Shown here: positions 1 through 64,000 of the stretch, piece by piece
How positions within the stretch are numbered: the stretch's first letter is position 1
How the letters are laid out: each line of letters opens with the position of its first letter
Source of the DNA: Alphaproteobacteria bacterium
GTDB taxonomy: Bacteria; Pseudomonadota; Alphaproteobacteria; SMXS01
Length of the DNA: 64,000 nt
Reading direction: 5' to 3'
Assembly: GCA_028284945.1 (NCBI GenBank)
Contig: JANQQJ010000034.1
Coordinates: 1 to 64,000 of the forward strand
Made by a program: the position numbers and the translations under genes
Notes under the pieces: model-generated
Database searches by the model: none
Told to the model about the DNA's origin: nothing
Seen by the model: only the letters and a program-made list of their open reading frames with translations

Positions 1-22
1 GCGTGTCTATCATAAGAAAGTC

Positions 23-99
23 TGGTAGCGGAGGAGGGACTTGAACCCCCGACACGCGGATTATGATTCCGCTGCTCTAACCAGCTGAGCTACTCCGCC
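23..99 (-). tRNA. tRNA-Met (CAT anticodon), elongator type
   Basis: Read on the minus strand this 77-base segment folds as a complete cloverleaf. The 7-bp acceptor stem starts GGCGGAG and has a G-U first pair, the anticodon stem is GCGGA/TCCGC, and the T arm contains GGTTCAAGTCC. The CCA end is encoded (TGG at 23-25). The anticodon loop ATCATAA places CAT at the anticodon. The first acceptor pair is not the C-A mismatch of initiators and the anticodon stem lacks their three G-C pairs, so this is the elongator methionine tRNA; a lysidine-modified Ile2 tRNA is less likely from the acceptor sequence. Confidence 0.95.
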
Positions 100-134
100 C
101 CCGGAAGCCATCGGTGATGGCATGGAAGAGCGCG

Positions 135-164
135 GATATAGGCGCGCCGGGGCCGATCTGTCAA
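135..164 (-). promoter_or_regulatory. Sigma70-type promoter for tRNA-Met
   Basis: On the minus strand a perfect -35 TTGACA (bases 159-164) is followed after 18 bases by TATATC (135-140), a four-of-six match to the -10 box. Transcription would begin near base 128, about 28 bases before the tRNA 5' end at 99, a normal leader for a tRNA gene. Confidence 0.7.
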
Positions 165-205
165 GATCGCGGTCCAATCCATAATCCGTCCTGTGGGAGA
201 TCACG

Positions 206-541
206 ATGCCCGAGTTGAAAAACCATCTGGTTCTGGTGCTGACAGAGCCGGCGGAGGGCCGCGAGGCCGAATTCAACGACTATTACGAAAATACCCATCT
301 GGATGAGGTGCTGAACAGTGCGGGCTATGATACCGCTCAACGCTTCCAGCTGGTGGACGGCGTGGGTGAGCCCTGCCCCCTGCCCTATCTGGCGGTTTAT
401 AAAGCCCGGGCTGAAAACGCCGAAGTCGCGATCGCGATGTTGAATGACAGCCGCGATCGGCGGCAGCAAAGCAAGTCACTCAACAAGAAAACCGGCCGCA
501 TCTGGGGATTCGAGGAAATCGGCCCGAAGCACACAGGTTAA
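206..541 (+). CDS. Small alpha+beta barrel protein (EthD-like fold)
   Basis: This encodes 111 residues with no signal peptide or membrane segment. The N-terminal half, with an EFNDYYENTHLDEVL-type stretch near residues 25-40 followed by AQRFQL, resembles small proteins of the dimeric alpha+beta barrel superfamily (EthD/antibiotic monooxygenase-like), in which an early strand is followed by an H-x-P/D helix. Most members have no known substrate. GGGAG lies 7-8 bases before the ATG at 206. It runs convergently with the SDR gene and the two stop codons overlap by four bases. Assignment to the fold is inferred from pattern only; no function is claimed. Confidence 0.7.
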   Translation: MPELKNHLVLVLTEPAEGREAEFNDYYENTHLDEVLNSAGYDTAQRFQLVDGVGEPCPLPYLAVYKARAENAEVAIAMLNDSRDRRQQSKSLNKKTGRIWGFEEIGPKHTG

Positions 542-1362
542 CCCAGGCCACCGCCACTACGCTGCCCCACCTTTATGGGAAACCGGGCTGGTATTAGCCG
601 CTGCCAGAAGTCGATCCGCCGCGCATCGGGGCCAATCAGGACACGCGGATTGTTCTTTTCGATACCATTGATGATGGTTTCAGCTGCGCCTTTGGGCGAG
701 GTCGGTGTCACCTGATCAAAGCCGGCGATCATGTCGTCGCGTGACGGGGCATCCTGCCCCTGGAGCTTGTAGCGGATGTTGCGAACGATATTGGTCTGAA
801 TGCCACCGGGATGCACCACGGTCATATTCACACCGGTACCATCAAGTTCCACCCGCACCGAGTCTGAATAACCACGCACGGCAAATTTCGACGCACAATA
901 GGCAGACTGACTGCGCACGCCAAACAGGCCAAACACGCTGGAGATATTGACAATATGGCCGCTATTGCGTTCCAGCATCTGCGGCATGAACAGCTTTGTG
1001 CCGTAGACCACGCCCCAGAAATTGATGTTCATCACCCAGGCCAGGTCTTCATCCGTCATATCCCTGGCATAGGATGCCAGGGTCACACCGGCATTGTTGA
1101 TGACGATATCAGGCACAGCGCCGCGCCTTTCGGCAATATCGGCGGCCCAATCTTCCCACTGAGATTTTTCGGCGACATCCAGGCCGCGCGCAACCGCATC
1201 GGCGCCATCCGGCAACTGAGACATGGTTTCAGACAGTCCCGCCTCATCCTTGTCGGCCAGTTCCAGTGCGGCGCCTTTGGCCGCCAAGGCAAGGGCGAGC
1301 CCGCGCCCGATGCCCGAAGCAGCCCCCGTCAGCAGGACAGTCTTACCGGCGATCTCCGTCAT
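538..1362 (-). CDS. Short-chain dehydrogenase/reductase
   Basis: A 274-residue classical SDR. The nucleotide-binding TGAASGIG motif is at residues 12-19, NNAG at 89-92, and the catalytic Ser141/142, Tyr155 and Lys159 (YCASK) are all present. Asp37 at the end of the second strand suggests preference for NAD(H), an inference. The substrate cannot be read from sequence. The ATG at 1362 is chosen over an upstream in-frame codon at 1449 because the SDR fold begins there and GGGGGAA precedes it. The start lies inside the 3' end of mnmA (20-base overlap), so the two are probably co-transcribed. Confidence 0.9.
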
Positions 1363-2524
1363 GATTCCCCCGTTCTGCGCCCATGATCCAGCCGCCGCCA
1401 AGGACACGGGCGCCATCATAGACGACACAGGCCTGGCCTGCAGCCACACCTTCTTCCGGGTCGGTCAGGGAGACCAGCGCCCGGCCCTGCCCCAGATCCT
1501 TGATCCGGGCCGGCAGCGGCGGGCGGGTCGACCGCACCTTGACGGAAACATCCAGGCCCTCATCAGGGATCGGCGCGGCCAGCCAGTTCATGTCCTTGAC
1601 GTAAATGTCGCACACGCCCAGTTCATCACGCGGGCCGACAATGACCTGTTTGGCGTCCGGGTCGAGCCGCACCACATAGAGCGGGCTGTTATCATCGGTG
1701 ACACCGCCACCAACGCCGATCCCACGCCGCTGGCCGATGGTATAGTGGATGATCCCGTCATGCTGGCCGATCACGCGCCCATCGACATGCACGATGTCAC
1801 CGGGTTCGGCAGCGCCAGGGCGCAGCTTTTCGATCACACCCGCATAGTCGCCCGAGGGAACAAAACAGATATCTTGGCTGTCCGGCTTATCCGCCACACC
1901 CAGACCGAATCGGGTGGCCAGCGCCCGTGTCTCATGCTTGTCCAACCCGCCTAGCGGAAAGCGAAGGAAGTCCAGCTGTTCCGGCGTCGTCGCGAAGAGG
2001 AAATAGCTCTGGTCCTTTTTCGGGTCGACCGCCTGATGCAGTTCGGGTCCATCCGGGCCAATCACCCGCTGGATATAGTGCCCCGTGGCCAAACAATCGG
2101 CGCCCAGATCGCGGGCCGTGTCCAGCAGATCGCGAAACTTGACGGTCTGATTGCAGCGCACGCAGGGGATCGGCGTCTCGCCCCGCAAATAGCTGTCGGC
2201 AAAGTCGTCCATCACCGACTGACGGAAGCGGCTTTCATAATCCAGCACGTAGTGCGGAATGCCCAATCGTTCGGCGACCTGCTTGGCATCATAGATGTCT
2301 GCACCAGCACAACACGCGCCCTTGCGCTCCACCGCCTCACCGTGGTCATAGAGCTGCAACGTGATCCCAACCACGTCATACCCGGCTTCAGCCAATAAGG
2401 CCGCCGTCACCGAACTGTCGACGCCGCCAGACATCGCGACCACCACACGGTGCGCGGATGGTGGCCCGTCGAGTCCCAGATCGACAGTCGGCTCGATCTT
2501 CAATTCTGCTGCCAATTCGGTCAT
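1343..2524 (-). CDS. mnmA: tRNA-specific 2-thiouridylase MnmA
   Basis: This 393-residue protein makes the 2-thio group of uridine 34 in tRNA-Lys, -Glu and -Gln, using ATP and a persulfide relay. The PP-loop SGGVDSS is at residues 32-38. The two cysteines expected to form the catalytic pair are Cys124 in CVRCN and Cys220 in [10 protein letters not shown]. The length is typical of the family. ATG 2524 is preferred; an in-frame GTG at 2566 would add 14 residues and has no better ribosome site. It is transcribed away from cysQ and runs directly into the SDR gene. Confidence 0.95.
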
Positions 2525-2589
2525 GCGGCGCAATATAGAGATCAAATGGCGGGTAACAAGCACCACGCAGACATGTGCGGGCGTGACTT

Positions 2590-2605
2590 AGCGGCACGTG
2601 CCGCT
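2590..2605. promoter_or_regulatory. 16-bp perfect palindrome between mnmA and cysQ
   Basis: AGCGGCACGTGCCGCT is perfectly self-complementary and lies in the 97-base gap between the divergent mnmA and cysQ genes, 16 bases before the cysQ ATG. It could be an operator for a dimeric regulator or, if transcribed, a hairpin in the cysQ leader. Only the symmetry is seen; the role is inferred. Confidence 0.4.
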
Positions 2606-2621
2606 TATAACCGCCCGCGCT

Positions 2622-3401
2622 ATGACCGATTATGCAACGCTCTGCGACCAGATCGAACGTCTTGCCCGCGATGCCGGCGCGACGATCATGACCATCTATA
2701 ACAGTGACTTCGAGATCCGTTCGAAAGACGACGCCTCACCCGTCACGGAAGCTGACGAGGCCGCAGAAGCGGTCATTCTGGCGGGTTTACGTGAGTTAAC
2801 GCCGGACATCCCGATTGTCGCTGAGGAAAGCGTTGCAGCAGGCAATGTTCCGGACGTTTCGGGTGGACGCTTCTGGCTGGTCGATCCGCTAGACGGCACC
2901 AAGGAATTCATCAGCCGCAACGGGGAATTCACGGTCAATATCGCGCTTATAGAAGATGGTGTGCCTATTCTGGGTGCTGTCTATGCACCGGCCATCGGAC
3001 GCCAGTTTTCCGGCCACACCACGAAAGCCTGGGCCCGCGTCATTGAAGAGAGCGGCGAATGGTCAACCCCCAATCCCATACATGTGCGCCCGGCCCCGGA
3101 AGACGGTCTTACGGTGGTTGCCAGCCGGTCGCACCGTAGCCCGGAAACCGATGACTATATTGCCCAGTTCAAGGTGAAAGAGCTGGTGTCTGCCGGTAGC
3201 TCACTAAAACTGTGCCTGATTGCCGCTGCCGAAGCCGATCTTTATCCACGGCTGGGCCGAACCATGGAATGGGACATCGCCGCCGGTCACGCCGTCCTGC
3301 GCGCTGCAGGCGGTACAGTTACCGATCTCGATGGGACCACCCTGGGATATGGCAAGGCGGAATTCGAAAATCCGCACTTCGTCGCCAAGGGAATTATCTA
3401 A
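2622..3401 (+). CDS. cysQ: 3'(2'),5'-bisphosphate nucleotidase CysQ
   Basis: This 259-residue member of the inositol monophosphatase superfamily hydrolyses 3'-phosphoadenosine 5'-phosphate, the by-product of sulfate reduction and sulfotransfer, to AMP. The metal ligands are visible: Glu68/Glu69 in VAEES, the DPLDGTKEF motif at residues 88-96 (the KEF ending is characteristic of CysQ rather than SuhB), and the late WDIAAGHA motif near residue 216. ATG 2622 fits the family N-terminus; an in-frame GTG at 2598 falls inside the palindrome. Its stop overlaps that of the convergent LysE-type gene. Confidence 0.93.
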   Translation: MTDYATLCDQIERLARDAGATIMTIYNSDFEIRSKDDASPVTEADEAAEAVILAGLRELTPDIPIVAEESVAAGNVPDVSGGRFWLVDPLDGTKEFISRNGEFTVNIALIEDGVPILGAVYAPAIGRQFSGHTTKAWARVIEESGEWSTPNPIHVRPAPEDGLTVVASRSHRSPETDDYIAQFKVKELVSAGSSLKLCLIAAAEADLYPRLGRTMEWDIAAGHAVLRAAGGTVTDLDGTTLGYGKAEFENPHFVAKGII

Positions 3402-4027
3402 CTCAACAGCTCTAACGTGACGGAATCGATGGCGTAAATCCCGAAGGCGACGACACCGACTGCAGCGATCCGATTGAATATCAGCAGGTGTTTGTCTTCG
3501 ATGTGGCCGTGCAGCAGCCCGACCAATAGCGCCAGTGCTGCCCACCAGAACGCCGATCCGGCAAACACGCCCAGCACCACATTGGTCGCCGCGACCACGT
3601 CAAACCCTGTGCTCAGGCCCCAGGCCACGAACAGGGTTGCGAATCCAGCCAGGGTGATCGGGTTGGAAACCGTCAGGAAAAATGTCGCCACCATCGACCG
3701 GATGACGCCGGTATTGCTGTCGTCGTTCCGTTCAAAATGCGGGTGCGACCGCCACAGCACAACGCTTAGGACCAACAGCAAAATGCCGCCGGGCAACCGG
3801 AACCAGAACTCATTCTCATCGATAAAGGCAGCCACAGCCGTCAAACCAAGGGCAGCGACAACCGCAAACACCGCGTCACCGAAGGCTGCACCTAGTCCGG
3901 TTATAAATCCGGCGACTCGTCCCCGCGTAATCGCCTTCTGGATACACAAGACGTTGACCGGCCCCATTGGCGCCGCCACCAGAATTCCAACAAGAAATCC
4001 TTTCAAGAAAAGGGGCACGCTTTCCAT
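3398..4027 (-). CDS. LysE-family amino-acid/metabolite exporter
   Basis: A 209-residue membrane protein with about six hydrophobic segments. The N-terminal stretch FLVGILVAAPMGPVN contains the PMGPVN signature of LysE/RhtB exporters, and a second family-like element is VSNPITLAGFATLF near residue 120. Members export basic or neutral amino acids and related compounds by proton antiport; the substrate here is unknown. ATG 4027 places the hydrophobic start correctly, dropping a 12-residue polar extension. The gene is divergent from ygfZ with a palindrome between them. Confidence 0.88.
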   Translation of the reverse strand: MESVPLFLKGFLVGILVAAPMGPVNVLCIQKAITRGRVAGFITGLGAAFGDAVFAVVAALGLTAVAAFIDENEFWFRLPGGILLLVLSVVLWRSHPHFERNDDSNTGVIRSMVATFFLTVSNPITLAGFATLFVAWGLSTGFDVVAATNVVLGVFAGSAFWWAALALLVGLLHGHIEDKHLLIFNRIAAVGVVAFGIYAIDSVTLELLS

Positions 4028-4101
4028 CAACTCGCCGTGTCTCCACGCGATGGACCAGCGCACCGGAAACGGCGACAGGAAGTCAATTCACAGAACCATG
4101 G

Positions 4102-4114
4102 TGCCATTATGGCA
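4102..4114. promoter_or_regulatory. Palindrome TGCCAT-T-ATGGCA between lysE-like gene and ygfZ
   Basis: A 13-base perfect dyad lies just before the proposed ygfZ promoter and upstream of the divergent exporter gene. LysE exporters are often controlled by adjacent regulators binding dyads, but no regulator gene is next to it here, so the role is speculative. Confidence 0.3.
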
Positions 4115-4120
4115 GTGCCC

Positions 4121-4149
4121 TTGTTGGCGCTAGACATATGATCGATAAT
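4121..4149 (+). promoter_or_regulatory. Candidate sigma70 promoter for ygfZ-tag operon
   Basis: TTGTTG (4121-4126) is separated by exactly 17 bases from GATAAT (4144-4149), a five-of-six match to the -10 box. The -35 element is weak. It would give a leader of about 60 bases before the ygfZ ATG at 4216. Confidence 0.45.
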
Positions 4150-4215
4150 CCCGTTTCTATAGGATGGCGTTGACGCTGGCCAGACACGGAAACCCCTAAG
4201 TTGTGAGGAATTTCG

Positions 4216-5076
4216 ATGAAGTCCGCAGTCATGTTGGAAGATCGCGGTGTGCTGGCCGTCGGCGGCGCAGAATGGCGTGATTTTCTGCAAAATTTGGTCT
4301 CCAACGACCTCGATCTGCTCAGCCGGGACAAGGCCATCTATGCGGCCCTGTTGACGCCACAGGGCAAATATCTGTTCGACTTCATCATGATTGAACGTGA
4401 AAACGGCGTACTGCTCGATACCGACCGTAACCGCCTGCCCGATCTCTTGCGCCGTTTGATGATGTATAAGCTGCGTGCGGATGTAACCCTTGAGGATGAA
4501 AGTGACCAATGGCAGGTCGCAGCCCTGCTGGACCCGGCTGACGGGCTTTCAGAGGCACCAGGGGCCTGCTCAGAACAGGACGGTGCGATTTTGCTGAATG
4601 ACCCCCGTGAGCCAGCGCTGGGCGGCCGGGCGCTCATTCCGGCGGGAACGACGTTGGAAGATCTGGGATATGAAACGGTCGACCTAGCGCGCTATGAGGC
4701 CCGCCGGATCGCTCTCGGCGTTCCCGCCAGTGGAGGGGACCTGATCATCGACAAGACATTACTGATGGAAGCTGACTTCGAGCGCCTCAATGGCGTGTCT
4801 TTCACCAAAGGCTGCTACATCGGTCAGGAACTGACCGCACGCACCAAGCACCGCGGCAATGTCCGGCGGCGGCTTTACCCGGTATCCATCGATGCCGAGG
4901 TGGACCATGGCACGGAAGTGACGCTTGAGGGCAAGTCGGTCGGCGAAATCCGCACCGTTGCCGGCCAGCGGGCCATTGCCTTGTTGCGGATCGAGGATGT
5001 TGAGCGTGCTGCCGAAGAAGGATTGCTGATGGTCGCCGCCTCCCACGGTGTCAAGGTCGAGAAACCCGGCCTATGA
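4216..5076 (+). CDS. ygfZ: Folate-binding Fe-S maturation protein YgfZ
   Basis: A 286-residue GcvT-like, tetrahydrofolate-binding protein that helps assemble or repair a subset of iron-sulfur enzymes, for example MiaB. The diagnostic motif KGCYIGQE, with its conserved cysteine, is at residues 198-205. GAGGA stands 6-7 bases before the ATG. The stop overlaps the tag start by four bases (ATGA), so tag and the following hydrolase are translationally coupled. It is distinguished from true GcvT by the motif and the shorter length. Confidence 0.93.
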   Translation: MKSAVMLEDRGVLAVGGAEWRDFLQNLVSNDLDLLSRDKAIYAALLTPQGKYLFDFIMIERENGVLLDTDRNRLPDLLRRLMMYKLRADVTLEDESDQWQVAALLDPADGLSEAPGACSEQDGAILLNDPREPALGGRALIPAGTTLEDLGYETVDLARYEARRIALGVPASGGDLIIDKTLLMEADFERLNGVSFTKGCYIGQELTARTKHRGNVRRRLYPVSIDAEVDHGTEVTLEGKSVGEIRTVAGQRAIALLRIEDVERAAEEGLLMVAASHGVKVEKPGL

Positions 5077-5645
5077 CAGAACAGGTACGATGCGGCTGGG
5101 TAGGCGATGACCCGATCTATCAGGCCTATCATGACGAAGAATGGGGTGTACCGGAATGGGATGACCGGGCACTGTTTGAAAAGCTGATCCTGGATGGCTT
5201 TCAGGCCGGACTATCGTGGATCACGATCCTGAAGAAGCGGGATAATTTCAGAAAGGCATTTGACGGGTTCGAGCCAGACATTATTGCCCGATATGATGAG
5301 GACAAAATCCAGACCCTATTGAGCGACGCCGGCATTATTCGGCACCGGGGCAAGATCGAGGCGACCATTGGCAACGCCCGTTCCTACCTTCAGATCATGG
5401 AACGCGAGGGCGGATTTTCCCACTACCTGTGGCAATTCACAGATGGGAAAACACTTCAAAATAACTGGAAGGACATGTCGCAAGTCCCTGCAAAGACGAA
5501 GGAAAGCGAGGCGATGAGCAAGCGCCTCAAAGCTGACGGGTTCAAGTTCTGCGGCCCCACAATCTGCTATGCCTTCATGCAGGCGATCGGCATGGTGAAC
5601 GACCATACAGTCGACTGTTTCAGGTATCAGGAGCTGTCTGCCTGA
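5073..5645 (+). CDS. tag: DNA-3-methyladenine glycosylase I
   Basis: A 190-residue base-excision repair enzyme that removes 3-methyladenine from alkylated DNA. The zinc ligands Cys7, His20, His178 and Cys182 have the same spacing as those of E. coli Tag. The N-terminal CGW...YHDEEWG signature, the LILDGFQAGLSW segment and the late FCGPTICYAFMQAIGMVNDH region are all typical. It overlaps ygfZ by four bases and the following lipoprotein gene by one base. Confidence 0.95.
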   Translation: MTEQVRCGWVGDDPIYQAYHDEEWGVPEWDDRALFEKLILDGFQAGLSWITILKKRDNFRKAFDGFEPDIIARYDEDKIQTLLSDAGIIRHRGKIEATIGNARSYLQIMEREGGFSHYLWQFTDGKTLQNNWKDMSQVPAKTKESEAMSKRLKADGFKFCGPTICYAFMQAIGMVNDHTVDCFRYQELSA

Positions 5646-6667
5646 TGAGGCTGACCACCCTGCTTCTGGCTCTGGCCGTCACCGCCTGCGGACACGGCGC
5701 GCCCTCCAACCGGGAAAAGGTCCCGCTGTTGAGCTGGACGCATGGCTTTATCGATGAAGTCGGCGTTCCAACGGCGGGCGAGTTGCAATATGTCGACGGC
5801 AGTTTGATGCTCCCCGAATCCGCGCCAGGCAAGGTCCCTGCCGTCGTCCTGCTGCATTCAGGGGCCGGACAGGGCAGTCAGGATTGGTACTACGCTAAAC
5901 TGTTGAACAGCTGGGGCATTGCCGTATTGGCGATCAACAGCTTCAAACCGCGCAAGGTTGTTAACACGGTCGGCGATCAATCTGCGGTTTCAGAGGGATC
6001 GATCCTGGCCGATGCGTTTGCGGGTCTAAACTATCTGAGCGAGCACCCGCGCATCGACAAAGATCGAATTGCCGCCATGGGATTTTCCAAGGGCGCGACG
6101 CCGGTCATATTGGCCGCGCTAAAGCGGTATCGAAACCGATTGGCGCACGGCGATAACAGATTCGCAGCCCATATTGGCTACTACCCATGGTGCGGCTTTG
6201 CCTTCATCGATCATGAAACCACCGGCAGCCCGATCCTGGTAATGAGCGGTGATCAAGACATCATCACGCCCGCAAAACTGTGCGAAAACCTGACCGACCG
6301 CTGGACCATGACCAATCCGGGCACCGACATTCAGATGATCACCTATGAAGGCGCCGGCCACGCGTTTGAATATCCCCACCCTGTGCTTGAAATAGTCAAT
6401 GAGCTGCCGGTTTATGGCGAGCTGCCCCGGGACTGCTTCATCGCCGAAACCGAGCCCAATGTGTTTGTCGAGATGCGGTCGCGCATCCGGATTCAGGGCG
6501 ATACGCTCCGCTCCGCGCTAGATCTATGCGCGACCTGGACACATAGCGCCCATGTGGCACACAGCCCGGAGGCGCAAGCAGACTCCCGGCTTCAGCTGCA
6601 GCGGTTTATGGAACGCAATCTCTTAACCCGGCCGCGGCAACAGGCTACAGTAGGGTCGTCCAAATAA
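5645..6667 (+). CDS. Lipoprotein of the dienelactone hydrolase family
   Basis: A 340-residue alpha/beta hydrolase predicted to be an outer- or inner-membrane lipoprotein: MRLTTLLLALAVTAC ends in a lipobox with Cys15. The probable triad is Ser148 in GFSKG, Asp205 in SGDQD and His239 in GAGHAFEY. Dienelactone hydrolases usually carry cysteine as the nucleophile, so serine here points to an esterase-like member. The substrate is unknown. The ATG overlaps the tag stop (TGATG), making it the third gene of the ygfZ-tag operon; no functional link to DNA repair is evident. Confidence 0.85.
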   Translation: MRLTTLLLALAVTACGHGAPSNREKVPLLSWTHGFIDEVGVPTAGELQYVDGSLMLPESAPGKVPAVVLLHSGAGQGSQDWYYAKLLNSWGIAVLAINSFKPRKVVNTVGDQSAVSEGSILADAFAGLNYLSEHPRIDKDRIAAMGFSKGATPVILAALKRYRNRLAHGDNRFAAHIGYYPWCGFAFIDHETTGSPILVMSGDQDIITPAKLCENLTDRWTMTNPGTDIQMITYEGAGHAFEYPHPVLEIVNELPVYGELPRDCFIAETEPNVFVEMRSRIRIQGDTLRSALDLCATWTHSAHVAHSPEAQADSRLQLQRFMERNLLTRPRQQATVGSSK

Positions 6668-6681
6668 AGTGAGTCTCAGGC

Positions 6682-6786
6682 ATGGCGACGCGAAAGAAAA
6701 AAGGTCAGGGCCGCGAAAAGTGGCTGTGGATTGTGATCGGCGCGGGTCTAGTGGCCGCCTTTATTCTGATCTCAATGGGCGCCTAG
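6682..6786 (+). CDS. Small single-span membrane protein (34 residues)
   Basis: A short reading frame starts with ATG 14 bases after the hydrolase stop and ends TAG at 6786. The product has a basic head (MATRKKKGQGREKW) and one hydrophobic segment at residues 14-32, the usual layout of a small inner-membrane protein with the N-terminus inside. It would be the last gene of the ygfZ operon. Its 3' end overlaps the convergent meaB gene by 15 bases. Not recognised; called on composition, position and context only. Confidence 0.45.
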   Translation: MATRKKKGQGREKWLWIVIGAGLVAAFILISMGA

Positions 6787-7701
6787 AATCGCTGCCAACT
6801 CGGCCTGACGGCTGAACAGAGCCGCACCCGCCTGCTGGTTAAGCCGGGCCCCCAGCTGTCTCACCCCTTCCCGTCCGAACCGCTCACGAATGGCTTCTTC
6901 CAGCCAGGCCTGGTCCTGCGCCGTCCGCGCGTGTTGAAGGCGTTTGTCGGTCTGCAGCCAGTCCCACCGTTGTGTCAGAGCCTCCAGCAGCCCGGCCAGT
7001 CCTGTCCCTGCTGTTGCAGAGGCCATCAAGACGGGAACCGCCCAGTCTGAATGCTCTTCAGCAAGCGAGAGCGCACCTTCTACATCCGCACGGGCCCGGT
7101 CGGCGGCCGCGCCAAGGTCGGCCTTGGTGACCAGAACAATGTGCGGCACTTCCATGATGCCCGCCTTCATGAACTGCAAGCTGTCGCCTGAACCGGGCTG
7201 AATGCACAGAATGACCGTATCGGCCACGCGAACCACATCGGTTTCTGATTGGCCGACACCAACCGTTTCGACCAGCACATAATCAAAGACAGCCCGCATT
7301 AGCACCATGGCCGCATGGGTCAGGCCCGCAAGCCCACCCAAGCGGTCGCGTGCGGCCATCGAGCGCACAAACACCCCAGCATCCTCCGGATCGGTGGACA
7401 ACCGGGTTCTGTCACCCAGCAGAGCACCGCCTGACCGCTTCGAAGAGGGGTCGACCGCGATCACGCCGACAGTGGCTTCAGAACTACGCCAGGATTTGAT
7501 CAATGCCGATGTCAGGGTGGACTTCCCCACACCCGGTGGGCCTGTCAGTCCGATGACATGGGCCCTGGGGTTCGCCCAGGCCTTGTCCAACAAATCAATC
7601 ACATCCGGGTCGTCGGGCCTGCGTTCGATCGCAGAAAGCGCAAGGGCCAAAGCCGGTTTTCCACCGGCAACCAGGTCCTCAAAGGTCGGAACCGATGGCA
7701 A
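6772..7701 (-). CDS. meaB: MeaB/ArgK-family GTPase (methylmalonyl-CoA mutase chaperone type)
   Basis: A 309-residue G3E-type GTPase. The P-loop GPPGVGKS is at residues 54-61, followed by DPSSKRSGGALLGDRTR, the VETVGVGQSE switch region and VTKAD for guanine recognition. In the family's best-known role it gates adenosylcobalamin loading and protects B12-dependent acyl-CoA mutases. The start is TTG at 7701, two bases after the ppdK stop, as no ATG fits the conserved N-terminus. No mutase gene is present in this window, so the partner must lie elsewhere. Confidence 0.9.
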   Translation of the reverse strand: MPSVPTFEDLVAGGKPALALALSAIERRPDDPDVIDLLDKAWANPRAHVIGLTGPPGVGKSTLTSALIKSWRSSEATVGVIAVDPSSKRSGGALLGDRTRLSTDPEDAGVFVRSMAARDRLGGLAGLTHAAMVLMRAVFDYVLVETVGVGQSETDVVRVADTVILCIQPGSGDSLQFMKAGIMEVPHIVLVTKADLGAAADRARADVEGALSLAEEHSDWAVPVLMASATAGTGLAGLLEALTQRWDWLQTDKRLQHARTAQDQAWLEEAIRERFGREGVRQLGARLNQQAGAALFSRQAELAAILGAH

Positions 7702-7703
7702 GC

Positions 7704-10370
7704 CTAATCCCGGTCCGGCGCTGCGGAGAGTACGGCCTGTGCCGCCGCCAATCGCGCGATGGGCACCCGATAGGGTGAACAGGATACGTAATCCAATCCC
7801 ACGTCTTCGCAGAATGCGACCGATGCCGGATCGCCTCCATGCTCACCACAGATACCCAGTTTGATATCGGGGCGGGTCTCGCGGCCGCGCTCTGCCGCCA
7901 GTTGCACCAGTTGCCCGACGCCATCGCGGTCGAGGGTGACAAAGGGGTCGCGCTCAAAGACGCCGGCGCGGATGTAATCCTCCAGAAAGCTGGCGGAATC
8001 ATCACGGCTCAGCCCATAGGTCGTCTGGGTCAGGTCGTTGGTACCAAAGCTGAAGAAGGCGGCTTCCTCGGCAATTTCGCCCGCCAGCAACGCCGCTCGA
8101 GGCAGTTCGATCATGGTGCCAACAATATAGGCAGCATCGTCGACCCCAAGATCGTCGGCAATGGCGTCAATGCGCGCCTTCAGAATTTCCAGCTCCCGCT
8201 TCGATCCGACCAGTGGGATCATGATTTCAGGGATCACGGTTTCGCCGGTCTCGTCCGCGACGGCCAGGGCTGCTTCGAAAATCGCGCGCGCCTGCATTTC
8301 ATAGATTTCCGGATAGGAAATGCCCAACCGGCAGCCGCGATGCCCCAGCATCGGGTTGAATTCCATCAGCTCCTGCGCCCGCTTGCGGATATTGGCGACC
8401 GAAACACCAGCGGTTTCAGCAATTTCCTGAAGCTCGTCCTCGGTCTTGGGCAGGAACTCGTGGAGTGGTGGATCGAGCAGGCGGATGGTGACCGGCAGGC
8501 CGCGCATGATCTTGAAAATGTCGACAAAGTCCTGCCGCTGCATCGGCAACAACTTGTCGAGTGCCGTGCGCCGTTCGCCTTCCGTCTCGGACAGAATCAT
8601 CTCGCGCACCGCCATGATCCGTTCGGCGTCGAAGAACATGTGTTCCGTCCGGCAGAGGCCTATTCCCTCGGCACCAAAGTCCCGTGCTGTTTGCGCGTCC
8701 TGAGGCGTTTCGGCATTGGTTCGCACGGTCATGCGGCGGACATCGTCCGCCCAGCCCATCAGCGTGCCAAAGTCACCGGATAGCTCGGGATTGATCGTCT
8801 CTACCACGCCTTTCATGACCTCGCCAGTCGACCCGTCGATGGTGATCGTATCGCCGCTCTTCAGTTCTTCGCCCAGAACCGACAGCGTGCCTGCCTGATA
8901 GTCGATCCGCAGCGTGCCCGCACCGGAGACGCAAGGACGGCCCATGCCGCGCGCCACGACCGCCGCGTGGCTCGTCATCCCGCCACGGCTGGTCAAGATA
9001 CCTTTGGCGGCATGCATGCCGTGAATATCTTCCGGGCTGGTCTCAATGCGCACCAGAATGACATCCTGGCCGGTATGGGACATGCGCTCAGCCTCATCTG
9101 CGTCAAATACGATGACGCCACTGGCGGCACCCGGCGACGCCGGTAAGCCCCGCGTAATGACATTTTTCTCCGCGTCCGGGTCCAGCGTCGGGTGAAGAAG
9201 CTGATCCAGCGCTTCCGGGTCAATTCGGCCCAGCGCCTCTGCCTGGGTGATCAACCCTTCGTCAGCCATGTCGACAGCGATCTTGAGCGCGGCTGGCGCG
9301 GTGCGCTTGCCCGAGCGGGTCTGCAGCATCCACAGACGGCCTTGTTGGACCGTGAATTCAATGTCCTGCATGTCGCGGTAATGGCTTTCAAGCCGCGTCA
9401 TGATCTCACTGAGCTGACCAAATACCTCTGGCAGGGTCTCTTCCATGGAGGGTTCTTCGTCACCCGCCTCTTCGCGGGCCGCTTTCGAGATGTATTGCGG
9501 TGTGCGAATGCCGGCAACGACATCCTCGCCCTGCGCGTTGATCAGGTACTCACCATAGAGCTCTCGCACGCCGGTGGACGGGTTGCGGGTAAACGCCACG
9601 CCGGTCGCGGAGGTTTCGCCCATATTGCCGAACACCATCGCCTGGACGTTAACCGCCGTTCCCCATTCTTCCGGGATGTCGTGCAGCCGGCGATAGACCT
9701 TGGCGCGCTCGTTCTGCCATGAGTCGAAGACAGCGCCGATGGCGCCCCATAGCTGCGCCTTTGGATCGGTCGGGAACGGCGTGCCCAGTTGCTCTTCGAC
9801 CTTGGCCTTGAACGCCTCGACCAGTTCTTTCAGATCTTCTACCGTTAGATCCGTATCGAGCGTTAATCCCTTGGATTCCTTGTGAATCTCCAGAATCTCT
9901 TCGAAATAATAGTGATCGACCTCGAGCACGACATCCGCATACATCTGTATAAAGCGGCGGTAGCTGTCATAGGCGAACCGCTCGTCGCCGCTGAGTGCCG
10001 CCAGACCCGCCACAGTCTCATCGTTCAGGCCCAGATTAAGCACCGTATCCATCATGCCCGGCATCGATGCCCGGCCACCTGACCGCACCGACACCAAGAG
10101 CGGATTAGCTGCATCGCCGAACTTAGCGTCGACGACGGTTTCAACGCTGGCAAGCGCCTCGGCAACCTGGCCATCCATACCCTCGGGATAGGTCTGGCCA
10201 TTGGCGAAATAGGCGTTACAGACGTCCGTCGAAATCGTGAACCCCGGCGGCACCGGCAGGCCCAGCGTGCTCATTTCCGCCAGATTGGCGCCCTTGCCGC
10301 CGAGCAGATTGCGCATATCCGCCGCGCCTTCTGCATCACCGCCACCAAAGCTGTACACCCATTTGGTCAT
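7704..10370 (-). CDS. ppdK: Pyruvate, phosphate dikinase
   Basis: This 888-residue enzyme interconverts pyruvate, ATP and phosphate with phosphoenolpyruvate, AMP and diphosphate, and usually serves gluconeogenesis or glycolysis with diphosphate. Its three domains are visible: an N-terminal ATP-grasp (GGKGANLAEM near residue 25), a central swivelling domain with the phosphorylated His468 in GGMTSHAAV, and a C-terminal PEP/pyruvate barrel ending with GTNDLTQ and ICGEHGG. AAGGGGCG precedes the ATG. It is followed by meaB after two bases. Confidence 0.97.
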   Translation of the reverse strand: MTKWVYSFGGGDAEGAADMRNLLGGKGANLAEMSTLGLPVPPGFTISTDVCNAYFANGQTYPEGMDGQVAEALASVETVVDAKFGDAANPLLVSVRSGGRASMPGMMDTVLNLGLNDETVAGLAALSGDERFAYDSYRRFIQMYADVVLEVDHYYFEEILEIHKESKGLTLDTDLTVEDLKELVEAFKAKVEEQLGTPFPTDPKAQLWGAIGAVFDSWQNERAKVYRRLHDIPEEWGTAVNVQAMVFGNMGETSATGVAFTRNPSTGVRELYGEYLINAQGEDVVAGIRTPQYISKAAREEAGDEEPSMEETLPEVFGQLSEIMTRLESHYRDMQDIEFTVQQGRLWMLQTRSGKRTAPAALKIAVDMADEGLITQAEALGRIDPEALDQLLHPTLDPDAEKNVITRGLPASPGAASGVIVFDADEAERMSHTGQDVILVRIETSPEDIHGMHAAKGILTSRGGMTSHAAVVARGMGRPCVSGAGTLRIDYQAGTLSVLGEELKSGDTITIDGSTGEVMKGVVETINPELSGDFGTLMGWADDVRRMTVRTNAETPQDAQTARDFGAEGIGLCRTEHMFFDAERIMAVREMILSETEGERRTALDKLLPMQRQDFVDIFKIMRGLPVTIRLLDPPLHEFLPKTEDELQEIAETAGVSVANIRKRAQELMEFNPMLGHRGCRLGISYPEIYEMQARAIFEAALAVADETGETVIPEIMIPLVGSKRELEILKARIDAIADDLGVDDAAYIVGTMIELPRAALLAGEIAEEAAFFSFGTNDLTQTTYGLSRDDSASFLEDYIRAGVFERDPFVTLDRDGVGQLVQLAAERGRETRPDIKLGICGEHGGDPASVAFCEDVGLDYVSCSPYRVPIARLAAAQAVLSAAPDRD

Positions 10371-10396
10371 GCTGCGCCCCTTTTCCCCGCCTTGTC

Positions 10397-10526
10397 ATTC
10401 CGGACGTTAGCCGAGCCCAAACAGAAGGTTTGGCCCGTGAGGCTTACGATCCGGAATCCATATCGACGCCAGACCAAGCTTTTGCCATGGATCCCCGATC
10501 GCGCCGCTTCGCGGCTTGTCGGGGAT
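10397..10526. repeat. Two-arm palindromic intergenic repeat
   Basis: The 172-base gap between ppdK and glyS holds two inverted repeats. ATTCCGGA (10397-10404) pairs with TCCGGAAT (10450-10457). ATCCCCGA (10491-10498) pairs with TCGGGGAT (10519-10526) around an inner GCCGC/GCGGC stem (10503-10515). Sequences of the form TCATTCCGG...GGATCCCCG...GGGGATGAC are dispersed repeats in many alphaproteobacterial genomes (RIME/REP-like). The second hairpin could also act as a transcript end or stabiliser. Copy number cannot be judged from one window. Confidence 0.65.
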
Positions 10527-10542
10527 GACGGTTGGGGGTTGG

Positions 10543-12594
10543 TCATGCCGCGCCCTCAATCTTGGAGAAATCCGCGACCTGATCCAGCGTGGCCCGGATC
10601 TGCGACAACAGATGCAGCCGGTTGCGGCGCAGATCAGCATCGTCGCAATTCACGGTCACCTCGTCAAAGAAAGCATCGACGGGGCCGCGCAACGCTGCAA
10701 GTGCCGCCATCGCGTCTTCAAACCGCTCGTCGGCGAGCGCCGAGGCGGCACCCTCTGTCGCCTGAACGAGCTGCGTATGAAGAGCTTTTTCCTCATCCTG
10801 GCTCAACAGCGCGGTATCCACGTCAGCGGCATAGGACATATCGTCCCCCTTTTCCTCGATGCGGACGATATTGGTCGCGCGTTTATAGGCGGCCTGAAGA
10901 TTGGCGCCATCATCGGTTTCCAGGAAGGACTGTAGCGCCTCAACGCGGGCCAACAGCCGCACCAGATCGTCCTCACCGCTCAACGCAAAAACCGCGGTTA
11001 TCAGATCGTGGCGGACGCCCTGCTCGCGTAGATAGACTTTCAGACGATCGGCGAAGAAAGCAACCAATTCTGCTGAGACGTCAGCGCCGGCACCCGCCGC
11101 AGCAAACGCCGTTGATAAAGGCAAGCGTAGATCATTCTCCAGGATCAGCCGGATCACGCCCAGAGCCGCGCGGCGCAGCGCAAACGGGTCTTTGGACCCG
11201 GTGGGCTTCTCGTCAATTCCGAAGAAGCCAACCAACGTGTCGATCTTGTCTGCCAGTGCCACCGCGACACTAACCGGGGCTGTCGGACACGTATCGCCCG
11301 GCCCCTGCGGCCGGTAGTGGTCGGCAATGGCATCGGCAACAGCCGGATCTTCACCGTCCTTAAGCGCATAGTACCGGCCCATGATCCCCTGCAGGTCCGG
11401 GAACTCACCAACCATTTCCGTTGTCAGGTCCGCCTTGGCCAGCCTTGCAGCGCCGCGAACCAGATTGCGGTCAGCGTCCGGGATGTATTGACAAATCTCG
11501 ACCGCCAGCGCGCCCACCCGGTCGACTTTGTCGCCCAGTGATCCGAGCTTTTCATGAAATACAATCTCATTGAGCGCGGGGACGCGGCTTGCGAGGCCCG
11601 CTTTCAGATCCTGGTCCCAGAAGAATTTCGTATCGGCGAGCCGGGCGCTCAGCACGCGCTCATTGCCTGCGACAATAGCCTTGCCGCCATCGGTTGCTTC
11701 CAGATTGGCAACCACGGCGAACTTCGGCGCCAGCCTGCCGGTCTGCCGGTCGCGGAACATCGGGTACTTTTGATGGGTTCGGATGGCGGAAATCAACGCC
11801 TCTTCCGGTACTTCAAGGAACGCCGGATCAAATTCACCAAACAACACGACCGGCCATTCGACTAACCCTGCAACCTCGTCGATCAGGCCGACATCCTCAA
11901 TCGGGACGAGGCCATTGTCCTGCGCGTAGAGATCAAGCTGTTCAGTGATGTCGAGTTTGCGCTCTTGCGGGTCGAGCACGACCTTCGCATCGCGCAGCTT
12001 GGCCTTGTAGTCAGCGAAATCGGCGACCTCGAACGGCTCTGGCGCCATGAACCGGTGGCCGGCCGTCGTCGCTCCGGCCGAAACACCATCAATTTCGAAG
12101 GCCACAGCTTGCCCATCCAAAATGCAGACGATGCTGTGCAATGGCCGCACCCAGGTTAGGCTTCCGTCGCCCCACCGCATGGATTTGGGCCACGGGAATG
12201 CGCGGATCACACCGGGGATGGCCTCGGAGATGACGTCCGCCGTCGGCTGTCCCTGCTTTTCGATCACCGCCATCAGATAGCGGCCCTTCTTGTCCTCTAC
12301 CTCGGTGACCTGATCGCGGGTGAGCCCCACCGAGTTCAGGAATCCCTCAATGGCCTTTTCCGGCGCATCGACCTTAGGGCCTCGGCGTTCTTCCCGCACA
12401 TCCGGCTGCGCCAGCGGCAGACCATCGACGACCAGCGCCAACCGGCGTGGCGTCGCGAAACTTTCTGCCTTTTCAAAATCCAGCTCGGCTTCTTTGAGCG
12501 CGCCTGTCACCAGCCGTTTCAGATCCTCAGCCGCGCGCGCCTGCATCCGCGCAGGAATTTCCTCGGAAAACAATTCAAGTAGAAGCTCGGCCAT
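10543..12594 (-). CDS. glyS: Glycyl-tRNA synthetase beta subunit
   Basis: A 683-residue beta chain of the heterotetrameric bacterial glycyl-tRNA synthetase. It begins with the typical [15 protein letters not shown] and ends with the DALR-type anticodon-binding region ([35 protein letters not shown] near the C-terminus). The length is normal for the family. Its ATG follows the glyQ stop by one base, so the two subunits are made from one message. Confidence 0.97.
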
Positions 12595-12595
12595 G

Positions 12596-13459
12596 TCAGG
12601 CAGCCTCTTCCTGTGACGCGAGCCATGCTTCGCAGCAGGATTTGGCCAGATCCCTCACCCGGGCGATATAGGCCGCGCGTTCGGTCACGGAGATCACGCC
12701 CCGCGCATCCAGCAGGTTAAACGCATGGCTGGCTTTGATGCATTGGTCATAGGCGGGCAGCGGGAGTTTGGCAGCGAGGAGCGAGGCGCATTCGGCTTCG
12801 GCATCCTTGAAGTGCTGGAACAGGACCTCCGTGTTCGCGACTTCAAAATTATACGCCGATTGTTCCTTCTCATTCTGAAGGAAGACATCGCCGTAGCTAA
12901 CCCCCTGCCCGTTGAAGTCCAGGTCATAGACATTGTCGATGCCCTGCACATACATGGCCAGACGTTCCAGCCCATAGGTCAGTTCACCGGCGACCGGGCG
13001 GCAGTCAAACCCGCCGACCTGCTGGAAATAGGTGAACTGGCTGACCTCCATGCCGTCGCACCAGACTTCCCAGCCCAGCCCCCAGGCGCCCAGGGTCGGG
13101 CTTTCCCAGTCATCTTCCACAAAGCGGATGTCGTGATTGAGCGCATCAATGCCCAACTCTGCCAAGCTGGAGAGGTAGAGGTCCTGAATGTCAGGCGGTG
13201 ACGGCTTCAAGATCACCTGAAACTGATAATAGTGCTGCAGCCGGTTGGGATTGTCGCCATAACGGCCATCCTTGGGCCGCCGGGACGGCTGCACATAAGC
13301 GGCTTTCCAGGGCTTAGGGCCCAGCGCGCGCAGCGTGGTTGCCGGGTGAAACGTCCCTGCCCCCATCTCCACATCATAGGGCTGCAGTATGACGCAGCCA
13401 CGGTCCGCCCAAAAGCGTTGCAGCCGAAGGATCAGGTCCTGAAATGAAGGCGCCGACAT
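12596..13459 (-). CDS. glyQ: Glycyl-tRNA synthetase alpha subunit
   Basis: A 287-residue catalytic alpha chain that activates glycine and charges tRNA-Gly together with GlyS. Highly conserved blocks include [14 protein letters not shown] near residues 15-30, the [17 protein letters not shown] segment, and [14 protein letters not shown]. No canonical ribosome site is visible before ATG 13459. It opens the glyQ-glyS pair. Confidence 0.97.
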
Positions 13460-13538
13460 AGGAGTTTCCGCGGGTTTCTGCGACCGGTTGTTAAGAGCCG
13501 CGCAAAGTAGCCGTGGGCCCCGATAGGGTCAAGCAGCG

Positions 13539-14315
13539 CTAGGGCGTCAATCCGGCGGACTTAAGCAGGTCGATGGCTGCGGCAATGGGTATGGCAAAGC
13601 CAATACCGGACACTTCCGCCGCCGGGCCATCCTTCATCTCCTGCACATAGCTGGAATTAACAACGCCGATCACTTTGCCCGTCTCCAGAGCTATGACCGG
13701 TCCACCGCTATTACCCGGCAGGGTCGTCCCATCAAGCTGATAGACCAGGCCGTTGCGCTGGAGCGCGCGAATACGATCCGGCGTCAGGTCGCCGCCGGAC
13801 GGTGCGGGCCGCGAGATGCGTGTATGGGCGGAGATCATCGCCCGGTGGCTCGCCGGGTAAAGGCCGAAAACGGCACCGATGGGAAACCCGGAGAGCAGAA
13901 CATCTGTTCCCTCCGGCGCCATTGCCGCATCGCTTATCGCCATTGGCGGCAACGCGCGACCCTCCATCTTCAGCAGCACAATGTCATTGGCCTTGTCTTC
14001 AGCAATCTTGGTCACAGCGCGAATTTCCCCATCTTCGCCCGAACCGACAATGGCAGTCAGCCTGCCGCCGGGCGCGCTACCGCGGCTATTGAAGACATGA
14101 AGCGCGGTCAGGATATGGAGACCGTCTGCAACGACAAAACCCGTCCCCAGCAATTCCGTCGCGGGCTGACGCAAGGAATCATGCGTACCAATGGCAACCA
14201 GCGACGGCTTGGCCTTGGCGATGACATCGATGGCCTGTTGACCGGCCCGCGCGGGCAAGGTCATCAGAAGCGCCACAACCAGCGCCGTGGGCCATGTCAC
14301 GCTCAACCGCTTCAC
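13539..14315 (-). CDS. Exported trypsin-like serine protease coupled to xrtA
   Basis: A 258-residue secreted protein with a signal peptide (residues 1-24, ending PARA). The chymotrypsin-fold triad is intact: His73 in TALHVF, Asp111 in NDIVLLK and Ser203 in LPGNSGGPV. It is most like DegP/HtrA-type protease domains but has no PDZ domain and ends just after the protease fold. The start is GTG at 14315, overlapping the xrtA stop by four bases, so it is translationally coupled to the exosortase gene. A role in maturing or clearing PEP-CTERM proteins in the periplasm is inference. Confidence 0.85.
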   Translation of the reverse strand: MKRLSVTWPTALVVALLMTLPARAGQQAIDVIAKAKPSLVAIGTHDSLRQPATELLGTGFVVADGLHILTALHVFNSRGSAPGGRLTAIVGSGEDGEIRAVTKIAEDKANDIVLLKMEGRALPPMAISDAAMAPEGTDVLLSGFPIGAVFGLYPASHRAMISAHTRISRPAPSGGDLTPDRIRALQRNGLVYQLDGTTLPGNSGGPVIALETGKVIGVVNSSYVQEMKDGPAAEVSGIGFAIPIAAAIDLLKSAGLTP

Positions 14316-15847
14316 TTCAGCATGTCCATTGGTGAAAGGTCATCCAAGAAGAGCTGGGCCGCCTGACGCGCCGCGTCAACATCTCCATCATAATCCGTCG
14401 ATATCGCGAATACGGCCGAGGCCTGATCGCCACCGAGCAATCGTGCCTTCGCCGCCATCAATTTTGCGTTCAGCGACCCAATAGCAAGTTGGTCATCAAT
14501 CCAATAGGCGTAGAAGACGATCCGGGCGCGGCCACGGCCAACAATTCGGATATAAGCAAAGGTTCGATCCTGCCCGGCGATGTCGAGATTAACTGTACCC
14601 TCAATCCCGGTGTGCTGCCATCGGTCACCGGCCAAGTCGTTTTCCGAATTGATCAGTTCGGCGCCCTGCCGCTGATAATCATAATAGGCGACATAGAGGT
14701 CGAGCTTGTCTGCCCCCTTGGTATAACGCGCAATCACCTCGCTGTCGGTGCCTCGGAACACCGGATGCCAGTCAAGACCGCGATAAGCCATCTGCCGCCA
14801 GCCGGCCGCCGCAGGCGGCGCCTTGAGTTCAGCGGCTTTGCCTGGCGATACTTCGGTATAGGCGGCGTATGCCGGCGCCAACGCGGCCAGGATCACAGCT
14901 AGCATGCCCGCCATCAGCGTCCGCCCCTTTTTCGCCGGCTCCTGCGACACTGACGTGATCTGTCTGGCAGCAGGCAGGGAATCCGCCATCCGCCAACAAA
15001 TGCCGACATAGATCAGCAGGACAAACAGAAAAAACCAGAAGCCGTAGATGATGTGATCAACGTCCTGCCCGTGCCGGCCCTCTGTATGGTAGACGATCAG
15101 GACGATGCCCAGAGCCCGCAGCCAGTTGGCGACAATCGGTACCAATAGGGCGAACGCCACGGCCCCCACCCGGCGTGGCCAGCTTTGGAACAAGAGATAG
15201 CTGGCGAGCAACCCGATCTGGAACATCACGGTCAGGTAGCGAATGCCCGAACACTCTTTCGCCACATGGAAAAAGTGATAGGGCTGCGACCCATCGGCCA
15301 CCTGAATGATGTAGCCGTCGGTGGCCACAGGCAGCCCAATAAACTCGCCGGACAGGACAAGAAACCCCGCCGTCCATTGCTGAAGCGTGGGGATCAGCGC
15401 TTCGCCCAACGGCACCAGAAAGATAAGAAATGCCAGCGGGAACCAGAGTGTCAACGCCACCCGCCAGCCGAAAATGATCAGCACAAGGCTTTGGAGTATC
15501 CCGACCACAGCCAGCTGCTGAACCACCTGAACATTGGCCGCATCGCCCAGCAGCCATCCCAGTCCAGCCAGAAACAGAAACACAAAACCTGATGGCGCGA
15601 CCTGCGGCGTCAGCGCCGCCAGCCGGTCACGATTCTCCCAGACCAGATAGGCGATCACAAAGGGAACAACATAGGTATGCTGATAACTGTCCGAGACGCG
15701 CCAGGTCTGCTCCATGGCCGCCAGCGTCGGCCAGAAAAGTACCACAACGCCAATAAGCGCCGCTGCAAACACGCCGACCGGTACCGCCCAGGCCTGATTG
15801 AGCGGCATGGGGCGCATGGCCTGCCTATCTGTGGTCACTGTCTCCAT
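14312..15847 (-). CDS. xrtA: Exosortase A fused to EpsI domain
   Basis: A 511-residue integral membrane protein. Residues 20-290 carry multiple membrane spans and the proposed transpeptidase residues: Cys199 in AKECSGIRY, Arg244 in NWLRALGI and His265 in DHIIYGFW. Exosortases are thought to recognise the PEP-CTERM tail of exported proteins, cut it and attach the protein to a surface carbohydrate or lipid. After a transmembrane span near residue 310, residues 325-505 match the EpsI-type periplasmic domain that is fused to XrtA or encoded beside it. It follows the glycosyltransferase stop by nine bases. The likely substrate is encoded at 41414-43252. Confidence 0.93.
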   Translation of the reverse strand: METVTTDRQAMRPMPLNQAWAVPVGVFAAALIGVVVLFWPTLAAMEQTWRVSDSYQHTYVVPFVIAYLVWENRDRLAALTPQVAPSGFVFLFLAGLGWLLGDAANVQVVQQLAVVGILQSLVLIIFGWRVALTLWFPLAFLIFLVPLGEALIPTLQQWTAGFLVLSGEFIGLPVATDGYIIQVADGSQPYHFFHVAKECSGIRYLTVMFQIGLLASYLLFQSWPRRVGAVAFALLVPIVANWLRALGIVLIVYHTEGRHGQDVDHIIYGFWFFLFVLLIYVGICWRMADSLPAARQITSVSQEPAKKGRTLMAGMLAVILAALAPAYAAYTEVSPGKAAELKAPPAAAGWRQMAYRGLDWHPVFRGTDSEVIARYTKGADKLDLYVAYYDYQRQGAELINSENDLAGDRWQHTGIEGTVNLDIAGQDRTFAYIRIVGRGRARIVFYAYWIDDQLAIGSLNAKLMAAKARLLGGDQASAVFAISTDYDGDVDAARQAAQLFLDDLSPMDMLK

Positions 15848-15856
15848 ATGGCCATT

Positions 15857-17053
15857 CTACGGTTTCAGCAGGCGATCCAATACCGCCAGATTTGCCTCCC
15901 ACGCATAGTCGTTAACGACACGCTGACGTGCGGCGCCACCATCCGGTCCGCCGGTACCTTGTAAAATGGCAATGACCGCGTCGGCCATGCTATCCGGCGC
16001 ATCGACGACGGCGAGTTCCCCGAGTTCGACCTCGTCCAGGCCTTCTGCTGCCTGTGGTGAAGCGACAACGGGCAGCGCCAGTGCCATGGCTTCCAGCACC
16101 TTGTTTTGTATCCCCCGCGCAATTCGCAGCGGCGCAACGGCGCAAGCGGCGTGAGCCAGATAGTTCTTTGTATCATCAACCGCGCCTGTCACAACGATGC
16201 CCGGCTTTGAGGCCAGCGCCTCCACTGCCGCTGTTGGTTTAAAGCCGACAATGTAGAACACAGCCTGCGGACAGCTCTGCCGTACCCGGTCCCACACATT
16301 TTCGGCAAACCAGACGACCGCGTCTGCATTCGGCCAATAGTTCATGGCGCCGGTAAAGACCACCGCCTGCTGGTCAGGCGGAAATGGGTTGGAAAAGGGC
16401 TGTTCCGGCGAGAAGACTTCTGCATCAACGCCGTTCGTCAGCGCATATGTGTGATTGGCGGCCTGAGGCACACGGTCACGGAACAATTGGGCCTCTCGTT
16501 CCGACACAAACAGACACGCATCGACCTGTTCCGCGACGGTCGCTTCATAATCTGCCAAGCGTGCTGCTTCGCGAGCATAAAGCGCCTTGAGCGGACCGGA
16601 TTTCGTAGTGGCATATTGCGCCCATTTATCGGAATCGACGTCGACGAAGTCCATCACAACGCGTGTTCCAGCCCCTTTCAGGGCGGGCAGTGCCAGCGCC
16701 ATCTGCGACGAGAAACATAACGCTGCTGCGGGTTTCGCCTCGCGAACCCTCTGTCCGACCCAGCCCAGAAAATCGCGATCCCGATAATAGGCAACTGATA
16801 GGGCCTCATTGCGCCAGAAGGCACCGATGTTGCGCAATTGCCCACGCCATGATGGCAGATTCACATAGTGCGTTGAGGCACAAAGGGAATCCAACTTTTC
16901 CCTGTGCGTCCAATCCTCGGGGTCGTCGATGAAGCAACCCAGATGCACCCGGTAGCGTGCCGCCAGATATTTCAACATATGCCAGGACCGGATTTTGTCG
17001 CCCTTATTGGGCGGGTACGGAATCCGGTGGACCAGGAACAGCAGGTCGTCCAT
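15857..17053 (-). CDS. Glycosyltransferase, XrtA locus type 1 (GT-B fold)
   Basis: A 398-residue family-4-like glycosyltransferase. The N-terminus LFLVHRIPYPPNKGDKIRS and the C-terminal donor-binding region (IARGIQNKVLEAMALALPVVAS near residues 330-350) match the glycosyltransferase commonly called Stp1 in PEP-CTERM/EpsH loci. It probably adds a sugar to the lipid-linked repeat unit of the exopolysaccharide on the inner face of the membrane. The donor sugar is unknown. It lies three bases after the FemAB gene. Confidence 0.85.
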   Translation of the reverse strand: MDDLLFLVHRIPYPPNKGDKIRSWHMLKYLAARYRVHLGCFIDDPEDWTHREKLDSLCASTHYVNLPSWRGQLRNIGAFWRNEALSVAYYRDRDFLGWVGQRVREAKPAAALCFSSQMALALPALKGAGTRVVMDFVDVDSDKWAQYATTKSGPLKALYAREAARLADYEATVAEQVDACLFVSEREAQLFRDRVPQAANHTYALTNGVDAEVFSPEQPFSNPFPPDQQAVVFTGAMNYWPNADAVVWFAENVWDRVRQSCPQAVFYIVGFKPTAAVEALASKPGIVVTGAVDDTKNYLAHAACAVAPLRIARGIQNKVLEAMALALPVVASPQAAEGLDEVELGELAVVDAPDSMADAVIAILQGTGGPDGGAARQRVVNDYAWEANLAVLDRLLKP

Positions 17054-17056
17054 CGC

Positions 17057-18094
17057 CTAACCCAGGCCCCGCGAAACCATCGGGCCGACGAAATTGGCGA
17101 CAGGCAGTGGAAGCTTTGACCAAAGCGATGTCATCCAGCGAAACTTTGGATTGTTCGGACTGATATCCGGCAATGCCCCGCCCTTAGGCAGATAATATTC
17201 ATAGGCGAGCGGCTGTGGCTCAAAACCAAAATTCTTTTTGAACGCATAAGGGCCGGACCCGGTCTTGCTGCGCCCAAAATCAAAACTTGTGCAGCCCCGT
17301 TCAACCGCCCGGCACATCAAATCGTAGTACATGAAGTCATGTGCTCCCAGGCGGCGGGCCACAGGCGCGCCCCCGGCATAATAGGGCAGCACCTCATCAC
17401 GGAAGTAAAAGCTCATCAGACTGGCGACCGGTCCGTCTTCCGTCATGACGATAGCGATCTCGCAGGCCGACCCGAACACCTGTTTGAGTGCGGCGAACCA
17501 TCCCTTGGCAAAAACGGGGGTTCCAAGATTACGAACGCTTTCAGCGTAGAGCGGATAAAACCGGTCTATGCCGTCATCCAGCTCTATCCAGAGCGCACGC
17601 TCCAGCGCTTTGCGAACGACCGCACGCTGTTTGCGCGGAATTGCCTTCAACAGGTCCTCTGGATTGCCCGCGATGGACTTGCGGAATGTGGCATGGGCGT
17701 CAGTCCGTGTCTCCCAATCAGATTGACTGCATTCAATCGAGCGTATTTCAAGGAAGTCCACGTTGAGACTATCAGCCATGGCGACCGCCGCGCGTGACAG
17801 CGCCGCCGCTGCATCCTCATTTAGGGCCAAGGGGCCGCCATAAACCGCAAAAGCCGTCGACGACAGATGGTGGCCAAACAACAGGCTTTTGACCTGGGAC
17901 AGTGGCATAACGCCGACGATGTCCCGGTTCTGCCGGACGACGAAATAGGGACAGCTATGCCGAAATGCCTGCTCGATAGCGGTTTTCCATCCCGAGAGAT
18001 GAAAGAACGTCGCTTCCGGCGATTGCCGAACAAACGCATCCCATTCCGGCATCTTTTGCGCGGTCAGTTGTTCGATTGCGATTCCCAATGTCAT
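17057..18094 (-). CDS. FemAB-like acyl/aminoacyltransferase, PEP-CTERM associated
   Basis: A 345-residue protein of the FemAB/GNAT-fold type found in PEP-CTERM loci. The conserved C-terminal part has HDFMYYDLMCRAVERGC and FDFGRSKTGSGPYAFK (residues 240-285), which resembles the aminoacyl-tRNA-dependent transferase core. The true substrate has not been established for this subfamily, and aminoacylation of the polysaccharide or of lipids is only a suggestion. ATG 18094 is chosen over TTG 18118 because it avoids overlap with the deacetylase and leaves GGTGAG before it. Confidence 0.82.
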   Translation of the reverse strand: MTLGIAIEQLTAQKMPEWDAFVRQSPEATFFHLSGWKTAIEQAFRHSCPYFVVRQNRDIVGVMPLSQVKSLLFGHHLSSTAFAVYGGPLALNEDAAAALSRAAVAMADSLNVDFLEIRSIECSQSDWETRTDAHATFRKSIAGNPEDLLKAIPRKQRAVVRKALERALWIELDDGIDRFYPLYAESVRNLGTPVFAKGWFAALKQVFGSACEIAIVMTEDGPVASLMSFYFRDEVLPYYAGGAPVARRLGAHDFMYYDLMCRAVERGCTSFDFGRSKTGSGPYAFKKNFGFEPQPLAYEYYLPKGGALPDISPNNPKFRWMTSLWSKLPLPVANFVGPMVSRGLG

Positions 18095-18104
18095 CGCCGG
18101 GCGC

Positions 18105-18932
18105 TCACCGGGCCTCAAGGAAGACCCGGTCCATCCGGTCCCATTCGAAGTCGGTCAATGCGCGCCTGATCTTGCCCTGCATCGCCCCCAGGCGCGCGTA
18201 GTGGCGGAACCGGGATTTCAGCGGCGCGTTCGCCTGGCGCGGCTGGTCCGGATCGATCTCCCATGGATGGAAGTAAAACATCGCCGGGCGTCCTTCATCC
18301 CTGTTCACCCGGCGCCACGCCCAGCTGGACCAGGCATAGGGCAACAATCTAAAGTATCCGCCGCCTCCGCATGGCAGCACCCGCCCCAGGGCCCGTACGG
18401 TGGTGACCGGTATCTCAGTAAGGCTTTCGCCTATGGAATAGGGAAACCGCTCGCCACCAGGAACGCCATAATGGTCGTGCTGGATGGGGTAGATGCTGGA
18501 GCTGTAACGGTAACCCGCTTCAGCCAGCCGCTCATGCGCCCAGGGGGTCGACCCATCGATGGAAAAACTGGCCGCGCGGTACCCCACAACCGGACTGCCC
18601 GATACGTCTTCCAGCAGCTTTTTCGTGTCGCTGATATCGGCAAAGAACGCGTCCGGCGTTTGGTCGCTGACCCTTATATGCCGCATGCCATGGCTGGCGA
18701 CTTCGTGCCCTTCCGCGATCATGCGTTGAATCAGGCCGGGATAGCGTTCCGCCACCCAACCTAGGACGAAGAACGTGGCCTGCGTGCCGGCCTCGGCAAA
18801 CAGGTCTAGAACCGCATTTGTGTTGCGATCAACCCGTGGTTCGTGATTTGACCAGTCGGCTTCATCGATTTGGCCGGCAAAAGCCTGAACCTGAAAATAG
18901 TCCTCTACGTCGACTGTGAGCGCGTTGCGCAT
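18105..18932 (-). CDS. Polysaccharide deacetylase, XrtA locus type
   Basis: A 275-residue NodB-type deacetylase. VDVEDYFQ at residues 7-14 supplies the catalytic and metal-binding aspartates, and ASHGMRH gives the two histidines of the metal site. It lacks an obvious signal peptide, as is usual for this subfamily, which begins directly with the MRNALTVDVEDYF block. It probably removes N- or O-acetyl groups from the exopolysaccharide or its lipid-linked precursor. ATG 18932 is preferred to a TTG six bases upstream. Confidence 0.88.
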   Translation of the reverse strand: MRNALTVDVEDYFQVQAFAGQIDEADWSNHEPRVDRNTNAVLDLFAEAGTQATFFVLGWVAERYPGLIQRMIAEGHEVASHGMRHIRVSDQTPDAFFADISDTKKLLEDVSGSPVVGYRAASFSIDGSTPWAHERLAEAGYRYSSSIYPIQHDHYGVPGGERFPYSIGESLTEIPVTTVRALGRVLPCGGGGYFRLLPYAWSSWAWRRVNRDEGRPAMFYFHPWEIDPDQPRQANAPLKSRFRHYARLGAMQGKIRRALTDFEWDRMDRVFLEAR

Positions 18933-18952
18933 GATCAAACAGCCCGTGCCGG

Positions 18953-20452
18953 TTACTTCCGGCGCTTCAGCGCCTTTACCGCCTTGGTCAGCAATTTTTC
19001 AGTCTTCTTAACCCGTTTTTCGACCTTATCGAGCCGTTCAAGCAGGGCTTCGGCTTCGGCGTTCGACGAAGACTGATCCGAAGCCTCATCAGGCTTGGGA
19101 ACACCGGTCAGTGCGGCCCGCACAAGCGCTTGATCCATTGACGCCAGTTCCCGCGACACGGCCCGGTAAAGCATGCTGGCTGTCAGTGGCCCAAGGCCCA
19201 GCCTTTTTGAGTCACCGCCCTCGGCCAATTGATCCGGGCCTTCAGGTGCGCCTTCCTCGCCGAACAGGTCCGCACACAACAACCGGGGAAGCGCCGGGTC
19301 AATCCGGCCAAGTTCAGTAATAATGGCGGCCACGAGTTGCTGATCACCGGATGTACCCGGAGCCACCACGGGCGTCGGTTCCGGCGTCTTGGACGGCGTG
19401 ACCGAGCTTTCGGAGGCCGGGGTTTCATCTTCCACCCTGACCTCAACGGTTGGCGCCGCACCTGACTCGGCGCTGGCATCCGTTTCGATCACGCTGCGCC
19501 GGTCAAACGCCACGGGAGCTACATCATCGGTGTCTGATTTCCGCCGGTTCTGCAGGTCGGCTGTCTCTGAGCCCGTATCGGCCGATGTTCCAGCAACTGG
19601 AAGAGCTGACGCGCCGTTTTGTCTCTCGTCTGGGCTATTGTCCACAACCAACTCCGCGGTGACCTTTGCAACGGTATCTTCATTGATTTCATGCAGTGAT
19701 TCCAGCGAACCATGGAGCAACAGCCGGGAACAAAGTTGATTGATCCGCCTGGGAACGCCGTTGCAGAACACATGAATGGCGCCCGTCGCGGCATCCGTGA
19801 AGGCGGGGTCCCCATCCCAGCCAACCTGGCGCAACCGATGCTGTATGTAGTCTCCGGTCTCCTTAACGTCGCCCAAGGCGGTCAACGCACACGACGCGAT
19901 AATGCGTTGCTGAATGGGTTCAAATGCGTCCGATTCAGCCAACTTCTGGCGCAATCCGGCACCACCAAACAGGATCAACTGCGCCGGCGCATCGCCGTCG
20001 ATCAGATGATCAGTGACCAGTCGGATTTCGTTTAAGAGGTCCACGGTCACATCGTCGGCTTCATCGAGAATGATCAGAACGCGCTGTCCGACCTTTGCCG
20101 CGCTCTCCAAAAACCCACGGAGCCGCTTAAGAAGCGCGTCCCGCGTTAGTCCTGCGTGATCGATACCGAGTTTTGACGCGATTTTGCCAAGTACCCGGTC
20201 CGCCGCGATATGGTCGGCGGTTAAGCTGGCATAGACATAGTCTTCGTCGTCCAGACCAGCCAGAAAGTGCGCAAGCACGGTCGACGTCCCGGTTCCTTCA
20301 TCACCGGTCACAGCAATGATACCGTCACGCTGGCTGAGTCCGTAAGTCAGATAGGACAGCGCTTTATCATGGGTCCGGCTGGGGAAATAAAACCCCGGAT
20401 CAGGCGTCAGCTGAAAGGGAACCCCGGTCAGATTGTAAAAGGTGCTGTACAC
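18953..20452 (-). CDS. Degenerate secretion-ATPase paralogue with long C-terminal tail
   Basis: A 499-residue protein whose first 260 residues are closely similar to the AAA-type ATPase encoded next to it at 20533-21429 (both begin MY..FYN, share PFQLTPDP, GIPRRINQL or GVPRRINQL, and place the P-loop at residues 50-58). Its P-loop reads GDEGTGTST: the essential lysine at residue 56 is threonine (codon ACG), while Walker B (LIILDEADD) is kept. Residues 275-499 are an acidic, low-complexity region ending in a lysine-rich coiled coil. The start is GTG. ATP hydrolysis is probably lost; a regulatory or scaffold role is inference. Confidence 0.85.
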   Translation of the reverse strand: MYSTFYNLTGVPFQLTPDPGFYFPSRTHDKALSYLTYGLSQRDGIIAVTGDEGTGTSTVLAHFLAGLDDEDYVYASLTADHIAADRVLGKIASKLGIDHAGLTRDALLKRLRGFLESAAKVGQRVLIILDEADDVTVDLLNEIRLVTDHLIDGDAPAQLILFGGAGLRQKLAESDAFEPIQQRIIASCALTALGDVKETGDYIQHRLRQVGWDGDPAFTDAATGAIHVFCNGVPRRINQLCSRLLLHGSLESLHEINEDTVAKVTAELVVDNSPDERQNGASALPVAGTSADTGSETADLQNRRKSDTDDVAPVAFDRRSVIETDASAESGAAPTVEVRVEDETPASESSVTPSKTPEPTPVVAPGTSGDQQLVAAIITELGRIDPALPRLLCADLFGEEGAPEGPDQLAEGGDSKRLGLGPLTASMLYRAVSRELASMDQALVRAALTGVPKPDEASDQSSSNAEAEALLERLDKVEKRVKKTEKLLTKAVKALKRRK

Positions 20453-20532
20453 GGATCACACAAAACGAACGGCGCCGGAAATCGACAAACTGCGGGGTCG
20501 GCAAGCACCGGTCCGGATCAGAACCGTCGTCT

Positions 20533-21429
20533 TCATTGCCCCGATCCGTCTTTGTTCCAGGCCAGCGAAACCGGCCGCTCACCCCGTTCAAACGAGGCCA
20601 GCGGGTTGGGATCCCACTCCGCGCGCATTTCGTTGCAGACCTCTTCGACCGCCTGCTCGTCAATCGTTGGCTGCTCAGCAAGGAACCCATGCAGCAGGAG
20701 TCGCGATGCGAGCTGGTTGATGCGGCGCGGAATGCCGCCACTGAATTCATGAATAGCATCAATGGCCTCATCGGTAAAAACCGGATCACCACTGTGGCCG
20801 GAGACCTTCATACGGTGGTCGATGTAATCGCGGGTCTCTTCAGCGCTTGCAAGCGGCAACAGGTGGCAGGCAGCAATCACCCGCTGGCGAACCTGTTCAT
20901 GGCCGGCGCCTTCGGCAATCCGCGCACGAAACTCAGGCTGCCCGACCAGAATGATCTGCATCAGGGCTTTGTTGCCGACCTGGTAGTTCAACAGCATGCG
21001 TAGCTGTTCGAGTGACGCGTCACTCAGGTTCTGCGCTTCATCGACAATTAGAATGACGTTTTTGCCGTCTTGAAAAGCTGCTTTAAGCACCCCGTGAATC
21101 TTGCTGATGACGGTCGCGCTGTCCTTGCCTTCGGGATCGATCCCGAAACCCGACGCCACCAGCCTCAGCGCCATATCCGGATCGCCATGTGGTGTTACCA
21201 GGCTGGAGACTAAGAACCGGTCCTCAGGCAAATCATCGACAAGACTGCCGATGACAGTGGTCTTTCCAGCGCCAACCTCACCAGTCACAACGATAAAGCC
21301 TTCGCCTTGATCCAGACCGAAGGTCAGATAGGCCATCGCCTTGCTGTGCGACCGGCCACCGAAATAGAACGCCGGATCCGGTGTCAGCTGGAAGGGGTTA
21401 CCCTTGATATTGTAAAAGTCGTGGTACAT
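20533..21429 (-). CDS. Secretion ATPase of the XrtA/PEP-CTERM locus (ExeA-like)
   Basis: A 298-residue AAA ATPase like the general secretion protein ExeA. Walker A GEVGAGKTT is at residues 50-58 with Lys56, and Walker B is LIVDEAQN near residue 128. Family members accompany exosortase A and polysaccharide export genes and are thought to power assembly or export of surface polymer. ATG 21429, preceded by GAAAGG, is chosen over TTG 21441. It is followed after an 80-base gap by the paralogue with the broken P-loop. Confidence 0.9.
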   Translation of the reverse strand: MYHDFYNIKGNPFQLTPDPAFYFGGRSHSKAMAYLTFGLDQGEGFIVVTGEVGAGKTTVIGSLVDDLPEDRFLVSSLVTPHGDPDMALRLVASGFGIDPEGKDSATVISKIHGVLKAAFQDGKNVILIVDEAQNLSDASLEQLRMLLNYQVGNKALMQIILVGQPEFRARIAEGAGHEQVRQRVIAACHLLPLASAEETRDYIDHRMKVSGHSGDPVFTDEAIDAIHEFSGGIPRRINQLASRLLLHGFLAEQPTIDEQAVEEVCNEMRAEWDPNPLASFERGERPVSLAWNKDGSGQ

Positions 21430-21629
21430 GACGCCTTTCAAGACCTAGGTGTCTTGCCCGAAATTGCCATAACGGGCTCCAAAACGGTCATTGCCATGCT
21501 GTGGTTGCCGGCCTCGTTACGCCCGCCACCGCCTGTTCCCAGGGCACTAATCAATCGAGTAACGCATTCACCGAATCGGTGCAATTCTTTTGAATTGATC
21601 GAAATCTGATCGGTTTGCGCCACGCAGGC

Positions 21630-23081
21630 CTAGAATGTCGCCCGCAACGATCCGGAAACAACGTTCTCCGTACGGTCAACACCAGCGATATTCGATTCCA
21701 GAGTTGAGAATGTATAGCTCAACTGGCCGGTGAGCTGCTTTGAAAAATCATAAATGATCGATGTTCGAATGCCATAAAAGTCATCTTCACGGCTGGGCCC
21801 ACGATCAAAATCCGTATGGCGATAGCGCAGATCCACCGCGACGCGGAAGTGTTCGTTCAAGTCGCGGGAAATACGTCCCCGCAAATTGAACTCGCGGACT
21901 TCCTGCATGCGCAGGTCAAAGAGGCGCCTTTCAAAATAGCCTTTGATATCGACGCGTGTCCGCCGGTGGTTATAGATGATATCAAATTCCACCCTCCTGC
22001 TACGGAACGTGTCGTTTTCAAAGCCGAAGATTGCATCATCCGGATCGATCACCGAGCCAAATGGGTCGGTGAAGATGTCGTTCTCGTCAAAGTCCGACCC
22101 GCCCACAACAGTGGAAAAGCGGCGCTGGGTCAACGAGACTTCCGTGCGGTAGGACGCACCAAAGCGCCAGCGCTTACGCTCGTAAAACGCCTCGACTTCG
22201 AACCTTTTTTCATCATTCTCGCGCCCATAGGTCACCGTAATGTCGGTGTTCCGGGTCGGATTGATGCGAATGCCAACGTCCCAGATGAAGTCATCGATCC
22301 GATTATTGAGGTCCAGGTCGTCCAGTTTCTGCCAGCCCGCGGAACCCAGGATTCCCAGCCAGTTGAGAACCCGGTATTCAATCCCCGCCACGATCTCGAT
22401 TTCCTCTTCGTCGCGGGTACCACGACGCCGGTCACGAATCTCATAACGTCCCAAAATGTTCCAACGGAGACGGCCAAAACGGTCGCCGCTATCGATCTTC
22501 AGCTGGCCCATATGGCTTGTGTAGTCATCGATAAATCGTGGTGTCGGATCGTCCTGGGTAGGGTCTTCCACCGTCAGGAAGCGCAGCTGATAGCGCCATT
22601 CGACATCAGCAATCCGTCCCAGACGGTGCCGCAGAAAGGGCGAAACACCGAGCGAAATGACCTGCCGGCGGTTGCGGGACAGATTGTCCTGCGAGAAGGT
22701 CACCGAACTGGTTTCGTCAACGAAAGGTTCAGCAACGATCGCCGTTGCGGAGATAAACAGATTGCGTTCAATCGGTTCGATCAGGAATTTAGACTGCAGA
22801 CGGTTGCGCCAATCGGTTCTGTCTTCGTCCACGAAGTACATGAAACTGCCGTCATAAGACGCCTCGAACCGCACACGGTTGCCTTCGCTGGCGACAAAGA
22901 ACCCGGGCTGGACGCGCAGGACCACGTCTGACCGTTTCACGCCATCATCAAGGTCGACATTGTCAGTAAAGGTAACGTGAGACGAAATCCGCGGTTCGAA
23001 ACGCCACTGGCCTGCCTGTGCCGGAGCGGCGCAGCATACCGCCACACACAATGCGGCAACCGCCGCGCCTGCGCGCTGCAC
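21630..23081 (-). CDS. Outer-membrane beta-barrel protein, PEP-CTERM locus
   Basis: About 483 residues with a signal peptide (QRAGAAVAALCVAVCC, ending AQAG) followed by many short amphipathic strands rich in Arg, Asp and aromatic residues, for example RVRFEASYDGSFMYFVD, and a C-terminal strand ending in Phe (VSGSLRATF), typical of outer-membrane barrels. It matches the large barrel that accompanies XrtA loci and may form the outer-membrane exit for polysaccharide. The start is uncertain: GTG 23081 gives a compact signal peptide, while TTG 23138, two bases after the kinase stop, would add 19 residues. Confidence 0.82.
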   Translation of the reverse strand: MQRAGAAVAALCVAVCCAAPAQAGQWRFEPRISSHVTFTDNVDLDDGVKRSDVVLRVQPGFFVASEGNRVRFEASYDGSFMYFVDEDRTDWRNRLQSKFLIEPIERNLFISATAIVAEPFVDETSSVTFSQDNLSRNRRQVISLGVSPFLRHRLGRIADVEWRYQLRFLTVEDPTQDDPTPRFIDDYTSHMGQLKIDSGDRFGRLRWNILGRYEIRDRRRGTRDEEEIEIVAGIEYRVLNWLGILGSAGWQKLDDLDLNNRIDDFIWDVGIRINPTRNTDITVTYGRENDEKRFEVEAFYERKRWRFGASYRTEVSLTQRRFSTVVGGSDFDENDIFTDPFGSVIDPDDAIFGFENDTFRSRRVEFDIIYNHRRTRVDIKGYFERRLFDLRMQEVREFNLRGRISRDLNEHFRVAVDLRYRHTDFDRGPSREDDFYGIRTSIIYDFSKQLTGQLSYTFSTLESNIAGVDRTENVVSGSLRATF

Positions 23082-23140
23082 ATTCAGGTCAAACCGCCAG
23101 CGCCCCCAAGCCCAGCCTCGTGATTCTGTATTCCGCAAAT

Positions 23141-24097
23141 CTAGCTCTGATAGTACTCGTAGTAGGACCCGAAGCGCACCTTGCCGCCCATGAAGCGGGA
23201 CTTGTTCAGCACCAGGTTGATATGGCGGCATTCGCTCACCAAAGTCAGCGCCTCCATAAGCTGCGACTCACGCGTCCTGTCGGCCTCGACAACAAACATG
23301 ATCTGTCCCAGCCTCTGCGCCAGCACACCCGGTGCACTGCTGGCAAGAACGGGCGAGCTATCAAAGATCACAATCCGGTCTTCATATCGTTCAGACAGCT
23401 CTTTGATAAGGCGGCCGGTCCGCTCGCTTGCCAGCAACTCGGTCGACCCTGGATGCGGACGCCCCGCAGGCAGCACGGTCAGGTTTTCGATATTCGTCCG
23501 TAGCAAGCAATCGGCAATGTCGACACGGTCGTCGACAATAACGTCGATGAGGCCACGATCCGCCTCAACCCCCATGGCGCTCAACAATTGTGGCCGGGCC
23601 ACATCAGCATCGACCAACAGAACTGTGAGGTCGCGTTCCGACGCAACACTGAGTGCCAGATTAAGCGCGCAAAAGGTTTTGCCCTCGCCCGGTTGTGTGC
23701 TTGTCACCAGGATCATGTTGCCGTTTTCGACCCGGTCCGGAGACGATGCCAGTGCGCGACGCAATATCTGGCGTTTTACGATCCTGAATTCCTCTGCCAC
23801 CCGCGTGGGCGCGTCATCCGGCACAATAAAACCGCCGCGGCGCAGATAATTCAGATCGATGTTGGCAGACCGGGAACGCCGCTTACCAGCAGCCGGGGTC
23901 CCGGCAGGTTGGGGTGATGCCTCGGCAGCGGTTTTCTCTGCGTCGCGTGCATCTGGCTCGGCCACAACGTCTTGATCGATAACATCAGTCTCACCTGACG
24001 GCTTCTGCCGTCGCTCAACCGCATCGGCGGCCGCCTGATTGCGCAACCGTTCGGCCGCCCGTTCAATCAAGTCCTTTGTTGGTTCCTCTACGCCCAT
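23141..24097 (-). CDS. Tyrosine autokinase, XrtA exopolysaccharide locus
   Basis: A 318-residue bacterial tyrosine kinase domain (CpsD/CapB type). Walker A STQPGEGKT runs to residue 141 with Lys140, and Walker A' LVDAD is at residues 161-165. The C-terminus ends in a tyrosine cluster (GSYYEYYQS) of the kind that is autophosphorylated. The first 90 residues are a charged, probably flexible region. It is encoded separately from its membrane activator, the Wzz-like protein upstream, whose stop overlaps its start by one base. Cycling of phosphorylation is known to control polymer length in this family. Confidence 0.92.
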   Translation of the reverse strand: MGVEEPTKDLIERAAERLRNQAAADAVERRQKPSGETDVIDQDVVAEPDARDAEKTAAEASPQPAGTPAAGKRRSRSANIDLNYLRRGGFIVPDDAPTRVAEEFRIVKRQILRRALASSPDRVENGNMILVTSTQPGEGKTFCALNLALSVASERDLTVLLVDADVARPQLLSAMGVEADRGLIDVIVDDRVDIADCLLRTNIENLTVLPAGRPHPGSTELLASERTGRLIKELSERYEDRIVIFDSSPVLASSAPGVLAQRLGQIMFVVEADRTRESQLMEALTLVSECRHINLVLNKSRFMGGKVRFGSYYEYYQS

Positions 24098-25671
24098 CAG
24101 GCACCCCCTACACTAGGCAAGGAGCCACCCTGATAGGTCAGGGCGAACGCATAGGCGATCACCAGGCCGATCAAAACAATGGAGAAAGAGGCTATCTCAA
24201 CGCGTCGCCGTCGATTGTAGGAGTCGAACGGCACCGCTGAAATGGTGCCCAGAACGGTCAGGTCAAAGCTGGCGCGCAGCCGGTTGGCTGTCGAGAATGT
24301 GTGGTCGATCTGACTGAGCAGAAAGGCAACACCCAGACCCGCGCCCAACGCGACCAGAAGCGCCGCTGACAGTAATGCCGGGCGATTGGGGCTGCTGGGC
24401 GCTGTCGGCAAGCCTGGCGGCTCAATTACACGGAACTGGACCTTATCAGTCTGTCCTTCCAAATCCTGTGCGATACGCGCGGACTCACGGCGGGTCAAAA
24501 GGTCTTCGTACTTGGCTTTCAGGATGTCGTAGTCACGATCAAGCGAGACCATTTCAGCTTCGACGTTGGGCACTGTCTTGGCGAGGGTCTCCAGCTGATT
24601 GATCGTCGCTTCCTGTTCTGCGATCCGGGCGCGCAAACTTGCCAGTTTGGTTTCATGCTCGACAATTCGGACCTGGATCTGCTCCCAGACCGGGTTCAGC
24701 ATTGTTGCATTAGGGTCCAACGGGCTTTCCTCGCCCCCGGCTGACGCGATCTCGCCCTGGGCCGATTTCTGCTCTTCATAGGCCGCGACGGCCTTCTCCA
24801 GCGCCTCTTCCTTGGCCACCACATCAGGGTGCGCGGATGTGTACCCGGCAGAATCAAGCTCTGCCAGCTCACGCCTCAGATTACCGATCGTCTCAAGGTA
24901 GGAGTATTCGCCGCCGCCGGCTTCAGCCGACCGGAATGCAACATATTTCGGCGCACCGATAAGCTGGCGCTGCATTTCGCCCAAGGTCAGTTCGATATCG
25001 CGATACTCACGCCGCATGGTGACGAGCCGGTCCTTTTCGCCCTGCATCCGGCCAAAGTAATTGCTGTCCCCCGGCAGCAGCCCGATGTTTTCCCGGCGGA
25101 ACTGCGCCCGGCGCTGTTCGGCGTCGCTGAGCTGTTCTTGGTAATCGCGGATCTGCTCGTCCAGAAACCGCCGTGCCTGCGAGATATCCTGGCGGCTGCG
25201 CCCCAGATTACTCTCAACAAAGATCGTTAACAGCGACTGAACGACCCGCTGTGCATCCTCTGGCGATCCATCTTCATAGGTCAACCGGAACAGATTGGGC
25301 GCAACCGGAACCAGCGTTACGTTGTCACGGATACGCGACACCTGGCTAGAGATCTGCCCTTCCGTCGTGGCATTGTGATCCAGGTCCGACATCCGCAGCA
25401 CCCGCTCCAGATTCGGCCGGCTGAGCAGCGTCCGCTGCATCACCTGGACCCGCCTGCTTAGATCCACCTCTACGGTTACGCCACGCAGCAGATCCTTCAA
25501 CATGGTGTCGGTGTCGACATAGATCTGCGCTGACGATTCATAACGATTTGGAATCGATTCCACATATAGCCAGCCGGCCAGGGCGACGACCCAAGCCACA
25601 CCGATTGCATACCAGCGCCGCAGCCATAGCGACCGGATCAACAACAGGAACTGTACGTAGACGTCGTTCAC
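24097..25671 (-). CDS. Wzz-like polysaccharide chain-length determinant
   Basis: A 524-residue polysaccharide co-polymerase. It has transmembrane segments near residues 20-38 and 430-450 plus a C-terminal one at about 493-515, with a long periplasmic coiled-coil region between (residues 150-400, rich in Glu, Arg and Gln). The proline-containing segment before the second span (VIEPPGLPTAPSSPNRP) is the family signature. It sets the modal length of the exopolysaccharide and activates the tyrosine kinase encoded next. The start is GTG. Confidence 0.92.
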   Translation of the reverse strand: MNDVYVQFLLLIRSLWLRRWYAIGVAWVVALAGWLYVESIPNRYESSAQIYVDTDTMLKDLLRGVTVEVDLSRRVQVMQRTLLSRPNLERVLRMSDLDHNATTEGQISSQVSRIRDNVTLVPVAPNLFRLTYEDGSPEDAQRVVQSLLTIFVESNLGRSRQDISQARRFLDEQIRDYQEQLSDAEQRRAQFRRENIGLLPGDSNYFGRMQGEKDRLVTMRREYRDIELTLGEMQRQLIGAPKYVAFRSAEAGGGEYSYLETIGNLRRELAELDSAGYTSAHPDVVAKEEALEKAVAAYEEQKSAQGEIASAGGEESPLDPNATMLNPVWEQIQVRIVEHETKLASLRARIAEQEATINQLETLAKTVPNVEAEMVSLDRDYDILKAKYEDLLTRRESARIAQDLEGQTDKVQFRVIEPPGLPTAPSSPNRPALLSAALLVALGAGLGVAFLLSQIDHTFSTANRLRASFDLTVLGTISAVPFDSYNRRRRVEIASFSIVLIGLVIAYAFALTYQGGSLPSVGGA

Positions 25672-25754
25672 CGACTTACGTCTCCACCAGAGGGTGTCCG
25701 GGATACTACCATATTTTCAGGCAGATATCCGGTACCCTTAAATTCACCGGAGCC

Positions 25755-26393
25755 CTAGAAGAAGCTCTCTGGAATGATGATCACGTCACCTGGGTAGATT
25801 GTGACATTGGCCGAGGTGTCGCCATACCGGATCAAGTCCGAGATACGCACCGTATACTCACGTTGCGAACCACCCTCGTTTCGGACCAGGGACGCCCGAT
25901 TACCTGCGGCAAACTCAGTCAAACCACCGACGCTGACCATGACATCGAGCAGCGTCATATTTGCGCGGTAAGGAATTGACTGCGGTTCAACCGCTTCGCC
26001 GACGACCCGGATCTGCTGCGCAAACGGTCCGACAAACCCCGAAACGATCACCGTCACAATCGGATTGCGGATGTAAACCGAGAGTTTTTCCTCGATGTCC
26101 CGCGCCAGCTGCGTTGGCGTCTTACCCGTCGCTGAAAGGTCTTCGATGAGCGGTACGGAAATCCGGCCATCGGGCCGCACGGTGACCGTTGTGGTCACTT
26201 CCTGATTGCGCCAGACAAAGATGTTGAGCGAGTCGAGCGGACCGATCAGATAGTCTGGTCCAGGCCCCTCACTAGGTGAGACAAAGTTCGCAGCGGGTAG
26301 TTCGCTGTGGGTCTGCGCACATGCCACAAGAGCAGCTGCGCAAATTCCAATCATGACGACTCGCGATAGAGCGCCTTTTGTTCGGGCTATCAC
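25755..26393 (-). CDS. Polysaccharide export lipoprotein (Wza/EpsE-like, short form)
   Basis: A 212-residue exported protein with a lipobox LVACA at residues 22-26. It has the polysaccharide export domain (YLIGPLDSLNIFVWR...VTVRPDGRISVPLI, residues 48-85) followed by one SLBB-type domain (QIRVVGEAVEPQSIPYRANMTLLD). This is the outer-membrane export component of the XrtA cluster, shorter than Wza. GTG 26393 is the first gene after a 228-base gap and so probably starts the long minus-strand operon that runs to the protease at 13539. Confidence 0.92.
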   Translation of the reverse strand: MIARTKGALSRVVMIGICAAALVACAQTHSELPAANFVSPSEGPGPDYLIGPLDSLNIFVWRNQEVTTTVTVRPDGRISVPLIEDLSATGKTPTQLARDIEEKLSVYIRNPIVTVIVSGFVGPFAQQIRVVGEAVEPQSIPYRANMTLLDVMVSVGGLTEFAAGNRASLVRNEGGSQREYTVRISDLIRYGDTSANVTIYPGDVIIIPESFF

Positions 26394-26415
26394 TGTTCCG
26401 ACCTCACTTTTTCCA

Positions 26416-26433
26416 AGGTTCCCCCAAGAACCT
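26416..26433 (-). promoter_or_regulatory. Small hairpin in the leader of the export operon
   Basis: AGGTTC (26416-26421) and GAACCT (26428-26433) form a 6-bp stem with a 6-base loop, 23 bases before the GTG of the export lipoprotein gene. The surrounding 228-base gap (26394-26621) is AT-richer than the genes and must carry the operon promoter, but no convincing -35/-10 pair was found. The GGTTC/GAACC half-sites also appear before the PEP-CTERM cargo gene. Confidence 0.3.
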
Positions 26434-26621
26434 CTTTGTGGAGCGACGTACGCCGTAAAATAACGCGCACTAATTCGCCCCTATGTTGACCTTAATCCCA
26501 GCCCGAGCAGCCTTCCTATACACGTGCACGATGTAATACACTAGTTTTTTCGCATGTTCCCGCAAGGTACGTTCAACGAATTTACACACGCCAAACGCCG
26601 ATTTGAACGATTACGGCAACG

Positions 26622-27860
26622 TTATAAAAGTAATTCTCCGGGGGGATCGTGGCTTAGGAAGGCCTGTGGGCTGGCCGACAATCCATAGGCCCCGGACTGG
26701 AAGACAACCACAAGGTCGCCGACATCTGCACGCGGCAACGCCACGGCATCGCCAAGCCGATCAAGCGGCGTGCACAGACATCCAACAATATCAACGGTCT
26801 CTGCTGGCGCCTGGCCTGCGAGATTACCAATCATCACTGGATAATTCTTGCGGATCACCTGACCGAAGTTTCCGGAAAGGGCGAGGTGATGGTGGAGCCC
26901 TCCGTCCGTCACCAGATAGGTTTTGCCGCGAGAGACCTTGCGGTCAACAATCCTCGTGACGTAAATGCCGGCTTCCCCGACAAGATAACGTCCTAATTCG
27001 ATAGCGAATCTAGCCTTGGGCAATTCGCGGCGCGCACGTTGCAATTCACCTGCGAGCGCCGCCCCGATCCGCTGCAGATCGATGGGCTTATCACCCGGGA
27101 AATAGGGAATGCCGAACCCACCCCCCAAATTGACGGAGCGAACAGTGTCCGGGGCGTGCGCGGACAGACGTAATGCCAGGTCGACCGTGGATTTCTGACA
27201 GGCGATTAGACCGTCGGTATCCAGCACTTGCGATCCTGCAAAAATGTGAAACCCGGTAAAGTCGAGCGGTAAACCCGCAAGCTTGCCAAGCATTTCGGGC
27301 ACCTGTTCCTCATCCACGCCGAATGGCCTGGGGCCGCCCCCCATTTGCATGCCCGTACGGCGCAGTTCGAACTCGGGATTGACGCGGATCGCGACTTTGG
27401 GGCGAGCACCCAAATTCTCTGCCGCACCAGCCAGCCGGGCCATTTCACCTTCGGACTCAAGATTGACGACAATGCCGGCCTCTATCGCAGCCCGCAATTC
27501 GTCGTCGGTTTTGCCCGGTCCCGCGAAGCTGATGTCCTGTGGTGACGTTCCAGCCTTCAGTGCAAGCCGAAGTTCGCCAGCCGAGGCAACATCCAACCCA
27601 TCGACCAACCCAGCCATATGATTGACCACGGCCGGCATCGGATTGGCCTTGATCGCATAGTGAATTTCCAGATCGGCGGGCAGCGCCTGTCGCAGGGCCG
27701 CAACGCGCCGGTCCATCGCGGCCTTGCTGTAAACAAACAATGGGGTCGACCCGGCTTGATCGACAATGGCGCGAAGCGGTTTTCCGGATATGGTCAGGTC
27801 AAGCCCGTCCATACCGAAACCATCGGGCAAGTGCGAAAGATGTTGAAGCGTATCTGCCAT
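26622..27860 (-). CDS. PLP-dependent decarboxylase, XrtA locus
   Basis: A 412-residue fold-III (alanine-racemase-type) decarboxylase related to diaminopimelate and ornithine decarboxylases. The cofactor lysine is Lys71 in HYAIKANP, the phosphate-binding glycine loop is LGGGFGIPYF, and the dimer-partner cysteine lies in VGCLCTPLD near residue 363. This subfamily is known from exosortase A loci, where its amino-acid substrate is unknown. It is four bases downstream of the ligase gene and presumably acts on the same pathway intermediate. Confidence 0.9.
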   Translation of the reverse strand: MADTLQHLSHLPDGFGMDGLDLTISGKPLRAIVDQAGSTPLFVYSKAAMDRRVAALRQALPADLEIHYAIKANPMPAVVNHMAGLVDGLDVASAGELRLALKAGTSPQDISFAGPGKTDDELRAAIEAGIVVNLESEGEMARLAGAAENLGARPKVAIRVNPEFELRRTGMQMGGGPRPFGVDEEQVPEMLGKLAGLPLDFTGFHIFAGSQVLDTDGLIACQKSTVDLALRLSAHAPDTVRSVNLGGGFGIPYFPGDKPIDLQRIGAALAGELQRARRELPKARFAIELGRYLVGEAGIYVTRIVDRKVSRGKTYLVTDGGLHHHLALSGNFGQVIRKNYPVMIGNLAGQAPAETVDIVGCLCTPLDRLGDAVALPRADVGDLVVVFQSGAYGLSASPQAFLSHDPPGELLL

Positions 27861-27864
27861 GGTC

Positions 27865-29400
27865 TCAGCCCGTGAAAAGACGATCCAACTCCTGGTTCAA
27901 TAATGCCCGGTCGATCTTGCCATTGGGATTCCGGGGCAAGTCCTCACGGATCACGATCGCCCGAGGCACCATATATCCCGGCAGTTGCTGGCGGCAGTGT
28001 CCCAATATGTCGTCGGAGGACACAGCATCATCCGAGATCAGGCTAACCGCTGCCACAATCGCCTGCCCTAACGCCGGGTGCTTCGCCCCAAGCGCAACGG
28101 CCTCTGTCACACCGTCAATTTCGTAGATCACTTCTTCAACCTCCGTAGGGCTGACGCGATACCCCGAGGTTTTGATCATATTGTCCCCGCGCTCAACAAA
28201 ATAGAGGAAGCCCTCCGCATCACGCCGGACCAGGTCGCCAGACCAAACGGCCGTCCCTTCAACGCCAAACGCCTCGGGCAACGGCCGGAAGCGCTGTGAC
28301 GTCCGGTCAGGGTCGTTCCAGTAGCCCTGTGCGACCAACGGTCCGCTATGTACCAGTTCGCCGGTTTCATCCGGGTCTACAGATCGGCCATCACCGGTAA
28401 CAACATCAATGCGCGCGTTCGGGATCGCCTTGCCGATGGAGTCCGGCCGCACCTCAACCAGTGCCGGGTCGAGATAGGTAGACCGGAACGCTTCGGTCAG
28501 ACCGTACATCAGGAACACTTGCGTTTCAGGCAGCCTTTCACGCAAATCATCCAAAGCCGTGCGAGGCATCGCCCCGCCGGAGCTTGTTATGTAGCGCAAT
28601 GTTTCCGAGACCGCCCCGGGCCAGTCGATACTCAATAGTTGGAGCCATAGCGGCGGCACACATCCCAACCCCGTGATGGATTCCGCCTCCAGCGCGGTTA
28701 CGACATCCTGCGGAAAAAGGTAGTCCAGCAGCACCGCGGTCGCCCCGTTGAGCAATGCGGTTGAGACCTGCGACAAGCCGTAATCAAAGCTCAGCGGCAG
28801 GACACAGAGGATTCGGTCATCAGGTGTATTGCCCAAATAGGACGCCACGCTCTGCGCACCGACCGTCAGATTGGCATGACTGAGCATGACCCCTTTGGGT
28901 GCGCCAGTACTGCCTGAGGTGTAAAGAAGCGCCGCAAGGTCATCCGGTTTCGTATCAATGTCCTTCGGGGTGCCCCCGTCGGACAGAAATTCGTCCCAGG
29001 AAACTGCCGATGCCGTCGTGTCACCGGTCTCAACTACGAGCAGGTCATCCGGCACCAATCCGTCCAGCGCCTTGGTTCGTTCAGGCGTTGTGAGTAGAAG
29101 GCTCGAACCACTGTCCCGCAGAATATGTGCTGCCTGCCGGCCCTTGAGAACCGGGTTGATCGGCACGAAGACGGCCCCGGCGCGGGACGCCGCAAACAAC
29201 ATGGCGACGGCCTCAAACGACTTTGGCAGATAGACGGCCACGCGGTCGCCGGGCGCAACACCCATGCGCTGAACAGCGGCGGCAACTTGGCCGACCAGCG
29301 CGGCGAATGCCAGATAGTCTATACCCTCGCCACCAAGCCGGAGCGCGTCCCCCTCTGGCCGAAGCCGGGCCCCTTCGCCAATGATCTCGTGAAACAACAT
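27865..29400 (-). CDS. Acyl-CoA ligase-like adenylating enzyme, XrtA locus
   Basis: A 511-residue member of the AMP-forming ANL superfamily. The P-loop YTSGSTGAPKG is at residues 160-170, the adenine motif MYGLTEAFRST near 297, the YWNDPDRTSQRF region and SGDLVRRDAEGFLYFVERGDN near 390-410, and the C-terminal catalytic lysine in NPNGKID. It could form an acyl-CoA or load an acyl or aminoacyl group onto the carrier protein at 30564. It is the first gene of a minus-strand pair with the decarboxylase and is divergent from the GNAT-ACP-hydrolase operon across 60 bases. Confidence 0.88.
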   Translation of the reverse strand: MLFHEIIGEGARLRPEGDALRLGGEGIDYLAFAALVGQVAAAVQRMGVAPGDRVAVYLPKSFEAVAMLFAASRAGAVFVPINPVLKGRQAAHILRDSGSSLLLTTPERTKALDGLVPDDLLVVETGDTTASAVSWDEFLSDGGTPKDIDTKPDDLAALLYTSGSTGAPKGVMLSHANLTVGAQSVASYLGNTPDDRILCVLPLSFDYGLSQVSTALLNGATAVLLDYLFPQDVVTALEAESITGLGCVPPLWLQLLSIDWPGAVSETLRYITSSGGAMPRTALDDLRERLPETQVFLMYGLTEAFRSTYLDPALVEVRPDSIGKAIPNARIDVVTGDGRSVDPDETGELVHSGPLVAQGYWNDPDRTSQRFRPLPEAFGVEGTAVWSGDLVRRDAEGFLYFVERGDNMIKTSGYRVSPTEVEEVIYEIDGVTEAVALGAKHPALGQAIVAAVSLISDDAVSSDDILGHCRQQLPGYMVPRAIVIREDLPRNPNGKIDRALLNQELDRLFTG

Positions 29401-29460
29401 GGTGAATCAATTCCGCTTCAGCAGTACGGTCAGAGCCAGACGCGGCTGCTTGTTAGACGA

Positions 29461-30567
29461 ATGACGCTGATTCTGGAAGAGTTTCACGACGTTGACCATA
29501 TTCCTGCCGACTTCGATCCTTTGTTCGAAATGGCGGGCAAGCGCACCGTATTTCTTTCGAAGGACTGGTTTTCCCTGCTCGCCCGCAGCGCCACCCCAAC
29601 AGACTCAAATCCCCGGCTTTTAGTCGTAAGAGATCAGGACAGTACCCCCTTGGCCGTTCTACCGTGTTTGGAGACCGGCCGGACGCTGACTGGCTTTAGC
29701 AACTATTACAGCCATGAATTCTCCCCGCTGCTTCAGGCCGCCACAAATGACAAGACGCGGCTACGCGCCCTGAAAGAGATTGCTGCCTCCTTGGCTGGGT
29801 CCCCGGTCATATCCATCATCCTGAAACCTTTTACGCCGGACGACCCGACACTGGCCCTTTCAGACCAGGCATTCCGCGAAGCCGGCTTCAAGACCGCACG
29901 GTTTAATGCCGGTATACGGCACTTTATCACCACAGACGGATTATCGGGGGGCGACTACAGAAACCGTCTTCCATCACGCCTGACCAATACGATTCAAAGA
30001 CGGCAGAAAGCCGACCAACACCTTCATCGATTTCAATTATTCGCGACATCACAAGAAGTGCAGCAAGCTATAGACCTCTATCAGCAGGTTTATGCGAGCA
30101 GTTGGAAACCGCCCGAACCCTGGCCTGATTTCATACCCGGTTTCGCGGCGCTTCTAGCCACCCGGGGCTCGCTTCGGCTAGGGATATGGTTTGTGGAGGA
30201 AAAGGCCGCCGCAGCGCAGCTCTGGATCGTCGAAAACAACCGGGCCAGTATTTTCAAACTCGCCCACGATCCAGCCTATGAAAACCAGTCAGTCGGAACG
30301 GCTCTTACGCTGAAGATGTTTCAGTCGATTTTGGATAGCGATCAGCCCAAACGCATCGACTTCGGCATCGGCAGCGAAGCGTTCAAAACCGACTGGACAC
30401 CGGACTCGGAAGCGTTAATCGGCCTTGTTGCGTTCAACAGCCGGACATTGCTTGGCCGTCTACAGCATTTGCGCCACGCTGCCGGTCGGCTTATTAAGCG
30501 CAGTGGGCGCGCAAGCACGGGCGCTCGTGACAGCAATAATGGCGAGCCCAAGGTCCAGCCCAGATGA
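29461..30567 (+). CDS. GNAT-type acyltransferase (CelD/BcsL-like), XrtA locus
   Basis: A 368-residue protein with the double-GNAT layout of FemAB/CelD-like acyltransferases. The C-terminal half contains WKPPEPWPDFIPGFAALLATRG and the conserved SIFKLAHDPAYENQSVGTALTLKM and RIDFGIGSEAFKTDW blocks that fit a cofactor-binding core. ATG 29461 is chosen because the reading frame before it lies antisense within the ligase gene and has no protein-like character. It begins an operon with the ACP (4-base overlap) and two hydrolases, suggesting acyl transfer from the carrier protein. Confidence 0.8.
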   Translation: MTLILEEFHDVDHIPADFDPLFEMAGKRTVFLSKDWFSLLARSATPTDSNPRLLVVRDQDSTPLAVLPCLETGRTLTGFSNYYSHEFSPLLQAATNDKTRLRALKEIAASLAGSPVISIILKPFTPDDPTLALSDQAFREAGFKTARFNAGIRHFITTDGLSGGDYRNRLPSRLTNTIQRRQKADQHLHRFQLFATSQEVQQAIDLYQQVYASSWKPPEPWPDFIPGFAALLATRGSLRLGIWFVEEKAAAAQLWIVENNRASIFKLAHDPAYENQSVGTALTLKMFQSILDSDQPKRIDFGIGSEAFKTDWTPDSEALIGLVAFNSRTLLGRLQHLRHAAGRLIKRSGRASTGARDSNNGEPKVQPR

Positions 30568-30818
30568 CGCAAACCGCAACGGTCGAAACGGTCCAAAAGA
30601 TGCTTCAGCAAGTCCTGGGACTTGGTGATCGGGCAGCAGAGCTGGGGCCCGACACTCGCCTGTTGGGCAATCTCCCGGAGCTGGACTCCATGGCTGTGGT
30701 CGAAATTGTCGGCGACATCGAAACGCGGTTCGGCATTACAGTGCATGACGAGGACATTACCGCTGAAACATTCGCGACCATGGGCAGTTTGATCGACTTC
30801 ATAGCGGCCAGGTCATAG
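30564..30818 (+). CDS. Acyl carrier protein, XrtA locus
   Basis: An 84-residue acidic four-helix carrier protein. The 4'-phosphopantetheine attachment serine is Ser42 in LDSMAVVE. It overlaps the GNAT gene by four bases and is followed by hydrolase genes rather than by fatty-acid synthesis genes, so it is a dedicated carrier of this locus and not the housekeeping AcpP. It probably accepts the adenylated acyl or amino-acid group made by the ligase at 27865-29400. Confidence 0.92.
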   Translation: MTQTATVETVQKMLQQVLGLGDRAAELGPDTRLLGNLPELDSMAVVEIVGDIETRFGITVHDEDITAETFATMGSLIDFIAARS

Positions 30819-30836
30819 GCCCGGAGAGAAATTGAT

Positions 30837-31646
30837 TTGAGGCCAGCCTTTATCGACGGTCAGCACGGGGATTTGTTCACCCTCTATTTTCCGGCTGCCG
30901 ACAATACGGCGCCGCGCGGTGACCTGATCGCGATCCCGGGCTTCGCCGAAGAGATGAACCGGTCTCGCACGATCATCGCTGCGCAGGCGCGCGTCCTTCA
31001 AAACAGAGGCTTCGGTGTTCTTCTGTTGGACCCTTATGGAACCGGCGACAGCGAAGGGGATTTCGCCGACGCCCGGTGGGAGTTCTGGCGAGATGATGTG
31101 ATAGCCGCCACAGACTGGATCGAGAGCCAGGGCAACAAGGTGCTGGGGCTCTGGGGCATCCGGCTGGGTGGCTTGTTGGCAGCGGACCTCGTTTCCTGGA
31201 AACCTGGACGCTTTAACCGTTTGCTTCTTTGGGACCCGGTTACATCGGGCAAATCATATCTCGACAGGTTCCTCAGAATTGCGGCGACATCCCCCCAACA
31301 CGACGCAAAGGGGATCGCGCTAACCGGAGACCGCATCAGGCTGGATCACAGCGATCCGCTTGAGGTGGCAGGCTATCCAATTTCAAGATCACTGATGCAC
31401 GGTATTTCCAGAACCGACATGGCCGGGGCACTGCAAGGCCAGAGCCCTCGTATCGACTGGCTGGATCTACGCCTGCGGGATCAGGCCAGACAGGTCGATG
31501 TTGAGGCTGTAAGGACGGCGATGACGGAACCCGCCGTTCTGAAATACCGCCAAATCGACGCCCAACCATTCTGGTCCGTCCAAGACGTCCGTCCGGACCC
31601 GGAGATTTTCGCGGCAACCCTCGAACTGCTGGACGCCGAACCATGA
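30837..31646 (+). CDS. Alpha/beta hydrolase-fold protein 2 of the XrtA locus, nucleophile replaced
   Basis: A 269-residue alpha/beta hydrolase-fold protein that pairs with the next gene. The motif that should be G-x-S-x-G reads GIRLG at residues 107-111, so Arg109 stands in the nucleophile position. The oxyanion-side loop (IAIPGFAEEMNRSR) and LLLDPYGTGDSEG strand are kept. Either catalysis has been lost or another mechanism is used; the two-hydrolase pair is a known feature of XrtA loci. The start is TTG 30837, preceded by GGAGAG. Confidence 0.85.
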   Translation: MRPAFIDGQHGDLFTLYFPAADNTAPRGDLIAIPGFAEEMNRSRTIIAAQARVLQNRGFGVLLLDPYGTGDSEGDFADARWEFWRDDVIAATDWIESQGNKVLGLWGIRLGGLLAADLVSWKPGRFNRLLLWDPVTSGKSYLDRFLRIAATSPQHDAKGIALTGDRIRLDHSDPLEVAGYPISRSLMHGISRTDMAGALQGQSPRIDWLDLRLRDQARQVDVEAVRTAMTEPAVLKYRQIDAQPFWSVQDVRPDPEIFAATLELLDAEP

Positions 31647-32494
31647 CCCGGCTGCGCGACGACGCCGTATTGGTAGACGCTGACGGGGCAAACCTGATCG
31701 GTATTTGCCATGTCCCGGCTGATTCAAGCGGGGTTGGAGTCGTGGTTGTACCGGGCGCCCCTCAATACCGGGCTGGACCGCACAGGCTCTTTGTCATGCT
31801 GGGCCGGCACCTTGCGCGCCAAGGTCACACCGTACTTCGTATCGACCGCCGTGGTTATGGCGATTCAGAAGGTGAAGCCGTTCCTTTCGATCAAATGGCC
31901 CCTGATATTGAAATGGCGATATCTGCCCTGCAAGACCACGACCCACGGGTAAAGTCAGTCATGGTCCTGGGGCTATGCGACGGCGCATCGGGCGCCTTGC
32001 TGCATGCGGCTCTCAAGCCGGCGGTCCACGGTTTGATCCTGTTGAATCCGTGGGTTTCCACCGAAGCAGGCCGCGCGCAGGCAGTACTCAAAGGATACTA
32101 CCTGCCCCGATTTGCACGGTGGCGGCGTTGGCTGGCCGTTCTGGGGTCTTTTGCGCGCCTGCGAAAGGCCGTCGCCAGTATTGCAAGGGCCTTGCTCGAC
32201 AGCCTCAGGCCAACCGATGGCGCCGGGGCCATCCCGCCTTTTGCGGTCCAGATGCTGCGAAACTGGGTGGAGTTCAAGGGCCGGACCCTGGTGGTGCTCA
32301 GCGGCCAGGACATAGACGCCACCGCCTTTGACCAGTTCATCGGAAGAACCCTGGGCTGGAGCCCGCTTATCGAGGCCGCTGACACCAAGGTCATCAGGCT
32401 AAGGTCAGCCGATCACACATTTACCGACCTGGCCGACCGTGAGGCGCTCTTCGCCAATATCGACGAATGGATCGCCAGCGATCCATACCACTGA
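31643..32494 (+). CDS. Alpha/beta hydrolase 1 of the XrtA locus (Cys nucleophile)
   Basis: A 283-residue alpha/beta hydrolase. The nucleophile elbow is GLCDG at residues 110-114, so the probable nucleophile is Cys112. The rest is canonical: VVVVPGAPQYRAGPHRLF for the oxyanion loop, DRRGYGDSEG, and a late SADHTFTD histidine. A thioesterase-like role releasing a product from the neighbouring acyl carrier protein is plausible but inferred. The ATG overlaps the preceding hydrolase by four bases; it closes the GNAT-ACP-hydrolase operon. Confidence 0.88.
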   Translation: MTRLRDDAVLVDADGANLIGICHVPADSSGVGVVVVPGAPQYRAGPHRLFVMLGRHLARQGHTVLRIDRRGYGDSEGEAVPFDQMAPDIEMAISALQDHDPRVKSVMVLGLCDGASGALLHAALKPAVHGLILLNPWVSTEAGRAQAVLKGYYLPRFARWRRWLAVLGSFARLRKAVASIARALLDSLRPTDGAGAIPPFAVQMLRNWVEFKGRTLVVLSGQDIDATAFDQFIGRTLGWSPLIEAADTKVIRLRSADHTFTDLADREALFANIDEWIASDPYH

Positions 32495-32502
32495 GGGATC
32501 GC

Positions 32503-32673
32503 CTATCCGTCGCGCCGCACATCCCCTGCGTCGCTATCGGAATCCGACGTCCGCTTGGGCGGCCGCCATGGCGCCTTTGGCCGCGTACTCGCTCCATCGT
32601 CACCACGCACCAGCACAATCCCGATGACGAACACCAACAGGCAGAAAAAAACGAATGCCGCCGTATCGAACAT
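32503..32673 (-). CDS. Small single-span membrane protein (56 residues)
   Basis: Starting from ATG 32673 this frame gives MFDTAAFVFF followed by a hydrophobic span (residues 5-23) and a charged Asp/Arg/Pro-rich tail. GGCGG lies about 10 bases before the start. It is convergent with the hydrolase gene and divergent from the O-ligase gene. The frame extends upstream to 32763 but that part is not protein-like. Not recognised; the membrane-anchor-plus-tail layout is all that can be said. Confidence 0.45.
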   Translation of the reverse strand: MFDTAAFVFFCLLVFVIGIVLVRGDDGASTRPKAPWRPPKRTSDSDSDAGDVRRDG

Positions 32674-32838
32674 GTTTTGACCGCCGTCTTGACTGGAGAG
32701 AGAGGACGCATTGACGCTTGGGCCCGATCCTATCATACATGGTTGCATATCGAGGCGCGGCAAGCTGAGCGGGGTTGAACGGCCCTAACGGCGTCCAGCT
32801 TGCGACCAGCCGCGTTTTGAGAAGAGGCCGATAGGTTT

Positions 32839-34224
32839 ATGCGCAATCTGCTCATCTACGCCCTTGTATTCGCATCAGTGCCCGCGATTTTCGCGTGGCC
32901 CTATCTGGGCGTCTTGGCGTGGACTTGGGTGTCCTTTATGAACCCGCACCGGCTGGCTTTTGGGTCGGTCGAGTCCTTTCCGGTCGGCGAGGTCATCGCA
33001 ATCGCGACACTGGTCGCCTGGCTAATATCGCGCGAGCCCAAGCAATTGCCGATGCGACCGGTCGTAATCGCGATGCTTACCTATTTCGCCTTTACAACCC
33101 TAACCAGTGTCACTGCGGTCAATCAGACACTCGCCTGGAACAAATGGGAAATCTACGCCAAGGTGATCCTGTTTACCCTGGTCGCGATTTCACTGATGCG
33201 CAGCCAGATTCGCCTACACGCGCTCATTTGGGTGATGGTGGCATCCTGCGGATACTTCGCCTTCAAAGGCGGGCTTTTCACCGTGCTTACCGGTGGCAGT
33301 TATATGGTGTTTGGGCCCCCTGGCACCTTTCACGGCGACAATAACGGGATCGCCATTACCTTCCTGATGATCCTTCCGCTTCTGCGGTACCTCCAACTGC
33401 AAACCGAAAACAGGTTCGCCTCGATTAGTTTGCTGGGCGCCCAGGTGCTAACCTTGGCTGCGATCCTGGGAACCCATTCCCGTGGGGCGCTCCTCGCGCT
33501 GATTGCGATGATGACCTATCTGCTAATCCGGTCACGCAACTTTGGCATCCTTGCCCTCGCCCTGGTCAGCGGCGTGATCGCTTTCAGCTTGATGCCGACA
33601 GAATGGCGGGATCGCCAGCTATCCACCCTGGACTATGCCGAGGATGAGTCCGCCCAGGGTCGAATAACAATGTGGATTTACGCGATCGATGTCGCAAACG
33701 ATCACCCACTCCTCGGGGGCGGGTTCGACGTCTTCTACGACCGCGATTACAGAATGAAGTATCTGCCCAGGAAGGAAGACGGCACCCTGGTAACCGGTCG
33801 CGCGGCACACAGCATCTACTTCGAAGTTCTCGGCGAACATGGGTATGGCGGATTGATTCTTTTCCTGGCGCTTGGCGTGATGGGGTTCCTGTCGGCGGAG
33901 CGAATCTGCCGACGCTGCCGGCTTCGACCTGACTTGAAATGGGTCACGGACCTTATGCCGATGTGCCAGGCAAGCATGGTTGCGTTCGCCGTGGGCGGTG
34001 CCTTCCTGAACAAGGCGACCTTCGATCTCTACTACCATATTCTGGCCATAATAGTGATCGCAGAAATCGTTGCGCTGAGGGCACTGGCCAATCCGCCACC
34101 GGCGGACATCCCCGAGACCGACGCAATTTTATCGTTTTTCTTCAAACCGCGGCTTCGCAGATTCGATCCACGAACCCGCAAGCGCCGCCCGGGCCACCCG
34201 GCAGAAGATCAAGCTAGGTCATAA
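32839..34224 (+). CDS. O-antigen ligase/Wzy-like membrane protein, XrtA locus
   Basis: A 461-residue polytopic membrane protein with about ten spans. It has the N-terminal WPYLGVLAWTWVSFMNPHRLAFG block and a large periplasmic loop before residue 330 containing GRITMWIYAIDVANDHPLLGGGFDVF and RAAHSIYFEVLGEHGYGGL, the Wzy_C pattern of O-antigen ligases and polymerases. In XrtA loci this protein is proposed to join surface glycan to a protein or lipid, or to polymerise repeat units. It is convergent with the next gene, overlapping it by 11 bases. Confidence 0.9.
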   Translation: MRNLLIYALVFASVPAIFAWPYLGVLAWTWVSFMNPHRLAFGSVESFPVGEVIAIATLVAWLISREPKQLPMRPVVIAMLTYFAFTTLTSVTAVNQTLAWNKWEIYAKVILFTLVAISLMRSQIRLHALIWVMVASCGYFAFKGGLFTVLTGGSYMVFGPPGTFHGDNNGIAITFLMILPLLRYLQLQTENRFASISLLGAQVLTLAAILGTHSRGALLALIAMMTYLLIRSRNFGILALALVSGVIAFSLMPTEWRDRQLSTLDYAEDESAQGRITMWIYAIDVANDHPLLGGGFDVFYDRDYRMKYLPRKEDGTLVTGRAAHSIYFEVLGEHGYGGLILFLALGVMGFLSAERICRRCRLRPDLKWVTDLMPMCQASMVAFAVGGAFLNKATFDLYYHILAIIVIAEIVALRALANPPPADIPETDAILSFFFKPRLRRFDPRTRKRRPGHPAEDQARS

Positions 34225-35329
34225 GCGTGCGGTAGGCGTCGATCATCCGTTTAGAATCAAAGTGCTCAAAAACTCGCTCTCGATTTTCAGCACCGACCGT
34301 CTGGCGCAGATCAGGTGAGCTAATCACCGTTTCAAGCGTAGCAGCAAGCGCGTTCGCGTTACCGACATCGACGATCAGGTCAGTGCCCGATGGCCCAAGC
34401 ATTTCAGGAACGTCGCCCACGCGTGTCGAGACCACCGGCAACCCGGCCGCCATCGCCTGCAGCACAGCATTCGGTGTCTGCTCTGTGAAAGACGATAGGA
34501 CGAAGATGTCGAATAATGGATAAACCGATTCAACGTTGTCCACATGCCCGCAGAACATCACCTGATCAGCAACATCCAGCGCCATGGCTTCCCGTTCCAG
34601 CGCCTCACGCTCCGGTCCATCGCCGGCGATGACCAAAGTGACCGGCTGATGCTTGATCCTCGAAAACGCCTTTATCAGCAGCTTCAGGTCTTTTTCCGGA
34701 CGCAGAACAGCGACGGTGCCGATAACTGTACCCTGGAGCCGGTTCTTAAGCCCATCTGGCGGTGGGCTGGAGGCATCCGCAAACCGTCTGCAGTCAATAC
34801 CGTCAGGGATATGGTGGACTTGCGACGGGTCGAATCGCCACTCCTGCACCAACCTGTCATGGAGTGTGCGTGATGGCACAACCAGCTTCGCCGGTGGCGA
34901 AAGCGCGACCCGGCGAGCCCAAACGCGCCGCCGAAGATAGCGGTCGGCCTCGTCGGGTCCAAAACCACTCTCAATGTGGATAAGGCGGCATTTCGGCCTC
35001 AAGCGCCAAGCCATCGCGAATTCGATGCTGCCCCAATTGTTGGTGAGCATGACGTCGGGCGCGATCTGCCGAATGGTACGGCAATAACGTGCCAGCCGTG
35101 CTGGCAAAAGACCCGCAGCGGACGGCGGTTCTGGGAAATCGACCTCAATCGACGGATCGATGTGATCTCGGCCCTCGGTTCGACCGTTCAAGCCAATAAT
35201 GGTATGCCTGTAATCTGAACCAAGCCCGTTGATCCAAGCTGCGGTGCGAAGCTGACTACCCCCAACTTCGAACCCCGGAAAAATGTGAAGCAGGTGGCGG
35301 GTCAATCCGCTAACCGGCGTCACCGGCAC
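34214..35329 (-). CDS. Glycosyltransferase, XrtA locus type 2 (GT4)
   Basis: A 371-residue GT-B glycosyltransferase. The acceptor-side N-terminus has HIFPGFEVGGSQLR, and the donor site has the GT4 features IGTVAVLRPEKDLKLLIKAF, VIAGDGPERE and the E-x7-E-like region SFTEQTPNAVLQAMAAGLPVV near residues 280-300. It corresponds to the glycosyltransferase called Stp2 in these loci. The start is GTG, overlapping the end of the TPR gene by ten bases, so it belongs to the sugar transferase-TPR-glycosyltransferase operon. Confidence 0.88.
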   Translation of the reverse strand: MPVTPVSGLTRHLLHIFPGFEVGGSQLRTAAWINGLGSDYRHTIIGLNGRTEGRDHIDPSIEVDFPEPPSAAGLLPARLARYCRTIRQIAPDVMLTNNWGSIEFAMAWRLRPKCRLIHIESGFGPDEADRYLRRRVWARRVALSPPAKLVVPSRTLHDRLVQEWRFDPSQVHHIPDGIDCRRFADASSPPPDGLKNRLQGTVIGTVAVLRPEKDLKLLIKAFSRIKHQPVTLVIAGDGPEREALEREAMALDVADQVMFCGHVDNVESVYPLFDIFVLSSFTEQTPNAVLQAMAAGLPVVSTRVGDVPEMLGPSGTDLIVDVGNANALAATLETVISSPDLRQTVGAENRERVFEHFDSKRMIDAYRTLMT

Positions 35330-38130
35330 GCATGCGCGTCGCTCAAGGTCTCTGCTTCATCGCGGCGGGTGAAGCCGCTGCCAACGGACAAAATCGTGCG
35401 CAATAGGGCGCAGGCTTCTTGATCCCGCCCCTGTTGCAACCGCGCCAGCGCCAGGTGGTACTGAATGTCGGGTTCGTCCGGGGCCAGGGCGCTGGCCTCT
35501 TCAAGCACAGTCGCGCCCTCCTCGACACGGCCATGCTCCACCATAATCCAGCCATAGGTATCCATGACAATGACCGCTTCAGGCATGATCTTGTAGGCTT
35601 CTTCCGCCAGAGCGACCGCGCGCGGGTCACCAATACTTTGATACAACCAGGCAAGATTATTCAGAATCATTGGATTGCCGGGATCATCCTCTTGCAGCTG
35701 CTTGTGATGATGAATCGAACGCTCATAGTCACCGGCTTCCAAATAGGCACCGGCCAGCAGCCCCCTGACGGATCGCTGATCTGGATTGTCGTTCAACCAG
35801 CTTTCAAGAACTCCGGCCGCCAGCGTTTGCTCATCTATTTCCTGATAGGCGTGATAGAGCCGCAGCGCGGAGTCGACAGAGTTCACTTTAGGTTCCGCCG
35901 CCTTGAAGGACGCGATCGCGGACGCGCTGTCGCCCGACCTTCCGTGGACAAGCCCAACCAGGATGTCGCCCAGCGGCAGTTGAGGCTGTGCCTCCTGAAG
36001 GGCGACGGCCACTTCCATCGCTGATCGATACCGCTCGTTGTCGAGTTCCAGTGTAACCAGTTCAAGAACTGGTTGGATCAATGTCGGATCGAGTTCTAGC
36101 GCCCGGCGATAAGAAGAACGTGCATTGAACACATCGCCCGTGCTGAGTTGGGCGCGTCCCAGCGCAACAAAAACATCTGCCCGTTCCGGCGCCAATTCAG
36201 CCAATCTACCGTAGGTAATGACCGCCGAAACCGTATCCCCGGCTGACCTCTGGGCTCTAGCCAGGGCTTCAATCACCTCCGCGCGATCCGGCAATCGCTG
36301 GTCAAGAGCACTCGCGATTGCGAGCGCCCTGACTGAATTTTCTTTAGCAATGTAGCGGTTGATGAGCATAAGCGACGCACGCGGCGAATTGGGCACGGCC
36401 GCAGCAGCAGTTTCCAGCCATTCGATGGCGGCGGCTTCATCACCAGACTGCAGCGACAATCTGGCCAGTTCGATCATCGCCTCTTCATGATCCGGGTAGA
36501 GCTCATGATAGGCCTGATACCGGTTTACCGCGGCTTCGATGTCCTGTTCTGCAATCTCGAGCCGCGCCAGATTCTGGACAGCGGGAAAGAACGCCGGATT
36601 GATCTCAAGGGCCTTTTCAAAAGCAGCAGTTGCCCCGGGCACGTCGCCCTTAGCGCGGAGCGCAGCCCCCATGAGATTGTGAGCTGCGGGATCTTCTGGG
36701 CTGCCATCTACGAACTGTTGAGCAATCGATAACGCTGTGTCTGTGTCGCCCTCGACAAGACTGTGCCGAGCCAGAAGAAGCGGTGCACGGCGTGCCGTCG
36801 GGTCCGTCTCCACAACGGCTTCAAGCTCTTCCAGCCCACCAGATTGATCGCCCGTCGCGAGCCGCGCTACAGCAAGCTGTGTCCGGTAAAGACTTTCATC
36901 GGGTGCGACGTTCACGGCACGCTCGTAAAGGTCAACCGCAGCCTCATAGTCCCTGATCCCCATGTGAGCACTCGCGGCAAGCGCCAGCACACGAGCATCT
37001 ATGTCGGGATTGTCGACAATCGGGGCAAAGACCTCCGTGGCCTCGGCAAATTGTCCCTGCCGGACCAAGGTGCCGCCTAACAGCCGGCGCCCATTTACAT
37101 GACTTGGTGCCTGCTCGACAAACCGGCTGAGGTGATAAAATGCCTGTTCAAGATTGCCCTGGGCGTAGGCAATCGTCCCCCGCAGGTAGAGCGCGGGGAG
37201 ATAATCGTCCAACGCTGATCCTGCCCGGTTCAGAACCGCCTCCGCACCGACATAGGATTGTTGTTTGGTCAACATCAGCCCTGACAGGTAAAGCGCCAGG
37301 GGATGCCGCGGGCTCAACTCCAGCGCTGCGTCAATATTCCTTTGGGCTTCTTGGTCCCGGTCCATATCGATCAGCGCGGACGCTTGGCCCAGCAGCGCTT
37401 CAATGTTGTTCGGTCGAAGCGCCAAGGCCTCGCCAAAGGCAGTGACAGACAAATCGAAGTCTCTCGACATCCGCGCGAGTTCGCCCTGCAGTATTTTGGC
37501 ACCAACTGAATTCTCGTCGATACCCAAGGCCTCTTCGATCATCTCCAGCGCGGCGTCGGTATCACCCTTGGCAATAAGAACACGGGCCAGGCCGGTTTTC
37601 GCCTCAACATAGTCGGGTGATGCCGAAAACGCCTTTCTGTATTCCGCCTCAGCCTCGTCCAGCTGCCGGAGGCCGAAATAAGCCCGGCCACGGCTGGACA
37701 GCAAAGCGGCGCGCCGTTCGGGATCAGGATCATCGGCCTCAATCTCCCTGAGAAGCGATTTGAACTTGCCCTGGATCAACAGCGCCTCGGCCAGTCGCTC
37801 ACGCAGTTGGCTTTCGTCAAAGCCCTGATCATAGGCAGTACGCAGTTCTTTCTCAGCCGATGCGCCATCCTGCGCTTCGATATAGACCGCGCCAAGTATG
37901 TAGCGCGCCTGAATATTCTCGGGATCCTGTTGCAGCGCGGTCTTGAGCAGCGCAATCGCGGCGCGTATCTCACCGGCATCCAGATAGGCCTGGGCATCGA
38001 TCAAATAAGGCTCAACAACACCAGCTTCGGGAACGGCGAGGACTGGTGCCCGTCCAAACAACAGGGCCAGGACCGCCGCGGCGACAAGTATGCGCAAAGC
38101 AGGTCGAATTGTGGCGTCATAGAACAGCAT
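35320..38130 (-). CDS. prsT: TPR-repeat scaffold of the PEP-CTERM system (PrsT-like)
   Basis: A 936-residue periplasmic protein with a signal peptide at residues 1-33 and then more than twenty tetratricopeptide-type repeats, visible as recurring A-x7-P/Y-x-A-x3-L/A-A patterns (for example NIQARYILGAVY, PDYVEAKTGLARVL). Its size and place match PrsT of XrtA loci. The known family is often a lipoprotein, but no cysteine lies at the end of this signal peptide. It probably organises the export machinery across the periplasm. Confidence 0.9.
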   Translation of the reverse strand: MLFYDATIRPALRILVAAAVLALLFGRAPVLAVPEAGVVEPYLIDAQAYLDAGEIRAAIALLKTALQQDPENIQARYILGAVYIEAQDGASAEKELRTAYDQGFDESQLRERLAEALLIQGKFKSLLREIEADDPDPERRAALLSSRGRAYFGLRQLDEAEAEYRKAFSASPDYVEAKTGLARVLIAKGDTDAALEMIEEALGIDENSVGAKILQGELARMSRDFDLSVTAFGEALALRPNNIEALLGQASALIDMDRDQEAQRNIDAALELSPRHPLALYLSGLMLTKQQSYVGAEAVLNRAGSALDDYLPALYLRGTIAYAQGNLEQAFYHLSRFVEQAPSHVNGRRLLGGTLVRQGQFAEATEVFAPIVDNPDIDARVLALAASAHMGIRDYEAAVDLYERAVNVAPDESLYRTQLAVARLATGDQSGGLEELEAVVETDPTARRAPLLLARHSLVEGDTDTALSIAQQFVDGSPEDPAAHNLMGAALRAKGDVPGATAAFEKALEINPAFFPAVQNLARLEIAEQDIEAAVNRYQAYHELYPDHEEAMIELARLSLQSGDEAAAIEWLETAAAAVPNSPRASLMLINRYIAKENSVRALAIASALDQRLPDRAEVIEALARAQRSAGDTVSAVITYGRLAELAPERADVFVALGRAQLSTGDVFNARSSYRRALELDPTLIQPVLELVTLELDNERYRSAMEVAVALQEAQPQLPLGDILVGLVHGRSGDSASAIASFKAAEPKVNSVDSALRLYHAYQEIDEQTLAAGVLESWLNDNPDQRSVRGLLAGAYLEAGDYERSIHHHKQLQEDDPGNPMILNNLAWLYQSIGDPRAVALAEEAYKIMPEAVIVMDTYGWIMVEHGRVEEGATVLEEASALAPDEPDIQYHLALARLQQGRDQEACALLRTILSVGSGFTRRDEAETLSDAHACR

Positions 38131-38193
38131 GATCGTTCCTTAGGGGCGACTATAGGCGGTGACTACGCGACATCAAGGCAATCGTCATCTCGA

Positions 38194-39582
38194 TCACCGC
38201 GCGCCTGATGGGAACAAAACAACGCGGATGGTCCTAATCAACGTCAAGATGTCCAGGAAAAACGAGAAATTCTTGATGTAATAGAGATCGTACTCAACCT
38301 TCTGCTTGGCATCTTCTATTGAGGCACCATAGGGGTAGTTGACCTGTGCCCATCCCGTGATTCCGGGTCGAACCGTGTGCCGCTCCAGATAATATGGAAC
38401 TTCCTGAGCAATCTGCTCGACAAAGAACGGCCGCTCAGGCCGTGGCCCTACGAAACTCATATCCCCTTTTAGAACATTGATGATCTGAGGCAGCTCATCG
38501 ATCCGGAGCTTCCGGATAATGTTGCCGACCGGGGTAATCCGCGGATCCCTTTCCTCCGCCCATTTTGGCCCGTCCTGGCTCTCAGCGTCTTCGAGCATGC
38601 TGCGAAACTTGAACAATGTGAATGGCTCACCGCCCTGGCCGACCCGCTCTTGCCTGTACAAGACAGGGCCTGGGCTGGTGACAGCAATCGCGATGGCCGT
38701 AATCAACATGAAAGGAACCGTCACCACCATCAGAATGCCGCTGGAGATCAGATCGACGGTCCGCTTGACAAAGAGCCGCGCGGGACCGGCCGTCGACCCC
38801 TCGGAATAAATCAGCCAGCTTGGCACGAACCCATCCAGGTCAACCTTGCCGGCCTCGCGCTCAATAAACCCACTATAATCGCTGATCCGGATGCCAGCGA
38901 GCCGGCACTCCAGCAAGTCGCGCAGAGGCATATTGACGCGTCGCTCTTCCATGGCGGTGACGATCTCGTCAACATCGTGTTCCCGGGCGAAGGCCTGTAA
39001 GGACTGAACATCTTCACGCTCTACAAACTCTGGTACCTGTGTTTCCTCTTCGCCCATGCGAATAAACGCGACACAGGTGAAGCCCTGCGCTCTCGTGTTC
39101 GACTGCAGATCCAAGATGCGCTTGGCCAACCGCCCGGCACCAAGAACCATAACACGGCGTCTGAACCGCTCCATATCGACAACAGCCAGAAACAATGCAC
39201 GGCTCACGAGAACACCGGCGAGCGAAAGAAAGAAAGCAATAACAAAGATGCTTCGCCATACCGCGATCGACGGGAAGAAAAAGAATATGAGCGCCAGAAT
39301 CAGGGCGGCCAGCGGGAACGCGGCAAAGATGGTCACGATCGTATTGCGAAAGTCCCGGCAGGTCTCTCGCTGGTACAAACCCAGTACCAGCATCACAATC
39401 TGAACTGTAAGAACAAAGATCGCCAGGGTCGGGACTGGATCGCTGAACACGGTGGGGCTTAGCCCGGCGAGACTAAGACGTAGGGGTAACGCCGCATAAG
39501 CCGCGCCCGCCAATACAGCCGTTTCGATCAGCGCAAGCAGCAAGATCGACCGCGGCATGTAGTAACCGAAAAGCCTGATCAT
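38194..39582 (-). CDS. Polyprenyl-phosphate sugar transferase, XrtA locus
   Basis: A 462-residue initiating enzyme of exopolysaccharide synthesis that moves a sugar phosphate onto undecaprenyl phosphate. Four N-terminal membrane spans are followed by a Rossmann-like region (VMVLGAGRLAKRILD, residues 144-160), another span near 275-300, and the bacterial sugar-transferase domain with PVLYRQERVG, FKFRSM, RIDELPQ and GPRPERP. ATG 39582, with AGAGAG just before it, is chosen over an extension to 39774 that would run across the manC promoter region. Confidence 0.93.
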   Translation of the reverse strand: MIRLFGYYMPRSILLLALIETAVLAGAAYAALPLRLSLAGLSPTVFSDPVPTLAIFVLTVQIVMLVLGLYQRETCRDFRNTIVTIFAAFPLAALILALIFFFFPSIAVWRSIFVIAFFLSLAGVLVSRALFLAVVDMERFRRRVMVLGAGRLAKRILDLQSNTRAQGFTCVAFIRMGEEETQVPEFVEREDVQSLQAFAREHDVDEIVTAMEERRVNMPLRDLLECRLAGIRISDYSGFIEREAGKVDLDGFVPSWLIYSEGSTAGPARLFVKRTVDLISSGILMVVTVPFMLITAIAIAVTSPGPVLYRQERVGQGGEPFTLFKFRSMLEDAESQDGPKWAEERDPRITPVGNIIRKLRIDELPQIINVLKGDMSFVGPRPERPFFVEQIAQEVPYYLERHTVRPGITGWAQVNYPYGASIEDAKQKVEYDLYYIKNFSFFLDILTLIRTIRVVLFPSGAR

Positions 39583-39686
39583 CAGCTCTCTTTTCACCTT
39601 TGGCGTGCGGGCGGTGCGGAATCCATCCGTTTCGGCTTTCCCATACCACACCAACATACAACTACAAAAGCGCATGCCAGTGACAC

Positions 39687-39705
39687 TCCGATACGAGAGA
39701 TCGGA
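39687..39705. promoter_or_regulatory. Inverted repeat TCCGAT-N7-ATCGGA
   Basis: A 6-bp inverted repeat with a 7-base spacer lies in the 185-base gap between the divergent sugar transferase and manC genes, 63 bases before the manC ATG. Its size and position suit an operator for a dimeric regulator of polysaccharide synthesis, but no regulator gene is adjacent. Confidence 0.3.
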
Positions 39706-39767
39706 TATTGACCTGATTGGACAAAGCACATGACACTGCAGCCGAACTTCAGGAGCATGTTTGTGCC

Positions 39768-41198
39768 ATGTCACAGCAGATATATCCGGTCATATTGTGT
39801 GGCGGCTCTGGCACGCGATTGTGGCCCGCATCGCGGCGAAGTTATCCTAAGCAACTACTATCGCTGGTCAGCGACCGCAGCCTGCTTCAGGAAACCATTC
39901 TACGTTTTAGCGATTCCGGACGATTTGCCAGGCCCGTGGCAATTGCTGGCGAACCATATCGATTTGCCATCGCAGACCAGTTTCTCCATGCCGGCATGGA
40001 AGCATCGGCGCTGATTTTGGAACCCGAAGGCCGGAACACGGCGCCAGCGGCGGCGATTGCTGCAAACTGGGTCGCACAGCGGGACCTTGACGCCATCGTT
40101 CTGCTTACGCCGTCCGATCACCTGGTCGGCAATCAGAAGGCGCTGCTTGCCGGGATCGAGACCGGAGCCAAGATTGCTCAAGAAACCGGAGCGCTCGTAA
40201 CCTTTGGCGTGACGCCAACCGGTCCTGAAACCGGATATGGCTATATCAAGACGGGCGACCAGATTGAGGCTGCAGGGACCGAGGCGTTCTGGATTAACAA
40301 GTTCACCGAGAAACCAGACCTTGGAACGGCCAAAGAATACCTGGCTGAAGGCGGATATCTTTGGAACAGCGGCCTGTTCCTTTTTCGCGCCAAAGACTAC
40401 CTGGACGCGCTTGAACGCCTCGAGCCTGAGATCGCAGAGGCGTCCGGCGAGGCACTTGCAGGAGCCCGGGATGACCTGGATTTCCTCCGGCTGGACGAAG
40501 CCGCGTTCAAGCGCTGCCGATCCATATCGATCGACTACGCGGTTATGGAGCGCATTGATGCCGCAGCGGTGGTCCCGGTCGACATGGATTGGTCTGATGT
40601 CGGGACTTGGCCGGCTGTTCATGCCGTTTCTGACAAGGATGATGAAGGCAACTCCCTGAGCGGGCCGGTGCTTCCCATCAAGACGCATGGATCGCAGGTC
40701 AGAAGCGACGGGCCACTGGTTGTAACCTATGGCGTCGATAATCTGGCGGTTATCGCCTCGACCGACGCCATTCTGGTATCAACGCTCGAATCTGCACGCG
40801 ACCTGAAAGAAGCGGTAGAACAACTGGATAAGAAATTGCCCTCTGTCACGGACGAAAAACCGCGAACATTCCGGCCCTGGGGCTGGTTTGAGACCGTTGA
40901 TGAAGGGCCAGGGTTCAAGGTCAAACGGATTGCGGTGAAACCAGGCCGTAAACTTTCACTGCAGACCCATGCGAAACGGGCCGAGCACTGGGTGGTCGTC
41001 ACCGGGGAGGCGCTGATCACGACCGGCGATAAGACTATGTTATTAAAAGAAAATCAGTCTACCTATATCCCTGTCGGCACACCACATCGGCTGGAAAACC
41101 CGGGGGAAGAGGACTTACACATCGTCGAGGTCCAGTCCGGCAGTTATTTGGGCGAAGACGATATTGTGCGTCTTGATGATGTCTATGGCAGGCAGTAG
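39768..41198 (+). CDS. manC: Mannose-1-phosphate guanylyltransferase/mannose-6-phosphate isomerase
   Basis: A 475-residue bifunctional enzyme making GDP-mannose, the activated sugar for mannose-containing polymers. The nucleotidyltransferase motif CGGSGTRLWP is at residues 11-20, followed by the FTEKP signature. The C-terminal cupin domain (RPWGWFETVDEGPGFKVKRI and LSLQTHAKRAEHWVVV) provides the isomerase metal site. ATG 39768 matches the family N-terminus. Its presence suggests the XrtA polymer contains mannose or a derived sugar. Confidence 0.95.
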   Translation: MSQQIYPVILCGGSGTRLWPASRRSYPKQLLSLVSDRSLLQETILRFSDSGRFARPVAIAGEPYRFAIADQFLHAGMEASALILEPEGRNTAPAAAIAANWVAQRDLDAIVLLTPSDHLVGNQKALLAGIETGAKIAQETGALVTFGVTPTGPETGYGYIKTGDQIEAAGTEAFWINKFTEKPDLGTAKEYLAEGGYLWNSGLFLFRAKDYLDALERLEPEIAEASGEALAGARDDLDFLRLDEAAFKRCRSISIDYAVMERIDAAAVVPVDMDWSDVGTWPAVHAVSDKDDEGNSLSGPVLPIKTHGSQVRSDGPLVVTYGVDNLAVIASTDAILVSTLESARDLKEAVEQLDKKLPSVTDEKPRTFRPWGWFETVDEGPGFKVKRIAVKPGRKLSLQTHAKRAEHWVVVTGEALITTGDKTMLLKENQSTYIPVGTPHRLENPGEEDLHIVEVQSGSYLGEDDIVRLDDVYGRQ

Positions 41199-41388
41199 CG
41201 GCTTACTTTACCGAGCCAAAATTAGTCGAGGTTTCTTCTTCTCACTTCTTTCTCAATTGTGCTAAGAACTCTCCAGAGGTCGGAAACCTGGCGAAAGCTT
41301 GGAGGCTTGTGGTTGCCTGACCCGCAGTGAATTTGGGCCTGATTTCAGATCATGCGGCGGGAAACACATGTTTTGCGAGGTGAAGTGA

Positions 41389-41403
41389 CCGGTTCAGAAC
41401 CGG
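41389..41403 (+). promoter_or_regulatory. Dyad CCGGTTC-A-GAACCGG overlapping the cargo gene's ribosome site
   Basis: A 15-base perfect dyad ends two bases into the GGGAG (41402-41406) that serves as ribosome binding site for the PEP-CTERM protein gene at 41414. As DNA it could be an operator. As RNA its one-base loop is too tight to form fully, though a shorter stem could still partly hide the ribosome site. The rest of the 215-base gap after manC shows no convincing promoter or terminator. Confidence 0.35.
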
Positions 41404-41413
41404 GAGTCGCTCA

Positions 41414-43252
41414 ATGAGGGCGTCAGGTACATTTTCAACTTTTGTTCTTGTCGTAGCTGCAGGGTGGCTGGCTGCTGGAATATTGCTGCCATCATCACAG
41501 CCGCTTGAAGAAGATTTTGATCTCTATGCCTGGATGGCAGAAGAGGATCAGGCAGCGGCTGAGGCACAACAGGTCGCGGACGCGCCTGTTGATGAAGACG
41601 ATGCACGGGGCGACTTGGGCTCGCTCGACGACAAGCTGTGGTCCATTCTGCTGCCCAAGCAGGAAAGCATAGGGTTTTCCGGTACCGGCGGCGCCGTTCC
41701 GCTGCGGCTTGTTGCCAATGAAGATGGCGACATCACAATTCCCCGCGAACAGCTTGACGCGGCGATCGAAGGCGCGCTGGAAGGAACCGAAGAAGGCTAT
41801 GCTGCGCTGCTCGACTACTTTGACGTCGTCGGCGGCAATGACGCTGCAATTGCACACAGGGCGCAAGTTCTGCTGGGCGAAATAGCGGGCGACAGTTCCG
41901 TCGCCGGGTCGCTTCCGGCGCTGACCGAAGCGGCGACCAATATTTCTGAAGCGGCCTTTGCGGCGCTTCAGTCATCTTACATCATGCAGGTCAGTCAGCA
42001 GCCGGACTTTACGCTGACACCCGGTTCCATCGGGTTCGACTTTGGCCCGGTCGTTGATGATGCTGGCACTGCCAACCCGGTCTTCCAGAATTTCAAGCGT
42101 GTCCCAGCTGACAGCGGTCATGTCGAGGGCGACTCGGCAGACGTTGAAACAAGTTCAACGAAGCTATGGGGCGATGGTGTCCGTGGCATGACGGTGTTTT
42201 CCGCCGACGTGCCGAACGGCATTTACAAAGTCTATGTCATGACCTCTGAAGAGGCTGGCATTGCACCCGACGATGCGTTTGGTGTCGGCAATTTCCTGCG
42301 CAATGATCAACCGCTGCGCCGGATCGACCTCTATGAGCGTCAGGGCGAGGCTGCGCTGGCCCTTATGGACCGTCAGGGCATTACCGCGACGATGGACGCG
42401 ACTGCCACGCTCGCGACAGATAGCGCGCAGGGCCAGGGCTCGGTATTGATGTTCCGTACGGAGGTGCGCGACGGACTGCTCTATATCGACTTCCCGCCAG
42501 GTGCGATCACCACCTATATCGTCGGCATCGTGATTGTGCCGACTGAAGACCTGCTCGGCGCGCAACTGTCCGAGATGGTCAGCGAACTGCTGGAAACCAT
42601 TACACCGGCAGCCGGGACACCAGGTCCGGGCCAAGCGACAGCTTTCGCGGCGCCAGCCTCGCAACCGCCAGGGCCCGGCGGGGGTGGTGGCGGTTTTGGC
42701 AGCCCAAGCGTGCCCTTCACTGAGCCAGGACCGTCAGGCGACGGTGACGGCGATCCGCCGCCTCCGGGAGATGGCGACGGTGATGGTGACGGCGATCCGC
42801 CTCCCCCACCTCCGTCGGGCGATGGAGATTTCTCGCTGCAGGCCGAGGGGCTTGGCCCCTACACTGCGGTGCTGGGTGACGAAATTACGCTCGATGGCAC
42901 GCAATCGTTGATCAATGACGTCATCATTGGCGGCGATGTGCCTGACGACCTGTTGGTCGAGTGGCTGTTCGACATCGACGGTGACGGCACCTTCGAAACC
43001 CTCGTGGCGACAGATCTCGTCGCCGTCATCGACAGCGATATCTTCGGCGCCACGGGAGAATTCCAGGGCATTCTGAGACTGACGCTGAATGGCGTTGTTT
43101 CCGAAGATGCGATCGTTGCGATTATTACATCGCCGGGCGGCGGCCCGATCCCGGAACCGGGAACCATGGGTCTTCTGGCCGGTGGTGCTGCGCTGATGGC
43201 CGTATTGCGGCGCAGACGGCGGCAGGCGTCATCCGGTCAAGATCAGGTTTAA
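41414..43252 (+). CDS. PEP-CTERM cargo protein with PKD-like domain
   Basis: A 612-residue secreted protein carrying the full exosortase sorting signal: Pro-Glu-Pro at residues 580-582, a hydrophobic span at 583-598, then five arginines (599-603). The N-terminus (residues 8-26) is a signal segment. The middle (170-400) is an unrecognised domain that includes FGVGNFLRNDQPLRRIDLYERQ and IDFPPGAITTYIVGIVIV. A Gly-Asp/Pro-rich linker (430-472) leads to a PKD-like domain (about 475-570, with WLFDIDGDGTFET). It is the only sorting-signal protein seen in the window and the obvious local substrate of XrtA. Confidence 0.92.
   Translation: MRASGTFSTFVLVVAAGWLAAGILLPSSQPLEEDFDLYAWMAEEDQAAAEAQQVADAPVDEDDARGDLGSLDDKLWSILLPKQESIGFSGTGGAVPLRLVANEDGDITIPREQLDAAIEGALEGTEEGYAALLDYFDVVGGNDAAIAHRAQVLLGEIAGDSSVAGSLPALTEAATNISEAAFAALQSSYIMQVSQQPDFTLTPGSIGFDFGPVVDDAGTANPVFQNFKRVPADSGHVEGDSADVETSSTKLWGDGVRGMTVFSADVPNGIYKVYVMTSEEAGIAPDDAFGVGNFLRNDQPLRRIDLYERQGEAALALMDRQGITATMDATATLATDSAQGQGSVLMFRTEVRDGLLYIDFPPGAITTYIVGIVIVPTEDLLGAQLSEMVSELLETITPAAGTPGPGQATAFAAPASQPPGPGGGGGGFGSPSVPFTEPGPSGDGDGDPPPPGDGDGDGDGDPPPPPPSGDGDFSLQAEGLGPYTAVLGDEITLDGTQSLINDVIIGGDVPDDLLVEWLFDIDGDGTFETLVATDLVAVIDSDIFGATGEFQGILRLTLNGVVSEDAIVAIITSPGGGPIPEPGTMGLLAGGAALMAVLRRRRRQASSGQDQV
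42737..42829 (+). repeat. Coding repeat: Gly-Asp and Pro blocks in the cargo linker
   Basis: Residues 442-472 alternate GDGDGD runs with PPPP and PPPPPP blocks, encoded by GGN-GAY hexamers and CCN runs that are imperfect copies of each other. It reads as an extended, acidic, possibly calcium-binding stalk that holds the PKD-like domain away from the rest. The repeated DNA makes length variation between strains likely. Confidence 0.8.
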
Positions 43253-43321
43253 AAGGGTTTGCCGAACCGTCAATTTTGCAGGACGGTATAGACTGGTGTT
43301 AACCACGGGATTCTAATCTAG

Positions 43322-45196
43322 ATGGCGCGCAGACGATCGGTGCAATCGCCTCGGCGGTGGGGAATACCGGTCATCGCCGCGATCGTGCTGGTGCTGGCTG
43401 CGGGCGTTTTCCTGATCCGGCATACCCCTTTGGGCCCCCGGATTATCTCGACAGTCAATGACCTGCTGTATGGCGTCGAGGCGCCCTGCTGCACCCCGGA
43501 CATTGTTCTTGCGCCCCACAACATGCCGCTGGTGGCCCACGCCATAAGCGACATCTGGCGCGAAGAAAGAGCCCGCCGCCTGAACTATCCCGAAAGATTT
43601 CGAACCAAGGCTGAAGCGGTTCAGATAAGCCTCATGGCCAATGGCCAGGTGTTGGCGGAAACCTGGCTGGCCAAGGGCACGATACTTGAAACTCTGACAA
43701 CCGGGATCAACCAGTTGAAGCGGGAGTTGTCGGCGGAAGACCGCGGCACAGTCGATTCATTAACCGTCTTTCTGGCTCACTCGCCTCGTCCTGTTGACGC
43801 TGAAAACGTCGCCTTCGACGTTATGGCGCAACGCCATCGCGGGATCCGGGGATATGAGGTTACCTATCGAGACAGCCAGATTTTCATCTCGCCTTTGGAC
43901 AGCCTGCGCAACAACAGCGATATGCGTTCTGCCCTGTCGCTCTACGCCGTGGCGAATAATATCGATATTAATGAGTTGCTTACCGACGCCAGTTACAAAA
44001 TCCTGGACGGTGAGCAGATCGTTGTAAGACTGACAAACCCGCCCCGCGCAGTGCTGATGGAGCGGGGCAACACCTATATCCCTGTCGAGGCCGTCGATCG
44101 GCGACAGATTAGAGATTCTGTAGAGTTAGCTGTGGGGTGGCTTGTCGCGCATCTCTCCCCTAACGGGAAGCTGGCCTATGGCTATCGTCCTAGCACCCGT
44201 GATGTGTTGCCTGGTGACAACCTGATCCGGCAATGGATGGCGACCATCGCACTCGGACGTGCCGGCAGTCTGCAATACGATTTTGGGTTCTGGACGCGCG
44301 CGCATCAGAACCTTGAATACAACCTCAATACCTACTTTCACCAGGACGAGGCCAACGGGGTCGTTTACCGGGAACCGGATGAAGTAAAGCTGGGCGCCGT
44401 CGCACTGGCCGCCCTGGCCCTGCATGAACAGGGCGGCGATTCCAAAACCATCGGCGCGGAAAACGCGTTGAACAATACAGTTACAAACCTCTGGCAGCAG
44501 AACGGCGCGTTTCAGACCTTCCTCCGGCCGCCAGGAACGCGGCGGGGCGAAAATTACTATCCCGGGGAAGCGCTGTTATATTGGGCCGAGCGGTACACCC
44601 GCGATCGCGATCCGGCCCTGCTTGACCGGATCATGGCGTCATTTGAGTATTACCGCACATGGCACCGGGAGAACCGCAATCCCGCTTTCATCGGCTGGCA
44701 CAGCCAAGCCTACTACACTCTTTGGCAGGTCACGCAGAACGACGCACTGAAGGACTTCGTCTTCGAGATGAATGACTGGTTACTCAACATCCAGCAATGG
44801 GATCTGGCGAACCAGTACCGGGACACGATGGGGCGGTTTTATGCACCTGGGGCAGGCTTTGGCCCGCCGCACGCATCGGCCACCGGTATCTATCTGGAAG
44901 GGCTTGTGGATGCCTTTGCCATGGCCCGGGAGGCCGGTGATACAGAACGCGCCGAAACCTATCGGCTGGCCATCCTGCGCGGCTTGCGGTCAATCCATCA
45001 GCTGCAGTTCCAAGACGGCACGGACATGTTCTATGTCCCACGGGGCCTGCAGAAATATGTCCGTGGCGGCATTCGCACCACGGTCTATGACAACACCATT
45101 CGCATCGACAATGTGCAGCATAATTTGATGGCGATGCTTAAAGTGCTGAGGGTGTTTTCACCAGACGACTACACTTACCCGACAGAAGCCAACTAA
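43322..45196 (+). CDS. Membrane-anchored protein with probable alpha/alpha-toroid domain, function unknown
   Basis: A 624-residue protein with one N-terminal membrane anchor (residues 13-33) and the rest outside the cytoplasm. Residues 90-235 form a mixed alpha/beta region I do not recognise. Residues 250-610 are helical with repeated aromatic-rich hairpins (SVELAVGWLVAHLSPNGKLAYGY, GENYYPGEALLYWAERYTRD, HASATGIYLEGLVDAF), the pattern of alpha/alpha toroids in polysaccharide lyases, C5-epimerases and glycoside hydrolases. No catalytic set can be assigned. It follows the cargo gene by 69 bases with no good ribosome site, and ends convergently with pepN (four-base overlap). Confidence 0.75.
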   Translation: MARRRSVQSPRRWGIPVIAAIVLVLAAGVFLIRHTPLGPRIISTVNDLLYGVEAPCCTPDIVLAPHNMPLVAHAISDIWREERARRLNYPERFRTKAEAVQISLMANGQVLAETWLAKGTILETLTTGINQLKRELSAEDRGTVDSLTVFLAHSPRPVDAENVAFDVMAQRHRGIRGYEVTYRDSQIFISPLDSLRNNSDMRSALSLYAVANNIDINELLTDASYKILDGEQIVVRLTNPPRAVLMERGNTYIPVEAVDRRQIRDSVELAVGWLVAHLSPNGKLAYGYRPSTRDVLPGDNLIRQWMATIALGRAGSLQYDFGFWTRAHQNLEYNLNTYFHQDEANGVVYREPDEVKLGAVALAALALHEQGGDSKTIGAENALNNTVTNLWQQNGAFQTFLRPPGTRRGENYYPGEALLYWAERYTRDRDPALLDRIMASFEYYRTWHRENRNPAFIGWHSQAYYTLWQVTQNDALKDFVFEMNDWLLNIQQWDLANQYRDTMGRFYAPGAGFGPPHASATGIYLEGLVDAFAMAREAGDTERAETYRLAILRGLRSIHQLQFQDGTDMFYVPRGLQKYVRGGIRTTVYDNTIRIDNVQHNLMAMLKVLRVFSPDDYTYPTEAN

Positions 45197-47829
45197 ATAT
45201 CAGCCAGCGCCTTTGATGCGATTTCATAGACATCCTTAGACAGTTTTGGCTGCGACACGATCCGTTCGATCTGATCGCGCATCAGCGCCTGCCGCGCCGC
45301 ATCGAAACGCCGCCACTGATTGAACGCGCCCGTCAGCCGCGCTGCCACTTGCGGATTGGCGCCATCAAGCTCCAATACGACGTCCGCCAGCAACTCATAA
45401 CCACCGCCATCGGCATCATGGAAGCGCGGCTGGTTACCATGGCTGAACGCCCCTATCAGGGACCGGACCTTGTTCGGGTTTTGCAGTGAAAACGCTTCAT
45501 GCTTCATGAGCCTACGCACGCGCGTTTGCGTATCCGGTAGGATCGACGTCGCCTGGACGGACAGCCATTTGTCCACAACCAGCGGGTCGCCTGACCATTT
45601 GCCGTAAAATTCTGCCAATGCACCCTCGCGTGCTGGATCATCCGTATTGGCCAGCACGGCGAGCGCGGCAAAAGAGTCCGTCATATTGTCCGACGATCGG
45701 AACTGCACCAGGGCAAGGTCGACACGTTCAGGTGTCGGGTGCTGCAACAGATAGGACAGGCAGATATTCTTCAGGCTCCGGCGTCCAGACGCCTGGGCAT
45801 CGAAGCGATAGGGTTCATCAATGTTGAGTGCGCGATACATCGCCGCGAACCTGTCGCCCAGACGTTCCACGAGCACCGAACGAGCAAAGTCGGCGACCGC
45901 CTCAATGCCATCCACATCAATTTCATCCATCTGCTGGGCCAAATAGCCCTGGGTCGGCAGGGTGATCGCCAAAGCAACAAACGCCTGATCCAGTGTCTCG
46001 TCATCCAGGGTCTTGGCGATGGAGTTGATCAACCCGTCATCCAGAACCATTTCCCTGCCAGCCGCCCGGTCAGCGACGAGGTCCAGCATGATCTCTGTCG
46101 CCAGGGTCTGGCCAGCCTCCCAGCGCGCAAAGGGGTCCGGGTCATGCCCGGCGAGGAAGGCAAGTTCGTCGCGGCTATAACCGGCGTCAAGTGTGACCGG
46201 GGCGGAAAACCCACGCAACAGCGACGGTATTGGCCTCTCAGCGACACCGGTAAAGGTGAACCTCTGTTCTGCTTCGGTGACACTCACCACCCGGCTCTCG
46301 GGCCCATCGTTCTCGCCCGGCAGCGTCAACGGCAAGGACGCCCCCTGGCCATCAAGCAGGCCCATTGCCAGCGGTATGTGCAACGGCTGCTTGTCAGGTT
46401 GGCCCGGCGTTGGTTTGGAGGTTTGCTTGACCGTGATTGTATAGGTTTCAGCCGCAGGGTCGTGATCTCCCCTGACCTCAAGATGCGGTGTTCCGGCCTG
46501 GCTGTACCAACGCTTGAAATGGCCAAGATCGATACCCGAGGCATTCTGCATCGCCGACACAAAATCCTCGACCGTGGCGGCTGTACCATCGTTGCGCTCG
46601 AAATAGAGGTCCATGCCTTTGCGAAAGTTCTCCGCACCCAGCAACGTATGCATCATGCGGATGACTTCAGCGCCCTTCTCATACACGGTCGATGTATAGA
46701 AGTTATTGATCTCGATATAGGATTCAGGGCGCACCGGATGCGCCTGCGGCCCGGAATCCTCAGGGAACTGCCGAGCCCTGAGCGCGCGGACATCCTCGAT
46801 CCGCTGTACTGCCGCCGACTGCATATCAGCCGAGAACTGCTGGTCACGGAAAACAGTCAGCCCCTCTTTCAAGCTGAGCTGGAACCAGTCGCGGCAGGTG
46901 ACCCGGTTGCCGGTCCAGTTGTGGAAATACTCATGCGCGATCACGCTTTCGATGCCAGCGAAATTGGCGTCACTGGCCGTCTCAGGCGTCGCCAACACAT
47001 AGGCCGTATTGAAAACGTTCAGGCCCTTGTTCTCCATCGCGCCCATATTGAAATCACGCACGGCGACGATGTTATAGACGTCGAGATCATATTCGAGGCC
47101 ATAGGTCTCTTCGTCCCAGCGCATTGAGTTGATCAGCGAATCCATCGCGTGGCGGCACTTCGCCTGGTCTTCCGGGATTGTATAGATACACAGATCGACC
47201 TTGCGGCCAGAGCGTGTCGTGAACGTGTCTTCAAGGGCCGCTAGATCGCCAGCAACCAGCGCGAACAGGTAACAGGGCTTGGGGTGCGGGTCTTCCCAGA
47301 CCGCAATGTGCCGGCGGTCTTCCCCATCCCGGCTGTCGATCAGATTGCCGTTGGACAGCAGCACCGGATAGAGCTGCTTATCACCTACAACAGTGACACG
47401 GAACCGAGACAAGACATCAGGCCGGTCCAAATAGTAGGTAATCCGCCGGAACCCTTCTGCTTCACACTGGGTGCAGAACACCCCGCTCGACTTGTAGAGA
47501 CCAGAGAGTTGTGTGTTGTCCTGCGGCTTGATCCGCGTAACGATTTCAAGCGTGGCACTATCGCCCAGATCCGGCAGCGTCAGATTGGTCAAACCGACCG
47601 TGTAGTCGTCCTGCCCGAGCGCTTGTCCATCGACGGAAACGGAAACCAGCTCGAGCTCTTCGCCATCCAGCACCAAGGGGCCAGGATCACCCGTCCGGCG
47701 AAGCTTTAACGTCGACGTTACAAGGGTCGAGTCCTCCCCCAGGTCAAACCGCAGGTCGGTATGATCAATAGCGTATCGGGGGGGCTGATAATCCTGAAGG
47801 CGAATGGTCTGGGGGGTGGGCTGGTCCAT
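45193..47829 (-). CDS. pepN: Aminopeptidase N
   Basis: An 878-residue zinc M1 aminopeptidase of the cytoplasm that trims N-terminal residues from peptides. The exopeptidase motif GAMEN is at residues 263-267, the zinc site HEYFH at 299-303 with the third ligand Glu322 in KEGLTVF. The length and helical C-terminal domain are like E. coli PepN. It is the last gene of a four-gene minus-strand operon, nine bases after the methyltransferase gene, with AGGA before its ATG. Confidence 0.96.
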   Translation of the reverse strand: MDQPTPQTIRLQDYQPPRYAIDHTDLRFDLGEDSTLVTSTLKLRRTGDPGPLVLDGEELELVSVSVDGQALGQDDYTVGLTNLTLPDLGDSATLEIVTRIKPQDNTQLSGLYKSSGVFCTQCEAEGFRRITYYLDRPDVLSRFRVTVVGDKQLYPVLLSNGNLIDSRDGEDRRHIAVWEDPHPKPCYLFALVAGDLAALEDTFTTRSGRKVDLCIYTIPEDQAKCRHAMDSLINSMRWDEETYGLEYDLDVYNIVAVRDFNMGAMENKGLNVFNTAYVLATPETASDANFAGIESVIAHEYFHNWTGNRVTCRDWFQLSLKEGLTVFRDQQFSADMQSAAVQRIEDVRALRARQFPEDSGPQAHPVRPESYIEINNFYTSTVYEKGAEVIRMMHTLLGAENFRKGMDLYFERNDGTAATVEDFVSAMQNASGIDLGHFKRWYSQAGTPHLEVRGDHDPAAETYTITVKQTSKPTPGQPDKQPLHIPLAMGLLDGQGASLPLTLPGENDGPESRVVSVTEAEQRFTFTGVAERPIPSLLRGFSAPVTLDAGYSRDELAFLAGHDPDPFARWEAGQTLATEIMLDLVADRAAGREMVLDDGLINSIAKTLDDETLDQAFVALAITLPTQGYLAQQMDEIDVDGIEAVADFARSVLVERLGDRFAAMYRALNIDEPYRFDAQASGRRSLKNICLSYLLQHPTPERVDLALVQFRSSDNMTDSFAALAVLANTDDPAREGALAEFYGKWSGDPLVVDKWLSVQATSILPDTQTRVRRLMKHEAFSLQNPNKVRSLIGAFSHGNQPRFHDADGGGYELLADVVLELDGANPQVAARLTGAFNQWRRFDAARQALMRDQIERIVSQPKLSKDVYEIASKALADI

Positions 47830-47838
47830 ATGTCCTAA

Positions 47839-48969
47839 CTAACAACAACTCGACTGGGGTTCGGTTGTCATTTTCGGCAGGCCGGACTTCGTCTCCTCCG
47901 GTGACCGCAGCGTCGGGCGGGCGCAATCGAACTCATCCGACGTCGTCACCGGAAGCGCCGACGGCACCGGAATGACATGCTCGACGTAGGGTTCACTGCC
48001 CATGATGTCAAACGTCTTCTCACACACTGCCATGCGCTGGCCACGGTGGAAGACATGGCCATCGTCGTCCTCGACCGTTTTCCAGGGGCCTGCATAGATC
48101 ACCGCCTGGTTTTTTTCGATACACGGGCCTTGCTTGCCCTTCCAGGCCATGACCGTGACGGAGCGGTATTCGATACCTTCGACGACCTGCCAGGGTTCGG
48201 CCTCATAAGTTTCAATCTGCATACCGTAGAAACCGACGTCTTCCAGCATTTCGATGAATCCATGTTCTGTCATGGCGCCTGAAACACAACCGCTCCAGAG
48301 ATTGGGATCATTCTTCAGATGCTCCGGCGAGTCTTCGTCAGAGACGATGTCCGCAATGGCGATTCGGCCGCCCTTCTTCAGCACCCGGAACATCTCTTCG
48401 AACAGCTGACGTTTCTCGCCGTCGCTGACCAGATTGAGCACACAGTTGCTAACAATAAGGTCGACTGAATCATCGGCGACAAGCGGATCCAGGCGGCCCT
48501 GTTCGGCAATTGCTCCCTGTAGCGACTCATAGTCGACAGCGGTGGCAACCGGTTTGTCAGCCAACAGCGCATCGACGGCATCCAGGCTGGTCCGCAAGTC
48601 CTGAATTTTCCCGCGGCGGAATTCCACATTCGCGTAGCCGATGCGCTCGGCCACGACCGGCGCTGCATCACGCGCGACTGCCAGCATTTCGTCCGTCATG
48701 TCGACACCGATGACCTTGCCTTCGGGGCCCACCAACTGGCTGGCGATAAAGCAGATCTTGCCGGTCCCTGACCCCAGGTCGAGAACGGTTTCACCCTCGC
48801 GGACGAACCGGGACGGATCACCACAGCCATAGTCGCGTTCGATCACCTCTTGGGGAATGACCTCAAGATATTTCGGGTCATAGTCGACCGCACAGCACAG
48901 GTTGCTCTCGCAGGCGTCGGCGCCGCTGGCATAACGGTCACGGACAATGTCAGTAACTTCCTTGTTCAA
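47839..48969 (-). CDS. ArsM-like SAM-dependent methyltransferase
   Basis: A 376-residue class I methyltransferase. The SAM motif DLGSGTGK is at residues 64-71, preceded by a cysteine-rich N-terminus (Cys20, Cys25, Cys26, Cys49) and followed by Cys residues in WSGCVSG. The last two residues are Cys-Cys. Arsenite methyltransferases use conserved cysteines in similar positions, and the NLCCAVDYDPKYL and YGCGDPSRF blocks fit an ArsM-related group. Arsenic methylation is not proven, and no arsenic gene is nearby. The start is TTG 48969, with AGGAG eight bases before it. Confidence 0.75.
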   Translation of the reverse strand: MNKEVTDIVRDRYASGADACESNLCCAVDYDPKYLEVIPQEVIERDYGCGDPSRFVREGETVLDLGSGTGKICFIASQLVGPEGKVIGVDMTDEMLAVARDAAPVVAERIGYANVEFRRGKIQDLRTSLDAVDALLADKPVATAVDYESLQGAIAEQGRLDPLVADDSVDLIVSNCVLNLVSDGEKRQLFEEMFRVLKKGGRIAIADIVSDEDSPEHLKNDPNLWSGCVSGAMTEHGFIEMLEDVGFYGMQIETYEAEPWQVVEGIEYRSVTVMAWKGKQGPCIEKNQAVIYAGPWKTVEDDDGHVFHRGQRMAVCEKTFDIMGSEPYVEHVIPVPSALPVTTSDEFDCARPTLRSPEETKSGLPKMTTEPQSSCC

Positions 48970-48972
48970 GCT

Positions 48973-49857
48973 TCAGCTCCTGATGTTGGCAACGAAGGAG
49001 GACACGGCCGCACCGATTTCGGCAGGCGAATCCTCTTGAATGAAATGCGACCCGTTCACAGTCACCTCGGTTTGATTGGGGAACGTCCGGCAATAGTCAA
49101 TCACCCGCCCCCGCATGATCGCGCCGGGATTGGCGTTGACGAGCAACTTGGGAACGTCGCTTTCGGCCATCCACTTTCCAGCGGCGTCGATCCGATGGTT
49201 CACGTCGGCAGGCTCCCCCTCGATCGGGATCATCCGCGGCCAGGTCAGCGTTGGCCGCCGGCTTTCGCCTTCGGTCACGAACGGCTTGCGATAATGCGCC
49301 ATTTCCTCATCGGTAAGGTCGCGCAACACGGCGCCGGGCAGGACCTGTTCGATGAAAACGTTCTGCTTCAGCACCATGTCTTCACCAGCAGGCGACCGAA
49401 ACCCTTCGAAGACAGGTTTTACCGGCGGTGGCCAATCGTCCCAGGTCAGGGGCGTAACCAATGTCTCCATATAGGCAATTCCCTGGACCGCGCCGGGGTT
49501 TCGCCGTGCCCAATCGAGCCCCAGTCCGCCGCCCCAATCGTGCACGACCAGAATGATATTGCTGTCCAGGCCCAACGCCTCAAACCACGCATTCAGATAT
49601 CTGGACTGGTCTTCATAGGTGTAAAGACACCCCTCAACCTTGCTGGACTCACCCATGCCGATCAGGTCGGGGGCGAGGCAGCGCCCCTGCCCCGCCAGAT
49701 GCGGGATGACATTGCGCCAGAGATAAGAACTGGTCGGGTTGCCGTGCAGAAAGACAATCGGGTCGCCCTCTCCCTCATCCACATAGGCCATCTGCGCGTC
49801 GAGAACGCCGACAAAGTGCCGGTCGTACGGGTCATGGGCGGATATTGTCTTGGTCAA
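48973..49857 (-). CDS. Haloalkane dehalogenase
   Basis: A 294-residue alpha/beta hydrolase that replaces halogen on alkanes with hydroxyl via an aspartyl ester. The catalytic set matches the LinB subclass in kind and spacing: nucleophile Asp107 in HDWGG, base His271 in GSHFIQED, acid Glu131 in YMETL, with halide-binding Trp108 and Asn40 (HGNPTSSYLW). No signal peptide is seen. The start is TTG with AGGAG just upstream. It sits between the flavoprotein and methyltransferase genes with gaps of 16 and 3 bases. The natural substrate is unknown. Confidence 0.93.
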   Translation of the reverse strand: MTKTISAHDPYDRHFVGVLDAQMAYVDEGEGDPIVFLHGNPTSSYLWRNVIPHLAGQGRCLAPDLIGMGESSKVEGCLYTYEDQSRYLNAWFEALGLDSNIILVVHDWGGGLGLDWARRNPGAVQGIAYMETLVTPLTWDDWPPPVKPVFEGFRSPAGEDMVLKQNVFIEQVLPGAVLRDLTDEEMAHYRKPFVTEGESRRPTLTWPRMIPIEGEPADVNHRIDAAGKWMAESDVPKLLVNANPGAIMRGRVIDYCRTFPNQTEVTVNGSHFIQEDSPAEIGAAVSSFVANIRS

Positions 49858-49873
49858 CGGAAACTCCTGGAGA

Positions 49874-51283
49874 CTAGGGCAGACGCAACAAAAGCCGGAC
49901 GATCCGGCGCGTGGAGTCGGAAAACAGACGCGGCTTGAAGTATTCCGACGCAGCGCCCTTGTTCAGTTCGCCCAATGTCGGATAAGGCGCGCGGAAGCCG
50001 GTCATCGCCCTGATTTTCATTTTCTGGGTCATTGCCAGCACCCAGGGCTGGATCAGATTGCCGGCATCCTTGCCGACAATGCTAGCGCCCTTGATCCGGC
50101 CGTCTCCGCCCACCATGACCTTGACCATGCCGTCGGTCTCACGCTCCGCTTTAGCCCGGTCATTGCCCTCGAAAGGCACAGTGACAACCGTGCCCTTCGG
50201 GTCCTGTTCCTTCAATTGCGCCGCATTCAAGCCGACATGAGCCAGCTCCGGATCGGTATAAGTCACCCAGGGAAGGGTGGAATCGTCCGACTTGGCCGGC
50301 AACCGAAACAGAATGTTCTGTACCGCGATGCTGGCGTGATAGCCCGCCTGGTGGGTGAACTGGTAACCACCGGCTACGTCACCGATCGCGAAAATTCGCT
50401 TGTTCGAGGTGCGCAGCCGCGCATCGACTTTGATCCCACGGTCATCATGGTCGACCCCTGCCTCTTCCAGGCCGAGTCCATCCACGTTGGTTTTCCGCCC
50501 AGCCGCGACCAGCACATGCGACCCATCCAATGGCTCGCCGTCCACCGTGACAACAATGCCCGTCTCGGTCCTGGCGACCGCATCCACATTGACATCTTCA
50601 CGAACACTGACCCCTTCATGGATCAGCCGTTGGCGGACGAGATCCACCAGTTCTGGGTCGTCCTTGGGCATGATCTTGGCGCGTTCCAGCAATGTTACCA
50701 CGCAGCCCAGCCGCCGGTGTGCCTGAGCCATTTCACAGCCGATCGGACCGCCGCCGATAATGATCAGATGGTCCGGACGCTCTGTCAGCGTAAAGATCGT
50801 CTCGTTCGTCAGATAGCTGACATCTTCGATGCCGGGGATCGGCGGCACGGCGGCGCGAGAACCCGTTGCGATCACGAACCGCTTGGCGGTGATTTGTGTG
50901 TCTCCCGCAACCACCGCACGGCCGTCGGTGAACCGCGCAGCCTCCTGGATCACGTTGACACCCAGCCCTTCGAACCGCTCGACCGAGTCATGCGGCGCGA
51001 TCTGGGCGATCACGTCATGCACGTGATCGTGGACCGCTTGAAAGTCGACGACCGGGTCACTGAAGGCCACACCGAATTTTGTCGCATCGCGGCCATGTTG
51101 AGCGGCCTTACCGGCGGCCAATAGAGCTTTAGACGGGACGCAGCCGGTATTCAAGCAATCGCCACCCATCTCGCCTTTTTCGATCAGCACGACATCAGCG
51201 CCCATCTGCGCGGCGCCCGCCGCAACGGACAGACCCGCCGACCCGGCCCCGATAACACAGATATCCGCTTTCAGCTTGTTCAT
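49874..51283 (-). CDS. Flavoprotein disulfide reductase (mercuric reductase/Lpd-like)
   Basis: A 469-residue FAD- and NAD(P)-dependent enzyme. FAD site GAGSAG is at residues 12-17, the redox-active pair Cys43/Cys48 in GGDCLNTGCVPSK, NAD(P) site IIGGGPIGCE in the middle and the second FAD motif IFAIGDVAGG. The C-terminal helix has APYPTLGE in place of the HAHPT(L)SE of dihydrolipoamide dehydrogenase, and there is no N-terminal mercury-binding domain or C-terminal Cys pair. It is therefore a dihydrolipoamide-dehydrogenase-like enzyme of unknown disulfide substrate. It opens the operon with the dehalogenase, methyltransferase and pepN. Confidence 0.88.
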   Translation of the reverse strand: MNKLKADICVIGAGSAGLSVAAGAAQMGADVVLIEKGEMGGDCLNTGCVPSKALLAAGKAAQHGRDATKFGVAFSDPVVDFQAVHDHVHDVIAQIAPHDSVERFEGLGVNVIQEAARFTDGRAVVAGDTQITAKRFVIATGSRAAVPPIPGIEDVSYLTNETIFTLTERPDHLIIIGGGPIGCEMAQAHRRLGCVVTLLERAKIMPKDDPELVDLVRQRLIHEGVSVREDVNVDAVARTETGIVVTVDGEPLDGSHVLVAAGRKTNVDGLGLEEAGVDHDDRGIKVDARLRTSNKRIFAIGDVAGGYQFTHQAGYHASIAVQNILFRLPAKSDDSTLPWVTYTDPELAHVGLNAAQLKEQDPKGTVVTVPFEGNDRAKAERETDGMVKVMVGGDGRIKGASIVGKDAGNLIQPWVLAMTQKMKIRAMTGFRAPYPTLGELNKGAASEYFKPRLFSDSTRRIVRLLLRLP

Positions 51284-51330
51284 GACCGCAATATGGACCG
51301 GTCAGTCCAATGCTGGAAATGACAAAGAAG

Positions 51331-51356
51331 TGAGGCGCCGTGTGAACGGCGCCTCA
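51331..51356 (-). terminator. Rho-independent terminator after the beta-oxidation gene
   Basis: TGAGGCGCCGT (51331-51341) and ACGGCGCCTCA (51346-51356) form a perfect 11-bp stem with a GTGA loop, starting five bases after the stop of the 51362-53464 gene. On the minus strand it is followed by a T-rich CTTCTTTGTCATTT run. It separates that gene from the flavoprotein operon. Confidence 0.85.
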
Positions 51357-51361
51357 ACAGA

Positions 51362-53464
51362 TCAAACGAACTCTTGCCAGTCCGAGAACTTCTTGCCAGC
51401 CTTGGCGAGCTTCTCCAACAGCGCGGAATACTTCCAGTTCCGGTCACCATAGCGCTGGCGGTAACGCTCGACCGCGGCATGGACTTTGTCTAGACCGACC
51501 AGATCAGCATAGAACATCGGGCCACCCCGATAGGACGGGAAGCCGTACCCATTGATCCAGATGATATCGATGTCACAGGGCCGCAACGCGATGCCCTCTT
51601 CCAGCTCCCGCGCACCTTCATTGATGGCGGCATAGATGCAGCGCTCGATGATTTCTTCGTCTGAGATTTCACGGCGCTCGATGCCGCGCTTCTCGGATTC
51701 GGCGATGATCAGTGCCTCAACGTCTGGATTGGGTGATTTCGACCGATCCTCGCCATATTTGTAGTAACCGGCTTTGGTTTTCTGCCCATGCAGGCCCATC
51801 TTGGCCAGCATGTCGGCAAAGACCGGGAAATCCGGGTCAATCGGGAACAGATCCGGAAATTCCTCCCGTGCCCGGGTGCCCACATCCAGGCCCGCCAGAT
51901 CGCCCATGGCAAACGGACCCATCGGCATGCCGAAATTATAGAGCACATCATCGATCTGCCAGGGCATCGCGCCTTCCAGCAGCATCTTGTTGGCTTCTGT
52001 GGAATAGCGCGACAGCATGCGGTTGCCGATAAAGCCGTGACACACACCAGCGACCACACCGATCTTGCCGATGGTCTTAGCCATGCTCATACACGTTGCG
52101 AGCACTTCCTTGCTGGTCTTCGCGCCGCGGACAATTTCCAGCAGCCGCATTACGTTGGCCGGGCTGAAGAAATGCAGGCCGATCACGTCTTCCGGCCGAT
52201 TGGTCACCGCTGCGATTTCATCGAGGTCGAGATAGGATGTATTCGAGGCCAGAATCGCGCCCGGCTTCATGATGCCGTCGAGCTTCTCGAATACCTCTTT
52301 CTTGATCGCCATATTTTCGAAGATGGCTTCAACGACAATGTCCGCATCAGCGATGTCGTCATAGCTCAGACTTCCGGTGATAAGACCCATGCGCGTATCG
52401 ACATCTTCTGCCGTCAAGCGGCCCTTGGCCTGGGTGTTACGGTAGTTCTTTTCGATAATGCCGAGCCCCCGGTCGAGCGCTTCCTGGGTCATCTCAACCA
52501 CCGTGACTGGGATACCGGCATTGGCAAAGTTCATGGTGATGCCACCGCCCATGGTCCCAGCACCAAGCACTGCAGCGGTTTTGATCTCGCGCTGTGGTGT
52601 ATCTTTTGGGACATCGGGGATCTTGGCGACCTCACGCTCCGAGAAGAACATATAGCGCAATGCCTGCGATTCGGTGCCGGCCATCAGTTCAGCGATGCCC
52701 GCACCCTCAATTTCCATACCCTCATCGAAAGGCTTTTCGACGGCGGCCTCGATGCACTGGATGATTTTTTCCGGCGCCGGAAAGCCACGCGTTTTGCGCG
52801 CAATGCTCTTGCGGAAATCAGCAAAGAAGTTTTCCGGCAGGCTGGACGCATCAACGTCAATGGCGCTGACTTTTCGCAGTGGTGCGTTTTCGTCCACAAG
52901 CTTCTGAGCAAAGGCAATCGTGCCTTCGCGCAGGTCGCCCTCAACCACGGCGTCAATGATATCCAGGTCTTTGGCGTCGGGCGCCGGGATCGGATTTCCA
53001 TCGATAATGACCTGGAGCGCACGCTCCGGACCAATCAGCCGAGGCAGCCGTTGGGTGCCTCCTGCACCGGGCAGCAGGCCGAGTTTCACTTCCGGCAGGC
53101 CAACCTTGGCCGACGGAATGGCGACGCGGTAGTGACAGGCCAGAGCCGTTTCCAGCCCACCGCCCAACGCGGTGCCGTGGATCGCAGCGACGATCGGCTT
53201 GGAAGCGTCTTCCATGGTTTCCTGAACCAGGCGCAGCCCAGGACCTTTTGGTGGCTTGCCGAATTCGGTGATGTCGGCGCCGGCAATAAATGTCCGCCCG
53301 TCACAGATCAGTACAATGGCTTTGACTGATTCGTCTGCATCCAGCGCCTTCGTGCCATCAAAAATTCCCTGCCGGACTCCAGCCGACAATGCATTGACCG
53401 GCGGGCTATTGACCGTAATGACGCCGATTTCACCCTCTTTGGCCCAACTGACCACATCGCTCAT
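51362..53464 (-). CDS. Bifunctional enoyl-CoA hydratase/3-hydroxyacyl-CoA dehydrogenase
   Basis: A 700-residue fatty-acid beta-oxidation enzyme catalysing two successive steps. The N-terminal crotonase domain has HGTALGGGLE (oxyanion loop) with catalytic Glu105 and Glu125. The NAD-binding motif VLGAGTMGGG begins at residue 299, GLHFFSPANVMRLLE holds the dehydrogenase histidine, and two C-terminal dehydrogenase lobes follow. It resembles FadJ/peroxisomal multifunctional enzymes, with no thiolase partner gene adjacent. AGGGGAA precedes the ATG. Terminated by the hairpin at 51331-51356. Confidence 0.95.
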   Translation of the reverse strand: MSDVVSWAKEGEIGVITVNSPPVNALSAGVRQGIFDGTKALDADESVKAIVLICDGRTFIAGADITEFGKPPKGPGLRLVQETMEDASKPIVAAIHGTALGGGLETALACHYRVAIPSAKVGLPEVKLGLLPGAGGTQRLPRLIGPERALQVIIDGNPIPAPDAKDLDIIDAVVEGDLREGTIAFAQKLVDENAPLRKVSAIDVDASSLPENFFADFRKSIARKTRGFPAPEKIIQCIEAAVEKPFDEGMEIEGAGIAELMAGTESQALRYMFFSEREVAKIPDVPKDTPQREIKTAAVLGAGTMGGGITMNFANAGIPVTVVEMTQEALDRGLGIIEKNYRNTQAKGRLTAEDVDTRMGLITGSLSYDDIADADIVVEAIFENMAIKKEVFEKLDGIMKPGAILASNTSYLDLDEIAAVTNRPEDVIGLHFFSPANVMRLLEIVRGAKTSKEVLATCMSMAKTIGKIGVVAGVCHGFIGNRMLSRYSTEANKMLLEGAMPWQIDDVLYNFGMPMGPFAMGDLAGLDVGTRAREEFPDLFPIDPDFPVFADMLAKMGLHGQKTKAGYYKYGEDRSKSPNPDVEALIIAESEKRGIERREISDEEIIERCIYAAINEGARELEEGIALRPCDIDIIWINGYGFPSYRGGPMFYADLVGLDKVHAAVERYRQRYGDRNWKYSALLEKLAKAGKKFSDWQEFV

Positions 53465-53623
53465 GCGAATTCCCCTGACCTGATTGCTTCGAATTGCTTA
53501 TGTATAGAACAGGCGTGAACGAGACTGTGTTCTCCAACGCCGGGTTCGGTTAGAACAGTTTCCAGGAGCCAACGTCAAGTGCCACTACCGGGTTGTGCCC
53601 ATGCTCGTTAAAAGGCTGACGCC

Positions 53624-56434
53624 ATGCCATCCTTGATGCGCCGTAAAGACCATGGCGGACTGATTGATCGGTCCCGCCCGTTGAGCTTCAGTTTCAACGG
53701 ACAGCCTTGCCTTGGCTATGCCGGCGATACACTTGCCTCTGCGCTTCTGGCTAACGGTGTCGATCTATTGGGCCGGAGCCCCAGATATAACCGGCCTCGC
53801 GGTATCATGGGCGCCGGTTACGAAGACCAGAGCGCCTATGTGAAGCTTCAGGATAATGGCGCATCCCGCACCGTTCATGCGACCCAGATCGATCTTGGCG
53901 AAGCGATGATCACCGAAAGCGTCCTCGACTGGCCGCCGCCCAGCCTGATGGATCGGGTTCGTGGGTTCCGCAGCCGCAAGACCATAGAGCCGCCCGCGCA
54001 CCATCCCTTAAGGCCTGGATTCGAAGTCGACTCGGCCTACGGGCATTGTGATGTGTTGGTTGTCGGTGGCGGACCGGCGGGCTTGAGCGCTGCCCGCGCG
54101 GCAGGCGAAGCCGGCGCGCGGGTATTTCTGGCCGACGACAAGGTTCGTCTGGGCGGCAGCCTTAGCTGGTGCACAGGCACCATTGGGGACGTTTCATCAT
54201 CAACATGGCTGTCAGAAACGATAGGCGCGCTCAAACAGTTGCCGGATGTTCGAATGATGCCCCGGGCGACCGCTGTCGGATTTGACGACAGGGGCCGGGT
54301 TCAGATTGTCCAGGCGCAGCCGGACGACCCCGAAGAAGACGGCCCGGTTACCGGCAGCCGCTTCGAACTGTTCCGGCTCACTGCGTCCCAGATCATCCTG
54401 GCGACAGGCGCTGTTGAGCGCCCGCTGCTGTTTCCTGACAACGAGCGCCCGGGCGTGATGCTGTCAAGCGCCGTCCTGACCTATACCAAACACTATGCTG
54501 TCGCACCGGCACGCGGCCCGGTCGTGTTGCTGACCAATAACGATTTCGGGCACCGGTCCGCCTGCATGCTGCATGACGAAGGGATCGACGTCGCAGCCGT
54601 GGTCGATGTTCGGCAGGAAATCGTGTCGGACTCTGTCGGGCCGCTTTGTGATCGCGGTCTCAATCTGGTCGGTGGCGCCGTCATCAGAAAGGTCGACGGG
54701 GAGACGCAAGTAAATGGTGTTGACCTGATGGGGTCCGGCGGTTCCCCGCTTGGGTCCGGACCATCGGCGATTGACTGCCGGCTTATCGCCGTCTGCGGCG
54801 GGCACAACCCGCGCCTTGACCTTTTCCGCCGTGCCGGCGGCACCATCACATTTGACGAAGCCCGTGCCACAATGGTGCCCGGGTCAAGTGGCCGAATCGA
54901 CCACCTCGCTGGCAGTATGACCGGCAGTTATTCGCTCGCCGGCGCAATTCATTCCGGCCAAGCGGCCGGATTAAAGGCAGCCGGAGCCGCCGGATTCGAT
55001 TCGGCGGAAGCGTTAGCCACCGATACGCCGGCTGATGAAGATGACGTCCACCTGATGCCGTTCTGGCGCACCCCCCAAGGCGGGCTTGGCAACCGGGCCA
55101 AACAATGGGTCGACCCCCGCCGCGACCTGACTACTGGCGACGTCTCCAATGCTGATCTGGACGATCAGGCACCAATCCTGGGCCCTCTCGAAGACCTTCA
55201 ACTTCATGGTCCTTCAGCGCCCGACTTGACGCCCGTGATCGACGCTGCCGACGAACCAGAACCGCCATCGCATCGGCTTCTACCGGCACACGACTGGCAC
55301 GCGGATCAGGGGGCCGCGTTTCGTGTGGTGGGTGGCTGGCTGACGCCTGCCTTTTATCCCGACGAGTCGGGCAACGTCGAACGGGCGATTGCCGCTGAAA
55401 TGCAGGCGGCGCGCAAGGGCGTTGGTGCGATTGATTTGTCGGCACTCTCAAAGGTCGAGATCAGGGGCCCGGACGCTGGGCGTTTTCTAGAGCATCTGTG
55501 CTGTGAACCACTCGACCCCTTCCCCGTGGAGTCGGTGCACTATGTCCGGCTATTGGACGACAATGGCGGCATTCTTGAGCACGGTGTGGTCGCCCGACTC
55601 GAAAAAGACCGGTTTGTTCTAACGACATCGCCCGCCAGCGAAGCCGACGTCCTGGACTGGATCAATCAGCAACTTGCCGCACCGGGCGAGCGGTTTCGCG
55701 CCGCCGCTGTTCCGGTATCCGCGCAATGGGCCACCTTTGCCGTAACGGGTCCCCGGGCCCGGCAAGTCCTGCTCGAGCTTGACCGGGATATCGATGTCTC
55801 CACCGCAGCTTTTCCGTTCCTGGGACTGCGCCGCGGGAAAGTGTGCGGCACCAGGGCGCATATCGCCAGAACCAGCAATGCGGGCGAAGTCGCGTTTGAA
55901 ATCGCCGTTTCAGCCAATTATGGCCGGCAACTTTGGGAAACAATTTTGGCTGCCGGCGGCCGCTACGGGATCGTGCCAATGGGGCAGGATGCGCTGACCC
56001 GGCTGGGCGCTGAAAAGGGCCGCATCGATACCCCGCGCCTCGCCCCGCGTGGCCTGACGCCATACGATCTCGATTTGGCGGGAACGTACTCTCCCAAAAA
56101 TGCTGACTTCATCGGCAAGAAAGCGCTACTGGCTGCGTCACCAGAACATGAACGCCTGCAGCTCGTCGCGCTACGGGGCGACGATGAAAGCGGACTGCTT
56201 CCCGAAGATGGGGTTATCGTTCAAGACGGCGTCGCCGATGGCGCGCGCGAAGGCCGGATCGCCATTAGCTTCTCGAGCGAGACCATGGCAGGCCCGCTAA
56301 CCCTTGCGCTCGTGCTGCGCGGAAAACAGCGTATTGGTGAGACCGTTCACGTGGCGTCCGGTGGCCAGATCACACCGGCGCGGATTGTCCGGCCAACAAT
56401 ATTCGATCCCGGCGGGCGCCGCCGCCATGGTTGA
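53624..56434 (+). CDS. soxA: Sarcosine oxidase alpha subunit
   Basis: A 936-residue folate-linked subunit of heterotetrameric sarcosine oxidase. The N-terminal ferredoxin-like segment (FSFNGQPCLGYAGDTLASALLANG) is followed by a nucleotide-binding domain with VVGGGPAGLSAA at residues 146-157. The C-terminal third is a GcvT-like tetrahydrofolate-binding domain that catches the formaldehyde unit as methylene-folate. The usual partners soxB and soxD are not adjacent; only soxG follows, overlapping by eight bases. A related N-methyl-amino-acid dehydrogenase role is possible. Confidence 0.92.
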   Translation: MPSLMRRKDHGGLIDRSRPLSFSFNGQPCLGYAGDTLASALLANGVDLLGRSPRYNRPRGIMGAGYEDQSAYVKLQDNGASRTVHATQIDLGEAMITESVLDWPPPSLMDRVRGFRSRKTIEPPAHHPLRPGFEVDSAYGHCDVLVVGGGPAGLSAARAAGEAGARVFLADDKVRLGGSLSWCTGTIGDVSSSTWLSETIGALKQLPDVRMMPRATAVGFDDRGRVQIVQAQPDDPEEDGPVTGSRFELFRLTASQIILATGAVERPLLFPDNERPGVMLSSAVLTYTKHYAVAPARGPVVLLTNNDFGHRSACMLHDEGIDVAAVVDVRQEIVSDSVGPLCDRGLNLVGGAVIRKVDGETQVNGVDLMGSGGSPLGSGPSAIDCRLIAVCGGHNPRLDLFRRAGGTITFDEARATMVPGSSGRIDHLAGSMTGSYSLAGAIHSGQAAGLKAAGAAGFDSAEALATDTPADEDDVHLMPFWRTPQGGLGNRAKQWVDPRRDLTTGDVSNADLDDQAPILGPLEDLQLHGPSAPDLTPVIDAADEPEPPSHRLLPAHDWHADQGAAFRVVGGWLTPAFYPDESGNVERAIAAEMQAARKGVGAIDLSALSKVEIRGPDAGRFLEHLCCEPLDPFPVESVHYVRLLDDNGGILEHGVVARLEKDRFVLTTSPASEADVLDWINQQLAAPGERFRAAAVPVSAQWATFAVTGPRARQVLLELDRDIDVSTAAFPFLGLRRGKVCGTRAHIARTSNAGEVAFEIAVSANYGRQLWETILAAGGRYGIVPMGQDALTRLGAEKGRIDTPRLAPRGLTPYDLDLAGTYSPKNADFIGKKALLAASPEHERLQLVALRGDDESGLLPEDGVIVQDGVADGAREGRIAISFSSETMAGPLTLALVLRGKQRIGETVHVASGGQITPARIVRPTIFDPGGRRRHG

Positions 56435-57020
56435 GTCCGCCGCCGTCAAGATTGAGGCCGAATCCCCGCTGCTCGAGTACTGGTCGGGAACAACGCCTGC
56501 TGTGATTTCAAGCCGTGGCCTATCCGTTCGCGAGCAGCCAAGCCGTGAGAAACTGGTCCTGGTCAGCGATGGCTCCCCGGCTGCCCTGCGCAATGCGGTT
56601 GCCGTCCTCGGAAAACCACTGCCCGAGAGTGCGGACGCCAAAACCGGCACCGACCCTTGCTGCATCTGGCGCGCGCCCAACCGCTGGCTGATTGCCCACG
56701 ACCGGGGCGAGGTTCTTGCCACCGGCCTCAATGCATCGCTGAGCCAAGGTATCGGGGCGGCCATCGATGTCAGTGATGGTTGGGTTTCCCTGGTGATCGA
56801 GGGGCCAAATGCCATGGCACTGCTCAATCGCGGATGTGAAATGGATTTTCACCCGCGTGCATTTCCCCAGGGCAGGTTTGCTGAAACGGAAGTAGCGGGC
56901 GTCGATATCATTATCCATGCCCAGCCTGACACACCAAGCTACGAACTATTGGTCGAACGAGCGCTTGCAGTTGGGCTATGGGTGTGGCTAAAGGACAACG
57001 CATCGGTCATTCCCGGCTGA
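56427..57020 (+). CDS. soxG: Sarcosine oxidase gamma subunit
   Basis: A 197-residue small subunit of tetrameric sarcosine oxidase. Recognisable blocks are CCIWRAPNRWLIAHDRGE, the DVSDGWVSLVIEGPNAMALLNRGCEMDFHPRAF region (residues 110-145) and a C-terminal YELLVERALAVGLWVWL. ATG 56427 is chosen because the upstream part of the frame lies in soxA. It has no catalytic role of its own in the family. Confidence 0.9.
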   Translation: MVESAAVKIEAESPLLEYWSGTTPAVISSRGLSVREQPSREKLVLVSDGSPAALRNAVAVLGKPLPESADAKTGTDPCCIWRAPNRWLIAHDRGEVLATGLNASLSQGIGAAIDVSDGWVSLVIEGPNAMALLNRGCEMDFHPRAFPQGRFAETEVAGVDIIIHAQPDTPSYELLVERALAVGLWVWLKDNASVIPG

Positions 57021-57059
57021 TCACGCACCGTTTCTCCCACTACATCTTTGATACTTCCT

Positions 57060-57926
57060 ATGGCTCTGCCCCAAGACAGCTACATCCTGACCCTGACCTG
57101 CCCGGACCGCACAGGCATTGTTGCCGCATTAAGTGGGTTTTTGGCCAAGCATGATGGTTTCATTACGGAATTGTCGCACTACGCAGACCCGGTATCGCAG
57201 CGTTCATTTGCCCGGGTCGTCTTCCATTCCGGTGGACCAAAGCTTCCCAATGTCGAGGGTCTCCAAAGCGAGTTCTCTAAGGTTGCCGAAGATTTCGCAA
57301 TGGATTTCCAGCTACGCCGTGCCGACGAGAAAGCACGTGTTCTGGTAATGGTCAGCAAGTTCGGCCACTGCCTGCATAACCTTCTTCACGACCGGCAAAG
57401 TGGCGCGCTGCCGATTGATGTTGCGGCAGTCGTGTCCAACCACGACGACATGCGGTCGTTTGTCGAATGGCATGGCATTCCCTATCACCACCTGCCGGTC
57501 ACCGCTGACACAAAGCCGGATCAGGAGGCGGAGGTCAGACGGCTGATCGACACGCTTGATATCGATCTGATCGTGCTGGCCCGGTACATGCAGATTCTGA
57601 CGCCTGATCTGTGTAACCACTTGGCCTGGCGTGCCATCAACATCCATCACTCGTTTCTGCCCAGTTTCAAGGGCGCGCGGCCCTATCATCAGGCCCATGC
57701 CCGGGGTGTGAAACTGATCGGCGCCACAGCGCATTACGTCACCGTCGACCTCGACGAGGGGCCGATCATCGAGCAGATCACCGAAAGGGTGGATCACACC
57801 CAAACGCCACAAGATCTGGTGCGTATCGGCCGGGATATGGAAAGCGTGGTCCTCAACCGAGCAGTCCGCTGGCATGCCGAACGGCGCGTGCTGCCCAATG
57901 GCAATAAAACGGTGGTTTTCCGTTAA
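57060..57926 (+). CDS. purU: Formyltetrahydrofolate deformylase
   Basis: A 288-residue enzyme that hydrolyses 10-formyl-tetrahydrofolate to formate and tetrahydrofolate. An N-terminal ACT domain (YILTLTCPDRTGIVAAL) is followed by a formyltransferase-like domain with the INIHHSFLPSFKGARPYHQA block and the catalytic aspartate in YVTVDLDEGPII. It commonly sits beside sox genes, where it recycles folate loaded with one-carbon units from sarcosine. It follows soxG by 39 bases. Confidence 0.96.
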   Translation: MALPQDSYILTLTCPDRTGIVAALSGFLAKHDGFITELSHYADPVSQRSFARVVFHSGGPKLPNVEGLQSEFSKVAEDFAMDFQLRRADEKARVLVMVSKFGHCLHNLLHDRQSGALPIDVAAVVSNHDDMRSFVEWHGIPYHHLPVTADTKPDQEAEVRRLIDTLDIDLIVLARYMQILTPDLCNHLAWRAINIHHSFLPSFKGARPYHQAHARGVKLIGATAHYVTVDLDEGPIIEQITERVDHTQTPQDLVRIGRDMESVVLNRAVRWHAERRVLPNGNKTVVFR

Positions 57927-58996
57927 TTAGACTGAGGCAGCGTAACAGCTGGCGGTGGCGATGGCTGGGTAAGCCAGAGGTCTGCATTCGCCTCAATACG
58001 CTCAGCAGTTTCAGCCGTCAGGCCGGGTACGACGCGGGCATAATAGTCTCTGGCATTCGGATCCCCTTGCCGCCGCGCCAGGTCCAACCAGGTCAGCCCG
58101 GCGATAATGTCCTGCCGGACCCCACGGCCATTCACCAACATCAACCCATAGGCGGCCTGCGCACCGATCGATCCGCGTTCTGCTGCAGCCACCAGGACAT
58201 CTGCCGCAGCGCGAAGCCTGTCCGGATCTTCGCCTGATCCAATCAAATCCCGAGCAATCGATAAGAGGGCCCGGCTGCTGCCACCCTCGGCAGCACGGTG
58301 GCGCCAGCGTTGCGCTGCCTGCTGATCAGCCGCGGCGCCGACACCTTTGTCCAGCAGGTCTGCGACCATGGCCTGCGCAACCGGATGACCAGCTTCTGCA
58401 AGGTAAAGATACCAGTCATAGGCCAACCGTTGATTGCCCTGGTCCGCTGCCAACCGGGCGAGCGCAAATGCTGCGGCCAAATCGCCTTCGTCTGCCAACG
58501 GCGACAACATTGAAGACGCCCCGGTAAAATCACCAAAGCCGATGGCCCGCTCGGCAATCGCAATCATGTCCGAATGCTCACCGGAATTTGTCGCGAGCAG
58601 CCCCCGAGGGACCTTTACCTCCCCGCCACGATAGCCGTCGACATAGAGCAGCAAGGGCCGGTACCCTTCCGCGCCGACTTCATAGACGTCAAGCTGCCGC
58701 AGAACGCCGCTCTCCGGGTCGCGGTAGTCGCAACATGAGTCAGTCTGAATAAAGCTCAGCGGCTCGCCCCGGGGGCCCCGAAACAAATCAAATATGGTGT
58801 TGAGACGTTCGCGGAATTGGCCCGTGTCGCGCCCCCCCAGACGAAGAGGCTTTTCGGGCGTAAAGCCATAACCCTGTTCATCAGCGATTTGGTCCAGGAC
58901 AAACGCAGCCGCCGGGTCCTCTTGCGCGTAGAGGCTCGGCGAACAACCCAGAAACAGGGCAAGGGCTATGCCCAATTGGCATCGGAAACGAGACAT
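57923..58996 (-). CDS. Exported Sel1-repeat protein
   Basis: A 357-residue secreted protein with a signal peptide (residues 1-26, ending LYAQ). Residues 30-150 are a domain I do not recognise, with two adjacent cysteines (DSCCDYRD). Residues 150-330 hold Sel1-like helical repeats (for example AAFALARLAADQGNQRLAYDWYLYLAEAG, AQAAYGLMLVNGRGVRQD). Sel1 proteins are usually protein-interaction scaffolds. ATG 58996 is preferred over the longer frame to 59158 because the signal peptide begins there. Its stop overlaps purU convergently by four bases. Confidence 0.8.
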   Translation of the reverse strand: MSRFRCQLGIALALFLGCSPSLYAQEDPAAAFVLDQIADEQGYGFTPEKPLRLGGRDTGQFRERLNTIFDLFRGPRGEPLSFIQTDSCCDYRDPESGVLRQLDVYEVGAEGYRPLLLYVDGYRGGEVKVPRGLLATNSGEHSDMIAIAERAIGFGDFTGASSMLSPLADEGDLAAAFALARLAADQGNQRLAYDWYLYLAEAGHPVAQAMVADLLDKGVGAAADQQAAQRWRHRAAEGGSSRALLSIARDLIGSGEDPDRLRAAADVLVAAAERGSIGAQAAYGLMLVNGRGVRQDIIAGLTWLDLARRQGDPNARDYYARVVPGLTAETAERIEANADLWLTQPSPPPAVTLPQSN

Positions 58997-59152
58997 GGAA
59001 AAGACATACAACGTCGCCACCGGCAGCGCCAATGCTGTTACGGAGACCGAACGGCTTCGCATCCCTGCGTCCAACACCAATTTCGTACTGCCAAAAGCAC
59101 GAGGGAGGATTAATCTAGGCCAGACTTTTGGGGTTTTAGTGAGCGAATAAGG

Positions 59153-59857
59153 ATGCAAACAGACGATCAGGATACGTCATCGACAAACCGGCGGGTCTGG
59201 GACCTGCCGGTGCGGCTGTTCCATATTCTGCTGATCTGCCTGGTCGCGGTATCCTGGTATACCGGCGAAAACATGGGCATCGCGACCCCCGATCTGGTCG
59301 AGATTCACATCTGGTCAGGCTGTTCGATTTTGGCGCTGGTTCTGTTCCGGATCATCTGGGGCTTTGCCGGCAGCACCACCGCCCTGTTCCGGCACTTCGT
59401 CAAAGGGCCAATTACAATCCTGCGTTATGCAGCCACGCTGTTTTCCACCAAATCAAAGCCCTGGGTGGGACACAATCCGCTGGGTGGCCTGTCCGTGGTG
59501 GCGATGCTGACGCTGCTGCTGGCTACGCCGATACTGGGATTGTTCTCTGCCGATGATGAAATCCCCGGCTTCGGGCCGTCCGGCCCGTTGTCCCACCTGG
59601 TGTCGGAGGACACGTCATATGACCTGGCGGGCCTTCACCACGATATGTGGGATGTGTTGTTTATTCTGATCTTGCTGCACATCGCTGCCATCATTTTCTA
59701 TGTGGCTTATAAGGGCCACTTCATCATCGCGGCGATGATCTCTGGCGAAGACGACCGCGAAGTCCCCGAAACACTGGTGTTCCGGTCCGCGTGGCGCGCC
59801 CTTGCCATATTCGCGGTAACGGCGGGCGCTGTCGCGCTCGCCGTTACGCAGCTATAA
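59153..59857 (+). CDS. Cytochrome b561-type membrane cytochrome
   Basis: A 234-residue four-helix di-haem b-type cytochrome. The likely haem ligands are His in VRLFHILL (helix 1), EIHIWSG (helix 2), GLHHDMWD and LLHIAAI (later helices). This family passes electrons between quinol and periplasmic c-type cytochromes. It is convergent with a cytochrome c' gene five bases away, which suggests, without proving, that the two exchange electrons. A short C-terminal fifth span is present. Confidence 0.9.
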   Translation: MQTDDQDTSSTNRRVWDLPVRLFHILLICLVAVSWYTGENMGIATPDLVEIHIWSGCSILALVLFRIIWGFAGSTTALFRHFVKGPITILRYAATLFSTKSKPWVGHNPLGGLSVVAMLTLLLATPILGLFSADDEIPGFGPSGPLSHLVSEDTSYDLAGLHHDMWDVLFILILLHIAAIIFYVAYKGHFIIAAMISGEDDREVPETLVFRSAWRALAIFAVTAGAVALAVTQL

Positions 59858-59862
59858 AACAG

Positions 59863-60330
59863 TCATTTGGTCCTGAAATCGTCGTGACAGGCTTTGCAGG
59901 AACCGCCCAGCGGGCCTGCTGCCGGACCGATCTGCGCCATGTCACCTGACGCAGCAGCCTCAGCCAACGCGGCGGATGCGGTCTCGAAATCTTTCATCTT
60001 CTTGGCGAAATCTTCCCATTCGCTCCAGATCTCATCCTTGGCGGTGTGTTCTTCCGACCCCTGACCAGCGGTGTTCTGTTCAAATGCGGCAAGCGCGTGG
60101 GTTGCTGCATCGGCCAGTGCTTGCGCGTGATAGGCCAATGCGTCCTGATGCGGCACCTTGCCCTGTAGAATAGCAAAAAACGCGCCGGTATGACCGCCAA
60201 CGACTTCCATAATGCCCTGGCGATACTTGATCACGTCGTTCGGGTCGGCATCGTCGGCGGAAACGGCGGCCCCCATCATCGGCATCATCAGCCCGGCGAG
60301 CAGTGCGGTGCGAATGGCAAATTTCATCAT
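59863..60330 (-). CDS. Cytochrome c' family protein
   Basis: A 155-residue exported protein with a signal peptide (residues 1-25, ending VSADD) and a single haem c site CKACH at residues 145-149 near the C-terminus, the signature of the four-helix cytochrome c'/c-556 family. Members bind NO or serve as periplasmic electron carriers. The start may be ATG 60330 or the next ATG three bases downstream, which has a better-spaced GGGGA. Confidence 0.92.
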   Translation of the reverse strand: MMKFAIRTALLAGLMMPMMGAAVSADDADPNDVIKYRQGIMEVVGGHTGAFFAILQGKVPHQDALAYHAQALADAATHALAAFEQNTAGQGSEEHTAKDEIWSEWEDFAKKMKDFETASAALAEAAASGDMAQIGPAAGPLGGSCKACHDDFRTK

Positions 60331-60465
60331 ATTCCCCGTATCTTCGTTGAAATGTGAACCCTGATCATAGGCGAGGATGGGCCAACGGCAAAGCGGCTTC
60401 GCTGTTCGGTGACCGGGGATTGGGGTATTCTGGCACCGAAGAGGGTGAAATCGGGGAGATGAACC

Positions 60466-61863
60466 ATGGATAAGGACGTCTATGAAGGCCTGAAACCGGG
60501 GGAGGCGCGCAGCAGCGGACCCAGCGTACAGGACATTCTCGACCGCGATGGCGACAACCCGCCGTCACATTTGCGCGAACAGTCATACCGTTTCCTCGGC
60601 AATGAAGACATGGACCCGTCCCGCTATACCAGCCGTGAATTCGCCCAGGCCGAACTGGACCATATGTGGACCAAAGTCTGGCAAATGGCCTGCCGCGAGG
60701 AAGAGATTCCCGAACCAGGTGACCACATTGTCTATGACATCGGTGAATGGAGTTTCATCGTCGTCCGCACCGCCGAGGATGAGTTCAGGGCCTATTACAA
60801 TGCGTGCCTGCACCGGGGCACCCAGCTGCGCCCCTCGAACAGTCAGGGCAATGTGCCGCAGTTCCGCTGTCCGTTTCATGGCTTTACCTGGAACCTGGAC
60901 GGCACCCTGAAGGAGATTCCCTGCGACTGGGACTTCCCGCATATCGACAAGGACAATTTCGACCTGCCGCAGGTCCGGCTAGGCCGATGGGGCGGCTTCG
61001 TTTTCATCAACATGGACGACGATGCTGAACCCTTGGAAGACTATCTGGGCGTTTTGCCGGATCACTTCACAACCTGGCCCTTGGAAGACCGCTTCATGAG
61101 CGCCAATGTGCGGCGCACCCTGCCCTGCAACTGGAAAGTCGCCCAGGAGGCCTTCATCGAGTCTTTCCACGTTGTTGAAACACACTCGCAGGCGCTGCCC
61201 ATGACCGGGGACGCCAACACCCAATATGATATCTGGGGCGACAATATCAGCCGCCTTTACACCTTACAGGGAGTTCCCAGCCCCCATGTTGAAAGCCCCA
61301 TGACCGAACAGGAAATGGCCGACGTCCTGATGGCTGGTGTCGGGGCCACGAAGCGCGACGGTGAATTCAAACTCGCTGAAGGCGAGACCGCCCGTTCGGT
61401 GAATAAGGACATTCTGGTTAAGGAAATGAAGGACCGGTTTGGCGCGGACGTTTCCAAGCTGACTACGACGGAACTGGTCGATCCGATTGAGTATTTCCTG
61501 TTCCCCAACTTCCTGCCCTGGTTCAATTTCGGGCTCCCGCTGGTCTATCGCTTCCGTCCGCTGGGCAGTGACCCTGACTGGTGCATCATGGATGTGATGT
61601 TGCTGCACCCCATCCCGGACAACGGACCGCGCCCTGAACCGGCGCCCTTGCGTGTGCTCGGCCCCGATGAGCCGTTCACGGATGCGCCCGAACTGGACCA
61701 GATTTCGCCGATCTTCGAGCAGGATGTCTCCAACATGCCGCTGGTGCAGAAAGGCATGAAGACTCTGGCGCGCAAGAAGGGCATCACGCTCGGAAATTAT
61801 CAGGAAATCCGCGTCCGCCATATGCACCAGACCCTGGACAAATACATTACGGCCGGCACTTGA
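60466..61863 (+). CDS. Rieske-type ring-hydroxylating/demethylating oxygenase alpha subunit
   Basis: A 465-residue oxygenase. The [2Fe-2S] Rieske ligands are Cys114/His116 (CLHRG) and Cys135/His138 (CPFHGF). The mononuclear iron site is His235 and His240 in ESFHVVETH after NWKVAQEAF. The residue bridging the two centres is Glu232, where ring-hydroxylating dioxygenases usually have Asp; glutamate is known in the carnitine and betaine demethylase type. The substrate is unknown. It is the first gene of an operon with the CoA-binding protein (four-base overlap) and the Rieske-TPP fusion. No reductase gene is seen. Confidence 0.9.
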   Translation: MDKDVYEGLKPGEARSSGPSVQDILDRDGDNPPSHLREQSYRFLGNEDMDPSRYTSREFAQAELDHMWTKVWQMACREEEIPEPGDHIVYDIGEWSFIVVRTAEDEFRAYYNACLHRGTQLRPSNSQGNVPQFRCPFHGFTWNLDGTLKEIPCDWDFPHIDKDNFDLPQVRLGRWGGFVFINMDDDAEPLEDYLGVLPDHFTTWPLEDRFMSANVRRTLPCNWKVAQEAFIESFHVVETHSQALPMTGDANTQYDIWGDNISRLYTLQGVPSPHVESPMTEQEMADVLMAGVGATKRDGEFKLAEGETARSVNKDILVKEMKDRFGADVSKLTTTELVDPIEYFLFPNFLPWFNFGLPLVYRFRPLGSDPDWCIMDVMLLHPIPDNGPRPEPAPLRVLGPDEPFTDAPELDQISPIFEQDVSNMPLVQKGMKTLARKKGITLGNYQEIRVRHMHQTLDKYITAGT

Positions 61864-62300
61864 GCACATTGCTCAATTATTCTGACGATCTGATCCGCGA
61901 CATCCTGCAGCGCTCGAAAACCATCGCCATGATCGGCGCATCGCCCAACCCGGCGCGGGACAGTCATGAGGTAATGCGGTTTCTACAGGCCAAGGGCCAC
62001 CGCGTGGTTCCGGTTAACCCAACGTCGGCTGGACAGGAAATTCTCGGTGAAACCGTCGTTGCGGACCTCTCGGAGATCAGTGAACCGGTTCAGATGGTGG
62101 ATGTGTTTCGCCGGTCGGAATGGATCGCCCCTTTGGTCGACGAGGTGCTGGAACACGCACCCCGGCTGGGGATCACCTCTATCTGGATGCAACTCGGCGT
62201 GCGTGACGACAGGGCAGCTGCTAAAGCAGAAGCCGAGGGCCTTGATGTTATTATGAATCGCTGCCCGGTGATCGAATATCCCAGGCTGGGGCTGCGATAG
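61860..62300 (+). CDS. CoA-binding protein (YccU type)
   Basis: A 146-residue single Rossmann domain of the CoA-binding family, with the nucleotide motif IGASPNPARDSHEVM near residues 25-39 and VNPTSAGQEILGE. Related proteins bind CoA but have no enzyme activity of their own. The start is TTG 61860, which overlaps the oxygenase stop as TTGA, the same coupling geometry as ATGA elsewhere in this window. Function in this operon is unknown. Confidence 0.88.
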   Translation: MSTLLNYSDDLIRDILQRSKTIAMIGASPNPARDSHEVMRFLQAKGHRVVPVNPTSAGQEILGETVVADLSEISEPVQMVDVFRRSEWIAPLVDEVLEHAPRLGITSIWMQLGVRDDRAAAKAEAEGLDVIMNRCPVIEYPRLGLR

Positions 62301-62354
62301 TCGCCTCAGCGCGGGACTGCTCTATGTTGAACCGACAGCAAACCGGAGCATGCC

Positions 62355-64000
62355 ATGACTGAAACTTCCTGGATCAAAGTCGCCGAGGCCGATGAGCTGC
62401 CCGAAGGCCGGGTGAAGACCGTGACCGCGGGAACGCGCACGCTGGCGCTGACCCATTTCGATGGCCAATACGGCGCGCTCGACAACAAATGCCCGCATCA
62501 GGGCGGCCCGCTGGGCGAAGGGTCGATTGAGGATTGCTGGCTGCGCTGCCCCTGGCATGGCTGGGACTTCCATCCGCTGACCGGTGAGTCCCCCGGCGGC
62601 CATGACGACGGGGTCGAGACCTTCCCGGTCGAAGCGCGCGAAGACGGTATCTACATCGCCATTCCGGCCGAGGAAGCCCATGTCCGCACCGTCACCGATG
62701 TGATGGCGGAAACCATGGTGAACTGGGGCGTCACCCATGTGTTCGGCATGGTCGGCCACTCCAATCTAGGCCTCGCCGATGCCATCCGCGTGCAGGAAGA
62801 TGAAGGCAACATGACCTTTATCGGCATCCGGCACGAAGGCGCCGCCGCCTTCGCCTGTTCCGGCTATGCCAAGCTGACGGGCAAGCCGGCGGCCTGCCTC
62901 TCCATCGCCGGGCCGGGCGCTACCAACCTGCTGACCGGACTGTGGGACGCCAAGGTGGACCGCGCGCCGGTGCTGGCGCTGACCGGACAGGTGAACACGC
63001 AGGTGCTGGGCCCGGGCGCGTTCCAGGAGATCGACCTGGCCGACGCGTTCAACGCCGTCTCCAGCTTTAGCCAGACCGTGCTTTCCAACAGCGACCATGC
63101 GGAGCTGATGACGCTGGCGCTCAAGAACGCCATCGTGAACCGGGATGTCGCGCATCTGATCTTCCCGGACGAGATGCAGACGGTTCCGGCTGAAGATAAC
63201 GCCCCTGCGTCGGGCCCGTTCGGGCGCATGGGCGATATCGGCATGGCGCCGGCTCAGGCCTCCATCGATGAAGCGATGCTGCGGATCAACGTCCACCGCC
63301 GCCCGGTCATTATTGTCGGCTATGGCGCACGCGAGAGCATGGACGATATCATCGCGCTGGCTGAAAAGCTGGACGCGCCGGTGCTGACGACGTTCAAGGC
63401 CAAGGGGCAGATTTCCGACAGCCACGAGCTCGCCGCCGGCGTGCTGGGCCGCTCCGGCACACCCATCGCCAGCTGGTTCATGAATGAATCCGACCTGCTG
63501 CTGGTGTTCGGCGCGTCATTTTCCGACCACACGGGCATCGAAAAGAAAAAGCCGATCATCCAGGTCGATTTCGACCGCATGGCGCTGGGCAAGTTTCATT
63601 CGGTCGACGTGCCGGTCTGGGGCGAGATCGGCCAGACGGCGCGCGCGATCTGCGACGCGCTTACCAACAACCCAGACCGGGAGAGTCAGCGTGATGAGAT
63701 TGCCGAGCGCTGGGCGCTGTGGCGCGAGGAAAAGGCGAGCCGCCGCACCGACGACCGCGGCAACGGCGTCGCCTCGGCCAACGTGTTCCAGGTGCTCACA
63801 AACGTATGCCCGGATGACGCGGTGATCGCCGTCGATGTCGGCAACAACACCTATTCCTTCGGCCGCTATTTCGAATGCGCCGATCAGTCGGTCCTGATGT
63901 CGGGTTATCTGGGCTCGATCGGGTTCGCCTTTCCGGCGGCCATGGGCGCCTGGGCGGCGGCGGGCCATGAACGACCGATCGTATCCGTGTCCGGCGACGG
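62355..64000 (+). CDS. Fusion: N-terminal Rieske domain with TPP-dependent (acetolactate synthase-like) enzyme, partial
   Basis: An open frame starts at ATG 62355, with GGAG six bases before it, and runs off the window after 548 codons. Residues 1-107 are a Rieske ferredoxin with Cys46/His48 (CPHQG) and Cys65/His68 (CPWHGW). From residue 110 the protein is a thiamine-diphosphate enzyme of the acetolactate synthase/pyruvate oxidase superfamily: TDVMAETMVNWGVTHVFG, catalytic Glu161 in RHEGAAAF, SIAGPGATNLLTG, a central domain near 300-440, and the start of the TPP/metal motif GDG at the very end. The two halves share one frame with no stop. Confidence 0.9.
   Translation, partial: MTETSWIKVAEADELPEGRVKTVTAGTRTLALTHFDGQYGALDNKCPHQGGPLGEGSIEDCWLRCPWHGWDFHPLTGESPGGHDDGVETFPVEAREDGIYIAIPAEEAHVRTVTDVMAETMVNWGVTHVFGMVGHSNLGLADAIRVQEDEGNMTFIGIRHEGAAAFACSGYAKLTGKPAACLSIAGPGATNLLTGLWDAKVDRAPVLALTGQVNTQVLGPGAFQEIDLADAFNAVSSFSQTVLSNSDHAELMTLALKNAIVNRDVAHLIFPDEMQTVPAEDNAPASGPFGRMGDIGMAPAQASIDEAMLRINVHRRPVIIVGYGARESMDDIIALAEKLDAPVLTTFKAKGQISDSHELAAGVLGRSGTPIASWFMNESDLLLVFGASFSDHTGIEKKKPIIQVDFDRMALGKFHSVDVPVWGEIGQTARAICDALTNNPDRESQRDEIAERWALWREEKASRRTDDRGNGVASANVFQVLTNVCPDDAVIAVDVGNNTYSFGRYFECADQSVLMSGYLGSIGFAFPAAMGAWAAAGHERPIVSVSGD

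Follow-up and report, generated by a model that had tools for sequence, protein, structure and literature searches.

Apparent complementary degeneration of a tandem AAA+ ATPase pair in an XrtA/PEP-CTERM exopolysaccharide locus

In the window (the whole stretch of 64,000 nucleotides of alphaproteobacterial DNA that was analysed), two adjoining minus-strand open reading frames, here called P2 and P1, lie inside a complete XrtA/PEP-CTERM exopolysaccharide locus and encode AAA+ paralogues that appear to have degenerated in a complementary manner. P2 is without the C-terminal tail of its relatives and P1 is without the P-loop lysine, which means that each copy has lost what the other kept. At the level of sequence this is a case of complementary loss after tandem duplication, and the new point is that one ATPase seems to have been split into a motor subunit and a tail subunit. 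That the two products act together as a two-subunit ATPase, with P2 catalytic and P1 bearing the tail, is the reading we favour and consider moderately probable.

The locus and the two copies

The locus, the pair and its immediate neighbours are located as follows.

14312..29400, minus strand: XrtA/PEP-CTERM exopolysaccharide locus holding the P2/P1 pair; the neighbours match XrtA-system models
21630..23231, minus strand: TIGR03016 outer membrane protein, neighbour upstream of the pair (family model match)
20533..21429, minus strand: P2, putative catalytic copy, 298 aa; ATG at 21429, with the ORF opening at TTG 21441
21256..21282, minus strand: P2 Walker A GEVGAGKTT, residues 54-62 (from the translation)
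18953..20452, minus strand: P1, tail-bearing putative pseudo-ATPase copy, 499 aa; the GTG start is common to the orthologues in genomes G002 and G008
20279..20305, minus strand: P1 degenerate Walker A GDEGTGTST, residues 50-58; the lysine is present in all 121 other ATPases inspected
18105..18938, minus strand: TIGR03006 XrtA polysaccharide deacetylase, neighbour downstream of the pair (family model match)

The order of the locus is TIGR03098, TIGR03099, TIGR03027, TIGR03007, TIGR03018, TIGR03016, P2, P1, TIGR03006, TIGR03019, TIGR03087 and exosortase A with an EpsI domain. Over the whole core the best family match of both copies is TIGR03015, and their place is between TIGR03016 and TIGR03006. 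Both score below the curated TIGR03015 cut-off of 324.5 bits (P1 239.1 and P2 314.9; the single-copy G002 orthologue reaches 353.4), and they are therefore called divergent paralogues of the family, on descent and position, rather than annotated members. No third TIGR03015 copy was found in the genome searched at E 0.001. The TIGR03016 frame and the TIGR03018 frame (23141-24097), on the same strand, overlap by about 90 bases (23141-23231), and the true start of TIGR03016 probably lies further inside its frame.

The original prediction had described two adjacent proteins that are alike and align residue for residue through the P-loop, and this held: BLASTP gives a gap-free alignment with 115 of 275 residues identical (42%, E 1e-76). 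The P-loops indeed read GEVGAGKTT and GDEGTGTST, and Thr56 of P1 is explained by one base as proposed, since its codon (20285-20287) is ACG and the corresponding codon is AAG in P2 and in the G002 and G008 orthologues. In P2, Walker A, Walker B and sensor 1 are all intact, and the sequence GAAAGG stands upstream of its ATG. A Shine-Dalgarno-like stretch was not seen before the GTG of P1 (20453-20512), while that of P2 is GAAAGG-like and those of both orthologues are GAGG-like; low translation of P1 is possible.

The ATP site of P1 and of related ATPases

The comparison set comprised 121 loci, 61 from a survey of the class (a match in 55 of 385 genomes at E 1e-45) together with the bacterial family, and 60 more from surveys of the phylum and the order. 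Every one of these loci has exactly one ATPase, and the P-loop lysine is present in 121 of 121, including all 61 of the first batch, 26 of which fall outside the close set. Conservation was counted over the 93 XrtA-type ATPases with E < 1e-60 to the P2 core, the 28 more distant proteins being excluded. No other tandem ATPase pair occurs among the 121 loci inspected. Of 398 genomes of the phylum, 185 gave a TIGR03015 match at E 1e-55, and in 36 of these it exceeds the cut-off; no adjacent pair was seen by eye among the matches listed. Two matches were read by eye in nine of the 221 genomes of the order-level survey; for eight of these nine, the XrtA locus has one ATPase, as judged over about 3 kb on either side or to the contig end. 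The P2/P1 split is known from one genome, the only one of its genus in the sample.

Two TIGR03015-related ATPases (L080:2782-4779 and L079:94-2406), each with a long tail that includes a hydrophobic segment, were met away from any recognisable XrtA locus, in genomes that also contain an XrtA-type ATPase; our guess is that they are ExeA/SPOR-type proteins. When contigs were scanned with P1 as the sole query, three stretches from Weissella matched, with 36% identity over about 77 residues.

Within P1, three positions apart from Walker A are located as follows.

19961..19963, minus strand: P1 Gly164, at the sensor-1 position, following strand 157-163 of the structure model; Gln in 93 of 93
19904..19906, minus strand: P1 Arg183, retained arginine-finger candidate; Arg in 93 of 93, with changed flanks
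19748..19750, minus strand: P1 Arg235 of GxPRRIN, retained putative sensor-2 motif; Arg in 93 of 93

Four residues present in 93 of 93 XrtA-type ATPases are missing from P1 (Lys56, Gln133, Glu141 and Gln164 in P1 numbering), and there is no lysine within residues 41-75 near its P-loop. As predicted, Walker B is kept (Asp130-Glu131), and Gly50, Gly53, Gly55 and Thr58 are retained as well. Judged from sequence, these changes (K56T, Q164G and others) make P1 an AAA+ paralogue whose own ATP site, in cis, is putatively dead, and since P1 is without a Walker A lysine that 121 of 121 others keep, we do not call it an ATPase. At position 133 the change replaces DEAQ by DEAD, which is also found in MuB; MuB is an active ATPase, hence Q133D alone is not inactivating. 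Sequencing error at Thr56 was ruled out, as four residues invariant in 93 of 93 have changed together with many flanking ones. Conservation of Thr56 across XrtA loci, a check proposed with the original prediction, was not found: the residue is peculiar to this genome, and the orthologues keep lysine.

In structure models of poor quality (mean pLDDT 52.6 and 58.2), the predicted core fold of P1 matches initiator-type AAA+ proteins, namely Cdc6/ORC, TnsC and MuB (Z up to 16.2, and also in Foldseek searches). A single-sequence search for solved structures gave no match for P1 or P2; by profile the closest solved relative is MuB (E 7.3e-9). When profiles were compared by hhalign with RuvB of this genome (E 5e-6, probability 86), P1 Arg183 and P2 Arg187 fell on the arginine of DRFG, the arginine finger of RuvB, and the GxPRRIN motif of the ATPases aligned with RuvB GTPR, its sensor 2. 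Gln182, Arg183, Arg206, Arg235 and Asn238, each invariant in 93 of 93, are all retained in P1.

The tail, the single-copy relatives and the duplication

The C-terminal regions of the two copies differ as follows.

18956..19627, minus strand: P1 tail, residues 276-499, 224 aa, homologous to the tails of the single-copy ATPases of G002 and G008
18959..19063, minus strand: P1 terminal basic coiled coil (predicted), residues 464-498, by coiled-coil profile, model helix 461-498 and heptad power
20536..20604, minus strand: P2 stretch after the AAA+ core, 23 aa, without coiled coil, compared with 93 tails (minimum 49)

An extension after the core was found here to be a trait of the family, which P1 has and P2 has not. 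The 23 residues of P2 are fewer than those of every tail among the 93 XrtA-type ATPases (minimum 49, median 91). The tail of P1 consists of a linker, predicted helices between residues 369 and 449 and then the coiled coil. Residues 276-463 contain 32 D/E and 16 K/R, and residues 464-499 contain 6 D/E and 13 K/R. On a C-terminal coiled-coil profile made from other loci P1 scores 15.2 bits, G002 17.9, G008 7.2 and P2 nothing, and the best of 1000 shuffled tails reached 4.7 bits; the heptad power of the P1 segment was equalled or exceeded in 40 of 10000 shuffles. The coiled-coil profile was built from 18 of 33 close tails, which match by construction, and among second-batch tails not used in building it 33 of 58 score at least 7 bits. 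Pfam gave no trustworthy domain match on the tail (best E 0.012). A further XrtA-type ATPase (L056:3427-6795, genome G101), with intact lysine, carries a very long, repetitive, coiled-coil-like tail of about 436 aa after its core, and the size of the tail thus varies widely in the family.

The collection holds ten genomes of the bacterial family, to which the order adds none, and P1 has a match in three of the ten, the window's own genome counted. This patchy occurrence of the XrtA locus suggests repeated loss or gain. In the two others, G002 and G008, the locus is collinear with that of the window gene by gene and has one ATPase where the window has two. This protein has an intact P-loop (GE[IV]GAGKTT), a P2-like core and a P1-like tail of 189-190 aa; the G002 core is 59% identical to that of P2 and 50% identical to that of P1, and both tails align end to end with the P1 tail, terminal coiled coil included, at 26-28% identity. 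The single-copy protein is thus an ATPase of ancestral type, core plus tail. Between G002 and G008 the core is 96% and the tail 47% identical, so that rapid change of the tail is not peculiar to P1. These single-copy proteins carry both the tail and the lysine, which makes the tail an old feature and not something that P1 acquired. The acidic tail with a basic coiled-coil end that the original prediction described in the degenerate copy is accordingly borne out in composition but not as a gain, as G002 and G008 have it and P2 has lost it. Second-copy orthologues with an intact lysine, which that prediction had counted against itself, were found only as these single-copy proteins, in which the lysine goes with a P1-like tail.

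P1, P2, G002 and G008 form one clade in the tree (support 100/97, and 97/83 when the ATP-site columns are removed). As P2 lies inside this family clade, a foreign origin for it is not favoured. The best tree places P1 with G002 and G008 (99/88, and 97/88 without the ATP-site columns), and AU tests reject neither alternative (P1 and P2 as sisters, p 0.20; P2 with the family, p 0.101), such that the duplication may precede the split of the genera, with loss of P2 in the other genus, or follow it.

We propose that this lineage began with a single XrtA-locus AAA+ ATPase, made up of an ATP-hydrolysing core and a tail with a coiled coil at its end, and that a tandem duplication gave two copies of it. 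P2 would then have retained the ATPase site but not the tail, and P1 the fold and the tail but presumably neither the binding nor the hydrolysis of ATP. P2 would perform the ATP-driven work, and P1, if it associates with P2, would be a non-catalytic subunit supplying the tail, which is likely to attach to a further component of the machinery that exports the exopolysaccharide, possibly as a docking element. The two might form a mixed AAA+ ring in which the arginine finger of P1 serves the site of P2.

Alternative readings and relation to known systems

A different account of the pair is that P1 is a decaying duplicate heading for loss and that P2 works alone, without a tail. The missing catalytic residues, the start at GTG without a Shine-Dalgarno-like stretch, the record from one genome and the long branch of P1 would all be expected of such a gene; this branch, among the longest in the tree, measures 1.44 and falls to 0.91 without the ATP-site columns (P2 0.81), the second tree having fewer rows, so that the two values are not strictly comparable. 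Against decay, the reading frame of P1 is intact over 500 codons, with GC by codon position similar to that of the neighbouring genes, and P1 still has its tail, coiled coil included. Among the 39 columns conserved at 97% or more in the 93 XrtA-type ATPases, P2 retains 38 and P1 29, and P1 keeps these columns more often than the others (29/39 against 105/229, Fisher 8e-4). Changes peculiar to one copy were counted against the state in G002 and G008, with the ATP-site stretches fixed before counting. Within these stretches (Walker A, Walker B, sensor 1 and arginine finger) 34 changes are found in P1 only and 3 in P2 only, whereas outside them the numbers are 31 and 34 (Fisher 4e-6 for the contrast). 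P1 thus seems relaxed at the ATP site and as constrained as P2 elsewhere, and with its changes concentrated at that site and balanced outside it, P1 looks like a pseudo-ATPase under constraint and not like a gene in decay. P2 acting alone would moreover be tailless, which none of the 93 compared ATPases is. We therefore regard decay as unlikely. The idea that a duplicated ATPase had become a non-catalytic partner is supported by the same counts, by the constraint on frame and fold outside the ATP site, and by the position of P1 as the lone lysine-less copy beside 121 others.

If P1 is constrained, it may still function separately from P2, as an adaptor or regulator that needs no nucleotide and acts, for instance, on the neighbouring tyrosine autokinase or chain-length protein, with P2 forming homo-oligomers. 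Both the ATP site and the arginine-finger flanks are relaxed in P1 (9 of 15 flanking columns differ, against 1 of 15 in P2), as expected outside a ring, and the tail, a possible docking part, is retained; however, the five invariant residues that P1 keeps from Gln182 to Asn238 need not be kept by an adaptor outside a ring, and the tandem position and the complementary losses favour a joint complex. Such a role appears somewhat less likely even than decay. It is highly improbable that P1 still binds or hydrolyses ATP through an unusual P-loop in which the loss of lysine is compensated: the retained glycines, Thr58 and the Walker B pair would speak for it, but residues 41-75 offer no lysine, the sensor-1 glutamine has become glycine, and the whole cis site is drifting (26 changes in P1 only, against 3 in P2 only, over Walker A, Walker B and sensor 1).

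We return to the preferred reading, that of a catalytic P2 acting together with a tail-bearing P1. Within it, a mixed P1/P2 ring would be compatible with the data, since the arginine-finger and sensor-2 arginines are kept; in view of the drifted finger flanks of P1 we judge it less likely than not. Equally below even odds is the possibility that a homo-oligomeric XrtA ATPase has become an obligate hetero-oligomer, in which P2 would burn ATP under the trans-acting arginine of P1 and P1 alone would carry the tail coupling the motor to the polysaccharide export machine. If it were true, the motor and coupling functions of the XrtA ATPase would have been separated by nature. XrtA/PEP-CTERM loci are widespread, and a natural separation of core and tail would offer a simple genetic handle for telling ATP-dependent from tail-dependent steps, with comparison to the one-protein version in the sister genus being possible.

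The annotation of the TIGR03015 ATPase is that of a hypothetical equivalog. A functional study of the XrtA-locus ATPase was not found in the literature searched, most subscription journals being outside its scope, nor was a report there of a heteromeric or inactive-paralogue ATPase with exopolysaccharide. The parts seen of one paper (PMC5532660) are not about this ATPase, and in a study of floc formation and PEP-CTERM genes (PMC9850573) the word ATPase is absent from the main text. The pair shares its place in the locus with the TIGR03015 ATPases and its clade with the single-copy ones of the bacterial family, and differs from them in the presence of two copies, one without the P-loop lysine and the other without the tail.

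The AAA domain of the secretion-assembly ATPase ExeA/GspA (Aeromonas ExeAB) is related to those of P1 and P2, and its partner ExeB is not an ATPase paralogue. Unlike ExeA, neither P1 nor P2 has a Pfam match to a peptidoglycan-binding domain (E up to 0.001). ExeA is described as working at the inner membrane as part of a large hetero-multimer (PMC4098917). The transposition ATPases MuB, the closest solved relative by profile, and TnsC, among the closest by fold, are described as formers of DNA-binding filaments or rings (PMC11208146); they have no XrtA locus and no such split. Mixed AAA+ rings such as those of clamp loaders and ORC are described as having sites of which some are inactive, with fingers that work in trans (PMC3331839, PMC7450096). 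P1 is similar to these in its apparently dead cis site, its retained sensor-2 arginine and arginine-finger candidate, the latter with drifted flanks, and its predicted initiator-type fold, and differs in that the client here would be an envelope polysaccharide system rather than DNA, the pair being known from sequence in one sampled genome. The P2/P1 pair may represent a rather recent case in which an AAA+ protein apparently turns two-subunit, along the kind of route by which clamp loaders and ORC are usually inferred to have arisen.

Follow-up and report, generated by a model that had tools for sequence, protein, structure and literature searches.

We identified an open reading frame at the end of the analyzed window (the whole stretch of 64,000 nucleotides from an alphaproteobacterial contig) as a member of a widespread family without a name, found in bacteria and salt-loving archaea, in which a Rieske [2Fe-2S] domain is fused to a thiamine-diphosphate (ThDP, TPP) enzyme. 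We put at roughly one half the probability that it encodes an oxidase of a 2-oxoacid, most likely pyruvate, which uses ThDP and probably FAD and in which the in-chain Rieske center would serve as a one-electron exit toward an acceptor other than the oxygenase encoded in the window. The gene, its domains and its upstream neighbors are located as follows.

60466..61863, + strand: ring-hydroxylating oxygenase alpha subunit (GbcA-like), upstream neighbor (Pfam, NCBIfam)
61860..62300, + strand: CoA_binding_2 protein (Pfam), overlapping the oxygenase gene by 4 bp
62355..64000 in the window, to 64298 on the contig, + strand: Rieske-TPP fusion gene, RTPP (open reading frame and Pfam domains)
62367..62588, + strand: Rieske [2Fe-2S] domain, residues 5-78, with Cys46, His48, Cys65 and His68 (Pfam PF00355)
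62688..63038, + strand: TPP_enzyme_N, residues 112-228, with catalytic Glu161 (Pfam, alignment)
63264..63647, + strand: TPP_enzyme_M, residues 304-431, with putative FAD-site residues Gly365, Ser388, Phe389 and Asp405 (Pfam, alignment)
63834..64000, continuing to contig base 64274, + strand: start of TPP_enzyme_C, residues 494-640 (Pfam)

A sequence-only reading of the window had proposed a single continuous frame joining a Rieske domain to a TPP enzyme, and the contig beyond position 64000 bore this out. The frame (62355..64298, + strand, 647 aa; also L009:3355-5298, in G000:C39) is unbroken past the window edge, where residue 548 is reached, and runs without frameshift to a stop at contig base 64298, which completes the TPP domains with the bulk of TPP_enzyme_C lying outside the window. 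The protein contains one Rieske domain (PF00355, E 3.7e-18, 65.7 bits against a cut-off of 20.3), a short linker (about residues 104-112) and all three TPP-enzyme domains, spanning residues 112-640 with E < 1e-31 each. The predicted model of the whole chain reached a mean pLDDT of 89.7 and a pTM of 0.85.

The architecture proved to be widespread, from bacteria to haloarchaea. Among 84,980 species genomes scanned, at least 581 relatives were confirmed, and the best 80 of these were kept. All 80 are fused (65-72% identity; one ends with its contig), which rules out a frameshift, an assembly artefact or a chance or chimeric reading frame. Their hosts include Alpha- and Gammaproteobacteria, Cyanobacteria, Acidobacteriota, Planctomycetota, Myxococcota, Nitrospirota and Calditrichota, among others. 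Fused copies are also borne by haloarchaeal plasmids (63-65% identity) and by a Mycobacteroides abscessus plasmid (54%), where they are annotated merely as "thiamine pyrophosphate-binding protein". The sequence-only reading had allowed that a widespread architecture might already have an assigned activity; none was found for it, nor did the open PMC papers covered yield a description of the fusion. In a set of 49 fused sequences ranging from Proteobacteria to haloarchaea, the cluster ligands and the catalytic glutamate predicted earlier (Cys46, His48, Cys65, His68 and Glu161) were invariant, as were Gly365, Ser388, Phe389, Asp405, Asp548 and Lys580, while residue 575 is Asn in 45 sequences and Asp in the other 4. 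In a tree whose outgroup branches are very long, all fused sequences group in a single clade with support of 100/99.

The N-terminal domain matches the soluble Rieske ferredoxins of oxygenases, with CxH/CxxH ligands. It is homologous to CarAc, BphF, T4moC and NdoA, but these are separate proteins serving oxygenases, whereas the Rieske domain studied here is part of a TPP enzyme. It is of the BphF/CarAc/T4moC-like type and has none of the additional disulphide cysteines seen in bc1 Rieske proteins. Rieske centers lacking these cysteines have a low potential, around -150 mV, and electron flow from a pyruvate-reduced flavin to such a center is feasible.

The remainder of the chain had been described as acetolactate-synthase/pyruvate-oxidase-like, and of this double label the second half is the closer. 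The best NCBIfam model is pyruvate oxidase PRK08611 (398.1 bits, under its cut-off of 742); other pyruvate dehydrogenase/oxidase models, PRK09124 (314 bits, cut-off 792) among them, score 287-318 bits, and no model passes its curated cut-off. The acetolactate synthase large-subunit model TIGR00118 scored 287.8 bits (cut-off 538), and the acetolactate synthase label was rejected as the profiles prefer pyruvate oxidase by about 110 bits. E. coli PoxB was the top PDB match by sequence (E 3e-69) and also the top Foldseek match of the predicted model (TM 0.90 normalised to target). PoxB (PDB 3eya/3ey9) and C. glutamicum PQO (9ev3-9ev6) share the TPP_N/M/C architecture at 24-28% identity over the TPP part, and the alignment pairs their catalytic Glu, Mg/ThDP residues and FAD-pocket positions with residues of the fusion. 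The PoxB FAD site, which we take to be residues 251-254, 274-278 and 292, corresponds to residues 364-367, 387-391 and Asp405 of the fusion. Judging from the conservation of these positions, the middle domain may bind FAD. Acetolactate synthases retain FAD with no net redox use of it.

Beyond its N-terminal Rieske domain, the fusion differs from PoxB and PQO in two features. The C-terminal lipid-binding membrane tail is absent, the chain stopping shortly after TPP_enzyme_C, 4 residues beyond where its alignment to PoxB ends (PoxB residue 528 of 572), and the invariant Lys580 (49/49) stands at the position of PoxB Phe465 and L. plantarum POX Phe479. This phenylalanine adjoins ThDP and is presumably important for the oxidative half reaction. 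Among the non-fused relatives inspected, the position is occupied by Phe, Met, Leu, Glu or Gln. With an invariant lysine instead, the fusion may depart from PoxB in its substrate or in the oxidative step. Phosphate-dependent POX (L. plantarum; the PRK08611 type of Bacilli), the source of the best NCBIfam model, shares Glu483 with the fusion (Glu584), yet the latter scores under the family cut-off, carries Lys580 and has the Rieske domain added. Since the protein falls under the curated cut-off and lacks two features of that group (active-site Phe and C-terminal tail), we do not call it a pyruvate oxidase but propose that it would work like one, as a putative variant within the pyruvate-oxidase group.

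In the mechanism that we favor, ThDP/Glu161 chemistry would decarboxylate the oxoacid, and electrons from hydroxyethyl-ThDP would pass to FAD, from there to the Rieske cluster and on to an outside acceptor. A BphF-type Rieske exit would take the place of the lipid/quinone exit of PoxB, whose membrane tail the fusion lacks. In principle this resembles PFOR/OFOR, TPP enzymes that send oxoacid electrons to Fe-S centers. PFOR/OFOR belong to another protein family and are CoA-dependent, with [4Fe-4S] clusters and no FAD, and are usually oxygen-sensitive. The earlier idea that the Rieske center serves a TPP redox enzyme is sensible in the light of the PoxB-like fold, the FAD-pocket positions and the invariant ligands; its link to the oxygenase is what had to be given up, as detailed below.

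We then surveyed genes within 6 kb of the fusion by neighbor clustering and tblastn in 92 loci, counting on 89 after removal of duplicates (L152, L153 and L154, equal to L035, L015 and L017); the loci were picked for their similarity to the query, which leaves the set phylogenetically unbalanced. One or more of six partner families occurred in 54/89 distinct loci: a glutamate-synthase-like FMN protein (28/89), DUF5996 (23/89), a Na+/H+ exchanger (15/89), a membrane protein that resembles ferric reductases and ends in a Rieske domain, its 263-aa neighbor (13 loci each), and an FMN reductase (9 loci, mostly cyanobacterial). An FMN_red protein accompanies the fusion in M. abscessus as well. Similarly, Pfam assignment of 93 immediate same-strand neighbors gave Glu_synthase 13 times, DUF5996 12 times, and FMN_red and Rieske 8 times each. 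Locus L160 encodes, in a row and on one strand, an antiporter, a Rieske-glutamate-synthase, a Rieske-ferric-reductase, the 263-aa protein and the fusion.

The glutamate-synthase-like proteins carry their own N-terminal CxH...CxxH motif in 19 of the 22 untruncated cluster members. These Rieske fusions to an FMN enzyme, about 537 aa long, occur in bacteria and haloarchaea (L021:5512-7125, L177:17973-19682 and others) and are annotated merely as "glutamate synthase-related protein". In a sample of 385 genomes of the window genome's class, the TPP fusion was present in 7/9 genomes with a Rieske-glutamate-synthase, one of the seven being a partial match, against a background of 14/385 (Fisher p = 5e-10). 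Where the match to the homologue begins only at about residue 125, as in four genomes, the fusion is absent. Three haloarchaeal plasmids bear both genes at distances of 1.4 to 17 kb. The Rieske-bearing proteins of the same mobile module, Rieske-glutamate-synthase-like and Rieske-ferric-reductase, would be the likely partners in many genomes and are candidate electron acceptors. The usual partner, a Rieske-glutamate-synthase, was not found in the window genome.

Several other observations were made in these neighborhoods. The Rieske-bearing membrane protein is ferric-reductase/MsrQ-like (L078:6047-7108; also in L026, L043 and L160), and the 263-aa protein always beside it has no Pfam match and contains a cysteine motif, CFLGVMKPG...C...C, in L078. 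Haloarchaeal plasmid islands around the fusion (L175, L176, L177 and L178) encode mercury reductase, arsenic resistance, DsrE, a TauE/SafE exporter and antiporters, a setting that suggests stress or detoxification. In the window genome, a DUF5996-like gene lies 6.5 kb downstream of the fusion (L009:11851-12666, contig 70851-71666). Just past the window there are four tandem paralogues of 365-419 aa (L009:6134-11107, contig 65134-70107) with GC below their surroundings; to the eye, their N-termini resemble TPR and their C-termini TonB.

The sequence-only reading had the fusion give electrons to, or take them from, the Rieske oxygenase first in the operon, and the local arrangement is consistent with this. 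The genes lie on the same strand, the 4-bp overlap is followed by a 54-bp gap and a GGAG-like ribosome site in front of the fusion, and co-transcription with the upstream genes may be supposed. The Rieske domain, moreover, resembles BphF/CarAc-type ferredoxins, which do donate electrons to oxygenase Rieske centers. The wider distribution argues strongly against it. The closest oxygenase orthologues (64-68%) are in four sister genomes of the same family, where the flanking genes include no CoA-binding gene and no fusion, and the fusion was not found in the other 9 genomes examined from the window genome's family/order. Within 6 kb of the fusion, 2/89 distinct loci have an oxygenase match (29% identity) and 1/89 has a CoA-binding match (30%, on the opposite strand), so the pair is not a conserved neighbor; no relative of the CoA-binding protein was found in viral contigs. 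Ring_hydroxyl_A was unmatched in 4/12 fusion-bearing genomes of the class (G012, G092, G138 and G239, 90-97% complete). The CoA-binding protein was rejected as a conserved partner on its locus count, and the oxygenase partnership as a general function on orthologue distribution, synteny and genome content; the family does not depend on oxygenases. There is also a compositional break between oxygenase and fusion, whose GC3 of 0.815 is the highest of 22 genes measured around it (others 0.53-0.74). Given this peak and the orthologues without fusion, the gene appears to have been inserted behind the oxygenase in this particular lineage, and in the window genome it was probably acquired horizontally. 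The oxygenase does lack a visible reductase, as had been remarked, but this is a trait of the whole genome: its reductase supply is very narrow, with no FAD_binding_6 protein and one BphA4-type Reductase_C protein. The same genome (3.56 Mb) shows a strong expansion of Rieske proteins, with 48 ring-hydroxylating oxygenase alpha subunits and 54 Rieske domains. Altogether we regard electron exchange with this oxygenase as improbable.

Two further alternatives concern the chemistry itself. The TPP part could be a non-redox carboligase or decarboxylase of the acetolactate-synthase/HKA-synthase kind, with the Rieske domain acting as a redox sensor or as a structural or regulatory add-on. In VIA-align, a comparison dominated by the TPP part, an HKA synthase, which is a non-redox enzyme, tied with PoxB (Z 40.9 and 40.8), and both Lys580 in place of the pyruvate oxidases' Phe and the stress-type genes of the partner module (antiporters, FMN reductases) would fit such an enzyme. 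The preference of the profiles for pyruvate oxidases speaks against it, however, and a sensor does not obviously explain Rieske domains on two more redox enzymes of the module, so that we consider it unlikely, if still worth weighing. Electrons could also run in reverse, from the Rieske center to flavin and ThDP, for example to drive a reductive reaction of an acyl group. Lys580 near ThDP might favor a carboxylate or a CO2-derived group, and the partner FMN reductases could supply electrons; but the closest relatives are oxidases, and a Rieske center near -150 mV has a low driving force for reductive carboxylation, which makes this direction very improbable.

Returning to the 2-oxoacid oxidase with a Rieske exit, its recurrent company hints at a broader and decidedly tentative picture, which we think doubtful as a whole. 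Within a mobile redox module that crosses domains of life, several unrelated enzymes might each have gained a Rieske domain that serves them all as a shared port for electrons: a 2-oxoacid oxidase using thiamine, an FMN enzyme resembling glutamate synthase, and a membrane haem/ferric-reductase protein. Rieske-to-Rieske transfer would then wire the oxidation of 2-oxoacids directly to the partners, as an oxygen-tolerant analogue of 2-oxoacid:ferredoxin oxidoreductase. The two further Rieske fusions make this electron-wiring hypothesis open to direct test, and the neighborhood provides a first context for DUF5996. A Rieske exit in a TPP enzyme was not found described in the open PMC papers covered. 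If our reading is true, many bacterial phyla and haloarchaeal plasmids would harbor a 2-oxoacid-oxidising family with a built-in one-electron Rieske exit.
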